NCBI GenBank assembly: GCA_903822005.1
Contig: CAIJNL010000012.1
Location: forward strand, 1-45,689
Length of the DNA: 45,689 nt
DNA from: an uncultured Nitrospiraceae bacterium
GTDB lineage: Bacteria > Nitrospirota > Thermodesulfovibrionia > Thermodesulfovibrionales > Dissulfurispiraceae
Direction: 5' to 3'
Part shown: positions 1 through 45,689 of the stretch, piece after piece
Layout of the letters: each line of letters begins with the position of its first letter
Numbering within the stretch: the first letter of the stretch is position 1
The notes under the pieces: generated by a model
The model's input: only the letters and a program-made list of their open reading frames with translations
Database searches by the model: none
What the model was told of the DNA's origin: nothing
Position numbers and translations under genes: made by a program

Positions 1-1069
1 CCTTGCCGGTCCCCGACTCCCCTGTAATAAGCACGGTCGTGTCGGTAGCGGCGTATTGCAGCAGCCGGTCTTTAAGCGTCTTCATGATGGGTGTTGAGCC
101 GATCATCTGCTCAAGATGGAACTTGGCAAAGAGGCCCTTGGTATAAAGTTTTCGCCGAACAGCCTGCTCAAAGTACTGCAGTTTTGTTACATCCTGCAAA
201 TTCGCAATGGCCCCGACGATCTCTTTGTTAAGTCTGATCGGCACACGCTTGATTGCAAAGACCTTGTCATCGATCTGCTTGACGTCAGCAGCCTCATAGT
301 TGTCTCCAGCAAGGCAGTCACGCAGTTTATCGTCGGGTATGATGTCGCCAATAGGCTTTCCGATGGCTGTTGCACTGCTTATCTGCATCATCTGCTCTGC
401 CGCTGGATTAAAGACATTGATTGTGCCGTACCGATCTATCGAAATGATACCCTCGTCCGAGGCATTAATTACGGTCCTGAACAGTTCGGCCTTTTCCTGT
501 TCTCGCCGTCGCACAGTCACAAGGTTTATCGCATCGGCGATAGCGCGGCTGACGGCATCCTCCGAAGACTGAATAGGGAAAGCCTTCTGCCCGCGCTCCT
601 TTAATAGTCTTACCGATATTGCATCACCCATGAAGGCGCTGATGCCGTCGCTCAAAGCGGCCTGAATCTTTTCCTCAAAGACATCGCTGCCTATATGGAT
701 TTCGCGCATCGGGACGCCGATAAGCTCGCCGAGCTTTTCGCATTCGAACAGCAGTCGCCTGCCGAATACCACTCCGACAGGCGATTTGACATCACCCATT
801 TCCTTAAGCGCGCGAAGTATGTCAAAAGCAGACACCTGGATTTCGGCCACAGGAATCTCAACATTGCGCGCGATAAGAGATGCAGTGCCTCCCCTGCTGA
901 CTATCGCGTCAGTGCCCCTATCGATCGCCCTGAAGGCCTGCTCAAGGCCGGTCTCCAGAACGCCCTGTACCACTTCTATCTCCCCGGGCCAGCCGAAATC
1001 CTGCTTGCGCAATACTTCACTGGCAGTCTGTACAATGCTTTCCATGGGCGCAATTACGGTAATTTTCAT
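1..1069 (-). CDS. Sigma-54-dependent activator with PrpR_N and PAS domains, 5' part only
   Basis: Partial gene; it runs off the left edge, so only about 356 codons are visible. Residues 1 to about 175 resemble the PrpR_N sensor domain of propionate-catabolism-type activators. A PAS domain follows (about 190-300; VINASDEGIISID, then FNPAAEQMM). The AAA+ domain then starts with MIGSTPIM and reaches Walker A (GESGTGK) at the window edge. The family binds upstream DNA and uses ATP to open sigma-54 promoters; the ligand here is unknown. The ATG at 1069 follows an AAAGGAC ribosome site. It is divergent from the type II secretion operon, so it may regulate that operon or itself. The DNA-binding domain lies outside the window. 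Confidence 0.9.
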   Translation of the reverse strand, partial: MKITVIAPMESIVQTASEVLRKQDFGWPGEIEVVQGVLETGLEQAFRAIDRGTDAIVSRGGTASLIARNVEIPVAEIQVSAFDILRALKEMGDVKSPVGVVFGRRLLFECEKLGELIGVPMREIHIGSDVFEEKIQAALSDGISAFMGDAISVRLLKERGQKAFPIQSSEDAVSRAIADAINLVTVRRREQEKAELFRTVINASDEGIISIDRYGTINVFNPAAEQMMQISSATAIGKPIGDIIPDDKLRDCLAGDNYEAADVKQIDDKVFAIKRVPIRLNKEIVGAIANLQDVTKLQYFEQAVRRKLYTKGLFAKFHLEQMIGSTPIMKTLKDRLLQYAATDTTVLITGESGTGK

Positions 1070-1136
1070 ACAGGTCCTTTCTTAACGGTTAACAGGAGTA
1101 TTTAAACATATGCTTCCGCTTCCTGGGTACGAGCAA

Positions 1137-1193
1137 TTTATTTGTACATAACCGGATATTGTTGTAAAATAATATAGCATTTGTACAAATAAA
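1137..1193 (+). promoter_or_regulatory. Promoter of the type II secretion operon with a 12-bp inverted repeat
   Basis: A -35 box TTGTAC (1142-1147), a 17-bp spacer and a -10 box TAAAAT (1165-1170) predict transcription from about 1177. The promoter is bracketed by an exact inverted repeat: TTTATTTGTACA at 1137-1148 and TGTACAAATAAA at 1182-1193. The right arm lies in the perfect palindrome ATTTGTACAAAT (1179-1190). One copy covers the -35 box and the other lies just after the start point, an arrangement typical of repressor binding. Confidence 0.55.
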
Positions 1194-1209
1194 CTGACAC
1201 GGGTGATAT

Positions 1210-1650
1210 ATGAAACTCAGATCTCTGGCTGACAGGCGGTTTTGCTGCAATGGGGGATTCACGCTGGTTGAGCTGCTTGTTGTTATGGCAATTATAGCAC
1301 TGCTTGCTGCACTAGTGGCTCCAAAGGTTTTTCCAAAGCTCGGAAAGGGCAAGACAGCCGCTGCAAAGGCGCAGGTAGAGATGCTTGGGCAGGCACTTGA
1401 TCAGTACAGGCTTGACACGGGCCACTACCCGACGACCTCTCAGGGACTGCAGGCGCTTAACACTAACCCCGGTGTCGACAAGTGGGACGGACCATACCTG
1501 AAGAAAAATCTCATTCCGCAGGACCCTTGGGGCCGGGCCTATAATTATGCATGTCCCGGCACACACGGAGAATACGACATATGGTCTTTTGGTCGTGACG
1601 GCGCCCAGGGCGGTGAGGGTGAAGATCAGGACGTTGTAAGTTGGCAATAG
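1210..1650 (+). CDS. gspG: Type II secretion major pseudopilin GspG
   Basis: Main subunit of the periplasmic pseudopilus that pushes substrates through the outer membrane. The 146-residue protein has a prepilin peptidase site after Gly16 (GG^FTLVELLVV), the conserved Glu at mature position 5, and a hydrophobic N-terminal helix. The C-terminal part has the family pattern GRDGAQGGEGEDQD, which in GspG binds calcium. The 16-residue leader is longer than usual, but no closer ATG precedes the cleavage site. It is the first gene of a ten-gene operon, and the ATG follows a GGGTGA ribosome site. The family and operon position are clear. Confidence 0.95.
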   Translation: MKLRSLADRRFCCNGGFTLVELLVVMAIIALLAALVAPKVFPKLGKGKTAAAKAQVEMLGQALDQYRLDTGHYPTTSQGLQALNTNPGVDKWDGPYLKKNLIPQDPWGRAYNYACPGTHGEYDIWSFGRDGAQGGEGEDQDVVSWQ

Positions 1651-1681
1651 GGATAGCCGGTCTGAGGCCTGGTATAACATA

Positions 1682-3220
1682 ATGCCGGACATCATTAAAC
1701 AGGAGCGAATAATTCGTTCATTGGAGGACCTGCCCAAGGTCCCGGTTGTGTTATCAGGCGTATCTTCGCGTTTTATCCAGGAAAACAGGATCATCCCCAT
1801 AGATTACAAAAATAATGTTCTCACTATTGCGATGGTTGATCCCGATGACCGCGATACCATAGATGCCCTTAAGGTCGCACTCTCTGCCGACGTTGTAGTT
1901 ATAAAGGCTGAAGGCGATATCGTTTCGGATTACCTGAAGAAATTCTATGAGCAGGAGTCTCAGAACATCAACCGTATAATCGATGACATGGAAGGCGGCG
2001 CATTCGAGTTTGTGAGCGACGATGAGGAGGAGGATGTCGGCCATCTGAAAGACCTCGCTTCCGAGGCACCGATAATTAAGCTGGTAAATATGGTCATCAC
2101 CCGGGCAATCGAGAGCAGGGCGAGCGATATCCATATCGAACCCTTTGAGGATGAGATAAGGGTTCGGTACAGGATAGACGGTGTTCTTCAGGACATCGAC
2201 AACATACCCAAAAAGCTGCAGGCCGCCATAATATCAAGGGTCAAGATAATGGCCAAGCTGAACATCGCAGAAAAACGGCTGCCGCAGGATGGACGCATAA
2301 AGCTGAAAATCGGAGAGCGGGAAATTGACCTGAGGGTATCGACCATACCGATTTTGTATGGCGAGAGCATCGTCATGAGGATACTCCGCAAGGAAGGTAT
2401 CATAATTGACCTGGCCCAGCTGGGGTTTGATGAGGCGACACTTTCGACCTTCAACGAGCTGATCAAGAAACCGAACGGCATAGTGCTTGTGACCGGGCCG
2501 ACGGGAAGCGGAAAGACGACTACGCTGTATGGAGCACTAGACAAGATCAATCTGCCCGGCAGCAAGATCATTACGGTAGAGGACCCTATCGAATATCATC
2601 TGAAAGGGGTCAATCAGATACAGGTCAAGCCCCAAATCGGCCTTAATTTCGCAAATACACTAAGGCATATAGTCAGGCAGGACCCTGACATTATTATGAT
2701 CGGCGAAATCCGCGACCTCGAGACCGCCGAGATTGCTATCCAGTCTGCCCTGACCGGGCATCTTGTTTTTTCGACGCTTCATACTAATGATGCGCCAAGC
2801 GCTATAACGCGCCTGCTTGATATGGGCGTGGAACATTTCCTTCTATCGTCAACCGTAAGGGGAATACTTGCACAAAGACTAATAAGGACGATCTGTCCTT
2901 CATGCAGGGTTAAGGACGATTCATCTGCCGCACGCGAAGAGGCAAGGCAGCTCGGTCTGCCTGACGGAGCTCTGCTCTACAAAGGGCTTGGATGCGAGGT
3001 CTGCACGCATACGGGCTATTACGGGAGGGCAGGCATATATGAGCTTCTTGTTGTTGATGATGAGATAAGAAAGCTGATTGTAAGGAACGTTGATTCCAAC
3101 CAGCTTCGGACCGCGGCCCGCAAGCACGGGATGAAGACCCTGCTTGAATACGGCGTTAAACGTGCAAGTGAAGGCTTGACCACTATCAGCGAGGTACTGC
3201 GCGTGACGCAGGAGGTCTAA
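1682..3220 (+). CDS. gspE: Type II secretion ATPase GspE
   Basis: Cytoplasmic hexameric ATPase that drives pseudopilus assembly. The 512-residue protein has an N-terminal domain (about 1-110; N1E/MshEN-like), then the PilT/GspE core. Walker A GPTGSGKTTT lies near residue 272, the Asp box at EDPIEYH, Walker B at DIIMIGEIRD near 336, and the His box at TGHLVFSTLHTND. A zinc-binding pair of CxxC motifs (CPSC near 405 and CEVC near 438) separates it from PilT retraction ATPases. It lies 31 bp after gspG and directly abuts gspF. PilB is the alternative, but the pseudopilin-rich operon argues for GspE. Confidence 0.95.
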   Translation: MPDIIKQERIIRSLEDLPKVPVVLSGVSSRFIQENRIIPIDYKNNVLTIAMVDPDDRDTIDALKVALSADVVVIKAEGDIVSDYLKKFYEQESQNINRIIDDMEGGAFEFVSDDEEEDVGHLKDLASEAPIIKLVNMVITRAIESRASDIHIEPFEDEIRVRYRIDGVLQDIDNIPKKLQAAIISRVKIMAKLNIAEKRLPQDGRIKLKIGEREIDLRVSTIPILYGESIVMRILRKEGIIIDLAQLGFDEATLSTFNELIKKPNGIVLVTGPTGSGKTTTLYGALDKINLPGSKIITVEDPIEYHLKGVNQIQVKPQIGLNFANTLRHIVRQDPDIIMIGEIRDLETAEIAIQSALTGHLVFSTLHTNDAPSAITRLLDMGVEHFLLSSTVRGILAQRLIRTICPSCRVKDDSSAAREEARQLGLPDGALLYKGLGCEVCTHTGYYGRAGIYELLVVDDEIRKLIVRNVDSNQLRTAARKHGMKTLLEYGVKRASEGLTTISEVLRVTQEV

Positions 3221-4417
3221 GTGGCTAACTTCTCTTACCGGGCAGTTACTAAAGAGGGCAGCACAGTAGAAGGGACAATCGAAGCCGCCGACGAGAAAAC
3301 GGCCATAGACAGGCTGCGGAACAGCGGCATCATTCCTCTCAGTGTAACCGCGCCAAAAGAGGGCGGGATCAGGAAAAGATTTGCGCTCAGGTCCGCCCGG
3401 GCTGACCTTATGACCTTCACTACAGAGCTGTCTGCACTTCTCGGCGCAGGCCTGCCTCTTGACCGCAGTCTGAATATCATCGCAGAGGTATCTGAAGGCA
3501 AAGATATGAAGGCGATCGTGCAGTCAATCCTTCGCTCGATACGTGAGGGCAGCTCTTTTTCGGACGCACTCCAGAAGCATCCTGAAGTTTTTCCCCGTAT
3601 ATATATCAATATGGTCAGGGCAGGAGAGGCAGGCGGTATACTCGATGTAGTGCTCGAAAAGCTGAACGAGTTTCTCGAATCTTCAAAGGAGCTTAAAGAC
3701 CATGTCATATCTGCGATGATATATCCGGCCATTCTTGTGGTGGGCGGCGGGGCGTCTATTGTTTTCATGCTCGCCTTTGTGCTGCCGAGATTTGCGACCA
3801 TCTTTGCCGACATTGGCGGCTCGCTTCCGCTGTCCACACAGATGATATTATGGTTCAGTGCGGCTGTAACTAATTTCTGGTGGGTGATACTTGCCGCAGT
3901 CGCTGTGGGCGTCATCATGTTCAGGAAATTCATTCAGTCCGATGAGGGCAGATTCAGGTGGGACTCGCTGAAACTGAGACTGATGCGTGATGTCATTACC
4001 AAACTCGAAACAGCAAGGTTCTGCAGGACGCTGGGCACTCTTCTCAAGAGCGGAGTTCCTCTCATACAGGCGCTGAACAACTCGACTGATGTGGTCTCTA
4101 ACCGTGCTATAGCGAAGGCTCTGGAATCACTTCCAAAGGGGGCCAAGGAGGGCAAGGGACTGGCAGAGCCCCTGTCCGCCATAAAAATATTCCCGCCCCT
4201 GGCGCTCTCCATGATCAGGGTAGGTGAAGAGACGGGGCAGCTCGACAATATGCTGATCAAGGTGTCCGTCACTTATGAAAAGAGCCTGCGGGAATCTATA
4301 AAACGCTTCATGAACCTGCTTGAGCCCGCTATAATCATAGCTATGGCACTGATCATCGGCTTCATTGTACTTTCGGTGTTTATGGCCATATTCAGTATTT
4401 TCGACCTGCCGGTCTGA
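3221..4417 (+). CDS. gspF: Type II secretion inner-membrane platform protein GspF
   Basis: Polytopic inner-membrane protein that forms the assembly platform and contacts GspE. The 398-residue length is typical. Two repeated T2SSF domains are visible (about 65-190 and 270-390), with motifs such as LGAGLPLDRSLNII and LKSGVPLIQALNN. There are three hydrophobic segments: near residues 170-195, about 215-235, and the C-terminal one. The start is GTG, placed immediately after the gspE stop. Its ribosome site GGAGG lies inside the end of gspE, so the two genes are translationally coupled. Confidence 0.95.
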   Translation: MANFSYRAVTKEGSTVEGTIEAADEKTAIDRLRNSGIIPLSVTAPKEGGIRKRFALRSARADLMTFTTELSALLGAGLPLDRSLNIIAEVSEGKDMKAIVQSILRSIREGSSFSDALQKHPEVFPRIYINMVRAGEAGGILDVVLEKLNEFLESSKELKDHVISAMIYPAILVVGGGASIVFMLAFVLPRFATIFADIGGSLPLSTQMILWFSAAVTNFWWVILAAVAVGVIMFRKFIQSDEGRFRWDSLKLRLMRDVITKLETARFCRTLGTLLKSGVPLIQALNNSTDVVSNRAIAKALESLPKGAKEGKGLAEPLSAIKIFPPLALSMIRVGEETGQLDNMLIKVSVTYEKSLRESIKRFMNLLEPAIIIAMALIIGFIVLSVFMAIFSIFDLPV

Positions 4418-4423
4418 TTCACC

Positions 4424-4876
4424 GTGAAAAGTCTGCTCAATAAAAAGGGATTCACCCTGATAGAGATAATCGTGGTCGTCCTGCTCATATCCCTGATTGC
4501 AGGAATGTCGGTCATGTCATTTTCGAAAGCGCTGCCATCCCAGAAGCTGGAGGCCACTGCAAGGGAAATGATTGCAGGTTTCAGGCAGGCACGTTCGACT
4601 GCCGTGACCGCGGGCAGGTGGCAGGTGCTTTTCATAAATATCGAAGGCAGGAGTTTTGGCATAGAGGGCAGCGGACAGACCCGGACGATACCGGACAGCG
4701 TTTCTGTGAAAGTCATTGACGCAATAAATGGGGAGATAACGCAGGGCGGATACCGCTTTGTTTTTTCACCGGTTGGAGTGGCGGAAGGCGGCACTGTGGT
4801 GCTGTCAAGCGGTAAAAAATCATTAACACTCGATATAGATCCGGTTGTCGGGGTCGTTTATTCAAAGGGAAAGTGA
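4424..4876 (+). CDS. gspH: Type II secretion minor pseudopilin GspH
   Basis: Minor pseudopilin near the tip of the pseudopilus. The 150-residue protein has a short basic leader and a cleavage site after Gly9 (KKG^FTLIEIIVV) with Glu at mature position 5. It has a hydrophobic helix and then a beta-rich domain with the GspH/FimT pattern (AREMIAGFRQARSTAVT). The start is GTG, 6 bp after gspF. Its end overlaps the start of gspI. GspH is assigned from the FimT-like body and the position before gspI; the minor pseudopilin names are otherwise hard to separate. Confidence 0.88.
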   Translation: MKSLLNKKGFTLIEIIVVVLLISLIAGMSVMSFSKALPSQKLEATAREMIAGFRQARSTAVTAGRWQVLFINIEGRSFGIEGSGQTRTIPDSVSVKVIDAINGEITQGGYRFVFSPVGVAEGGTVVLSSGKKSLTLDIDPVVGVVYSKGK

Positions 4877-5295
4877 TGGGTATCTATGGGCTGAACAGAC
4901 GCTGCCTTACGGGGTCCGGTTGCGGGGGCTTTACGCTTCTTGAGATAATCATTGCGCTTTCGGTCATCGGAATTGCGGTGATAGTGGCAGTACAGCTCTT
5001 CTCCGCAAACCTGCGCGCCATCGCAGCTTCTGAAGGCCATGTAAATGCTGCGGCCCATGCTGAAGCCGTCATGAGAAGCGTGGTTACTGATGAGGAGTTT
5101 CCCAATAACGCTGTATCGGGCATATCGCGTGACGGATTTCGCTACGAATCGAGTATTACCAAGGTCTTTGAGGACAGGACCAGAAACGTTAATGTGGACA
5201 TCTATCAGGTAAAGGTTGCTGTGTACTGGAGCGAAGGCCCGCGTCAGAAATCAGTCTCTCTCGTTACACTGAAATTGACGGAAAGAAAGATATGA
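4876..5295 (+). CDS. gspI: Type II secretion minor pseudopilin GspI
   Basis: Minor pseudopilin expected to form the tip complex with GspJ and GspK. It has 139 residues, with cleavage after Gly18 (GG^FTLLEIIIALSVIG) and Glu at mature position 5. The body is short, as usual for GspI. The ATG at 4876 overlaps the gspH stop as TGATG and follows AAAGGGA. A GTG one codon earlier (4873) is also possible. It overlaps gspJ by four bases. Confidence 0.88.
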   Translation: MGIYGLNRRCLTGSGCGGFTLLEIIIALSVIGIAVIVAVQLFSANLRAIAASEGHVNAAAHAEAVMRSVVTDEEFPNNAVSGISRDGFRYESSITKVFEDRTRNVNVDIYQVKVAVYWSEGPRQKSVSLVTLKLTERKI

Positions 5296-5939
5296 CCTTC
5301 GGCGGACATAACTGCCAAAAGGGTTTTACTCTCCTCGAACTGCTGATTTCGATGACGCTGCTTGCCCTTGTTGTACTCATAGCAGGCGGGGCCATGAGGC
5401 TGGGGTTCAGTTCTACAGCCAAGGCGCAAGGTAAGATAGAGTCGCTCGAACGCTTCAGGACGTCGCTGAATTTAATAGAATCGCAGATACAGTCCGCAAT
5501 GATGATAAAGCAGAGCGGTACGACACTGGACACTGACTTCAGCCAGTTCAGCGGTAGCAGGAACTCCATGCAGTTCAGATCAGTATATTCCCTGTTGGGC
5601 GCGTCCCGTGGCCCTGTTTTTGTAACCTATGCGATCAGGGAAGAGGGCGCCGGGAAGAAAGCGCTTTTCGCCTCTGAAAGTTCGGTAGCGGCGACGGGCG
5701 CGGCAAAAGAGATAAGGCTGCTTGATAATGCAACCGAACTTTTTTTCGAGTATTATTACAGGGGGCCGACAGATGAAAAAGGCCAATGGATCGCGGAGTG
5801 GACCATAAAGGACAGTCTGCCGAATAAAATACGCCTTATAATTGAGATGGACAGGAAAGAATTGTCTATGGTTATACCAGTGAGGACAGGCGTTCAGGTC
5901 CAGCAGCTTGGGAGCGTTGGGGTGCCGGGAAAGAGATGA
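5292..5939 (+). CDS. gspJ: Type II secretion minor pseudopilin GspJ
   Basis: Minor pseudopilin of the tip complex. The 215-residue length fits GspJ, which is longer than GspH and GspI. The leader ends at Gly11 (KG^FTLLELLISM), with Glu at mature position 5. The body contains the pattern LLDNATELFFEYY, typical of GspJ near the middle of the mature protein. The ATG overlaps the gspI stop as ATGA, and the 3' end overlaps gspK. Confidence 0.9.
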   Translation: MTFGGHNCQKGFTLLELLISMTLLALVVLIAGGAMRLGFSSTAKAQGKIESLERFRTSLNLIESQIQSAMMIKQSGTTLDTDFSQFSGSRNSMQFRSVYSLLGASRGPVFVTYAIREEGAGKKALFASESSVAATGAAKEIRLLDNATELFFEYYYRGPTDEKGQWIAEWTIKDSLPNKIRLIIEMDRKELSMVIPVRTGVQVQQLGSVGVPGKR

Positions 5940-6907
5940 TGATCGGGTCGCAAAAAGGTGTTGCCTTGCTCATCGTGATGTGGGTCCTTGCTGCACTGAT
6001 GGTCATAGTACTCTCTTTTTCGTATATGACAAGGATTGAGACAAGGACGACTATAGCTTTCAAAGAGGGCATAGAGGAAAAATTTATTTCAGAAGCGGGC
6101 ATAGAGATGGCTGCTTCTGAAATAATGTACAGGAAGATGAACATTAACGCTCCGGTAGAAGCCGGCAGGGAAAGCAATGTCTGGTACACGGACGGCACGC
6201 CAAATTTCTTCAGCCTCGAGAATGGAACCTGCCTGGTCCGTATAATTGATGAGTCAGGCAAGGTAGACATAAACAAGACATCCGAGCTGATCATGAAAGG
6301 CCTGCTCCTGAATCTCGGAGTGAAGGAAGAGGATGCGAGTATTATCGTTGACTCGATTCAGGACTGGAGAGACACTGATGATCTGGTCCGTCTGCATGGC
6401 GCGGAGAGCAGTTATTACATGGCGTTGCCAAACCCATATAGGGCGAAAAACGCCGATTTTGAGAGCATTGAGGAGCTGCTGCTTGTACGCGGGGTTACAA
6501 ATGAGCTTTTTTACGGGGGCGGCGAGAAGCCCGGCCTTGCAGATTTTGTGACTGTTTATTCCGAAAGTGGTAAAATAAACATCAGCGCAGCGCCAAAAGA
6601 GGTGCTTATGGCTTTGCCCGGAATGACGCCGGAGATTGCGGCATCGATGATGGATTTCAGGAAGATAAGCGATCCGAATACATCCGGCGGGGTGCAGAAC
6701 CTTATCGGGCAGGGCTATGCCTCGATGGCGCCGTTCATAACGTCTGGAGAGGGCAGTACATTTACGGTGGAGACTGCAGGCAGAAAGAAGCCCCGAAATG
6801 CGGGCTATGGCATAAAAGCGGTGATCAAAGTATATGGCAACAAATTCAGTTATATTTATTTCAGGAGTCCGTGGGATATGAGCAGATGGAAACAGCCGGA
6901 ACAGTAA
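5936..6907 (+). CDS. gspK: Type II secretion tip pseudopilin GspK
   Basis: Largest minor pseudopilin, expected to cap the pseudopilus. It has 323 residues. The leader ends at Gly8 (KG^VALLIVMWVLAAL), and the mature protein lacks the position-5 glutamate, which is diagnostic for GspK. The body carries the helix-hairpin-helix-like insert typical of the family, with sequences such as VDINKTS, DWRDTDD and SGKINISAAPKEVL. Two adjacent ATG codons overlap the gspJ stop; either could be used. Confidence 0.92.
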   Translation: MMIGSQKGVALLIVMWVLAALMVIVLSFSYMTRIETRTTIAFKEGIEEKFISEAGIEMAASEIMYRKMNINAPVEAGRESNVWYTDGTPNFFSLENGTCLVRIIDESGKVDINKTSELIMKGLLLNLGVKEEDASIIVDSIQDWRDTDDLVRLHGAESSYYMALPNPYRAKNADFESIEELLLVRGVTNELFYGGGEKPGLADFVTVYSESGKINISAAPKEVLMALPGMTPEIAASMMDFRKISDPNTSGGVQNLIGQGYASMAPFITSGEGSTFTVETAGRKKPRNAGYGIKAVIKVYGNKFSYIYFRSPWDMSRWKQPEQ

Positions 6908-8424
6908 AGGTAATAAACAGGCTGCGCGTTTCTGCAGCAGGCTTCTCGGGAGGCTTGATGCGGCTATGGACGCCGGTGTGGAAGGTGCTTTCATACTGTC
7001 CGGGTGATTACCTGCTGCCGGCGTCGGTGCTTTGCATATCGATAGGCCGGGGGCGTCTCGATATTGTGACGGCGCGCAGGTCCTTTTCGAAATACGGCGT
7101 GGGGCAGCACAAGACCTACAAGTATGCGGATCTTGCATATCCCACGCCCGAAGAGGCTTCGTCTGCCGCTGCCGCCTTTATAAAAGAGCGGGGCATGCGC
7201 AAGGCTGCGGCCGTACTGATAGTGCCCAGATCATGGATAGTGCTCAAGGCGGTTGAACTTCCGGCAGCGGTTGAAGAGAACCTCAGAGAGGTGATTATCT
7301 ATGAGTTCGACCGGTTTACGCCCTTCAGCGCTGATGAAGCAATGCATGATTTTCATGCCGAACGCAAAGCCGGGGACAAGATAAAAATTCTGCTGGCCGC
7401 CGCAAAGGCCGAATCGATAAGCGGATACCTGGATAAAATAGCATCGCGCGGTGTATCTGTCGCCAGGCTTGATTTTGATACCTCTGCCCTGGCAGTCGTG
7501 TGCGGATTCTTGTCAGGACTTGACAGATATATATTTGCCGAAATCAGCGGCGAGGGCTGCAACGGCGGATATGTCGAGGGAGGTTTGCTGCAGCAGGCGG
7601 CATCTCGTGATTTCGGCCCTGTTGATGATATTCGCAGGGCCGAGCAGATAGAGGAATTGATTCGCGGGTATAAGACTGCCGCGGCCGTCAGGGCGCCTGC
7701 CGTGCCCGTGATACTCTCTTTCAGGGAGGAGGCATCGCAGCTAAGGCAGGTTTTGGTCTCGAGGTCCAAGATATCATTTAAAACGGCAACTGAATTTGCA
7801 GACAGGCTGCGCGGTCTGCCTGCCATGAAATCGGCGGGTCTTGCCCCGGCAGGGGGGGCCATCGAACATCTTCTGCGCGGTGCGGGAGGATTCAATCTGC
7901 TCTCAAAGGGGTTGCGTGATCAAGTCAAGAGACCATTTATGGTCACCGCTATTCTTTCGGCGCTCATGGCAATTATTTGGGCCTTTTATCTTTTTATGCC
8001 CATTCAGACAGAAGGTGACCGGCTGGCCGAGATCGAGAATCAGATTAACAGGCGCAAGCCCGAAGTAATGAATATTGAAAAGATCCGGGGAGAGTCAGAG
8101 GTGCTGTCCAAAAAGATGGCGCTTGTAGACAACTTTAAGAGAGAGAAGCCTACCACCATCGAACTTACAAAGGAACTTACTCTCCGCATTCCCAAAAACG
8201 CCTGGCTCACTCGCGTGAAGATCTCGGGACAGCAGGTCAATATTGAAGGATACGCGCCTTCCGCGACATCTCTGATCCAGCTGCTCGAAGCATCCAGATA
8301 TTTCCGCAATGTGGAATTTTCTTCGCCAACATTCAGGGACGCCGCGATGAACATGGACCGTTTTCAGATAAAGATGGAGATCAGGGCCGGCAGATCAGGG
8401 GAGGCAGTCAGTGAAAAGAAATAA
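6871..8424 (+). CDS. gspL: GspL-type assembly protein: PilM-like domain fused to a PilN-like periplasmic domain
   Basis: Links the GspE ATPase to the inner-membrane platform. The 517-residue protein has an actin-like PilM/GspL cytoplasmic domain (about 45-335), one membrane helix (about 356-376) and a periplasmic PilN-like part ending near SPTFRDAAM. This layout resembles a PilM-PilN fusion more than classical enterobacterial GspL. The start is uncertain. GTG at 6871 has AGGAG only three bases upstream and overlaps gspK by 37 bp, while ATG at 6886 has a weaker site. It overlaps gspM. Confidence 0.82.
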   Translation: MGYEQMETAGTVKVINRLRVSAAGFSGGLMRLWTPVWKVLSYCPGDYLLPASVLCISIGRGRLDIVTARRSFSKYGVGQHKTYKYADLAYPTPEEASSAAAAFIKERGMRKAAAVLIVPRSWIVLKAVELPAAVEENLREVIIYEFDRFTPFSADEAMHDFHAERKAGDKIKILLAAAKAESISGYLDKIASRGVSVARLDFDTSALAVVCGFLSGLDRYIFAEISGEGCNGGYVEGGLLQQAASRDFGPVDDIRRAEQIEELIRGYKTAAAVRAPAVPVILSFREEASQLRQVLVSRSKISFKTATEFADRLRGLPAMKSAGLAPAGGAIEHLLRGAGGFNLLSKGLRDQVKRPFMVTAILSALMAIIWAFYLFMPIQTEGDRLAEIENQINRRKPEVMNIEKIRGESEVLSKKMALVDNFKREKPTTIELTKELTLRIPKNAWLTRVKISGQQVNIEGYAPSATSLIQLLEASRYFRNVEFSSPTFRDAAMNMDRFQIKMEIRAGRSGEAVSEKK

Positions 8425-9049
8425 AAGGCTCCTGATGATTGCTTTGCCGCTGCTTGCAATTCTCTTTGTTTTGGCCTTCTACGAATATGTTTATATCGGA
8501 GTGGATTCCGAGCTTTCCATAATCAGGGATGAGCAGGATCTCAAGTTGAAGACCCTCAGTAAATATTTGTCCCTGATAGCGCAGAGGCCGGAATTTGAAA
8601 AGGAGCTGGCGGCACTCAAGGAGCAGGTTAAGGCACAGTCGGTCAGGCTTGTTCCGGGTGAGCCGATATCCATTGCTTCCGCAAACATGCAGGCCATGGT
8701 AAAGGGAATTATCATTGAGAGGGGCGGCACTATAGCGAGCGAAAGGATCGGCAAGCCCGATGACCTCGAAAAAGCCGCAACCCAACAGTCTTCGACTGTC
8801 CCGGCCCAAAAAAATCAGACGCAGAAGAAGGGCCCTCAGCCGCCCGAACCGCCCAAACTGCAGGTGCTCATTGTAAGTATGGACGCTACCGTTCCTGATA
8901 TAGCCGCTCTCAGCGATATACTGTATTCTATCGAAACAAGGACTCCTGATCTCGTAGTGAAGGAGCTTGATGTGCGAGTCAAGAATTTCAGGGACCCAAG
9001 AGAGCTAATGGTGAGGATTGATGTAATAGGGCTATATGAAGGCAAGTGA
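8411..9049 (+). CDS. gspM: Type II secretion protein GspM (GspMb-like)
   Basis: Inner-membrane protein that partners GspL. The 212-residue protein has a short basic N-terminus, one membrane helix (about 7-28) and a coiled-coil-like segment (about 35-80). A proline- and glutamine-rich linker (about 125-150) leads to a ferredoxin-like periplasmic domain starting near LQVLIVSMDA. It is recognised by layout and by its position between gspL and gspC; sequence identity in this family is always low. GTG start, overlapping the gspL end. Confidence 0.75.
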   Translation: MKRNKRLLMIALPLLAILFVLAFYEYVYIGVDSELSIIRDEQDLKLKTLSKYLSLIAQRPEFEKELAALKEQVKAQSVRLVPGEPISIASANMQAMVKGIIIERGGTIASERIGKPDDLEKAATQQSSTVPAQKNQTQKKGPQPPEPPKLQVLIVSMDATVPDIAALSDILYSIETRTPDLVVKELDVRVKNFRDPRELMVRIDVIGLYEGK

Positions 9050-9067
9050 CGGAGAGACATCAGAGGG

Positions 9068-9721
9068 ATGAACGAGCTATCACGACAGATAAATGTGCTC
9101 AACCTGCTGTTGGCAGCTACTGTAATAGTTGTCGGCATGATGCTCATTGTGCCTTTGTTTTCCGACGAGACAAGTCTGCCCTCTTTCGCACCTCCTGCTG
9201 TTGTGGAAAAAAAGGTTGAGCCTGTCCCCGAGAGCCAGACACCGCAACTTCAGGACTACGCGGTCATATCCGGGAAGAATCTATTTCATCCGGGCAGGAT
9301 AGTGCCTGCACAAAAAAAGGACGAAGTTATCCAGAGACCTGATTTCATTCTATACGGCACACTAATTTCCGATACCGTGAGCATTGCCTATCTGAGCGAT
9401 ATTAAGACCCCTCGTTCGACACCCGGACGAGGTAAACGACAGACAGGGTTGAAGCTTGGCGAGATTATGAGCGGTTATACGCTCAAGGAGGTGCAGCCGG
9501 ACCGTGTTATAATGGTCCGCGGTGATGACCGGATGGAGATAAAGGTGATTGCGCCCGGAGGGAAAAACCGCGGGTATGACGGGCCGGCCCCACCAGCATC
9601 CCCGGCTGTGACCCCACAAACGTCCAGACCTGCAACAGGTAACATAATACCTGCGACGCCGGATGGACCGAGAGCCCCCGTAACCCGATCCTTACGGAGT
9701 CGGCAGAACCTTCGTCCGTAG
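9068..9721 (+). CDS. gspC: Short GspC-like protein: HR domain without PDZ
   Basis: GspC normally connects the inner-membrane platform to the GspD secretin. The 217-residue protein has a membrane helix (about 10-30), a linker, and a homology-region domain (about 60-165; DYAVISGKNLFHP, FILYGTLISD, TLKEVQPDRVIMV). The C-terminal 50 residues are rich in Pro, Thr and Arg and look disordered. The PDZ domain found in many GspC proteins is missing. It is the last gene of the operon and no gspD follows. The call rests on the HR-like pattern and position. Confidence 0.72.
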   Translation: MNELSRQINVLNLLLAATVIVVGMMLIVPLFSDETSLPSFAPPAVVEKKVEPVPESQTPQLQDYAVISGKNLFHPGRIVPAQKKDEVIQRPDFILYGTLISDTVSIAYLSDIKTPRSTPGRGKRQTGLKLGEIMSGYTLKEVQPDRVIMVRGDDRMEIKVIAPGGKNRGYDGPAPPASPAVTPQTSRPATGNIIPATPDGPRAPVTRSLRSRQNLRP

Positions 9722-9772
9722 TGTAAGGGAGACTATTTCCGGGTCCGTAAGGGCCGGTATTCATAACTTGTC

Positions 9773-10462
9773 ATGGACATCTCTAAAAACCTTATAAGGA
9801 TACCCCTGTTCTCATCGCTAAGCGAAGATGAGATCGCCGAGATACGCCGCTGCATGGAGATCCGGGCGTTTAAAAAAAGAGAGACTATCTTTTCCGAAGG
9901 AGATCCTCCGAGCAGGTTCTTTGTGCTTATTTCGGGCAAGGTAAAGATCACGAAGATGTCACATGAAGGTAAAGAGATCATTATAGAACTTATCTCAAAA
10001 GGGGATTTCTTCGGCGGTTTTGCGGTTTTAAAGGGATTTCCATACCCGGCTAATGCGGTTGCAATGGAAGATTCGAGTGTGCTGCGCATAGGCCGGCCCG
10101 ATCTGCTGCGGATAATAGAGAGGTTTCCAAACATCATGTACCAGATCACTGCGCACCTTTCGGAACGCGTCAGGGAATTCCCTGATACGCTTAAGAATAT
10201 CGCGCTGGAAAGGGTAGAGTCGAGGATATCATCTCTACTGCTCAAGCTGGCCGAAAAAACGGGCAAAAAGACAGCAACCGGAGAGACAGAGATCGATATG
10301 AAGCTTACCAAACAGGATATCGCCGAGATGGTAGGCACAACTGTAGAGACCTCGATCAGGGTAATGAGCAGGCTTACGAAGGCCGGACTGATTAAAAATA
10401 CGGGCGGCCGGATCATAATAAGGGACAGAAAAGGGCTATTAGCCGCAGTGAATCCTTCGTAA
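9773..10462 (+). CDS. CRP/FNR-family transcriptional regulator
   Basis: Effector-binding transcription factor of 229 residues. The N-terminal cyclic-nucleotide-binding-like barrel covers about 8-125 (FSEGDPPSRFFVLISGKVKI, GDFFGGFAVLKGFPYPANAVA). A dimer helix follows, then a winged helix-turn-helix at about 178-205 (LTKQDIAEMVGTTVETSIRVMSRL). There is a single Cys, so it is not a classical [4Fe-4S] FNR; the ligand is unknown. It lies 51 bp after gspC and 281 bp before the por operon, in the same direction, and could act on either. Confidence 0.9.
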   Translation: MDISKNLIRIPLFSSLSEDEIAEIRRCMEIRAFKKRETIFSEGDPPSRFFVLISGKVKITKMSHEGKEIIIELISKGDFFGGFAVLKGFPYPANAVAMEDSSVLRIGRPDLLRIIERFPNIMYQITAHLSERVREFPDTLKNIALERVESRISSLLLKLAEKTGKKTATGETEIDMKLTKQDIAEMVGTTVETSIRVMSRLTKAGLIKNTGGRIIIRDRKGLLAAVNPS

Positions 10463-10507
10463 GCATTCATAAAGAATATAAACAGAAGAATCATGTCTCA
10501 ATGCGTG

Positions 10508-10546
10508 GCGCCACATAAATGTGCAGTAATGCCACATTGCCACATG
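10508..10546 (+). promoter_or_regulatory. Cluster of CCACAT repeats upstream of the por promoter
   Basis: CCACAT occurs three times (10511-10516, 10532-10537, 10540-10545). The last two lie within a tandem pair of TGCCACAT. The palindrome CACATAAATGTG covers 10512-10523. The cluster is about 100-130 bp upstream of the sigma-54-like promoter, the usual distance for an enhancer-binding activator site. The binding protein is unknown. Confidence 0.4.
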
Positions 10547-10639
10547 TCCTCGCGGTCAATATGCGCTCCGGCACACTGTTAACCTGATAATCTTTTGAAA
10601 TATAAAAGCTTTTTTTAAGGCGGTAAATTGCGGATATTT

Positions 10640-10661
10640 TTGGCGTAAGATTTGCTATAAT
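10640..10661 (+). promoter_or_regulatory. Sigma-54-type -24/-12 promoter overlapping an extended -10 box
   Basis: TTGGC at 10640-10644 and TTGCT at 10652-10656 place GG and GC exactly 12 bp apart, as in the sigma-54 consensus. Transcription would start near 10667. The same bases contain TGCTATAAT, an extended -10 box for the housekeeping sigma factor, with no good -35 box. Either or both could drive the por operon. Confidence 0.55.
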
Positions 10662-10743
10662 ATCCCTGCAGTAATCACACGTTGTCCATATGACAGCGCT
10701 TCAATCTTACTATCATCAATCGCAGCCAAGGGAGGTTAACAAA

Positions 10744-11322
10744 ATGGCAGACAGTCTGGTAGAGATCAGATGGCACGGCAGGGGTGGTCAGGGGACCGTA
10801 ACTGCAGCCAAGGTTTTTGCTGATGCATGTCTCAGCGGAGGCCGGTACACGCAGGCATTTCCTGAGTACGGACCTGAGAGGGCGGGGGCGCCGTTGAAGG
10901 CATACAACAGGATTGGATCCAAGCAGTTGAGGCTACATTGCCCGGTGACCAAGCCGAATATCGTTTCAGTAGTGGACGCAACACTGCTGGACGCGATAGA
11001 CATCACGGACGGTGCTCCTGATGATGCATCTTTCATTATCAACACCTCAAAAGAGCCCAAGGAAATAAGGGCAAAGATCAAGGCAAAAAGCACGCAGAAA
11101 GTATTCACTATTGACGCAACAACTATCTCTGTTGACACGATCGGGAGGGTGATGCCTAACACGCCGATGGTTGGGGCGCTTACAAAGGTATCAGGACTGC
11201 TGAGTCTCGAGCATGTTCTTGAAGACATGACCAAGAGTTTTGGCAAGAAATTTTCCCAGAAGATCATTGACGGCAATATACAGGCGGTCACGCGGGGATT
11301 TGGGGAGGTAAAGGAAGGATGA
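10744..11322 (+). CDS. porG: 2-oxoacid:ferredoxin oxidoreductase gamma subunit
   Basis: Gamma subunit of a pyruvate- or related 2-oxoacid:ferredoxin oxidoreductase. The 192-residue protein has the family start EIRWHGRGGQGTVTAAKVF and the pattern FPEYGPERAGAPLKAYNR. I chose the ATG at 10744 because it follows AAGGGAGGTT at a good distance; an in-frame ATG at 10690 lacks such a site. It is the first gene of a tightly packed gamma-delta-alpha-beta operon and overlaps the delta gene by four bases. Confidence 0.93.
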   Translation: MADSLVEIRWHGRGGQGTVTAAKVFADACLSGGRYTQAFPEYGPERAGAPLKAYNRIGSKQLRLHCPVTKPNIVSVVDATLLDAIDITDGAPDDASFIINTSKEPKEIRAKIKAKSTQKVFTIDATTISVDTIGRVMPNTPMVGALTKVSGLLSLEHVLEDMTKSFGKKFSQKIIDGNIQAVTRGFGEVKEG

Positions 11323-11612
11323 AACTGAAGACCTGGAAAGAATTACCGGCAGGGGCGGTCATAACCGAGCCCGGCAGCGCAAGAAATTTCAAGACGGGAT
11401 CATGGAGATCTTACCGTCCGAGATGGATAGAAGAGAATTGCATACAATGTCTTTTCTGCTGGGTATATTGTCCTGACATGTCCATAGTGACTAAAGAGGG
11501 CAAGATGACCGGCATAGATTATGATTTTTGCAAAGGATGCGGAATTTGTGCCCTTGAGTGTCCCGGCAAGAAAGGCCAGAAGGCTCTGGTCATGGAAGAG
11601 GAGGGCAAATAA
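11319..11612 (+). CDS. porD: 2-oxoacid:ferredoxin oxidoreductase delta subunit, 2x[4Fe-4S] ferredoxin
   Basis: Ferredoxin-like electron-transfer subunit of 97 residues. Two classical [4Fe-4S] motifs are visible: CIQCLFCWVYCP and CKGCGICALECP. The N-terminal part (GSARNFKTGSWRSYRPRW) is typical of PorD/VorD. Its job is to pass electrons from the thiamine-diphosphate and Fe-S centres of the alpha-beta core to external ferredoxin. ATGA overlap with porG; porA starts on the next base after the stop. Confidence 0.95.
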   Translation: MKLKTWKELPAGAVITEPGSARNFKTGSWRSYRPRWIEENCIQCLFCWVYCPDMSIVTKEGKMTGIDYDFCKGCGICALECPGKKGQKALVMEEEGK

Positions 11613-12797
11613 ATGGGCAAGAAGATAGGAATAACCGGAAATGAAGCTATAGCTAACGCGATGAGGATAGCGAACCCTGATGTATGCGGCGCGTTCCCCA
11701 TCACCCCTGCAACAGAGATAATGCAGCGTTTTTGCACCTTTGTATCTAACGGGGAGGTAAAGACCGAGACCGTTCTTGCAGAGAGCGAACACAGCGCCAT
11801 GAGCGCCTGTATTGGCGCTTCTGCAGCCGGAGGCCGTGTTGCAACAGCGACAGCCGCGCAGGGACTTGCCCTCATGTGGGAGATGCTGTTCATCGCATCG
11901 GGACTGAGGCTGCCCATTGTCATGGGTGTTGCTAACAGGGCGCTTTCAGCACCTCTCAATATCCATGGAGACCATTCAGACGGCATGGGCGCGCGCGACT
12001 GCGGGTGGATACATCTTTATTGCGAAGATGCCCAGGAAGGCTATGATAACATGCTCCAGGCCTTCAGGATAGGCGAGCATAAAGACCTGAGACTGCCGGT
12101 CATGGTCGGCATCGACGGCTTTATAACCAGCCACTCGATACAGACCGCTGAGTATCTGGATGACGATGTAGCCAGGAAGTTTGTGGGTGAATACCAGCAG
12201 ACCCTGCCTGCACTGCTTGACATCAAGAACCCCGTCAGCATGGGCGCCCTGATCCTTACCGACTATTACCACGAATACAGGAAGGCCCATGAGCAGGTAA
12301 TGATGAGGGTCTTCAAGGTTGTAGAAGATATCGGCAAGGAATTTGAAAAGATCTCAGGCAGACCTTATGGCCTGTTTGAGAGCTACAGACTGGAAGATGC
12401 CGAAGTTGCCATTGTAGTAATGAGCTCGGCAGCCGGCACCACGAAGGAAGTAGTTGATGAATACCGCGCAAAGGGCATCAAGGCCGGACTGCTCAAACCC
12501 AGGCTTTACAGACCTTTCCCGTACACGCAGATCGCCGAAGCCCTGAAGCATGTCAAGGCAATAGCAGTGCTTGACCGTGCGGACTGCTGGGGCGGGTCAT
12601 ACGGGCCGCTCTTCACCGACATTACCGGAGCGCTCTATGGATTAGACAAGAAGCCGGTACTCATTAACAAGATTTACGGACTTGGCGGCAGAGACTATAT
12701 GCCCGACCAGGCTGAGTATACCTTTAATGAATTAATAGACCTTGCGAAGGGCGGCAAAGTAAAGGCTGTCAAAGAATATATCGGAGTGAGGGAGTAA
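11613..12797 (+). CDS. porA: 2-oxoacid:ferredoxin oxidoreductase alpha subunit
   Basis: Alpha subunit of 394 residues. The N-terminal domain (about 1-230) shows the family patterns GNEAIANAMRIANPDV, FPITPATEI and ESEHSAMSACIGASAAGGR. The transketolase-like C-terminal domain includes KGIKAGLLKPRLYRPFP. Together with the beta subunit it binds substrate and CoA. The exact substrate (pyruvate or another 2-oxoacid) cannot be read safely from sequence; pyruvate is most likely from the subunit layout. The enzyme may run towards acetyl-CoA or towards CO2 fixation. Confidence 0.93.
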   Translation: MGKKIGITGNEAIANAMRIANPDVCGAFPITPATEIMQRFCTFVSNGEVKTETVLAESEHSAMSACIGASAAGGRVATATAAQGLALMWEMLFIASGLRLPIVMGVANRALSAPLNIHGDHSDGMGARDCGWIHLYCEDAQEGYDNMLQAFRIGEHKDLRLPVMVGIDGFITSHSIQTAEYLDDDVARKFVGEYQQTLPALLDIKNPVSMGALILTDYYHEYRKAHEQVMMRVFKVVEDIGKEFEKISGRPYGLFESYRLEDAEVAIVVMSSAAGTTKEVVDEYRAKGIKAGLLKPRLYRPFPYTQIAEALKHVKAIAVLDRADCWGGSYGPLFTDITGALYGLDKKPVLINKIYGLGGRDYMPDQAEYTFNELIDLAKGGKVKAVKEYIGVRE

Positions 12798-12798
12798 T

Positions 12799-13737
12799 AT
12801 GGCGACACCACTGAACTTAAAAGAACTGTCCAAAAAAGAGGAGCTGTTCACGCCGGGGCACAGGCTGTGCGCGGGCTGCGGAGCGCCGATAGTTGCCAAG
12901 ATGGTAGTTATGGCGGCGGAGCATCCATTAGTAATGACAAATGCGACCGGATGTCTCGAAGTATCGACCTGCATATCCGAGAACACCGCATGGAAAATGC
13001 CCTGGATACATAGCGCATTTGAGAATGCCGGCGCGACAATAGGCGGAATCGAAGCCATGTACCGTTCCCTGAAAAAACAGGGCAAGATCAAGGAAGATAT
13101 CAAATTCATAGCCTGGGGCGGCGACGGCGGCACCTATGACATCGGTCTGCAGGCGCTTTCGGGTGTTATGGAGCGCGGTCAGGACGTGCTTTATGTTTGT
13201 TATGACAACGGCGCTTACATGAACACCGGTATACAGAGATCATCTGCCACTCCGCTCGGCGCTGACACTACTACCTGCCCGGCAGGCAGCGTAGTGCAGG
13301 GCAAGCCGCAGGGAAGAAAAGACCTTGCCAAGATCATAGCTGCGCATCAGGGCACTTATGTAGCGCAGGCATCACCGAGCAACTGGCAGGACCTGATGAA
13401 GAAGGTCAGAAAGGCACTTGATCACAAAGGCCCGTCCTTTATGAACATTATCGCGCCGTGTAACCGCGGCTGGAGGACCCAGCTTAACGATGCTATCCTT
13501 ATGTCAAGGCTGGCAGTAGATACCTGCTACTGGCCGTTGTTTGAGATACAGGATAACATAACGACCATCACCTACAAGCCCAAAGAGAAGAAGCCGCTTG
13601 TTGACTTTCTTAAGCCGCAGGGCAGGTTCAAGCACCTCTTTGCTCCCGGCAATGAAGCCATTCTGAAGCAGGCACAGGATGATGTTGATGCCTACTGGGA
13701 AAGGCTGCTGAAGGAAGAGGCCTGTTTCGCAAAGTAA
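12799..13737 (+). CDS. porB: 2-oxoacid:ferredoxin oxidoreductase beta subunit
   Basis: Beta subunit that binds thiamine diphosphate and a [4Fe-4S] cluster. The 312-residue protein has N-terminal cysteines in LCAGCGAP, a further Cys in NATGCLEVSTC, and the thiamine-binding region GGDGGTYDIG followed by YDNGAYMNTG. A later Cys lies in IIAPCNRGW. Length and motif order are as in PorB. It is the last gene of the operon, one base after the porA stop, and is followed by a strong terminator. Confidence 0.95.
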   Translation: MATPLNLKELSKKEELFTPGHRLCAGCGAPIVAKMVVMAAEHPLVMTNATGCLEVSTCISENTAWKMPWIHSAFENAGATIGGIEAMYRSLKKQGKIKEDIKFIAWGGDGGTYDIGLQALSGVMERGQDVLYVCYDNGAYMNTGIQRSSATPLGADTTTCPAGSVVQGKPQGRKDLAKIIAAHQGTYVAQASPSNWQDLMKKVRKALDHKGPSFMNIIAPCNRGWRTQLNDAILMSRLAVDTCYWPLFEIQDNITTITYKPKEKKPLVDFLKPQGRFKHLFAPGNEAILKQAQDDVDAYWERLLKEEACFAK

Positions 13738-13771
13738 TTAGGCAGTAAGTAAGACTCAAAGTACAGAATAG

Positions 13772-13804
13772 AGGCCCTCGCGAATTGCGGGGGCCTTTTT
13801 TTCT
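13772..13804 (+). terminator. Rho-independent terminator of the por operon
   Basis: Ten-pair GC-rich stem (AGGCCCTCGC against GCGGGGGCCT, one G-T pair) with loop GAATT, followed by a run of T. It lies 34 bp after the porB stop. Confidence 0.92.
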
Positions 13805-13827
13805 AACAAAATTAATCTTATGACCGA

Positions 13828-13968
13828 CCTTGAGCTGAAGCTGCCTCTTGGCTCGCTAAATTAAATAAGATTACTGAAATAACGCATAATCAAAATTACG
13901 CTCGGCAGAGTAAATCGAAAATTATCGCAACGACAGTACCGAGCCATCGAGTCAGCTCCTGCTCAAGG
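13828..13968. repeat. Dispersed 141-bp hairpin element, copy C
   Basis: One of three related elements in the window. The ends form a long imperfect inverted repeat: CCTTGAGC at 13828-13835 against GCTCAAGG at 13961-13968. An inner TTGGCTCG (13848-13855) faces CGAGCCA (13940-13946). It shares the TGCCTCTTG and CATCGAGTCAGCT blocks with the other two copies. Several bases differ from them in pairs that keep the stem. It lies between the convergent porB and lipid kinase genes. Confidence 0.85.
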
Positions 13969-13998
13969 TATTTTTATACTGACTGATTCCTTGGTTGG

Positions 13999-14976
13999 CT
14001 ACGATGGTACGATCAACTTGATGGCGTCTTTGACTACATCAATCTTTGCTGGAGCTCTGCCTGCATAATCGCCGTCTATCTGCATGCGGCAGGAGCCCTT
14101 GATCGAGATTTCCTCAGTCCGGAAATAGCTTATGTCTTTCAATCCGAGTGATCTGCCCGAAACAATGGCCATCAGCAGACGCATAAGGTCGACCTTCCTT
14201 TTCTTGTGAAAGAGAAAGACATAGAGATAGGGGGACTTCAGATCAGCGTCTGGTGTAATTGAAAAGTTGCCGCCGTAGGCCGCGGCCTTGCTTATGATAG
14301 CAATATATCCGGAAGCTCTAAGCGAGCCTTCTGTTAATTGAATGTGGTCCCTATGGACCTGGAACCTTCCACCTTTGATATCTTCGGGTTCCTTAACGGT
14401 GGCCTCAATTTCGAGTTCCTCAGGCCTGTAGCCGATTAGTGCTCCAAGACCGCTTAAGACATAGGCCGCCTGGCCCGACAAATTCTTGAGTCTAACGTTG
14501 ACGCCATAAACAGCATCACCGTCGTAACCTAATCCTGCCATCAGCAGGAAGTGGCGTGAAACGGCAGGCTTCTTTTCGAGGTCTGAGCCGGGCTGGTAAG
14601 TTATTCTTCCCAGGCTTACGCATTCTGCCCTGCCGGTAAGAGCTGCTTCGAGCGCCTCCCGGGTATTCAGCGGTATGCCGATTTCGCGCGCGAGCACAGA
14701 GGTTGTGCCGAGTGGAAGAATGGCCATAGGGGTTTCAGAGTGCAGCAGTCCGTTTGCAACTTCGTTATAAGTACCATCTCCGCCCGCGGCAAGGACCATG
14801 GTATTCGGGAGCACTTTTGCATCCTTTGCAAAGGATTCGGCATCTCCGCGCCTGGAGGTGAGCATCACATCCACTTCAAGTCCACGGTTTCTCATATAGG
14901 CCTCGGCAGCGCATATCTTTTTGTATGCCCCGCCGCCTGCAACAGGATTTCCTATGAGGACGATCTTTTTTGTCAC
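13999..14976 (-). CDS. Diacylglycerol/lipid kinase family protein (YegS/DgkB-like)
   Basis: Cytoplasmic or membrane-associated lipid kinase of 325 residues. It has the N-terminal GNPVAGGG loop, the nucleotide-binding motif AAGGDGTYNEVANGL (near residue 65) and the C-terminal MQIDGDY block. The likely substrate is diacylglycerol or a related lipid; this cannot be settled here. The GTG start overlaps the bioW stop by four bases, so the two genes are co-translated although no direct pathway link is known. Confidence 0.88.
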   Translation of the reverse strand: MTKKIVLIGNPVAGGGAYKKICAAEAYMRNRGLEVDVMLTSRRGDAESFAKDAKVLPNTMVLAAGGDGTYNEVANGLLHSETPMAILPLGTTSVLAREIGIPLNTREALEAALTGRAECVSLGRITYQPGSDLEKKPAVSRHFLLMAGLGYDGDAVYGVNVRLKNLSGQAAYVLSGLGALIGYRPEELEIEATVKEPEDIKGGRFQVHRDHIQLTEGSLRASGYIAIISKAAAYGGNFSITPDADLKSPYLYVFLFHKKRKVDLMRLLMAIVSGRSLGLKDISYFRTEEISIKGSCRMQIDGDYAGRAPAKIDVVKDAIKLIVPS

Positions 14977-15740
14977 CTTTTTATCGACTCCAGGATAACG
15001 GCCCTTCTTTCGAGGTAATTGATCGTTTTTTCGATATCTGCATCAGGCCGGAGGAAAAAGACCCTTCCGCCATGCATCTCACCAAGGCGTTTGATATTCG
15101 GGATCCGCAGATATCCTGTGGCCCGGGATGCCACATATCCCGTAGTATAGTCCGGATCGTCCGAGATGCAGATCTCAGCAATGATATCTTTGCAGGATAC
15201 GACCTTGGATGCCAGTATAAGGGCCTCTTTAACCGTTACCGTGTAAATTTTCATGGATGCCAGTCTTTTGTGCAGTATTTTTTCAGACATGCTGTCTATT
15301 CCGAGGCGCGATACCCTTATGCCGCGCGCCTTGTCAGGTTCGAGACGCCTTCCTGATTGGGACGATATCAGCGAAGCTCCGCGCATTGTTTTTTCGGACC
15401 TAAGCACCCTGAGCGCTGCAGCCATGGCACGGTCCGAAACACCGAGTGCAGAAACCCTGCTGACGATTATGTTCCAGGCAGATTCTGGTGACAAGCAGTC
15501 TGCCGTAGTGACGGGCAGAAGGGGTGCTTTGACCGGACGCTCTATTATTGACTCCAGGGTGATGACTATTGTGTCCGGCCGGCCCCGGGGGTGTTCGAGT
15601 GCCCTTGCAATATAGTCAGAGCATATCCTGTCAATCTTTTCGGCGCCATATATGCCTTCGGCTCCGGAAATATGGAAATCCGCTCCAGGTCCGGCTTTCG
15701 GAGGAAGTTTTGTTGAGGCCTTCATTCGTATGTTCCACAT
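14973..15740 (-). CDS. bioW: 6-carboxyhexanoate-CoA ligase (pimeloyl-CoA synthetase) BioW
   Basis: Activates pimelate to pimeloyl-CoA, the entry step of one biotin route. It has 255 residues from the chosen ATG. BioW patterns are visible: MWNIRMKAS at the start, DFHISGAEGIY, and RVSRLGID. The start at 15740 matches the usual BioW N-terminus; a longer frame from 15788 would add a hydrophobic stretch not found in the family. No strong ribosome site precedes it. Biotin synthase (bioB) lies elsewhere at 32898-33866, and bioF, bioA and bioD are not in the window. Confidence 0.87.
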   Translation of the reverse strand: MWNIRMKASTKLPPKAGPGADFHISGAEGIYGAEKIDRICSDYIARALEHPRGRPDTIVITLESIIERPVKAPLLPVTTADCLSPESAWNIIVSRVSALGVSDRAMAAALRVLRSEKTMRGASLISSQSGRRLEPDKARGIRVSRLGIDSMSEKILHKRLASMKIYTVTVKEALILASKVVSCKDIIAEICISDDPDYTTGYVASRATGYLRIPNIKRLGEMHGGRVFFLRPDADIEKTINYLERRAVILESIKR

Positions 15741-15882
15741 AAGGGATATAATACAAAAAAAACACATCTTAATGCGCTGTAATCTCACTATGAAGAATGA
15801 GGGACGGACAAAAGGAAATTTTTATAACTGTGACAGCCGGTGAATGCCGGAAGGTGGAACTCCAAACAGCAGAAAAACCGCG

Positions 15883-15957
15883 TTACGCTTTGAACGAAAA
15901 AACGTACGCTGTGGCAAACAGAGGGAACATAATGACGAACAGGTTAAGAAAGTCCAT
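15883..15957 (-). CDS. 24-residue hydrophobic mini-protein
   Basis: Short open frame starting MDFLNLFVIMFPLFATA and ending FSFKA. Almost the whole length is one hydrophobic helix, so it is probably a single-span membrane peptide. An AAAGGGG ribosome site lies eight bases before the ATG. Upstream are a TATACT -10 box and a CRP-type palindrome. Size and type recall small subunits of membrane complexes, but I do not recognise the family. It lies between the regulator gene at 16041-16757 and bioW, all in one direction. Confidence 0.55.
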   Translation of the reverse strand: MDFLNLFVIMFPLFATAYVFSFKA

Positions 15958-15995
15958 GATATATACCCCTTTCTTTTGTGATCAGGCTTACACCC

Positions 15996-16044
15996 TGATT
16001 CAAGTATAAAGCAAAAGAGAGGGGCGGCAGGTGACAAGGGTCAC
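15996..16044 (-). promoter_or_regulatory. CRP-type operator and -10 box ahead of the mini-protein gene
   Basis: On the minus strand TGTGA-CCCTTG-TCACC (16031-16045) matches nine of ten bases of the CRP half-sites. The inverted repeat is exact over 16031-16044, centred at 16037.5. A TATACT -10 box at 16003-16008 predicts transcription from about 15996 and there is no good -35 box. The palindrome is then centred near -41.5, the class II activator position. It overlaps the stop codon of the regulator gene. Confidence 0.6.
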
Positions 16045-16757
16045 AAAACGAGTGATTTTTCGAGGAACAGGGGCTTAAGCACGATATCCCGGTTTTCTAT
16101 GATCTCTATCTCACCGTCCTTTATAAAACGGTTCATCAGGCGGGTGACGGTTTCACGGGCGAGATGGGAATAGTCCGCTATATTCTGGTGCGTGAACTTG
16201 GAGCTTATGACAGTACCCCGCGCGTCCTTGTATCCATAATATCCGCTGATTATCCTGAGCACTGCCCGAACCCTGCTCTCGGCATTAGGAAGGCTGAGGA
16301 CCTTTATCATCATCCATGCCTCTCTGAGCCGCGAGCAAAGTATCAGTATTGCCTGCTTGGCGACCTTTTCGTTTTTGAGCAGGTAGTCCTCGAAATCTTT
16401 TTTGGATATTATGACTATGTGCGTTTCTTCGAGCGCTATGACGGATGCCGGAGACGTTTTTCCGTCGAGCAGGGCCATCTCTCCGAAAAAATCGCCCTTT
16501 TTATGTATCGCTACGATATGCTCCTTGCCGTCAAGTCCGGAATGGACGACCTTGACCTTGCCGGAAAGGATTACATACATGTAGTTAAGGGTGTCTTCTT
16601 CCAGAAGGATTATCTTGTTTCGTGAAAAATGTTTTTCAATGAATATATGGCTCAATTCGGAGAACTCTTTGTCTGAGAGGCCCTCAAAAAAAGGGATACT
16701 TTTCAGTAGATGGTTTGTTTTATCTTTTTTGCTTTTCCTGATGGCAGCTTTCAACAT
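16041..16757 (-). CDS. CRP/FNR-family transcriptional regulator
   Basis: Transcription factor of 238 residues. It has a cyclic-nucleotide-binding-like domain (about 20-140; ILLEEDTLNYMYVILSGKVKV, GDFFGEMALLDGKTSPASVIA) and a C-terminal winged helix with the recognition pattern FTHQNIADYSHLARETVTRLM. It has a single Cys, so no FNR-type Fe-S cluster. I chose the ATG at 16757 after GGGAGG; a TTG 11 codons earlier would place coding sequence over a perfect palindrome. It probably controls the mini-protein gene just downstream. Confidence 0.9.
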   Translation of the reverse strand: MLKAAIRKSKKDKTNHLLKSIPFFEGLSDKEFSELSHIFIEKHFSRNKIILLEEDTLNYMYVILSGKVKVVHSGLDGKEHIVAIHKKGDFFGEMALLDGKTSPASVIALEETHIVIISKKDFEDYLLKNEKVAKQAILILCSRLREAWMMIKVLSLPNAESRVRAVLRIISGYYGYKDARGTVISSKFTHQNIADYSHLARETVTRLMNRFIKDGEIEIIENRDIVLKPLFLEKSLVL

Positions 16758-16773
16758 GTCCTCCCGTATCCAC

Positions 16774-16789
16774 TGCGGTTGTAACCGCA
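16774..16789 (-). promoter_or_regulatory. Palindrome before the CRP/FNR-family gene
   Basis: TGCGGTTGTAACCGCA has perfect seven-base arms. It lies 16 bp before the ATG of the regulator gene and could be an operator for autoregulation or a small RNA hairpin in the leader. Confidence 0.45.
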
Positions 16790-16858
16790 AACTGAATACT
16801 CCATTACATTAATATAATAACACAAATAATTGAGGCTGCAAGCCTGCTGCCCGGCGGT

Positions 16859-16887
16859 TTTACGTTAATGCCGGGGTGAGTTATAAT
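16859..16887 (+). promoter_or_regulatory. Promoter placed for a leaderless transcript
   Basis: TTTACG (16859-16864), a 17-bp spacer and a perfect TATAAT (16882-16887). The predicted start falls on the A of the ATG at 16894. Confidence 0.5.
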
Positions 16888-16893
16888 AGAGGA

Positions 16894-17088
16894 ATGACAG
16901 AAGGCAACATAAAAAAGCATCCATGCGAGGACTGCACGTTCTGTCTTGGCTGCAGTGAAAGCCGTTGCAGTATGTGCCGCCCCAAGCCATCGAAAAAGAA
17001 AGAAAAAAAGTGCACGGAAAACAGTGAGGTCGGGGACCAATCGATTCAATCTTCCCTGACGGGCATTCTGCCAGTCAGACGCATATAA
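16894..17088 (+). CDS. Cys-rich mini-protein, probable metal binder
   Basis: A 64-residue protein. Residues 9-28 carry six cysteines spaced CxxCxxCxxC then CxxC (HPCEDCTFCLGC and CSMCRP), followed by a Lys-rich segment and a plain C-terminus. Such spacing suits a zinc or Fe-S site. The ATG at 16894 has GAGG only one base upstream and a TATAAT box exactly placed for leaderless transcription; a GTG at 16876 is less likely. It lies 30 bp before a flavoprotein gene and may be transcribed with it. I do not recognise a named family. Confidence 0.6.
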   Translation: MTEGNIKKHPCEDCTFCLGCSESRCSMCRPKPSKKKEKKCTENSEVGDQSIQSSLTGILPVRRI

Positions 17089-17118
17089 AGTCTATAACCG
17101 CAGGAGGGTAAACGAATT

Positions 17119-17694
17119 ATGAAGGTAATAGCTTTTAATGGAAGCGCGCGCAAGCAGGGCAATACCGCAATACTTCTCAATCTGGTGCTCGACGAACTGA
17201 AAAGCGAAGGCATCGAAACAGAGCTTTATGAACTGTCGGGAAAGCCGATTAAAGGCTGCATAGCCTGCTATCAGTGTTTTAAAAATAAGGACCAGCGCTG
17301 CGCCGTAGAGGATGACATTATCAACGAATGCATAGAAAAAATGATAGAAGCTGATGGTATCCTTCTCGGGTCACCTACCTATTTTGCGGACGTTACTGCC
17401 GGAACACGGGCGCTTATCGAACGTGCGGGCCTTGTTGCCCGTGCCAACGGGGACCTTTTCAAAAGGAAGGCCGGCGCAGGGGTCGTGGCTGTGCGGCGCG
17501 CCGGGGCCATTCATGCCTTCAGTTCGCTCAATAATTTTTTTACGATTGGCCAGATGATAATACCCGGGTCCAGCTACTGGAATATCGGCTTTGGCAGAGA
17601 AATAGGAGAGGCCAACAACGACAATGAAGGCATTCAGACGATGAAGACACTGGGTCAGAACATGGCCTGGCTTATGAAAAAACTCAAAGGGTGA
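17119..17694 (+). CDS. NAD(P)H-dependent FMN reductase / iron-sulfur flavoprotein-like protein
   Basis: Flavodoxin-fold protein of 191 residues. The phosphate-binding loop is FNGSARKQGNTA (residues 5-16). The Cys pattern CIACYQCF (about 53-60), plus a further Cys in RCAV, resembles the compact cluster motif of iron-sulfur flavoproteins. The flavin-contacting loop GSPTYFADVTA lies near residue 85. It probably transfers electrons from NAD(P)H or ferredoxin to an unknown acceptor. The ATG follows AGGAGGG. Confidence 0.88.
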   Translation: MKVIAFNGSARKQGNTAILLNLVLDELKSEGIETELYELSGKPIKGCIACYQCFKNKDQRCAVEDDIINECIEKMIEADGILLGSPTYFADVTAGTRALIERAGLVARANGDLFKRKAGAGVVAVRRAGAIHAFSSLNNFFTIGQMIIPGSSYWNIGFGREIGEANNDNEGIQTMKTLGQNMAWLMKKLKG

Positions 17695-17801
17695 GTCTGC
17701 AGTTTTAGCCGGGGAATTATCTGGTTCGTCCGACGGTCCAAACTTACAGATCCGGGCAATTTTTGCCTGTACGATATTATTTTTATGAGGTGTGAAGAGA
17801 A

Positions 17802-19700
17802 ATGACAGCAAAAAAAATGGAATTCAGGACAGAGGTCAGGCAGCTTATGGACCTCATGATACATTCCCTGTATTCCCACAAGGAAGTCTTTCTGCGGGAA
17901 CTAATCTCGAATGCGTCAGATGCAATTGACAAGGCGCATTACCAGTCACTGACCGACAGCTCCGTGCTCGAAGGCGACAAGGAGTGGACAATCAGGATCA
18001 CTCCCGACAAGATGGCCGGGACCCTTACAGTAAGCGACAACGGCATAGGTATGACGGCAGATGAGGCGGTAGAGGCCCTCGGCACCATCGCGCATTCCGG
18101 AACCCGCGATTTCATGCAGCTACTGAAGGACAAGGACATAAAGGAAAACCCGGAGCTGATAGGTCAGTTTGGCGTGGGTTTCTATGCCTCCTTCATGGTG
18201 GCAGACAGGATCACGGTGATGTCCAGAAAAGCGGGCAGCAAGTGCGCTGAAGGCGTCAAATGGGAATCTTCGGCCGACGGCACCTTTACGGTTGATGCAG
18301 TAGAAAAAAAGGGCAAAGGCACTGATGTCATCCTCTATCTGAAGAAAGATGACCTGAAATATCTGGATGAATGGGAGATCCGGGACATAGTCACCAAATA
18401 TTCCGACTTTATCGAGCATCCGGTCGTGATGGAGATCGAGAGGGAGGAAGACAGCTCTGTTGACAAGGGCAAAAAGATAAAGGTCCGGCGAGACGAGACT
18501 TTGAATTCCCGTAAGGCGATATGGCTCAAGGACCGGTCAGAAATCACTGATGAAGAGTACAATGAATTTTATCACCATATATCTCGTGATTTCGGCGATC
18601 CACTCAAGGTAATCCATTACAGGGCTGAAGGTACTTCCGAATTTGTGGCGCTGCTCTACATACCCTCGAAGGCGCCTCTGAATATTCAGTACCGGGATTT
18701 CAGGATCGGGCCTGTTCTCTATGTGCGCAGGGTGCAGATAATGGACCACTGTGAAGACCTTATTCCTCCATACCTGCGCTTTGTTCGCGGTATCATCGAT
18801 TCTTCCGACCTGCCGCTGAATGTTTCGAGAGAGCTGCTTCAGAACAACAGCCAGGTCGAGATAATAAAGAAAAATGTGACGAAAAAGGTGCTCGACCTGC
18901 TGACTGAGATGAAGAAGTCGGAATATGAGAGCTATGTAAAGTTTCACAATGAACTTGGCAGGGTGCTTAAAGAGGGCATCCATCTTGACTTCAGCAGGAG
19001 CGAGGCGATTGCCGACCTGATGCTTTTCCAGTCCACGAAGACTGCTGACGGGGCGCTGACGACTCTGGAAGCATATGTGGGCAACATGAAAGAAGGGCAG
19101 GAGCATATATATTATATCTGCGGATCATCCCGGGACGAGGCAATGAAGTCACCGCATATGGAGGCGTTCCTCGACAGGGATTTCGAAGTGCTGCTGCTGC
19201 TCGACGAGATTGATGACCTCATATTCGGGGGTCTTGAGTACAAGGGCAAAAAATTGAAATCAGTCATAAAAGGTGATCTAAAGCTTGATAAAACTGATAC
19301 GAAGGATGAAGAAAAGCAGTTCGGCAAACTGGTCGGGTTTCTGAAAGAGAAGCTGAAAGACGAGGTAAAGGATGTACGCCTTTCGGGCAGGTTGAAGGAT
19401 TCCGCCTGCTGCCTTGTTTCCGATGAAGGGGCTGTTGATCCAAGGATCGAGAAGATGATGAAGGCCATGGGGCAGGACCTGCCTGCTGGCAAACGGATAC
19501 TCGAGATAAACCCTCATCATCCGCTCTTTGATGCCATGAACAGCACCTTTGAGAAAGAAGGGCCGAACTCACTGCTCGGTGAATATGCCGGTCTTCTGCT
19601 TGACCAGGCCCTGCTAATGGAGGGTGAGAGGCCCAAAGACCCCGCCGCATTTTCCAAGACTCTCTCGCGGCTGATGGCAGAGGCCATAAAGGAGAAATAA
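17802..19700 (+). CDS. htpG: Molecular chaperone HtpG (bacterial Hsp90)
   Basis: ATP-dependent cytoplasmic chaperone. Length of 632 residues is typical. The N-terminal GHKL ATPase shows ELISNASDAIDK (near residue 30), DNGIGM (near 80) and GQFGVGFYASFMVADR (near 120). The middle domain contains the catalytic-loop region SSDLPLNVSRELLQ, followed by the C-terminal dimer domain. No heat-shock operator is evident upstream. The oligopeptidase gene that follows starts 9 bp after the stop, suggesting co-transcription. Confidence 0.97.
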   Translation: MTAKKMEFRTEVRQLMDLMIHSLYSHKEVFLRELISNASDAIDKAHYQSLTDSSVLEGDKEWTIRITPDKMAGTLTVSDNGIGMTADEAVEALGTIAHSGTRDFMQLLKDKDIKENPELIGQFGVGFYASFMVADRITVMSRKAGSKCAEGVKWESSADGTFTVDAVEKKGKGTDVILYLKKDDLKYLDEWEIRDIVTKYSDFIEHPVVMEIEREEDSSVDKGKKIKVRRDETLNSRKAIWLKDRSEITDEEYNEFYHHISRDFGDPLKVIHYRAEGTSEFVALLYIPSKAPLNIQYRDFRIGPVLYVRRVQIMDHCEDLIPPYLRFVRGIIDSSDLPLNVSRELLQNNSQVEIIKKNVTKKVLDLLTEMKKSEYESYVKFHNELGRVLKEGIHLDFSRSEAIADLMLFQSTKTADGALTTLEAYVGNMKEGQEHIYYICGSSRDEAMKSPHMEAFLDRDFEVLLLLDEIDDLIFGGLEYKGKKLKSVIKGDLKLDKTDTKDEEKQFGKLVGFLKEKLKDEVKDVRLSGRLKDSACCLVSDEGAVDPRIEKMMKAMGQDLPAGKRILEINPHHPLFDAMNSTFEKEGPNSLLGEYAGLLLDQALLMEGERPKDPAAFSKTLSRLMAEAIKEK

Positions 19701-19709
19701 GGCGGGTAC

Positions 19710-21536
19710 ATGGTGAGATCTGAATCAGGGAAACGGCATGAAAAGGGCAGCGCATGGAATCTGAAACTGCTTTTTGGGAGCGATACCTCGCCCGAGATAT
19801 CGGCGAACAGAAAGAAAGTCTCTGCAGCGACCAGGGCCTTTGTTGGTAAATGGGGCAATAACGGCGAATATCTGCGCGATCCGCTGGTTTTGAGAAAGGC
19901 GCTGGATGACTACGAAAAGTGGTCGCGATCCTTTGGAACCGACGGCAATGAAGGCTATTATTTCTGGCTCAGGACCAACCAGGACCAGAACTCTCCTGCG
20001 CTGAAGGCCTCATTCAACAAGGTAGAGGAGTTTGGGCGGGGAATAGAAAACGAGATGCGTTTTTTCTATATGCGCGTGTGCAAGATACCGCTGCGCTTGC
20101 AGAAAAAATTTCTGGAACACCCGCGCCTTCGCAAATACAGGCATTTTCTCGAAAGGGCCTTTGCTGAAGCAAGGTATCTCATGAGCGAGGCCGAAGAGAA
20201 AATTATAAGCATGAAGGCCCCGACTTCTCATTCCAACTGGGTCAAGATGACCTCGGGTTTTATAGTCAGGGAGGAGAGGGAAGTTGCGCTTGAGGACGGA
20301 TCCAGGTCGCATAAGAACTTTTCCGAGATCCTGAATCTCATGAACAACAGCAACAGGATTGTCAGGGATTCTGCAGCGCGGGCATTCAATGACATAATAG
20401 CGAAACATGCACTGACGGCTGAGGCGGAGATAAATTCGGTCCTGTCGAACAAAAAGGCGGATGACGAGTTGAGAAATCTTCCGCGGCCTGATCTGGCCCG
20501 GCATATTAATGACGACATTGACAGCGACGTGGTGGACGCCCTTATAAAGACTGTGTCCGGCAGGTTTGATATCCCGGCAAGGTTCTATCAGCTCAAGGCA
20601 GGGCTGCTCAAGGTGCGCAGGCTTAAGTATCACGAGAGGAATGTCGAATATGGCATGTCCGGCGGAAACTATCCCTTCCATAAAGCGTCAGATCTGGTAA
20701 GGCATGTCTTCGCCGGCCTCGACAGTGAGTTTGCGCAGATATTCGACTCGTTCCGGAAAAACGGACAGTTCGACGTATATCCGAGGAAAGGCAAGACAAG
20801 CGGAGCATTTTGTGCGCACCATCTTATTTCCCAGCCGACCTATATACTTCTAAACCACACGGACAGCCTTAATGACGTGCTTACTCTCGCCCATGAACTC
20901 GGTCACGGCATAAACAATGAATTAATCAGAAAGTGCCAGCATTCCCTCTATTTCGGCACGCCGATATCGACCGCCGAGGTGGCCAGCACCTTTATGGAAG
21001 ACTTCGTCCTCCGTGAGATACTCAAGGAGGCGGATGAGGAACTCAGGCTAGCGCTGATGGTCAAGAAGCTGAGTGACGATGTTTCGACAATATTCAGGCA
21101 GGCGGCCTGCTACCGCTTTGAACAGGAACTGCATTCCGAATTCAGGTCAAAGGGTTATCTTTCAGTGGAAGAGATAGGCTCGATTTTCCGCAGGAACATG
21201 GCGGCATATATGGGGGATGCAGTTGAACAATCCCCCGGCTCTGAAAACTGGTGGATTTACTGGGGGCATATCAGGTCGTTCTTTTACGTATATTCTTACG
21301 CCAGCGGGCTGCTGATATCCAAGTCGCTGCAGAGTTATGTGAAGAAGGACCCGCGGTTTATCAACAACGTCAAGGTCTTCCTTTCCGCCGGCCTGTCGGA
21401 TTCGCCGCGCAATATTTTCGGCAGGCTGGGTATAGATATAGCTGACGCCGGGTTCTGGGCAAAGGGACTCGATGAGGTAGAGGAACTCCTGGTCGAAACG
21501 ACTGCACTTGCGAGAAAACTCGGGAAAATAAAGTAA
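19710..21536 (+). CDS. M3-family oligoendopeptidase (PepF-like)
   Basis: Zinc metallopeptidase of 608 residues that probably degrades short peptides in the cytoplasm. The zinc motif HELGHGINNE lies near residue 395. The family pattern AEVASTFMEDFVL, with the third zinc ligand (Glu), follows about 25 residues later. The length fits the PepF group, and no signal peptide is seen. It is probably in one operon with htpG. Its 3' side faces coaD across a repeat element. Confidence 0.93.
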   Translation: MVRSESGKRHEKGSAWNLKLLFGSDTSPEISANRKKVSAATRAFVGKWGNNGEYLRDPLVLRKALDDYEKWSRSFGTDGNEGYYFWLRTNQDQNSPALKASFNKVEEFGRGIENEMRFFYMRVCKIPLRLQKKFLEHPRLRKYRHFLERAFAEARYLMSEAEEKIISMKAPTSHSNWVKMTSGFIVREEREVALEDGSRSHKNFSEILNLMNNSNRIVRDSAARAFNDIIAKHALTAEAEINSVLSNKKADDELRNLPRPDLARHINDDIDSDVVDALIKTVSGRFDIPARFYQLKAGLLKVRRLKYHERNVEYGMSGGNYPFHKASDLVRHVFAGLDSEFAQIFDSFRKNGQFDVYPRKGKTSGAFCAHHLISQPTYILLNHTDSLNDVLTLAHELGHGINNELIRKCQHSLYFGTPISTAEVASTFMEDFVLREILKEADEELRLALMVKKLSDDVSTIFRQAACYRFEQELHSEFRSKGYLSVEEIGSIFRRNMAAYMGDAVEQSPGSENWWIYWGHIRSFFYVYSYASGLLISKSLQSYVKKDPRFINNVKVFLSAGLSDSPRNIFGRLGIDIADAGFWAKGLDEVEELLVETTALARKLGKIK

Positions 21537-21549
21537 AACATTTAAGACA

Positions 21550-21690
21550 GGTGATGGCAGCTGACTCGATGTCTCGGTGTGACCTTGCTTTAGATTGTTA
21601 ACAGTTCGTAGTGTTCTGCGCATTTCAGACAATGCGGTCGTTAAGATTAAGTTATCTTATTCAGCGAGACAAGAGGCAGTTGCCCTTGCT
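21550..21690. repeat. Dispersed 141-bp hairpin element, copy B
   Basis: Inverted relative to copies A and C. Its reverse complement aligns without gaps to copy A over 141 bases, with the blocks GCCTCTTGTCTCGCTGAATA and AAAGCAAGGTCACACCGAGA nearly or fully identical. The terminal inverted repeats end near GGTGATGGCAGCTGAC (21550) and GCAGTTGCCCTTGC (21676-21689). It lies between the convergent oligopeptidase and coaD genes. Confidence 0.88.
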
Positions 21691-21720
21691 GTAAAGCGTT
21701 ATATAAGAAAGTCGTAATAG

Positions 21721-22218
21721 TTATATGTAATCGACGAACTCGAATTTCTTGCGAAGGGCCACGTCTACACATTCCGGCACCAGATCATTTACCGGCGCGC
21801 CGAAGGATGCAACTTCTTTTACAACGGTAGAACTGATGAAGGAAAAATCCACCGTCGGCATGAGAAATACCGTCTCTACCGATACATCCAGCCTTCGGTT
21901 CATAAGGGCCATCTGCAGTTCATATTCGTAATCGGATATGGCCCTGAGACCTCGGATCATGGCAACAGAGTGCTTGTCCCGCATGTAATTTGCAAGCAGT
22001 CCGTGGAATGGTTCGACTACAAGGTTCGGAAAGCCTTTTGTGGATTCCTTTATAAGTTCAAGTCTTTCATCCAGCGTAAAGAGCGGCGTTTTCCTTTTGC
22101 TCGGAGCCACTGCAACTATAAGCTGATCGAAAATGCGCAGGGCCCTCTGGATAAGGTCGAGATGCCCGTTTGTTATGGGATCGAACGTACCGGGATATAT
22201 TGCAATTTTATTCGACAT
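21721..22218 (-). CDS. coaD: Phosphopantetheine adenylyltransferase
   Basis: Penultimate step of coenzyme A synthesis: ATP plus 4'-phosphopantetheine gives dephospho-CoA. From the chosen ATG it has 165 residues, as usual. It shows YPGTFDPITNGHLDLI at the start and the second nucleotidyltransferase block ISSTVVKE near residue 128, slightly different from the common ISSTxIRE. I chose 22218 because AAAGGA precedes it and homologues start there; an upstream in-frame ATG at 22233 lacks this. It is the last gene of a five-gene minus-strand run. Confidence 0.95.
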   Translation of the reverse strand: MSNKIAIYPGTFDPITNGHLDLIQRALRIFDQLIVAVAPSKRKTPLFTLDERLELIKESTKGFPNLVVEPFHGLLANYMRDKHSVAMIRGLRAISDYEYELQMALMNRRLDVSVETVFLMPTVDFSFISSTVVKEVASFGAPVNDLVPECVDVALRKKFEFVDYI

Positions 22219-22283
22219 AGGGAATCCTTTCAAGAAATGTATTCATACATTTGAAACTGTTCAGCAAACAAGTATTACATATA

Positions 22284-22892
22284 TTATACTTTTATTGGGG
22301 CCTCAGAAACCATTTCATCAGCCTGCCGGGGTTTGCGCTCATAGACCGTCAATGCCGTGTCACCGTACTTATAACTCTTCCTGGGCTGCAAATTAATCAT
22401 AAAGAGGGATAATGCACGTTTTGACGAATGCTCCGCAATGACCACCCCGTTCTCACTAACCGGCAACAATGTGTCTATCAGGCGCAGGGCACTTAGTAGT
22501 TCATCCGAGGCATAGGGTGGATCTATGAAGATGATATCAAATGGCATGGAATTCTTTTTAAGAAATTCTCCGGCTTCGGCCTTGACAACGGATGCCCGGA
22601 CGGCAAGCCCAAACTTGTCAGCAATGTCCCTGATGAACGAACATCTCTGCGCGCTATTTTCGACGAAGACCGCCTGTTGGGCCCCCCTGCTGAGTGCTTC
22701 TATGCCTACCGCACCCGTGCCCGCGTATAGGTCCAGAAACCTGCATCCATCCGTCATTCCGGCCACGATGTTGAATATGGCCTGCCTGACCTTTGCCGCT
22801 GTGGGGCGCAGTTCGTCACTGTCACCTTTGGCAACAAACGCCTTTCTGTTGCCAACTTTTCTGCCTTTTGCTGTGCCGCCGGATATTCTCAT
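22284..22892 (-). CDS. rsmD: 16S rRNA (guanine966-N2)-methyltransferase RsmD
   Basis: Methylates G966 of 16S rRNA during 30S assembly. The 202-residue protein has MRISGGTAKGRKV at the start, the AdoMet-binding motif LDLYAGTGAVGIEALSRGA, and the catalytic motif DIIFIDPPYASD. It lies 6 bp after purN and 65 bp before coaD. An rsmD-coaD pairing is common in bacteria and supports both calls. Confidence 0.95.
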   Translation of the reverse strand: MRISGGTAKGRKVGNRKAFVAKGDSDELRPTAAKVRQAIFNIVAGMTDGCRFLDLYAGTGAVGIEALSRGAQQAVFVENSAQRCSFIRDIADKFGLAVRASVVKAEAGEFLKKNSMPFDIIFIDPPYASDELLSALRLIDTLLPVSENGVVIAEHSSKRALSLFMINLQPRKSYKYGDTALTVYERKPRQADEMVSEAPIKV

Positions 22893-22898
22893 CTGTCT

Positions 22899-23546
22899 TC
22901 AGTTAATCGGGGGGCTGATCAAAAAATCATCTTTAAGATTATAACCGTCTATCCTGACAATGCGTCCTTCCACATGCAGTTTACCCTCGGCGTAGAGCCG
23001 GATGGCGTGTGGGAAGATCCGGTGTTCCAGTTTCAGGATCCTTTGGGAAAGAGTCTCTTCCGTATCATCAGGGGAAACGGGAACGGCAGCCTGAATGATT
23101 ACCGGCCCCGTATCCATGCCTGCATCCACAAAGTGCACTGTGCAGCCGCTTATTTTCGCGCCGTACCCGAAGGCCTGTTGCTGGCCATGCAGGCCCGGGA
23201 AGGAAGGCAGCAGGGCAGGGTGGATGTTCATTATCCTGTTCGGGAAGGCATCGAGAAGAGGCTGCCTGACTATCCTCATGAAGCCGGCCAGTATCACAAG
23301 TTCAACGCCACTTTTGCGGAACTCTTCAGTGATCCCGACAAAGTAGGCGTCCTTCGTGGAGAAATCCCGGGGGTTCATATAAAGGTATTCAATGGAATGT
23401 TTTTTTGCCCGCTCAATGGCAAAGGCATCGGCCTTGTCTGTTATCAGGAGTTTTATCGATGCCCTGATTTTGCCTGACTCAATTTCATCGATGATGGACT
23501 GAAAATTTGAACCGCGGCCTGACGCGAGTACCCCAAGGTTAAGCAT
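22899..23546 (-). CDS. purN: Phosphoribosylglycinamide formyltransferase
   Basis: Third step of purine synthesis, using 10-formyltetrahydrofolate. It has 215 residues from ATG 23546. Family motifs: LGVLASGRGSNFQSII at the start, LAGFMRIV, and the catalytic stretch NIHPALLPSFPGLHGQQQAF with the His and Asn residues; a later GCTVHFVDAGMDTGPVI block follows. I chose 23546 rather than the ATG two codons upstream because GGAGG would otherwise touch the start codon. Confidence 0.96.
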   Translation of the reverse strand: MLNLGVLASGRGSNFQSIIDEIESGKIRASIKLLITDKADAFAIERAKKHSIEYLYMNPRDFSTKDAYFVGITEEFRKSGVELVILAGFMRIVRQPLLDAFPNRIMNIHPALLPSFPGLHGQQQAFGYGAKISGCTVHFVDAGMDTGPVIIQAAVPVSPDDTEETLSQRILKLEHRIFPHAIRLYAEGKLHVEGRIVRIDGYNLKDDFLISPPIN

Positions 23547-23567
23547 GTGCATCCTCCCTTTGGTGGC

Positions 23568-24593
23568 TCATCTATTCTTTAAACTCATTTCGTGAACAGC
23601 TGCGACCATCGCCACTGCATTGTCAACCGGTGTTTCTGGTAGTATTCCATGCCCCAGATTGAAGATGTGTCCTTGAGCATTAACCGCGCCCTGAAGGATG
23701 TTCGTCACACGCTCCCTGATAATCTCTTTTGAGCCGAAGAGTATGGTGGGATCGAGGTTTCCCTGTACGGCAACACCGTGGCCGAGAGTCTCGACAGCTT
23801 GCGCAATCTCGATTCTCCAGTCAAGTCCTATCACATCAGCCCCGCTCTCCTTTGCCAGCGGCAGCATGGCGCTTGTATTCAGGGGAAAGTATATGACAGG
23901 TATTTTTGTGGCAAGACCGGCGATGATCTGTTTTACATATGGCAGTGCATAAGTCCTGAAGTCGTAAGGTGAAAGGACACCTGCCCATGAATCGAAGATC
24001 TGAACAGCATGGACACCGGCGTCAATCTGCGCCCTCAGATAGTCTGTTACCGTCAGAGTGAGCTTTTCCATCAGTTTGTGGAAAAGACCAGGATTCTGAT
24101 ACATCATGGATTTCGAATTTACGAAATTCTTTGAGCTGCCTCCCTCGATCATGTAGGTAGCAAGGGTAAATGGAGCGCCCGAAAAACCGATCAGCGGAAC
24201 ATCAAGCTGTTTCAGCAGGAGTTTGATCGCATCAACAACAAACGGTACATCCGCTTTCGGGTCCAGGCGTCTGAGCCTGTCGACAGCAACGCTGTCACGG
24301 ACCGGACTGTAAATGATCGGTCCCTTTGCCTCAGAAAATTCGAGTTTCATCCCCATGGCTTCAACCGGGATCAGGATGTCGGAAAAGAGTATGGCGGCAT
24401 CAACCTTTAGTATGTCAACCGGCTGCATGGTAACCTCGGCAGCAAGTTCCGGTGTCTTGCAGAGGGTTAGAAAATCGACTTTCCCCCTGATCTTCCGGTA
24501 TTCGGGCAGGTATCTTCCTGCCTGCCTCATAAGCCAGACAGGCGTGTAATCCGTCTTCTGTCCCCGGCAAGCCTGAATAAAGGTATTATTCAC
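23568..24593 (-). CDS. hemE: Uroporphyrinogen decarboxylase
   Basis: Converts uroporphyrinogen III to coproporphyrinogen III in heme synthesis. The 341-residue protein carries the family start PVWLMRQAGRYLPEYR, the block VDAAILFSDILIP with the catalytic Asp, and GFSGAPFTLATYMIEGG. The start codon is GTG after GAGGAGG. It lies 14 bp after the radical SAM gene, which looks like a heme-pathway enzyme; the two are probably functionally linked. Confidence 0.97.
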   Translation of the reverse strand: MNNTFIQACRGQKTDYTPVWLMRQAGRYLPEYRKIRGKVDFLTLCKTPELAAEVTMQPVDILKVDAAILFSDILIPVEAMGMKLEFSEAKGPIIYSPVRDSVAVDRLRRLDPKADVPFVVDAIKLLLKQLDVPLIGFSGAPFTLATYMIEGGSSKNFVNSKSMMYQNPGLFHKLMEKLTLTVTDYLRAQIDAGVHAVQIFDSWAGVLSPYDFRTYALPYVKQIIAGLATKIPVIYFPLNTSAMLPLAKESGADVIGLDWRIEIAQAVETLGHGVAVQGNLDPTILFGSKEIIRERVTNILQGAVNAQGHIFNLGHGILPETPVDNAVAMVAAVHEMSLKNR

Positions 24594-24607
24594 TCAACCT
24601 CCTCTTC

Positions 24608-25660
24608 TCATGTGCGCGGCTGATAATTGCAGAAGGGCTCCTCTGCAAGGTAATCGCCATTGACTGCGTATGAACGCGCCCTACAGCCTCCGCAGACATT
24701 GAGATACTCGCATCTTCCGCATTTGCCCTTGTAGCTGCCGAAATCGCGCAGTTCCCTGAATAATTCTGAATTCTCCCAGATTTCCTTGAAGGACTGAGTC
24801 CTGATATTCCCGGCCGGCTTCGGGAAATAGCTGCATGGTAGGACATTGCCATCCACATCGATCAGGCATATCAATTGCCCGGCGAGACAGCCCTTTGATC
24901 CGCCTGTTGAGAACTTGAGGGTGCGTCTTTCGAAGTTTATGCCTTCTTCCTTTGCACGCTGGAGCACGAGCCTGTAGTAATGCGGCGCGCAGGTCGGCCT
25001 GACCAGCATGTCGAGTTCTCCCTTTTCCATCCCGTAATGCCAGTCAAGGATATCTTCATATTTTTCTTTGGATATGAGTTCATTCATTATTTCCTCGCCC
25101 CTGCCGGTCGGCACGATCATGAAAAGGTACCAGGCCATTGCGCCGATATCCTTGGCGAGCTTATATACATCCGGTATGTCTTCTTCATTCCTTTTAGTGA
25201 AAGAGGAATTGATGATGAAATCAATCCCATGCTTTTTGAACAATCCGGCAGCGCTCATTACTGAGTCAAAGGCGCCTTTTTCATTTCTGAAATTGTCATG
25301 CACTGCGGCAGTAGAACCGTCGAGGCTCATGGACACAATCTTTATTCCGGATGCAACGATCTTTTCGCATATGGTGTCTGTAACGAGGCTGCCGTTTGTC
25401 GCCATGCACATCCTCAAGCCTTTTTCCGTGCCGTACCGGGCTATCTCGAAGACATCGGCCCGCATCAGGGGCTCTCCGCCGGACAGGACCACGACAGGCT
25501 TGGCATAGCTGGAGATGTCATTAAGCACGCGGTAGGCCTCTTCAAGGGGGAAGTCGGGATGCTGATGGACCACCATTTCCGAGGAAGAACGGCAATGAAC
25601 GCACCTGAGATTGCATCTGCGGGTGATTTCCCATGCTATCCATTTAGGACTGAATTCCAT
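24608..25660 (-). CDS. Radical SAM/SPASM protein of the AhbC/AhbD/NirJ heme-synthesis group
   Basis: The 350-residue protein has a radical SAM core with CNLRCVHC (residues 16-23) and the AdoMet-binding GGEP. A SPASM-like C-terminal domain holds more cysteines: [26 protein letters not shown], then [17 protein letters not shown] and a final Cys. The [11 protein letters not shown] stretch resembles the AhbC/AhbD/NirJ proteins that modify didecarboxysiroheme or iron-coproporphyrin. Which reaction it performs is not certain. It is the first gene of a minus-strand run with hemE. Confidence 0.78.
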
Positions 25661-25848
25661 GGTTTTTATTATACCCTAATGCCATGGATACATAAACCTG
25701 CGGGATATACGGCATCTTAAGCATGATGACGGTCAGTGCAGCCCCAGCCATAATACCCGACAGGCTTTAGCTGTTTCTTGAATCAGTTATCCATGTGCTA
25801 TATTGTATTTATATGGAGATGCGATACAGTGACTGAACAGGAGGCGTG

Positions 25849-27000
25849 TTGAAGAATATTTATCTGGATTTCGCAGCCAGCACTCCTGCAGATCCTGGGG
25901 TTATCAGGGCGATGCTGCCCTATTTTGATTCTATCTTTGCGAATACGTCGAGTAAACATACAGCCGGCCGCGAGGCCAGGGCCGCGATAGAAAAGGCGAG
26001 GGAAACTATAGCCTCTTTTCTTGGTGCCATGCCTGAAGAGATCGTATTCACCAGCGGCGGCACGGAAAGCAATAATTATGCGATCAAAGGATTTGTCCGG
26101 GCCATCCCGGGCGGTCGTGGCCATATTATCACTTCTAGCATCGAACACCCGGCCGTATCCAAACCATGCAGGACACTCGAAAAAGAGGGCTTCAGTGTTA
26201 CATATCTTCCGGTGGACAGGTATGGCATGGTCGATCCCGATGATCTAAAACGTTCTATCAATACCTCAACCAGACTTATCTCGATAATGCATGCCAATAA
26301 TGAGTTTGGCACAATACAGCCCATAGAAGCTATCGCAAAAATAGCCTGTGAACATGGCGTCGCAATGCATACCGATGCAGTCCAGACGTTCGCGCACCTG
26401 CCGTTTACTATAGGCACTATGGGGGTTGATATGTTGAGTGTTTCCGCTCATAAATTTTATGGTCCGAAGGGTGTGGGTTTTCTTTATATTAAAAAAGGAA
26501 CGCCGCTGGTATCTCTTATTGAAGGCGGAAACCAGGAGATGGGGAGGCGTGCCTCTACCAGTAACGTCCCCGGAATTGTCGGAATGGGTAAGGCAGTAGA
26601 GCAGGCAGTGGAAAGAATGGGCACTGAAATACATGATCTGATAGCGCTGCGTGACAGGCTCATCAGCGGCATTGCTGGAAGCGTGAGCGGCTCATCACTG
26701 AACGGGCATCCTCTGAAGCGGCTGCCAAATAATGTGAACGTTACTATCAAAGGGATTCCCGGAGATGAGATCTTAAGTGAAATGGATGCTGCAGGCATAT
26801 GTTGCTCAGCCGGGGCTGCGTGTAAATCTTCCGTAAATGAGGCTGCGGGTTCTCATCAGGGCAGGGATGGCGGCCCGAGCGAAAAAGACGCTGCCCTGAG
26901 ATTCAGTCTTGGCAGGCCTACTACTGCCGAAGAAATTGACTATACGGTAAACATACTTGCCCGGACAGTTGATAGTTTGCGGAGTCGGAAAAAACTTTGA
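25849..27000 (+). CDS. Cysteine desulfurase (NifS/IscS family)
   Basis: PLP enzyme that removes sulfur from cysteine for Fe-S clusters, thio-modifications or cofactors. It has 383 residues. Visible are the PLP-aspartate region MHTDAVQTFAH, the lysine-bearing SVSAHKFYGPKGVGFLY and the active-site loop CSAGAACKSS. The start is probably TTG at 25849, four bases after AGGAGG and matching homologues (MKNIYLDFA); a GTG at 25846 sits too close to AGGAGG. No IscU or IscR is adjacent, so its specific partner is unclear. Confidence 0.92.
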   Translation: MKNIYLDFAASTPADPGVIRAMLPYFDSIFANTSSKHTAGREARAAIEKARETIASFLGAMPEEIVFTSGGTESNNYAIKGFVRAIPGGRGHIITSSIEHPAVSKPCRTLEKEGFSVTYLPVDRYGMVDPDDLKRSINTSTRLISIMHANNEFGTIQPIEAIAKIACEHGVAMHTDAVQTFAHLPFTIGTMGVDMLSVSAHKFYGPKGVGFLYIKKGTPLVSLIEGGNQEMGRRASTSNVPGIVGMGKAVEQAVERMGTEIHDLIALRDRLISGIAGSVSGSSLNGHPLKRLPNNVNVTIKGIPGDEILSEMDAAGICCSAGAACKSSVNEAAGSHQGRDGGPSEKDAALRFSLGRPTTAEEIDYTVNILARTVDSLRSRKKL

Positions 27001-27065
27001 GCTTGTCTGCCCATAAAGTATAAAATAGGGAACTGAGAATACGGATGCTTAAATGAGGAGGGTGT

Positions 27066-27353
27066 ATGGCGCAGAGCAGAAATCCCAAAGTGACAAAGAT
27101 CAGGGTCACTTATTGCGATGATCAGGGGAATGTAAGGGAAGTTGACATCGCGCCTCAATCTGCATATCCCCGGGCAAAAGGCGGATTCGAAGAAGTTGAG
27201 CAGGACAAGGCCATTCAGGACGGCATGCTGTTTCTGGCGACGATACGCGGCTCGTGGTCGACAAAAGACAGGTTGAAGCTGGATGTGCAGGAAGACCTTA
27301 ACAAGGCCATAGCTGCGGTCAAGAGTGCAAAGAAAATAATAGAACAATTATAA
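27066..27353 (+). CDS. Small conserved-looking protein, function unknown
   Basis: A 95-residue soluble protein with balanced charge. The N-terminal half looks beta-rich (KVTKIRVTYCDDQGNVREVDI), and the end is helical (AIAAVKSAKKIIEQL). No signal peptide, membrane helix or recognised motif. The ATG follows GAGGAGGG. It lies 65 bp after the cysteine desulfurase in the same direction. Its last six bases overlap the 3' end of hflX on the opposite strand. Confidence 0.7.
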   Translation: MAQSRNPKVTKIRVTYCDDQGNVREVDIAPQSAYPRAKGGFEEVEQDKAIQDGMLFLATIRGSWSTKDRLKLDVQEDLNKAIAAVKSAKKIIEQL

Positions 27354-28976
27354 AGGGCCGTTTTTTGCTTCCCATATATGCGATTCGATCGCTCCCAGCA
27401 GGGGGCGCAGACTTTCCGGGCTGATCGCCGAAACAGCCACTGCATCATACCGCATCAGAATATTGCTTACCGTACCTTCAGGCATCCTGTCAGTCTTGTT
27501 AAATACGAGGATCCTTGGTCTGTCGCCGAGCTTGAGATCTTTGAGAATGGTTTCCACGGATTCGATATGCTGCTCGAAGCGCGGGTTTGATATGTCTATC
27601 AGATGAACAAGCAGGTCCGCATCCGCAAGTTCCTCAAGGGTGGATTTGAACGCAGCCATAAGGTCTTTGGGCAGGTCCCTGATAAACCCGACGGTATCCG
27701 TGATTATGACCTCGCGTTCCCTTGGAAAACGAAGACGCCTGCTCGCTGTGTCGAGCGTTGCGAACATCTTGTCCTCGACAGCGGTACCGCTTTTTGTGAG
27801 AGTATTCAGGAGGGTGGATTTACCTGCGTTCGTGTATCCGACAATCGATACAATTGGGAGCGCTGCCGCCGCCCGCCTCTGTTTCCGCTGCTTTCGGGCC
27901 TCGCTCAATGTTTCGAGTTCTTTTTCGAGATGAGATATCTTGTCGCGGATACGACGTCTGTCGGCTTCGAGCTTGGTTTCTCCGGGTCCTCTGCCGCCGA
28001 TTCCTCCCATAAGCCGTGACATGGCGGTCCCTTTGCCCATGAGTCTGGGGAGCATGTATTTGAGCTGCGCAAGTTCAACCTGCACTTTTCCGTCCCTGCT
28101 GTGGGCACGGCGCGCAAAGATATCGAGTATCAGCTGTGAGCGGTCGATTACCTTCAGCTCGGTCGTTTCCGCTATTGATCTTATCTGTGACGGAGACAGG
28201 TTCTGGTCGAATATGAGCAGCGTAGCGCCTTTGTCCATGCCATTCGTTACGATTTCCTTGAGCTTGCCTTCTCCCATGAGGTGCCTTGGGTTAATATCTT
28301 TCAGCCTCTGTATGACTGTATCGAGCACGACAACATCTGCGGATGCCGCGAGTTCTTTCAGTTCTTCTAAAGATTCCTCCATCTCATAACGGGCTTTTAT
28401 GTCAGCGCTGATAAGCATCGCCCGTTCACGATTGTCGTTCCGATTGATCATCCTGCGGCGCTCCATTTCCGCCTCCAGGTTTTCGATAAACTCTGAAAAG
28501 TCGAGTTCGTATCTGTAAAAATCAGAAGAGGACACCTCATATTTTCCGGCTGCTCCCTGCGGCATCAGATGGGCCGTATGGATTTTGTCCGGCAGCCTGT
28601 CGCGTATGGTCAGTGCAGCGATCATGTCGAACCTGAGCAGAGAGAGGTCGGTAATGTCCTCCTTGCTGAGCAGCGTATTATTCAGGTGGGTATGGATAAA
28701 GCGCAGTCCCCTGAGCGCTTTTTTGCCGAGGGGGTAGGCATCGAGCTCGGGTATGAACACGCTGTGAGCGTCGCCAACTATTACATGAGTGATAGTGCCG
28801 CTCCTGTTGACGAGGATCCCCAATTGTTTGCCGGTATCAGATGACAACTCAGCGAGATAACGCGCTAGCTCCTGAGTGATGAGCATATCCGAAGGAATTC
28901 TGCGGCGGTATACTTTTTCAAGCAGGTGTATGACACCCTTTTTCAGGCCGGTTGTATGTCCGTAAAGTGCAGGTAT
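27348..28976 (-). CDS. hflX: Ribosome-associated GTPase HflX, with extended N-terminus
   Basis: GTPase that splits or rescues ribosomes under stress. G1 is GYTNAGKST, G3 is DTVGFIRDLP, G4 is NKTD. The glycine-rich segment GGIGGRGPGETKLEADRRRI precedes the G domain. An extra N-terminal region contains FIHTHLNNTLLSKED, a JAMM-like HxH...SxxD pattern also seen in HflX of some anaerobes. The first ATG is at 28886, but clear family sequence (YGHTTGLKK, VYRRRIPSD) continues 30 codons upstream. No ATG, GTG or TTG is present there, and ATA at 28976 lies seven bases after AGAGGA. The start codon is therefore uncertain. Confidence 0.9.
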   Translation of the reverse strand: MPALYGHTTGLKKGVIHLLEKVYRRRIPSDMLITQELARYLAELSSDTGKQLGILVNRSGTITHVIVGDAHSVFIPELDAYPLGKKALRGLRFIHTHLNNTLLSKEDITDLSLLRFDMIAALTIRDRLPDKIHTAHLMPQGAAGKYEVSSSDFYRYELDFSEFIENLEAEMERRRMINRNDNRERAMLISADIKARYEMEESLEELKELAASADVVVLDTVIQRLKDINPRHLMGEGKLKEIVTNGMDKGATLLIFDQNLSPSQIRSIAETTELKVIDRSQLILDIFARRAHSRDGKVQVELAQLKYMLPRLMGKGTAMSRLMGGIGGRGPGETKLEADRRRIRDKISHLEKELETLSEARKQRKQRRAAAALPIVSIVGYTNAGKSTLLNTLTKSGTAVEDKMFATLDTASRRLRFPREREVIITDTVGFIRDLPKDLMAAFKSTLEELADADLLVHLIDISNPRFEQHIESVETILKDLKLGDRPRILVFNKTDRMPEGTVSNILMRYDAVAVSAISPESLRPLLGAIESHIWEAKNGPL

Positions 28977-29033
28977 AGCAGTGTCCTCTGATTGATTCTA
29001 TCACAGACAGCCCAATTCATTACAATATATAAA

Positions 29034-29076
29034 GGTCTGCCGTAATAATTAATGTTTCGCGAATTTCTGGCAGACC
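29034..29076. promoter_or_regulatory. Inverted repeat GGTCTGCC...GGCAGACC
   Basis: Exact eight-base arms (29034-29041 and 29069-29076) separated by 27 bases. GGTCTGC occurs again at 29151-29157. All lie in the 298-bp gap between hflX and the QueG-like gene. It may be an operator or leader hairpin; nothing else is recognised in the gap. Confidence 0.35.
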
Positions 29077-29274
29077 GGCTGAAATGGGGCCAATGCGAGA
29101 AAAAGCTTGAATGACAAGAGAGGGCGAATAATTTATAATATAAAAATAGCGGTCTGCTCTGATTCAATATTTCGCAAATAATAATTGGTGGGCTGTATTT
29201 TATGGAGAAATAAGCCGTTTGAGGGCAGAGATCATAGGCGTTGAGATTAAATAATTATTGAACGGGGGTTGAAG

Positions 29275-30042
29275 ATGGAGTTTGAAAAAGTGAACCGGGC
29301 TATCATCGATTTCTGGCAGAATAGTCCGCTCAATATAGTGAAAGAGCTGGATTCATTGCGCCTTTATGACGAACCACTTGTAAGTGTAGCTCAGTCTTCG
29401 GATACGCTCTTTGATGGGCTCAAGGCGGAAGAGGCAGTCGGGGCTCAACATATGTCTCCTTCCGAATGGCTGCCCGGAAGCAGGTCAGTCATATCATGGT
29501 TTCTCCCCTTCAGCCTGAAGGTCCGTGAAGCAAACAGGTACAACGGGCTGCCCGCCACGGAATGGTTATATGGGAGGATAGAGGGAGAGGATTTTAATGT
29601 TGCCCTGCGCAAATATCTAGTCGCCTGGTTTACAGACCAGGGGTTTAAGGCGATTTCGCCGGCGGTGGATGAGCGGTTCAAGGTGGCCAATCGCAGGAGC
29701 AACTGGTCGGAAAGACATGTTGCCTATATAGCCGGACTGGGTACTTTCAGCCTCAGCTGCTCCATGATTACCAGACGCGGATCAGCCGGACGTTTCGGAA
29801 GCATTATTGTGGATGCTCCGATGGACCCGACTCCTCGCTATTATACTTCGATATACGAAAACTGCACCAAATGCGGGGCCTGCATACTGCGTTGTCCGCC
29901 CCTTGCGATCACCGAGAGCGGCAAGGACCACGAAGTCTGTTCAGGGTATTGCGACAGGACCAAGGTGCGATACAAGCCGCGCTATGGATGCGGGAAATGC
30001 CAGACAGGGACCCCCTGTGAAGACAGAATACCAGCATCCTGA
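29275..30042 (+). CDS. QueG-like 4Fe-4S protein, function uncertain
   Basis: A 255-residue protein resembling the C-terminal part of epoxyqueuosine reductase-like proteins. The middle region (LPGSRSVISWFLPF and RHVAYIAGLGTFSLS) is shared with that superfamily. One [4Fe-4S] motif is clear: CTKCGACILRCPP. A second Cys set near the C-terminus (CSGYCDRT, CGKCQTGTPC) does not match the standard ferredoxin spacing. It lacks the HEAT repeats of full QueG, so tRNA modification is not implied. It precedes a second Fe-S protein gene by 109 bp. Confidence 0.78.
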   Translation: MEFEKVNRAIIDFWQNSPLNIVKELDSLRLYDEPLVSVAQSSDTLFDGLKAEEAVGAQHMSPSEWLPGSRSVISWFLPFSLKVREANRYNGLPATEWLYGRIEGEDFNVALRKYLVAWFTDQGFKAISPAVDERFKVANRRSNWSERHVAYIAGLGTFSLSCSMITRRGSAGRFGSIIVDAPMDPTPRYYTSIYENCTKCGACILRCPPLAITESGKDHEVCSGYCDRTKVRYKPRYGCGKCQTGTPCEDRIPAS

Positions 30043-30151
30043 AACGTTAGTATATGCGCTTCAGATAACGGACTTATATAGGTCAAATTGTTGCCGATAA
30101 GTATTACTGACTGATTTTGCAGCAGCGAACAGCTGAAAAAAGGAGTGTGTC

Positions 30152-31273
30152 ATGTCAAAAGTATATTTTGCTTCAGCAAGGGTATCAAAATGGCAATATT
30201 CGGACAGTATGCCCGGCAAACTCGAAAGATTATTGAATGCAATAAATCTGGGCCAGTTCTTTGAGTCAAAAGAGTGGGTGGCTGTTAAGACGCATTTCGG
30301 GTCGGAAGGTGCTCACCGCATAGTCAGGCCGGTATTCCTCAGGAAGGTTGTTGATGCCCTGAAGGCCTTCGGCGCAAAGCCTTTTGTAACGGACACCGTT
30401 CGCATCAAGGGTCTGGATTATCTTGAGGTGGCAAATTACAATGGCATCAATCATCTTTCGGTTGCCGCTCCAGTCATACTGGCCGATGGTCTCTATGGGC
30501 ATGATAACCTCATGGTTCCGGCCGGAGAAATACTCGGCGAGATAGCTGTCGCCACGGTCATCCATGATGTCCCGGCAATGGTCGTCTGCTCTCATATAAA
30601 AGGTCATATACAGGCAGGGTATGCAGGCGCCATAAAGAACCTCGCCATGGGCGCTGTCAGCGGTGCCCACCGCCATTGCGGATGGAAATGCGGCAGAGGG
30701 GCCATGCATGCAATTGGTGAAGGCATGCTTGAGTGGGATGCTGAGAAATGTACCTATTGCCATCAATGCAAAGAGATATGTCCTCTAGACTGCATTGAAT
30801 TCGGACCAGACGGGCTTATCTTTAACAGTGATAAGTGCTGGAGGTGCGGAAGATGCGCCAGGGTTTGCCAGCAGGACGCACTGGTGCTTCCGTCAAATGA
30901 TGATAAATTCATGAAATCTCTTTCAGAGGCCGCCAAGGCCGTGCTTAGCACCTTTAAACCGCGAAAGGTCATTTATGTGAACTTTCTGACCGAGATACAG
31001 CCCGAGTGCGACTGTATGCCGGCAGCTGAGGTGCCGGTCATTCAGGACCTTGGCATAATGGTGTCGGAGGATATTGTCTCTATAGAGCAGGCGTCGATTG
31101 ATATGCTTCTCAAGGCAGCTCCTCTTCCGGCATCTCTTGCATCAGATATGGAAATCAAGGATGGAGAGGATGTGCTTACAAGTCTGCATAATAAACCTTA
31201 CATGATTCAGATAAATGAGGCTGTGAGGCTTGGGCTGGGGAGCAGGAAGTATGAAATAATTAAATTGGACTAG
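30152..31273 (+). CDS. DUF362 domain protein with two [4Fe-4S] motifs
   Basis: The 373-residue protein has an N-terminal DUF362 region (about 1-200; VAVKTHFGSEGAHR, and GYAGAIKNLAMGAVS). A 2x[4Fe-4S] ferredoxin insert follows (about 197-250; CTYCHQCKEICPLDC and CWRCGRCARVCQQDA). The C-terminal part returns to DUF362 (IQDLGIMVSEDIVSIEQASIDM). DUF362 proteins are common in anaerobes and probably redox-active, but their substrate is unknown. RBS AAAAGGAG precedes the ATG. It probably belongs with the upstream QueG-like gene. Confidence 0.92.
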   Translation: MSKVYFASARVSKWQYSDSMPGKLERLLNAINLGQFFESKEWVAVKTHFGSEGAHRIVRPVFLRKVVDALKAFGAKPFVTDTVRIKGLDYLEVANYNGINHLSVAAPVILADGLYGHDNLMVPAGEILGEIAVATVIHDVPAMVVCSHIKGHIQAGYAGAIKNLAMGAVSGAHRHCGWKCGRGAMHAIGEGMLEWDAEKCTYCHQCKEICPLDCIEFGPDGLIFNSDKCWRCGRCARVCQQDALVLPSNDDKFMKSLSEAAKAVLSTFKPRKVIYVNFLTEIQPECDCMPAAEVPVIQDLGIMVSEDIVSIEQASIDMLLKAAPLPASLASDMEIKDGEDVLTSLHNKPYMIQINEAVRLGLGSRKYEIIKLD

Positions 31274-31329
31274 CCGATTTCTCAATCGGACGGAGTTTTG
31301 TATTCAGAAAAAGCAGAATGATTCGCGCC

Positions 31330-31470
31330 GGCAAGTGCATCCGCCTCTTGTCTCGCTGAATAAGATTAATTTATCTTAATAACCGCATTATCTGAAAGGC
31401 GCATAACGCTATAATCCGTATATGCTCTAAAGCAAGGTCACACCGAGACATCGAGTCAGCTGCCCTTGCC
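31330..31470. repeat. Dispersed 141-bp hairpin element, copy A
   Basis: Terminal inverted repeats: GGCAAGTGCATCCGCCTCTT at 31330-31349, followed by GTCTCGCTG, against CACCGAGACATCGAGTCAGC and TGCCCTTGCC ending at 31470. The interior contains a small hairpin, AAGATTAATTTATCTT. A GTCTTTTT tract follows the right end. It lies between the convergent DUF362 and MurC-like genes. Confidence 0.88.
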
Positions 31471-31494
31471 GTCTTTTTAACCAGGTATCACAGT

Positions 31495-32865
31495 TTATTT
31501 CATGTTAAGCAGCAGGGCAATTGATCTGGCAAAGCTGGAAAGGGTCTCGTCACGGGCACCCATTATGATGTAGTTGTCCCATTTGTCGAGGTTTTTTATA
31601 ATCATGTTTCTGTCTTCCACTACTTCCACTGACTTTCCATTCTTTTTTATGCCTGCGGCAAGGTCATGGCTCGAAATGTCTTTGCTCGCCGTTCCTCCGG
31701 CATAAAATATCGGCAATAATATGAGATGGTCTTCTTTTCTGAGTCCATGGGAGAATGCTTCGATATATTCATTCTTCATCATCCTTGTCGGTCCGAAACC
31801 GTGCGGCTGAAATATGTAGCATATTTTTTCGCGCAGCCTGGCCGCCGCCTGCATCATTGCCGTAATCTTGTGCGGGTTATGGGCGTAATCGTCAACGACG
31901 AGATGATCTCTATCAACCAGATGGACGTCGAAGCGCCTTTCTATTCCGTTGAAATCCGGAAGTGCTTTTGATATGTCTCTGAGATCAGTTCCCATACCTG
32001 ATAGCAGGGATATGCAGGCCAGCGCGTTAGAAAGATTGTATTCACCCGGCAAGGACAGTTTAAAAGATTTGCCGGAAAGGCTGAATTCGGTATAAAGAGG
32101 CTGGTAATTAATGTTCTCTGCCCTGAATTGAGAAGGGTCGGATATCGAGAAGGTAATGGCATTTTTCATGCAGTCAGCAGAGATGCTCAAAAGGTTCGAG
32201 TCATCTGCATTCAAAACTTTAAGGCCCCGTGTATTATTCATGAGTTTTTCGAACATGGAGGCCGTCTCTGAGACCGAATGGTGATCGAGTTCGAGATTGA
32301 GAATGATCGTATGCTCAGGCAGGTAATCAACGATAGAGCCGTCCGATTCGCAGGCCTCGATCACCAGCAGGTCCGAACTGCCGGTTATTGAATTGCCGGG
32401 ATTGGATGCTGTTCTGAACTGCTTTACCCGGCCTCCTCCTATAAAGTTCGGCTCCATACCGAGTTGTGACATGAGATAGGCAAGCATTCCGGATGTTGTG
32501 GATTTGCCGCTGGTTCCTGCCACAGCGATCGTCCTGTACTCTGACACGATCTGCGAAAGAAACTCAGGCCTGGTCTTTACAGGCAGTTTAAGCGCATGTG
32601 CCTTTGCATATTCCGGGCGATCAGTTTCCACAGCAGTACTGAATACAACAAGGTCAAGTGATTCTTCTATTCCGCTGCCGTCCTGGGGGAAGATGGTCAC
32701 TCCTTTGGACTTCAACGCGGCGCATGCAGGATGGTATGGGTTATTTTCAAAGGCGCGGTCCGAACCGGAAACGGTATGTCCCTTGTCCGCCATAAAGGCT
32801 GCCAGAGCTGACATGCCGCTGCCGCCGATACCCGAAAAGAATATCTTCAAGTCGTTTTTTTTCAT
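31495..32865 (-). CDS. MurC-family UDP-N-acetylmuramate ligase
   Basis: The 456-residue Mur ligase has an N-terminal UDP-binding domain (FSGIGGSGMSALAAFMADKG). The ATP loop is VAGTSGKSTTSGM (near residue 115), the catalytic region LNLELDHHS lies further on, and the C-terminal domain carries DDYAHNPHKI. By pattern it is MurC, which adds L-Ala to UDP-MurNAc. The block FQPHGFGPTRMMKNEY differs from the usual MurC QPHRYSRT, and there are no other cell-wall genes nearby. It may be a second MurC copy or a specialised Mpl-like ligase. It follows bioB by 32 bp. Confidence 0.82.
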   Translation of the reverse strand: MKKNDLKIFFSGIGGSGMSALAAFMADKGHTVSGSDRAFENNPYHPACAALKSKGVTIFPQDGSGIEESLDLVVFSTAVETDRPEYAKAHALKLPVKTRPEFLSQIVSEYRTIAVAGTSGKSTTSGMLAYLMSQLGMEPNFIGGGRVKQFRTASNPGNSITGSSDLLVIEACESDGSIVDYLPEHTIILNLELDHHSVSETASMFEKLMNNTRGLKVLNADDSNLLSISADCMKNAITFSISDPSQFRAENINYQPLYTEFSLSGKSFKLSLPGEYNLSNALACISLLSGMGTDLRDISKALPDFNGIERRFDVHLVDRDHLVVDDYAHNPHKITAMMQAAARLREKICYIFQPHGFGPTRMMKNEYIEAFSHGLRKEDHLILLPIFYAGGTASKDISSHDLAAGIKKNGKSVEVVEDRNMIIKNLDKWDNYIIMGARDETLSSFARSIALLLNMK

Positions 32866-32897
32866 GTGCGTTATTTAAATGAAGATGCGGAGAGGGG

Positions 32898-33866
32898 TTA
32901 TTGAACTCCTGTGCGGAGCCCCAGGCCCCGGATCATCTGCAGGTCGTCCTCATAGGACCTTCCGTTTGTCACAAGATAATTGCCTGTCATCATGGAATCT
33001 GCTCCGGCCCTGAAAATCATTGGATGGAGGTCTCCGAGTGTCTGTACTCTGCCTCCGCATATCCTTATCTCATTTCGGGGCAGGATGAACCTCATTATGC
33101 TTATGATTTTCAATGCTTCGTCAGGCCTGAGCATGGGGAGATGGTCCAGGCGCGTGCCTTTGATCGGATTAAGAAAGTTGACAGGCATTGAGACAACATC
33201 CAGTTCTCTGACGGTAAATGCCAGGTCAATCCTGTCCTGCCAGGTCTCCCCCATGCCGAAGATACCTCCGGAGCATGCAGCGATCCCGACAGAGCGGGCC
33301 GCTTCCAGGGTCCGGATTTTATCTGAAATCCCGTGAGTAGTGCATATGAAAGGAAAGAACCTTTCGGAAGTCTCCAGATTGTTGTGAAGCCTGTCGAGCC
33401 CGTGGTCTCTGAGATAGCATAACTCGTCCTTTGCCAGTATGCCCAGAGAGGCACATGTGCCAAGCCCCATCTTTTTGAGTTCTCCAAGGATTTCTGCAAT
33501 CTCTTTGAGTTCTTCTTTGTTCGGTCCTCTTCCGCTGGTTACAATGGAGAAATGCCGTGCGCCTCCTTTTTGGGCTTCACCAGCATGCTTAAGTATGGCT
33601 TCTTTGCCGATAAAGGGAAAGATTTCAATGTCGGCCCTGTTTTTTGATGACTGCGCGCAGTAGAGGCAGTCTTCCGGACAGGCGCCCGATTTGGCATTTA
33701 CAATCGCGCATAGATCTACGGTATCTCCACGGAAGGTATTTTTGATTTTTTCTGCCTCTGAAAAGAGCTCTTCCAGTCTTTCCTGCGCTGTTTCGGCAAG
33801 TAAAAGCGCTTCCTGTCTGTTTAGCAATTCCCCGGCAATGACTTTTTTTGATAAAGCATTTAACAT
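32898..33866 (-). CDS. bioB: Biotin synthase
   Basis: Radical SAM enzyme that inserts sulfur into dethiobiotin. The 322-residue protein has the cluster motif CPEDCLYCAQS (near residue 55). Further BioB blocks are TCASLGIL, HNLETSERFFPFI, CSGGIFGMGETWQDRIDLAF, PVNFLNPIKGT and RICGGRVQTLG, with the [2Fe-2S] ligands at the expected places. It lies between acylphosphatase and the MurC-like gene, all on the minus strand. Other biotin genes except bioW are absent from the window. Confidence 0.97.
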   Translation of the reverse strand: MLNALSKKVIAGELLNRQEALLLAETAQERLEELFSEAEKIKNTFRGDTVDLCAIVNAKSGACPEDCLYCAQSSKNRADIEIFPFIGKEAILKHAGEAQKGGARHFSIVTSGRGPNKEELKEIAEILGELKKMGLGTCASLGILAKDELCYLRDHGLDRLHNNLETSERFFPFICTTHGISDKIRTLEAARSVGIAACSGGIFGMGETWQDRIDLAFTVRELDVVSMPVNFLNPIKGTRLDHLPMLRPDEALKIISIMRFILPRNEIRICGGRVQTLGDLHPMIFRAGADSMMTGNYLVTNGRSYEDDLQMIRGLGLRTGVQ

Positions 33867-33903
33867 GTTTTATCTTAACCCGTGAATGCCTTTTCTGTCG
33901 ATT

Positions 33904-34179
33904 TTAGTATCTGACTTCGAAGCAAGTCAGACCTTCCGTATCATCGCTCCAGCTGATTTCTATCGCAGAGACCATTGAGGCAGGCGGTCCTTCGTAACAT
34001 CTTTTAACCGCAGCTTCTATAGACGGCTTTTCTCCTTCAAAGACGGCCTCTACGCCCCTGTCCTGCAGATTTCTCACCCATCCGTTTAACATGAAGGTTT
34101 GGGCCGTATCGACCACAAATGACCTGTATCCGACTCCCTGGACACGCCCCCTGATATAAAGATGCGCACGCGCCTTCAA
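33904..34179 (-). CDS. acyP: Acylphosphatase
   Basis: Small cytosolic enzyme that hydrolyses acyl phosphates. The 91-residue length is typical. The phosphate-binding loop GRVQGVGYRSFV contains the catalytic Arg, and GWVRNLQDRGVEAVFEG contains the catalytic Asn. It lies 37 bp upstream of bioB on the same strand and is probably the first gene of that operon, without an obvious pathway link. Confidence 0.95.
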   Translation of the reverse strand: MKARAHLYIRGRVQGVGYRSFVVDTAQTFMLNGWVRNLQDRGVEAVFEGEKPSIEAAVKRCYEGPPASMVSAIEISWSDDTEGLTCFEVRY

Positions 34180-34464
34180 GCCGCACGCTCACTCAAGGAA
34201 AGACCGAAAATTATACTGTCCGGCCCTGTCATTGTTTTGCCTCCCGGCTGTCCCCGGCTGTCCTGATATCACTGGCAGCAGGGACCGCTGTGAATTTTAT
34301 CAACAGACATAATCAAAAGTAAACAGTATCAGGACCAGGGAATTGTAATGTTGAAACAGGATTTCTGCCCGATGCTTTTTGCCTGCGCTCAATCGTGCAT
34401 TTTGGGGCAGTTTTGTAGTAAAATGATTCCATAGAGAAACAATTCTACGTCCATGGAGGCACCT

Positions 34465-34692
34465 ATGACCGAGGAGCAGATTGTAGAAGCTTTAAAGAGA
34501 GAGAATGCGGAATACCAAAAGCTCTCTCTGGAGCACAAAGAGCTTAAGGCAGCGCTTGAAGAGTTAAACAAAAAGCACTATCTCACGCCGGAAGAAGAAA
34601 TAGAAAAAAAGAAAAAGCAGAAAGAGAAGCTCCTGAAGAAGGACCGGATGTTCGAAATGGTTCGTGACTACAAAAAGACGAACTCTAATTGA
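34465..34692 (+). CDS. DUF465/YdcH-like coiled-coil protein
   Basis: A 75-residue, highly charged, helical protein. It resembles the small DUF465 family: an N-terminal helix (EEQIVEALKRENAEYQKLSL), then HKELKAALEELNKK and the YLTPEEEIEKKKKQKE segment, with a Lys-rich end. The function of the family is unknown. The ATG at 34465 follows TGGAGG at five bases and is preferred over the ATG at 34453. It lies 66 bp before ilvD. Confidence 0.82.
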   Translation: MTEEQIVEALKRENAEYQKLSLEHKELKAALEELNKKHYLTPEEEIEKKKKQKEKLLKKDRMFEMVRDYKKTNSN

Positions 34693-34758
34693 GAAACCGA
34701 TCAGTAAGTTTGATCTTGCAATACGCCTAATTAAAACCAGAAAGGGATCCATACTCTC

Positions 34759-36417
34759 ATGAGAAGAAGCGATACCATCAAATGCGGGCTTGAACGTATG
34801 CCCAACAGGTCTTTACTTTATGCTACCGGCATGCCGAAGAGGGCCATGGACAAGCCTTTTATAGGAATTGCCACCAGCTTTACCGATCTTATCCCCGGCC
34901 ATATGGGGATGCGTGATCTCGAGCGTTTTATCGAAAATGGGGTCCATTCGGGAGGCGGATATCCCTTTCTGTTTGGCGTGCCTGGTGTCTGCGACGGCAT
35001 TGCTATGGGACATAGCGGGATGCATTATTCCCTTGCTTCCCGTGAGCTGATAGCTGATATGGTCGAAACGGTTGCCGAGGCGCACCACCTTGACGGACTG
35101 GTGCTCCTGACAAACTGCGACAAGATCACTCCCGGCATGCTTATGGCGGCAGCAAGGCTTAATATCCCCAGTATAGTCGTAACCGCAGGGCCGATGCTCG
35201 GAGGGCACTATAAGGGGCGACGCCTCAATCTTACGAGTGATACCTTCGAGGCAGTCGGAAAGTTTAAAAAGGGCCTTATCAAGAAGGATGAGCTGCAGGC
35301 GCTTGAGATGTGCGCCTGTCCCGGAGCCGGATCATGTCAGGGCATGTATACAGCCAATACCATGGCCTGTTTGACTGAGGTACTCGGAATGAGCCTGCCC
35401 GGCAGCGCTACAGTGCCGGCTGTTATGGCTGAAAAACGGAGGATAGCTTTTGAAAGCGGGTTCAGGATTGTTGAGCTGATAAAAAAGAACATTGCGCCGA
35501 GGATGATACTGACCAAGAGGGCTTTCGAAAACGCCATAATGGCTGATATGGCCCTTGGTGGTTCTACGAATACGGCACTTCACATACCGGCAATCGCCCA
35601 TGAAGCAGGTGTGAATTTGCCTCTCGAAACATTTGACGTGATCAGCAGAAAGACTCCGCACCTCACGAATATGATACCCGGCGGGCAGCATTACATGGAG
35701 GACCTGGATATGGCGGGCGGTATACCCGCTGTGCTGAAAAGGCTCAGGCCTATGCTGAAAGAGAACATGACTGTTTCGGGCCTCGGTATCCGCAAGATTG
35801 CCCAGATGGCCGAGATTTTTGACGAGGATGTGATAAGGCCGCTGGACAAGGCATACCATAAAGAAGGCGGTATAGCTGTTTTAAAAGGTAATCTCGCCCC
35901 CATGGGTGCGGTTGTCAAGCAGACTGCAGTTGCCCAAAGCGCGATGAAGTTTGAGGGGACTGCGAGGGTATTTGATTCTGAAGAAACAGCGATGAAGGCA
36001 ATAATAGACGGTAAGATAGTGGCAGGCGACGTTGTAGTGATCAGGTATGAAGGCCCTAAAGGTGGTCCGGGCATGAGAGAGATGCTCTCACCGACCTCTG
36101 CCATTGCCGGGCTCGGCCTGAGCGAGTCGGTTGCGCTTATTACAGACGGCCGTTTTTCCGGCGGGACACGAGGCCCATGCATTGGTCACATCTCTCCTGA
36201 GGCAATGGAAGGCGGACCGATCGCCATAGTCAGGAACGGTGACAGGATCAGTATCGATATCCCTGGCAGGAAGGTTGATCTGCTGATATCGGCGCAGGAG
36301 ATCGAGGACAGGTTGAAGACCTGGAAAAAGCCGCTGCCGAAGATAAGGCATGGCTATCTTGCGAAATATGCAAAGCTGGTCAGTTCGGCGGCCAGCGGCG
36401 CGATTATGGGTGATTAA
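34759..36417 (+). CDS. ilvD: Dihydroxy-acid dehydratase
   Basis: Fe-S enzyme of valine, leucine and isoleucine synthesis; it dehydrates 2,3-dihydroxy acids. The 552-residue length is typical. Cluster cysteines are in [11 protein letters not shown] and [18 protein letters not shown]. Other family blocks include [25 protein letters not shown] and the C-terminal [20 protein letters not shown]. Whether the cluster is 2Fe or 4Fe cannot be stated from this. It is followed by a tRNA gene. Confidence 0.97.
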
Positions 36418-36451
36418 CCCACGGCTTTAGTGTTAATATATCCGCTCTCAA

Positions 36452-36526
36452 GCGGGCGTAACTCAGTGGTAGAGTGCTAGCTTCCCAAGCTGGAAGTCGC
36501 GGGTTCGAATCCCGTCGCCCGCTCCA
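36452..36526 (+). tRNA. tRNA-Gly, anticodon CCC
   Basis: A complete cloverleaf of 75 bases including an encoded CCA. The acceptor stem GCGGGCG pairs fully with CGCCCGC. The anticodon loop is TTCCCAA, giving anticodon CCC, and the T loop is TTCGAAT. The discriminator base is T, as usual for glycine tRNA. It lies 34 bp after ilvD. Confidence 0.95.
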
Positions 36527-36546
36527 AATATTCCGCAGCCTTCAGA

Positions 36547-36897
36547 TCAATGGAAAAGCAGCAAATGTCCTGTTAAGGCAAGAATGAGGCAACCAAGAGG
36601 CGAAAGGCTGAAAACTGAGGATTTTGTATACTCCTTTTTTTCGTAATACTTCGGAGACAATGCGAATGATAATGCGTAAACAAGTGAATATGACAGCAGC
36701 CCGAATATTAAAATAAAACCGGAAAAGGTCTTCACGAGCCCTAGCAGTTTGAGGTAAGAAAGCATACTGGTTGCAAATAAAAGCGTAGGAAGCACAGGAA
36801 TCCATAGCAGGTATTTGTTAATCTTGAGACAGGTTGCCGAGATATGTTCCTTGCGCTGGTTAGTGAATTCATCAAAGGATCGGGTAGTGCCATTCAT
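36547..36897 (-). CDS. Small membrane protein, function unknown
   Basis: A 116-residue protein with a soluble N-terminus (about 1-27) and three hydrophobic segments (about 29-45, 55-75 and 95-115). No recognised motif. GGGGGGAT lies seven bases before the ATG. Its 3' end faces the tRNA gene, 20 bp away. No homologous family comes to mind. Confidence 0.6.
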   Translation of the reverse strand: MNGTTRSFDEFTNQRKEHISATCLKINKYLLWIPVLPTLLFATSMLSYLKLLGLVKTFSGFILIFGLLSYSLVYALSFALSPKYYEKKEYTKSSVFSLSPLGCLILALTGHLLLFH

Positions 36898-37181
36898 TTT
36901 CTAATCCCCCCGGACAAGTGTTTTAATCCGAAATATTAACATATCCGGGCAATAACTGCCGAACTGCGCTTAGAGAAACTGGATGACTTTCCCTGCAGTG
37001 TCTGAAATCATTGACATTGACATCCTGCTTGAGTTTGAATAGTGAACGACGGTGATTGCCCGTAAATACAACCGGATGGACCGGGCCCGCTCTTTGCACA
37101 TGCGTTGCGATTTTGCAGGAAGTTGCACAAAAAGGTAAACTATTAGATAATAATCGTTAATAAACAGGGAGTGTCAAATAT
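36898..37181. other. Intergenic region before RNase E/G
   Basis: No gene is supported except the leader frame that follows. A possible promoter is TTGCAC (37123-37128), 17 bp, GATAAT (37146-37151). The first hexamer is only a partial match. Confidence 0.35.
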
Positions 37182-37214
37182 ATGAATGAAAGTTTTTACC
37201 CTAAAGCCGGATGA
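37182..37214 (+). CDS. Ten-residue leader frame overlapping the RNase E/G start
   Basis: A short frame (MNESFYPKAG) with GGGAG ten bases upstream. Its stop codon overlaps the ATG of the RNase gene as ATGA. The RNase start itself has no good ribosome site, so ribosomes may reach it by coupling from this leader. Confidence 0.4.
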   Translation: MNESFYPKAG

Positions 37215-39106
37215 TGGAACAGACAGAAAGTCCGGAACAGGAAAAGGATAACGTTACAGAGAGTGCAGGGTCTCCGGGAGAGCCTGCTGCGCCTCGTCCC
37301 AAATCACGCCGCCGCAGACCGAGATCCCGCAAGACTAACCGGGGGCAGTCTGGTCAACAGCCTGTCGCTGCGGAGTCTAGTGAAGATACCGTAACGGAAA
37401 GTCCTGAGGTAATAACAGAGGCCGCCGTAGATGCTTCTGCTGACTCACCATTTGCTTCAGACTCGATGGAACAGGCGGGCACGGGAAAGTCAAGACGCCG
37501 GCGTAGAAGGCCCAGGAAGGGAAAGCGGCCTGCTATGGAAGGGTCAACGTCTATTGAAGAGCAGCCTGATGCGGAACCAAAGGACCGGACCCGGCGCATT
37601 CTCATCAATGCGCGATATGCGGACGAAAAACGGGTCGCTATTGTTGAGGGAGAAAGCCTCGCGGATTTCTACATAGAGGTCGCTTCCCGGGAACATCTCA
37701 AAGGCAATATTTACAAAGGCGTTGTCTCCTCGGTGATGCCGGGACTCCAGGCCGTGTTCGTTGATTTCGGGCAGAAGAAACATGGCTTTCTGCAGTTTCA
37801 TGATGTCATGCCCGAACTCTACCAGTCCAAAAAAGAAGGCCAGGGAAAAAGAAATGTCCAGGACTCTCTTGTAAAGGGGCAGGATATCCTTGTCCAGGTC
37901 ACAAAGGACGAACATGGGACCAAGGGAGCAAGCCTTACCACGCACATTTCGATCCCGGGACGGTACATCGTAATGATGCCGGGTCAGAGTCGGGTAGGGA
38001 TCTCTCGCAAGATAGAGAACCGCGAAGACCGGGACCGCCTCAAGGAAACTTTCAACTCTCTCAAGCTCCCAGCGGACACCGGCTTCATCCTCAGGACCGC
38101 CTGCAGTGATTCTCTTGAAGAGGAGCTTAGCCGGGACCTTAAATACCTGACCAAGTTATGGGACAGGATCAAGGCAGATGCCGTGAAGGCAAAGGCCCCC
38201 GCGCTTATCTATAAAGAGCAGGACATAGCCATGAGGACGGTGCGTGATTATCTTACTCCCGAAGTTGTAGAGATACTTATAGACGATCCGAAAACATGCA
38301 CGGCTGCCAAGGCATTTTTGAAACGTATAATGCCATGGCGAAAGGTCAATGTTACCCAATACAAGGAAAAGGAGCCGCTTTTCTCACTCTATAGCGTCGA
38401 GGCACAGATAGCACGTCTTTCTCAGCGCACGGTGATGCTGCCGTCAAAAGGCTATCTTGTTTTTGACAAGGCCGAGGCGCTTACGGCCATTGATGTCAAC
38501 TCGGGAAGGAGCCGGAAGGAAGATAATGTCGAGTCTACAGCACTTACCACAAATCTGGAGGCCGCATCGGAGGTGGCACGGCAGCTGCGGCTCCGGGATA
38601 TCGGCGGTTTGATAGTGATCGATTTCATTGACATGGAATCCGGGAAAAACCGCAAGCTTGTCGAGACCAGGATGATGGACGCTGTTAGTATGGACAGGGC
38701 CAATACCGAAATTGCGGGGCTGTCCAAATTCTGCATCCTCGAGATGACAAGGGAAAGGTTGCGTCCGGCTTATGCGGAAGCCATATCGAAAAAATGCCCA
38801 TTATGTGACGGCACGGGTGCCGTTGGTTCAGATGAGTTTGTCGCCATCAGTGCAATGCGAGAGCTTCATGCCCTTGCGGCAGCAGGCAAGGGAGACGTGA
38901 CTGGAATTACCTGTAAACTAGCAGTGGCTAGCGCCAATCTGCTTATCAATGCGAGAAAGCGCGAACTTGTTGCACTTGAACAGGAGTATGATATTGCCAT
39001 AACCGTCATGGCTGACCTGTCTGTACCGGCCGGACAATATTCAATTGATGTTCAGAAACAGAAAAGTACGGGTAAAGTGGCGAAAGAGAAGGATGCCCTT
39101 AATTAA
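37211..39106 (+). CDS. Ribonuclease E/G family endoribonuclease
   Basis: Endoribonuclease acting in RNA processing and decay. The 631-residue protein starts with a disordered, basic, Pro-rich extension (about 1-130; patches KSRRRRPRSRK and KSRRRRRRPRKGKR). Then come the S1 domain (about 150-240), the RNase H-like and catalytic DNase I-like parts (AIDVNSGR and IVIDFIDMES, with both metal-binding Asp residues), and the zinc-link CPLCDGTG. RNase G lacks a long basic N-terminal arm, so this is an E/G variant with an RNA-binding N-terminus. Two adjacent ATG codons (37211 and 37214) are possible. Confidence 0.93.
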   Translation: MMEQTESPEQEKDNVTESAGSPGEPAAPRPKSRRRRPRSRKTNRGQSGQQPVAAESSEDTVTESPEVITEAAVDASADSPFASDSMEQAGTGKSRRRRRRPRKGKRPAMEGSTSIEEQPDAEPKDRTRRILINARYADEKRVAIVEGESLADFYIEVASREHLKGNIYKGVVSSVMPGLQAVFVDFGQKKHGFLQFHDVMPELYQSKKEGQGKRNVQDSLVKGQDILVQVTKDEHGTKGASLTTHISIPGRYIVMMPGQSRVGISRKIENREDRDRLKETFNSLKLPADTGFILRTACSDSLEEELSRDLKYLTKLWDRIKADAVKAKAPALIYKEQDIAMRTVRDYLTPEVVEILIDDPKTCTAAKAFLKRIMPWRKVNVTQYKEKEPLFSLYSVEAQIARLSQRTVMLPSKGYLVFDKAEALTAIDVNSGRSRKEDNVESTALTTNLEAASEVARQLRLRDIGGLIVIDFIDMESGKNRKLVETRMMDAVSMDRANTEIAGLSKFCILEMTRERLRPAYAEAISKKCPLCDGTGAVGSDEFVAISAMRELHALAAAGKGDVTGITCKLAVASANLLINARKRELVALEQEYDIAITVMADLSVPAGQYSIDVQKQKSTGKVAKEKDALN

Positions 39107-39134
39107 AGCAGCTCTCTCTGCCCGCAGCAGCAGG

Positions 39135-40811
39135 CTACCTGTAAGCCCCCGAGCCCACAATAAAATCGTCACATCTTTCTATGTATGCCATTTTGTCTTC
39201 AACGACCTTTGACTCCGGATTGGTAAACTTGTAATCCTGCCATCCGCTCCCAGTTGTCCTTGCGATATCGACCCTCTCTTTGACATAATGCTTTTTATCC
39301 GCGTCTGTCTGACCGATACAATCCTTGCCTATAAGATTGGCATTCTGACCGTGGGCAAGACATCTGCCATTTATGTCGTATACAAAGACATAGAGGTCCC
39401 TGTTTGTGAACATGCCCGCATGATTGTTGATCTCGGCAAAAGCCTTGTCTTTGCCGCTTGTCTTAATGAAACTGATCGCTCTCTTGACAAGGGCTTCAGC
39501 CTCGTCACCAGTCCCCTTGAAAAAGGCTATCAATTCCCGAAGTTCTACAGTGAGTTTGGCAAGGTCGTCAGACGAAAGCTTGATGTCATGAGATGATGTT
39601 GCCGTTTTTTTTGTTATGTCCGAGATATTTTCCATGGTTTGAGTTACTTCTTCTGTTGCGGTGGATTGCTGTTCTGTTGCTGCTGCTATACGCTGAACAA
39701 TGTCTCCTGCCCCGGAGGAGGCCTCAACAATAGAATCCATTGATGAACTAGCCTCTCGAGCGAGGACTACGCCGCTTTCCACTTGGCTGCTGGCACGCTT
39801 TATGGCGTCCACAGACTCTTTTGAGGCCTTCTGGATAGCGCTGATTCTGAGGGCAATATCCTTTGTTGCCTGGCTCGTCCGCTCTGCCAGCTTTCTCACT
39901 TCATCCGCTACGACAGCAAAGCCCCTGCCTTGTTCTCCTGCGCGGGCAGCTTCAATGGCAGCATTAAGAGCCAGCAGATTGGTCTGGTCGGCAATGCCAT
40001 TGATGACCGTAACTATCTCTCCGATCTGGGCAGAACTCTTGCCCAGTTCCTCGATGGTCTGAGCTGCCTCCCCTGTCATAGTGGCGATTTGACTCATATC
40101 GTCGGCTGTGGTGTCCACTATTTTTTTGCCTTTTGTTGCTGTGTCAGAGGCCCTCATGGCTGCTTCAGCCGCATATGAAGCATTCTTGGCAACATCCATG
40201 ATGGTTTGGGATACCTCGGTCATCGCTGTTACGACCTGCTCTGTTTGCAAGGCGAGTTCCTGAGAGCCTTTATTCAGATCATCGGAGGAGTCAGAAAGCA
40301 AATGACTACCGGAGGCCACGCTGTCTGTAGCAATCTTTACATTCGCGATGACGACCCTGAGTTTTCTTACCACTTGTTGCATGGACGAAAGGAGGCGACC
40401 GATCTCATCTTTTGAATTTGCTTCTACACGTTTGTTAAGATTGCCGCTTGCCAGGGCATCAGCAATATAAACTGCATGATTCAGCGGACGCACTATTCCT
40501 CTGGTCAGAATTATGACGATGAAGGCAGAAAATATGATTGCGACAGCGGTTAAGATAAACATGAGGAGGCGTGAGTTTTTATACATTGCAACCGATTCGG
40601 AATAAAGTGTTGCTATTGATCCATCTCCTGCATTTGCGGGTTTTTCAGTTGCGGTCTGTGTGCTAACATTGCTCGCCTTCACAACGTTGTCTAAATTGTT
40701 CTGGATTCTGCTCATATTGAATAGGGCTACAAATGTAATTGATGTCATGAGAAGCAGCACCAACCCAAATCCCAAAAAAAGGCGCAATCCAATCTTCATG
40801 TTTGTAAACAT
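39135..40811 (-). CDS. Methyl-accepting chemotaxis protein with a C-terminal Cache-like domain
   Basis: Chemoreceptor of 558 residues. TM1 (about 12-34) is followed by a short periplasmic part of about 50 residues and TM2 (about 85-105). A HAMP domain follows ([21 protein letters not shown]), then the signalling hairpin [20 protein letters not shown] near residue 270. After the signalling domain, from about residue 440, comes a Cache-like region ([46 protein letters not shown]). This would place a sensor in the cytoplasm. The ATG at 40811 follows GGGGGGAGA; a frame starting 19 codons earlier is less likely. Confidence 0.93.
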
Positions 40812-40856
40812 TCTCCCCCCCGGAGCCTTACAAATTTGAAATTTTAGCGATAAATT

Positions 40857-40885
40857 AATATAGCACATTGTCGAACAAATCTCAA
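40857..40885 (-). promoter_or_regulatory. Promoter of the chemoreceptor gene
   Basis: On the minus strand TTGAGA (40880-40885), a 17-bp spacer and TATATT (40857-40862). This fits the housekeeping sigma factor; no flagellar-type consensus is seen. Confidence 0.5.
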
Positions 40886-41214
40886 AAAAGGCTCAATTTA
40901 TTAACAAGATTCTGCTTAGGGGTGGAATGCCGTTACAACCGCCAGCTTTTTTATACTGAATCCGATCTGCTGAAAGGTGAGTGCGCTCCAATAATCCTTT
41001 TTGGCGTTACGCCCCGCGCAATATTGACAATGCAAGTTTGAGGTGCTAACATTCATTGAATATGTTCTTGTCATCGTTATTTGCGTGATAATAACTTCGT
41101 GTGCAGTCCCAGGTTCGCGCCTCAGTGATGGCGTGCAGGATATTAGTCTTGGCACCGTAAAGGCCCTGGGAATTTTTTTCAATAACCATCCATATTTAAC
41201 ATTAGGAGATCATC
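40886..41214. other. Intergenic region between chemoreceptor and histidine-phosphatase-like gene
   Basis: About 330 bp without a well-supported gene. A frame at 41043-41249 begins with a hydrophobic stretch and a lipobox-like ITSC, but it runs through the ribosome site and start of the next gene and has no ribosome site of its own. It may be a decayed lipoprotein gene. Confidence 0.4.
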
Positions 41215-42624
41215 ATGGCAGAAACCGAAGATCAAGGCATGGATTTTGAACAAATAGGGGAAATGGGCTTAAACCGCGAACACGCTGAGTTCCACAACGC
41301 CTACCAGGCTGAGAACATCAGGAACGACATCCGGTTCCTCAGGGCCGTCTATGCCGACCGGATCTCTCTTTCGCCGGAGCATGTCAACGACGAGTTTCTT
41401 GGTGATCTCAAAAGTCTCGGCAAGCGGCTCTATTTCTTCATCCATGGCCTTACGGACCATGTTACGCCCATCAGCTATATCAAGCACAAATTCAACTTTC
41501 TCAGGAAGAATGTGCCCAATGCTGATCCGCATCTGTTCTATCTGGCCTGGAACGGCCTTCTTCGCAACGACAGTTTCAAGCGTCTTCTGCATCAGAAGTT
41601 TTCGCTGAAGGGCTTCAATGATGTTATCGTCTCCCGCAATATTCCACCGTATGGCCAGCGAAATACGAGATACCGCCTCAAGTTGGTACTTGCTCCTGAA
41701 GACCTGCTAATCAGCAATAAGGGCCAGCTCCGCAACACTGGGAGGATCCTTGACGACGGTACAGGTCTGTTCATGAAGGAAGGCATCACCTGGCTTCCCA
41801 ATGGTAAGGGCATGCCTCTTTATCCGGACGCGTATGTACCTGCAAACCAGACACAGCTGATCATTATCCGCCACGGCAAGTCTGTTCACGAATCGGGTGG
41901 AGACAACCCTGAATTCGTAGGGTCGGGTGTCTGGGACACCTGGAAGGACAACCGGCGCATAAGCGGTTCCATCGGCAATCAGCTAAAACCGGCCGGCATC
42001 GATTCAGCCAGGGAGCTGGGGAAGGATTTCAAGGTAGTGGTCGATCTCCTGTCCGGGAATGGCTACCCTCTCTGGAAGATGGAGAATGGATTTCGCGCAC
42101 CTGTCTTTGGCAGCGAAAGCGAAAACACCGAGGAGACTGTGAGGTATTTTCTTGAAGCGGCCGGTATCATGGACATGGATTTTACGCCCCTTTTTGGACT
42201 CAACTCCCAGAAATACGGGGCACTTACCCACAGGCTTAAGAAAGATATATTCAAAATCATGCTTGAGGTCTACGGCCCGGGCATGAGCGGCACGGACGAG
42301 GAGAAGAAGAAAGCTGCAAAAGCCCTGTTCAAAAACCGCTTTTACCACTTTCCTGAGGGGGAAACCCTGATCGAGGCCGACTGGCGCATCGCCCATTCTT
42401 TCCTGGACCTTATGAGGAATAATCTTGGAAAGAGGACGGTACTCTGTGATCATTCCGGAGCATTGCGGGTTTTCGAAGCAGTGATCAGGACCCTGGATTT
42501 TGCGGATTATTCAACCATCAAGGAAGGTCAGGATTCCATTATTGCCATGGTCTACCAGTATGGCTACAACGTCCGGTACGACTATTTACAGAACAAGGGA
42601 CTCCCGTTACGCAAGCGGGGTTGA
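41215..42624 (+). CDS. Histidine-phosphatase-superfamily protein with a large unknown N-terminal domain
   Basis: A 469-residue protein without a signal peptide. The C-terminal half looks like the phosphoglycerate-mutase/acid-phosphatase fold: LIIIRHGKSVHES (near residue 220) supplies the RHG motif, EGETLIEADWRIAHSF matches the usual Glu region, and VLCDHSGALRVF (near 405) the second His. There is an insert of about 100 residues between them. The first 200 residues (ADRISLSPEHVNDEFL, FFIHGLTDHVTPISYIKHKF) match nothing I recognise. The ATG follows TAGGAG. Enzyme activity and substrate are unknown. Confidence 0.7.
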   Translation: MAETEDQGMDFEQIGEMGLNREHAEFHNAYQAENIRNDIRFLRAVYADRISLSPEHVNDEFLGDLKSLGKRLYFFIHGLTDHVTPISYIKHKFNFLRKNVPNADPHLFYLAWNGLLRNDSFKRLLHQKFSLKGFNDVIVSRNIPPYGQRNTRYRLKLVLAPEDLLISNKGQLRNTGRILDDGTGLFMKEGITWLPNGKGMPLYPDAYVPANQTQLIIIRHGKSVHESGGDNPEFVGSGVWDTWKDNRRISGSIGNQLKPAGIDSARELGKDFKVVVDLLSGNGYPLWKMENGFRAPVFGSESENTEETVRYFLEAAGIMDMDFTPLFGLNSQKYGALTHRLKKDIFKIMLEVYGPGMSGTDEEKKKAAKALFKNRFYHFPEGETLIEADWRIAHSFLDLMRNNLGKRTVLCDHSGALRVFEAVIRTLDFADYSTIKEGQDSIIAMVYQYGYNVRYDYLQNKGLPLRKRG

Positions 42625-42738
42625 GCGCGGGAAAGCCGTTTTGTGTGACGCACTAAGAAGGTTTAATGCCTCGGAATATAGCAGGTGTAATAGGGTCGGG
42701 CACTGTGAATAATTAAATAACATAAGGAGAATAGGACA

Positions 42739-43527
42739 ATGAAAAATGCAATATATGTTTCGGTTCTATTTTTACTTTTCATGGCACTCGCCGTAATGTC
42801 TTACGCTCAAAATGCTGACAAAGAGAAAATCAGGAAATTGATTGACGAACTGACCACGCTAAAAAGTGCCATAGCCCAGGAACAGAAGGTTTCTGTCGGT
42901 CTCGGCGCAGATAAAAAACTCCTGGATGCTCAGGATAAGACCATTAAGGCCCTGCTAACACAACATAATAAAGATTGGCCAGTATATAAGCAGGATGCTG
43001 ATGTATTGAAAGAGCACTGGAGCAGTTTCGAAACTGACAGGAGTGCTTTCATTGCAAAATGGGGTTGTTGGGATCACTGTATAGTTGAAAAAGACAGTTC
43101 GAGAAGGCAAGCCATGTCAGAAGAAGGGAATCCGTTAAATGCCAGGCTGCACGGATTAAAAGCCGAACAAAAAAGACTTGATGCCAAGAATGATGAGCTT
43201 GTGAAAATTTATGGACTGATAACGGACGGCAAAGAGTCCCTGAGTAAGGCGACTTTGGAATGGGCTGCCAAGTGGAAGGCAAGCAATGCAAAAATGAATG
43301 AACTGATCGCTCAATATCAGAAAATGACAAAGATATATATGGATTTGGTCCAAAGGGCCAGGCTTTCAGACGAGTGCAAACAGATAGCTTATTCGAGTGA
43401 CAGGGACATTGTCAGGGATGGCGTTGTCATAGCCAGGCAATCGGGAGTGATCGATTTCAATGATTTAAATGGCGCTATGGAGCGGGCCCATCACTGTCTT
43501 CAAAAGGTTTGGGATGGCGCTAAATGA
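42739..43527 (+). CDS. Secreted or periplasmic coiled-coil protein, function unknown
   Basis: A 262-residue protein. Residues 1-23 form a signal peptide (hydrophobic core VSVLFLLFMALAVMSYA, cleavage before QNADK). The mature part is mostly helical and charged, with long coiled-coil-like stretches (about 25-80 and 130-210). Two Cys lie in WGCWDHC, and two more in DECKQ and HHCLQ near the end, so disulfides are possible. A good AAGGAG site precedes the ATG. It lies 114 bp after the histidine-phosphatase-like gene and may share its transcript. I do not recognise a family. Confidence 0.65.
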   Translation: MKNAIYVSVLFLLFMALAVMSYAQNADKEKIRKLIDELTTLKSAIAQEQKVSVGLGADKKLLDAQDKTIKALLTQHNKDWPVYKQDADVLKEHWSSFETDRSAFIAKWGCWDHCIVEKDSSRRQAMSEEGNPLNARLHGLKAEQKRLDAKNDELVKIYGLITDGKESLSKATLEWAAKWKASNAKMNELIAQYQKMTKIYMDLVQRARLSDECKQIAYSSDRDIVRDGVVIARQSGVIDFNDLNGAMERAHHCLQKVWDGAK

Positions 43528-43576
43528 CAACGGGAGAAATCTGATTGTAATTGTGACTATGTTCTTTTGAGGTTTT

Positions 43577-44005
43577 ATGCGCTATATATCTGATAAGACA
43601 CTCCCTGCTCCCATCTTCCGCGGTCACCACCTCATCTGTCTTCATTTCTACAATGGAGAGGGATACAATGCTGACTATATCGAGCATCTTTCCAACATAC
43701 TGATAATGGCAGAGAAGGGTGCCATAGAAATATGTGAGGGTGCTGACTGCATCTGCACTAAATGTCCGAATCTATGTGAAAATAATTGCGCGTATTATGA
43801 AAATGCCGAGACCGATATCAGGCGCATGGATGCCGCGGCATTGGAATTGCTCAAGCTGACTCCGGGCATGTCCATATCCTGGATGGAAGTTCGGCAGAAG
43901 GTTGAAAGAATATTTCAGGACTGGAATCGGATGTATTGCAAAGACTGCAACTGGATATCTGCCTGCGAAAAAAGTGCCGGGTTCAGAAATTTGATTTCGG
44001 AATAA
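43577..44005 (+). CDS. DUF1284 protein, probable Fe-S or metal binder
   Basis: The 142-residue protein has the DUF1284 start RGHHLICLHFYNGEGY. It carries Cys clusters CEGADCICTKCPNLCENNC (about 53-71) and MYCKDCNWISAC near the end. The family is uncharacterised but probably binds an iron-sulfur cluster or another metal, and is common in anaerobes. A GAGG site precedes the ATG. It lies 49 bp after the secreted coiled-coil gene. Confidence 0.85.
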   Translation: MRYISDKTLPAPIFRGHHLICLHFYNGEGYNADYIEHLSNILIMAEKGAIEICEGADCICTKCPNLCENNCAYYENAETDIRRMDAAALELLKLTPGMSISWMEVRQKVERIFQDWNRMYCKDCNWISACEKSAGFRNLISE

Positions 44006-44090
44006 GCATGACTGAGATATTGTCTCGTCAGGAGCATCGCAGGCATTTTTATGAAATATCTGTGAAAAGACGGTAAAGTGCCAATTCAGG

Positions 44091-44270
44091 CTAATTTTCG
44101 GTCTTCACGGATTCTTCTACTACCGGAGTTTCCGTTGAGGCGATTTCCGCACCATCCTGCGGGGCGGATTCATCCTTCTTCACTCGCTTCTGTCTTTTCT
44201 CTTCCTGCTTTTTGAGGCGCTGGACCTCTTTTTTTCTCTTCTCGCTCTTGTATGCGCCCGGTCTTGCCAC
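44091..44270 (-). CDS. 59-residue highly charged protein
   Basis: A small gene with a GTG start five bases after AGGAGG (minus strand). The N-terminal half is very basic and helical (ARPGAYKSEKRKKEVQRLKK, QEEKRQKR), and the C-terminal half is acidic and disordered (VVEESVKTEN). Short proteins starting with a similar ARPGxYKxEKR pattern occur in anaerobic Gram-negatives; I recall no function. A nucleic-acid or ribosome role is plausible from charge only. It is antiparallel to its neighbours. Confidence 0.7.
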   Translation of the reverse strand: MARPGAYKSEKRKKEVQRLKKQEEKRQKRVKKDESAPQDGAEIASTETPVVEESVKTEN

Positions 44271-44402
44271 GTAGCCTCCTAATCATTATGAATATTGTTG
44301 ATTATATCATGGAATGGATTAGTTGCGCTCATTCCTTTATATCTGCAGTTTGAGTTTTGAGATTTCTGACAGAGCAGGGAAGAAGGCTAAAAAAACCTCA
44401 AG

Positions 44403-44432
44403 TTGCTTTTTTGCCGACAATTATGCCATAAT
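44403..44432 (+). promoter_or_regulatory. Promoter of the cold-shock gene
   Basis: TTGCTT (44403-44408), an 18-bp spacer and CATAAT (44427-44432). Predicted start near 44439, which would give a leader of about 126 bases. Confidence 0.5.
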
Positions 44433-44474
44433 TATCAATGAAGTTTTGGATGGTTTTGTAAGCATACGAAGAGC

Positions 44475-44508
44475 AACCACAAAGACTATCGGTTTTGTGG
44501 TTTTTTTT
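44475..44508 (+). terminator. Terminator-like hairpin inside the cold-shock leader
   Basis: A nine-pair stem (AACCACAAA against TTTGTGGTT) with a ten-base loop, followed by six T. It lies about 36-70 bases into the predicted leader of the cold-shock gene, with no gene before it on this strand, so it is probably an attenuator. Confidence 0.65.
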
Positions 44509-44526
44509 ATGTGAAACGATGAAATT

Positions 44527-44555
44527 CTCCTTGGCTTCAACTTTTTGAAAAGGAG
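44527..44555 (+). promoter_or_regulatory. Hairpin masking the cold-shock ribosome site
   Basis: CTCCTT at 44527-44532 is complementary to AAGGAG at 44550-44555, the ribosome site of the cold-shock gene. Pairing would hide the site; melting or alternative folding would free it. Confidence 0.45.
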
Positions 44556-44564
44556 GTAATCAAT

Positions 44565-44765
44565 ATGTCGAATGGAAAAGTAAAGTGGTTCAACGAAGGC
44601 AAAGGCTTCGGCTTTATAACAGGCGAAAATGGCGAAGATGTGTTTGTTCACTATTCATCTATCCAGAGCAATGGTTTTAAATCACTTGCCGAGGGCGATT
44701 CAGTCAGTTTTGAGATCGAGAAAGGTCCTAAGGGCGATAAGGCCATCAATGTAACCAAGATTTAA
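44565..44765 (+). CDS. Cold-shock domain protein (CspA family)
   Basis: RNA chaperone of 66 residues, the usual length. It has the start [20 protein letters not shown] with RNP1 (KGFGFI) and RNP2 (VFVHY), then [18 protein letters not shown]. It may melt RNA structures at low temperature or act during general growth. It has a strong AAAAGGAGGT site and a structured leader. It stands alone on the plus strand. Confidence 0.97.
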
Positions 44766-44781
44766 GGCTTATCTTACAATG

Positions 44782-44807
44782 CATCCCCTTGCGCTTGCAG
44801 GGGGATG
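44782..44807 (+). terminator. Hairpin after the cold-shock gene
   Basis: CATCCCC (44782-44788) pairs with GGGGATG (44801-44807). There is no long T run, so it may stabilise the mRNA 3' end rather than terminate well. Confidence 0.45.
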
Positions 44808-44828
44808 ACCTTTATGCAGAGGGGGCAA

Positions 44829-45233
44829 ATGGTAAACAGGCACAGATACGCAGCAAAGATGGATCTAAAGAGGCAGAACCGGCTTGCCGTCGGCATTGTT
44901 TCAGATCGTTTTCCCGATGTGTCGTCCATTATTATCAACATGATCTACTATCAAAAAGGTCCTAATCCTGTTCTGATGGAGCGCACTGTCAATATCTTTC
45001 CGGGCTCTGACGCATATTTTATGATGGATTGCATGACAAAAGGCTGCAATAGCGGCGGATATGACCTGACGCCTGTAGTCAATGACATGGTAAAAAATCA
45101 CAAGGCTGCAAAGAAGGGCTCGCTAATTTGCGAAGGTACGATAGATGTGCCGGTAGCAGGCCATGCAAGCATTGAATATGAAATATTGATGCGCTTCAGC
45201 AAAACCGCCAGAAAAGCACCAGTTCTAAAGTAA
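44829..45233 (+). CDS. Protein of unknown function
   Basis: A 134-residue soluble protein, mostly beta or mixed by pattern, with cysteines in [12 protein letters not shown] and LICEGTIDV. No signal peptide, membrane helix or recognised domain. The ATG at 44829 follows GAGGGGG; an upstream ATG at 44805 overlaps the preceding hairpin. It is transcribed in the same direction as the cold-shock gene, and no other link is evident. Confidence 0.6.
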
Positions 45234-45282
45234 AGATACTTTTTTTATTGATCTTTTCTGCAATATATGTCAGAATTATGAC

Positions 45283-45551
45283 ATGGGCAATGAGAGATTG
45301 TCAGTCCATCCCGGCATACCCTCAATTATCGGCGCTTCACCGTCGATCAATCAAATTTATAATTTAATATCAAAAGTTTCCAATGCCGACAGCACCGTTT
45401 TGCTGCTTGGTGAAAGCGGTACGGGCAAGGAGTTGGTGGCAAAGACCATCCACTACTGCGGCAGCAGGGCGGACAAGCCTTTTGTGCCGGTCAATTGCGG
45501 AGCCATTCCTGCCGAATTGCTCGAATCAGAACTCTTCGGGCACGAGAAGGG
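45283..45551 (+). pseudogene. Sigma-54 activator interrupted by an IS21-family element
   Basis: The first about 90 codons of an enhancer-binding activator that starts almost directly in the AAA+ domain ([10 protein letters not shown], Walker [17 protein letters not shown], then [24 protein letters not shown]). Normally GAFTGA, the loop that touches sigma-54, follows. Here the frame switches to VDRH and a stop at 45565-45567, because an insertion begins at about 45552. The activator is therefore broken, unless the rest beyond the window is expressed separately. No sensor domain precedes it and there is no good ribosome site. Confidence 0.85.
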
Positions 45552-45689
45552 TGTAGATCGGCATTGAATATTGACCCGGCATCGGCGTCCAATTTTGACC
45601 CACCCCGGACGGTCATTTTTTAGAGTTTCGTGTTTTTATTCTCCAACTGTCGTTTCCTGTTTCGATGATATCACAATGATGAGTAACCC
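45552..45689 (-). mobile_element. End of an IS21-family insertion sequence
   Basis: The end begins TGTAGATCGGCATTG. Two related 19-base repeats lie 24 bases apart: CGGCATTGAATATTGACCC (45559-45577) and CGGCGTCCAATTTTGACCC (45583-45601). Such repeated TTGACCC ends are typical of IS21-type elements. Inside, the minus strand carries the 3' end of a helper-ATPase gene. Only this end of the element is in the window. Confidence 0.8.
45613..45689 (-). CDS. istB: IS21-family helper ATPase IstB, C-terminal end only
   Basis: The last 24 residues of a minus-strand frame, ending DIIETGNDSWRIKTRNSKK before a TGA at 45613-45615. The pattern HHCDIIETGNDSWR is typical of the IstB C-terminus. IstB is the AAA+ helper that assists the IstA transposase in target choice. 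Only 25 codons are visible, so the call rests on this motif and on the element-end repeats just downstream. Confidence 0.7.
   Translation of the reverse strand, partial: VTHHCDIIETGNDSWRIKTRNSKK

Follow-up and report, generated by a model that had tools for sequence, protein, structure and literature searches.

Small single-span membrane proteins such as CydX, KdpF, and CydS occur in bacteria. The 24-residue frame described here resembles them in size (20-35 residues) and in its one hydrophobic span; unlike them, it matches no Pfam or NCBIfam family and is not linked to cyd or kdp genes. The promoter predicted in front of this frame resembles the class II promoters that CRP activates in Escherichia coli, such as galP1, where a TGTGA-N6-TCACA site, recognized through an RE..R helix, is centered at position -41.5 and replaces the -35 box. 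A class II site is defined as one that overlaps the -35 site or region (PMC5449483). A second system of reference is HcpR of Desulfovibrio, a member of the CRP/FNR family with the site wTGTGAnnnnnnTCACAw (PMC1274295), which shares with the regulator studied here a CRP-like site, the CRP-type R180, and the lack of the FNR cysteine motif. While HcpR controls hcp and frdX, the conserved target found here is a small membrane protein or peptide, and no hcp gene adjoins the regulator at the locus. A literature search yielded no comparable pairing of regulator and peptide from Nitrospirota; what we describe is a new peptide within a known kind of regulatory arrangement.

The regulator and its predicted promoter

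We analyzed a 45,689-bp stretch of DNA (the window) from an uncultured Nitrospiraceae bacterium and compared it with related genomes, including Nitrospiraceae bacterium fen_1308 (G001; PMYY01000092.1), the sole other species of the genus in the comparison. All features of the locus lie on the minus strand:

14973-15740 (-), bioW, 6-carboxyhexanoate--CoA ligase (Pfam BioW, 6e-75), the gene that follows the peptide frame in both species of the genus, G001 having the same order
15883-15957 (-), probable single-span membrane peptide of 24 residues, MDFLNLFVIMFPLFATAYVFSFKA (ortholog in G001 beside the ortholog regulator; pS/pN; unlinked relative in G026)
15966-15972 (-), AAAGGGG, ribosome binding site 8 nt before the peptide ATG (from the sequence)
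15996 (-), predicted transcription start (+1), inferred from the position of the -10 box
16003-16008 (-), TATACT, -10 box starting 21 bp after the palindrome, without a -35 box (from the sequence)
16030-16045 (-), CRP-type palindrome TGTGACCCTTGTCACC, TGTGA-N6-TCACC, predicted regulator site (from the sequence; position and spacing kept in relatives)
16041-16757 (-), CRP/FNR-superfamily regulator of 238 residues (Pfam cNMP_binding and HTH_Crp_2; ortholog alignment with E. coli CRP)

The regulator gene begins with an ATG at 16757 that is preceded by GGAGG. Its product joins an N-terminal cNMP-binding fold to a C-terminal Crp-type HTH (PF00027 cNMP_binding, 1.3e-25; PF13545 HTH_Crp_2, 1.2e-08; PF00325, 3.5e-06), the combination that defines the CRP/FNR superfamily. 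In CRP, the residues for the cAMP phosphate are Arg82 and Ser83 (sequence and numbering of E. coli); in the regulator, which is 26% identical to E. coli CRP, and in all of its aligned orthologs they are replaced by Ser or Ala, followed by Pro. With 54 bits against a cut-off of 266 (PRK11753), the protein falls short of the CRP equivalog, yet it possesses the corresponding DNA-recognition features, an RE..R helix paired with a TGTGA half-site: the helix RETV.R is invariant among the aligned orthologs and identical to that of CRP. Residues R180 and E181 are correlated with the half-site bases G3 and A6 (PMC1274295). The score against FNR is likewise too low (65 bits vs. 228), the site reads TGTGA and not TTGAT, and the N-terminal cysteine cluster of FNR is absent from the regulator, which contains one Cys in its whole length. 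Since the Arg/Ser pair that contacts the cAMP phosphate is replaced and the FNR cysteine cluster is lacking, the regulator probably does not respond to cAMP in the usual manner, nor to oxygen via a 4Fe-4S cluster. The initial annotation as a CRP/FNR-type regulator thus stands with respect to the superfamily domains and a CRP-like mode of DNA recognition, but does not extend to an FNR-type oxygen sensor, which the protein, judged by these features, is not.

A second CRP/FNR-family regulator is encoded in the window at 9773-10462 (+) and carries a VETS..R recognition helix; its apparent counterpart in G001 lies beyond a lipid kinase gene. About 16 bp upstream of the start codon of the first regulator, an inverted repeat with perfect 7-bp arms (TGCGGTTGTAACCGCA, 16774-16789) is a possible operator for the regulator's own expression; it is absent in G001.

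The 3' end of the regulator gene reads ...TCA CTC GTT TTG TGA, and its TGA stop codon is contained in the palindrome (16045..16030), whose center at 16037.5 falls at -41.5 relative to the predicted +1. A -35-box sigma-70-type promoter was not found at the regulator-peptide locus, so that site center, -10 box, and the lack of a good -35 box together correspond to the sequence features of a class II CRP-dependent promoter. The overlap with the stop codon, the distance of 41.5 bp from the start predicted from TATACT, and the missing -35 box had all been proposed in the initial annotation and were recovered from the sequence, with the palindrome extending over 16030-16045 instead of 16031-16045. 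When we searched the window for this site-21 bp-minus-10 pattern with one mismatch allowed, we obtained one match against 0.15 expected. Since 14 of 100 shuffled windows also contained at least one match, the composite pattern in the window by itself is only suggestive.

The promoter and its downstream genes in related genomes

The comparative evidence for the predicted promoter is decisive. Calling the regulator at E <= 1e-60 divided a family set of 31 genomes into 17 with and 14 without it. A palindrome and a -10 box follow the regulator gene in 15 of the 17 regulator-bearing genomes (fourteen tabulated loci plus G011, with a gap of about 22 bp); G017 and G025 are without a clear site of this kind. 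Among the 15 promoters tabulated, i.e., the fourteen behind the regulator and one promoter of G001 that is separated from it, the gap between palindrome and -10 box is exactly 21 bp in 12, the exceptions being G008 and G020 (22 bp each) and G024 (19 bp). The -10 boxes have 4-6 matches. The class II spacing first noted in the window is therefore a putative promoter geometry that is conserved across the family. Genome-wide, the composite pattern produced 25 matches in the 31 genomes, compared with 8 for a reversed control; 11 of the 25 immediately follow the regulator gene, and one more is the separated promoter of G001. Matches exceeded the control in genomes possessing the regulator (24 vs. 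3) and not in those lacking it (1 vs. 5), which indicates that the site follows the regulator.

In the family relatives, this promoter is succeeded by a gene for a membrane protein of about 78 residues (MIRLLKTIIFAWALFIAVSIIGGGGDLFR...), which has a single span at its N-terminus and a charged tail. We refer to this unnamed protein, which has no match in Pfam or NCBIfam, as SMP-a. Of the 17 regulator-bearing genomes, 13 contain it at E <= 1e-20, compared with 0 of the 14 that lack the regulator (Fisher 2e-5), a test that is not fully independent because several SMP-a sequences were part of the search model. The site is present at all 13 SMP-a genes and at the promoter position of none of the 17 other SMP-family copies that were read. 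An HU gene is inserted between promoter and SMP-a in G018, where its frame is disrupted, and in G026, and an HU remnant occupies this place in G003; in both G018 and G003 the promoter is intact. Beyond SMP-a, most SMP-a genomes, and also G001, carry a convergent, unnamed gene of 228 residues. None of seven other genomes examined contains it; three of these have the regulator but no SMP-a, and four have no regulator. A related group of small membrane proteins without the site, SMP-b (L125-L137, L141, L142), is mostly encoded, in most genomes of the family, behind a gene whose product has a LolC/LolE-type permease-like C-terminus.

Within the genus, this arrangement is altered. The SMP-a gene of G001 lies apart from the regulator, near bioB, and has its own site, TGTGAGCACTGTCACA, 21 bp before TACACT. 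SMP-a was not found in the genome under study, and its convergent 228-residue gene stands alone on another contig, without a site. An SMP-like gene on contig C41 of G000 was considered as a moved SMP-a and rejected; it is orthologous to another, site-less copy of G001, and its palindrome lies 179 bp before the start. In G001, SMP-a and the convergent gene have stayed neighbors, and the regulator with its terminal site is found elsewhere. What moved in this genus was therefore probably the regulator, which carried the site in its 3' end; the site at SMP-a of G001 would then have remained or been regained.

We also searched the genome under study, using sequence patterns only, for further members of a regulon. 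Sites matching with a single mismatch precede purM, trxB, a pilC-like gene, and others; none of these is claimed as a regulon member. Two loci carry the pattern in front of frames: at L061 (site at 1501; G000:C2:251148-251190), CGTGATCGTTGTCACA lies 21 bp before TAATAT and a 43-residue membrane-like frame, MLSRILRGQDIMAREIRYYVIPMFGIALVSLVCMATITSLLTR, and at L057 (site at 1501; G000:C2:480-522), TGTGAGCTTCATCACA lies 21 bp before TATACT and a frame beginning MIAPNVELLSVGFVALSICAVLTRKEQREKRTLRCKKC. In comparison to the global regulon of E. coli CRP, the regulator apparently has one main conserved target.

A probable 24-residue membrane peptide

The peptide frame runs from the ATG at 15957 to a stop codon ending at 15883 and contains the most hydrophobic 18-residue stretch among the 165 ATG frames of 20-35 residues in the window. 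In G001, the regulator (71% identical) is followed by the promoter, MDILTLCVVLLPIIACAYAFSFKA, bioW, and the lipid kinase gene, in this order. The G001 frame also encodes 24 residues, is 58% identical, has the same start and stop, and begins about 95 bp behind the regulator; it was the best match when all frames of the two intergenic regions were compared. The two frames differ at 6 first, 4 second, and 15 third codon positions (pS 0.75 vs. pN 0.23; Fisher 2e-4), a pattern which argues that the frame is under purifying selection. The promoter register is that of the window (TGTGACTTCCAACACT, 21 bp, TATACT), with a weak or decayed promoter-proximal half-site (8/10 consensus positions) and a TTGACC 15 bp upstream of the -10 box; in view of these two features, dependence on the activator may be relaxed at the G001 peptide promoter.

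We identified one further full-length relative, MDLISILMILLPLAGCIYAFNFKA in G026, which is located at a different locus and has its own ribosome site but no palindrome. Searches covering 396 genomes from the phylum, 176 from the order, and a collection of 84,980 species revealed no additional convincing members. Three genomes are thus known to encode the putative peptide, which is restricted to this genus, where both species have it linked to the regulator, and one unlinked copy. Other families of the order gave weak matches (E 0.0025-0.05), which we rejected after inspecting five loci, where the frames comprise 29-52 residues of the form LSLAMILLPIAAC and are antisense to a lepA-like gene in four cases. 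Matches in G022 and G013 were rejected since they lie inside a larger coding frame. A trimmed SMP-a was also considered and rejected, there being no profile similarity between peptide and SMP-a, and neither of the two matches a profile of the known small membrane protein families. The 24-residue, unannotated membrane peptide is probably real. By the positive-inside rule, it would probably reside in the inner membrane with its N-terminus outside and its Lys-bearing C-terminus in the cytoplasm.

These findings bear out the initial annotation in its description of a hydrophobic 24-residue frame with a good ribosome site and in its expectation that frame and palindrome, beside the same regulator, are kept in a close relative, although the promoter-proximal half-site of G001 is weak. 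Its view of a regulator-peptide pair is supported in this genus; the peptide is, however, not the ancestral partner of the regulator, since the same promoter elsewhere drives a different small membrane protein.

Proposed mechanism and its alternatives

The best explanation of these data, to which we assign a probability of about 0.74, is a local CRP-type class II activator whose output is SMP-a in most of the family and the 24-residue peptide in this genus. According to this model, the product of 16041-16757 would act without canonical use of cAMP. In the presence of its signal, a dimer would bind TGTGA-N6-TCACC at -41.5 and recruit RNA polymerase in class II fashion to a promoter that has a -10 box and no -35 box. 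This promoter would drive the ~78-residue SMP-a in most of the family and, in this genus, the single-span membrane peptide instead. That this regulator is the protein bound, and that it activates, we infer from promoter geometry and co-occurrence; in this genus, the peptide would be the physiological output.

The peptide could instead be a leader only, with bioW, 142 nt downstream, as the regulated product reached by readthrough. The order of peptide and bioW in both species and the failure to find an intrinsic terminator between them speak for this, but we consider it unlikely: in relatives the promoter serves SMP-a and not bioW, the peptide is selected at the amino-acid level and contains no run of regulatory codons, and the predicted RNA shows neither unusual structure (z -0.23) nor a match in Rfam, the grounds on which an RNA leader or sRNA was rejected as well. 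Moreover, an AT-rich, TATTATA-like box (15740-15760, minus strand) before the bioW ATG is kept in G001, and its conservation in both species suggests that bioW has a promoter of its own; bioW is probably separate from the regulator-peptide pair. The box is only about 7 bp from the ATG, as if the bioW mRNA were leaderless.

It is similarly improbable that the site is occupied by another CRP/FNR-family protein and that the adjacent regulator acts on different targets. The motif TGTGA-N6-TCACA is common within the CRP family, and first-look counts gave several CRP-family candidates in this genome, among them the one at 9773-10462. That protein, however, has VETS..R in place of RETV.R, and the composite site tracks the adjacent regulator, being scarce in regulator-less relatives that also possess CRP-family candidates. 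Repression in place of activation has still less to recommend it: CRP-family proteins can repress by occupying a promoter, but the 21-bp class II spacing, -10 boxes of 4-6 matches, and the missing -35 box are what activation needs. An accidental, untranslated frame, conceivable for so short a frame with so few relatives, is very unlikely given the identical length, start, and stop in G001, 58% identity, the excess of synonymous change (p 2e-4), and ribosome sites at all three copies.

Most likely, the regulator acts locally and independently of cAMP as a CRP-type activator of a single promoter, and the gene downstream of this promoter has been exchanged. More tentatively, and with the odds somewhat against it, activator and promoter could form a conserved "slot" into which different outputs (SMP-a, HU plus SMP-a, or the 24-residue peptide) are placed, with the peptide taking over the function of SMP-a in this genus, completely so in the genome under study, and acting on a membrane complex in response to a non-cAMP signal; that the peptide is a partner of or substitute for SMP-a is a guess. 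The analysis links the unnamed SMP-a and the unnamed 228-residue gene to one regulator, and adds a probable 24-residue protein, together with its predicted regulator, site, and transcription start, to the small number that comparative genomics alone has revealed. It points to a regulator-promoter unit that has persisted through changes of the small membrane gene following it. Where local CRP-type genes are followed by conserved class II sites, inspection of the DNA beyond these sites may offer a route to further unannotated mini-proteins.
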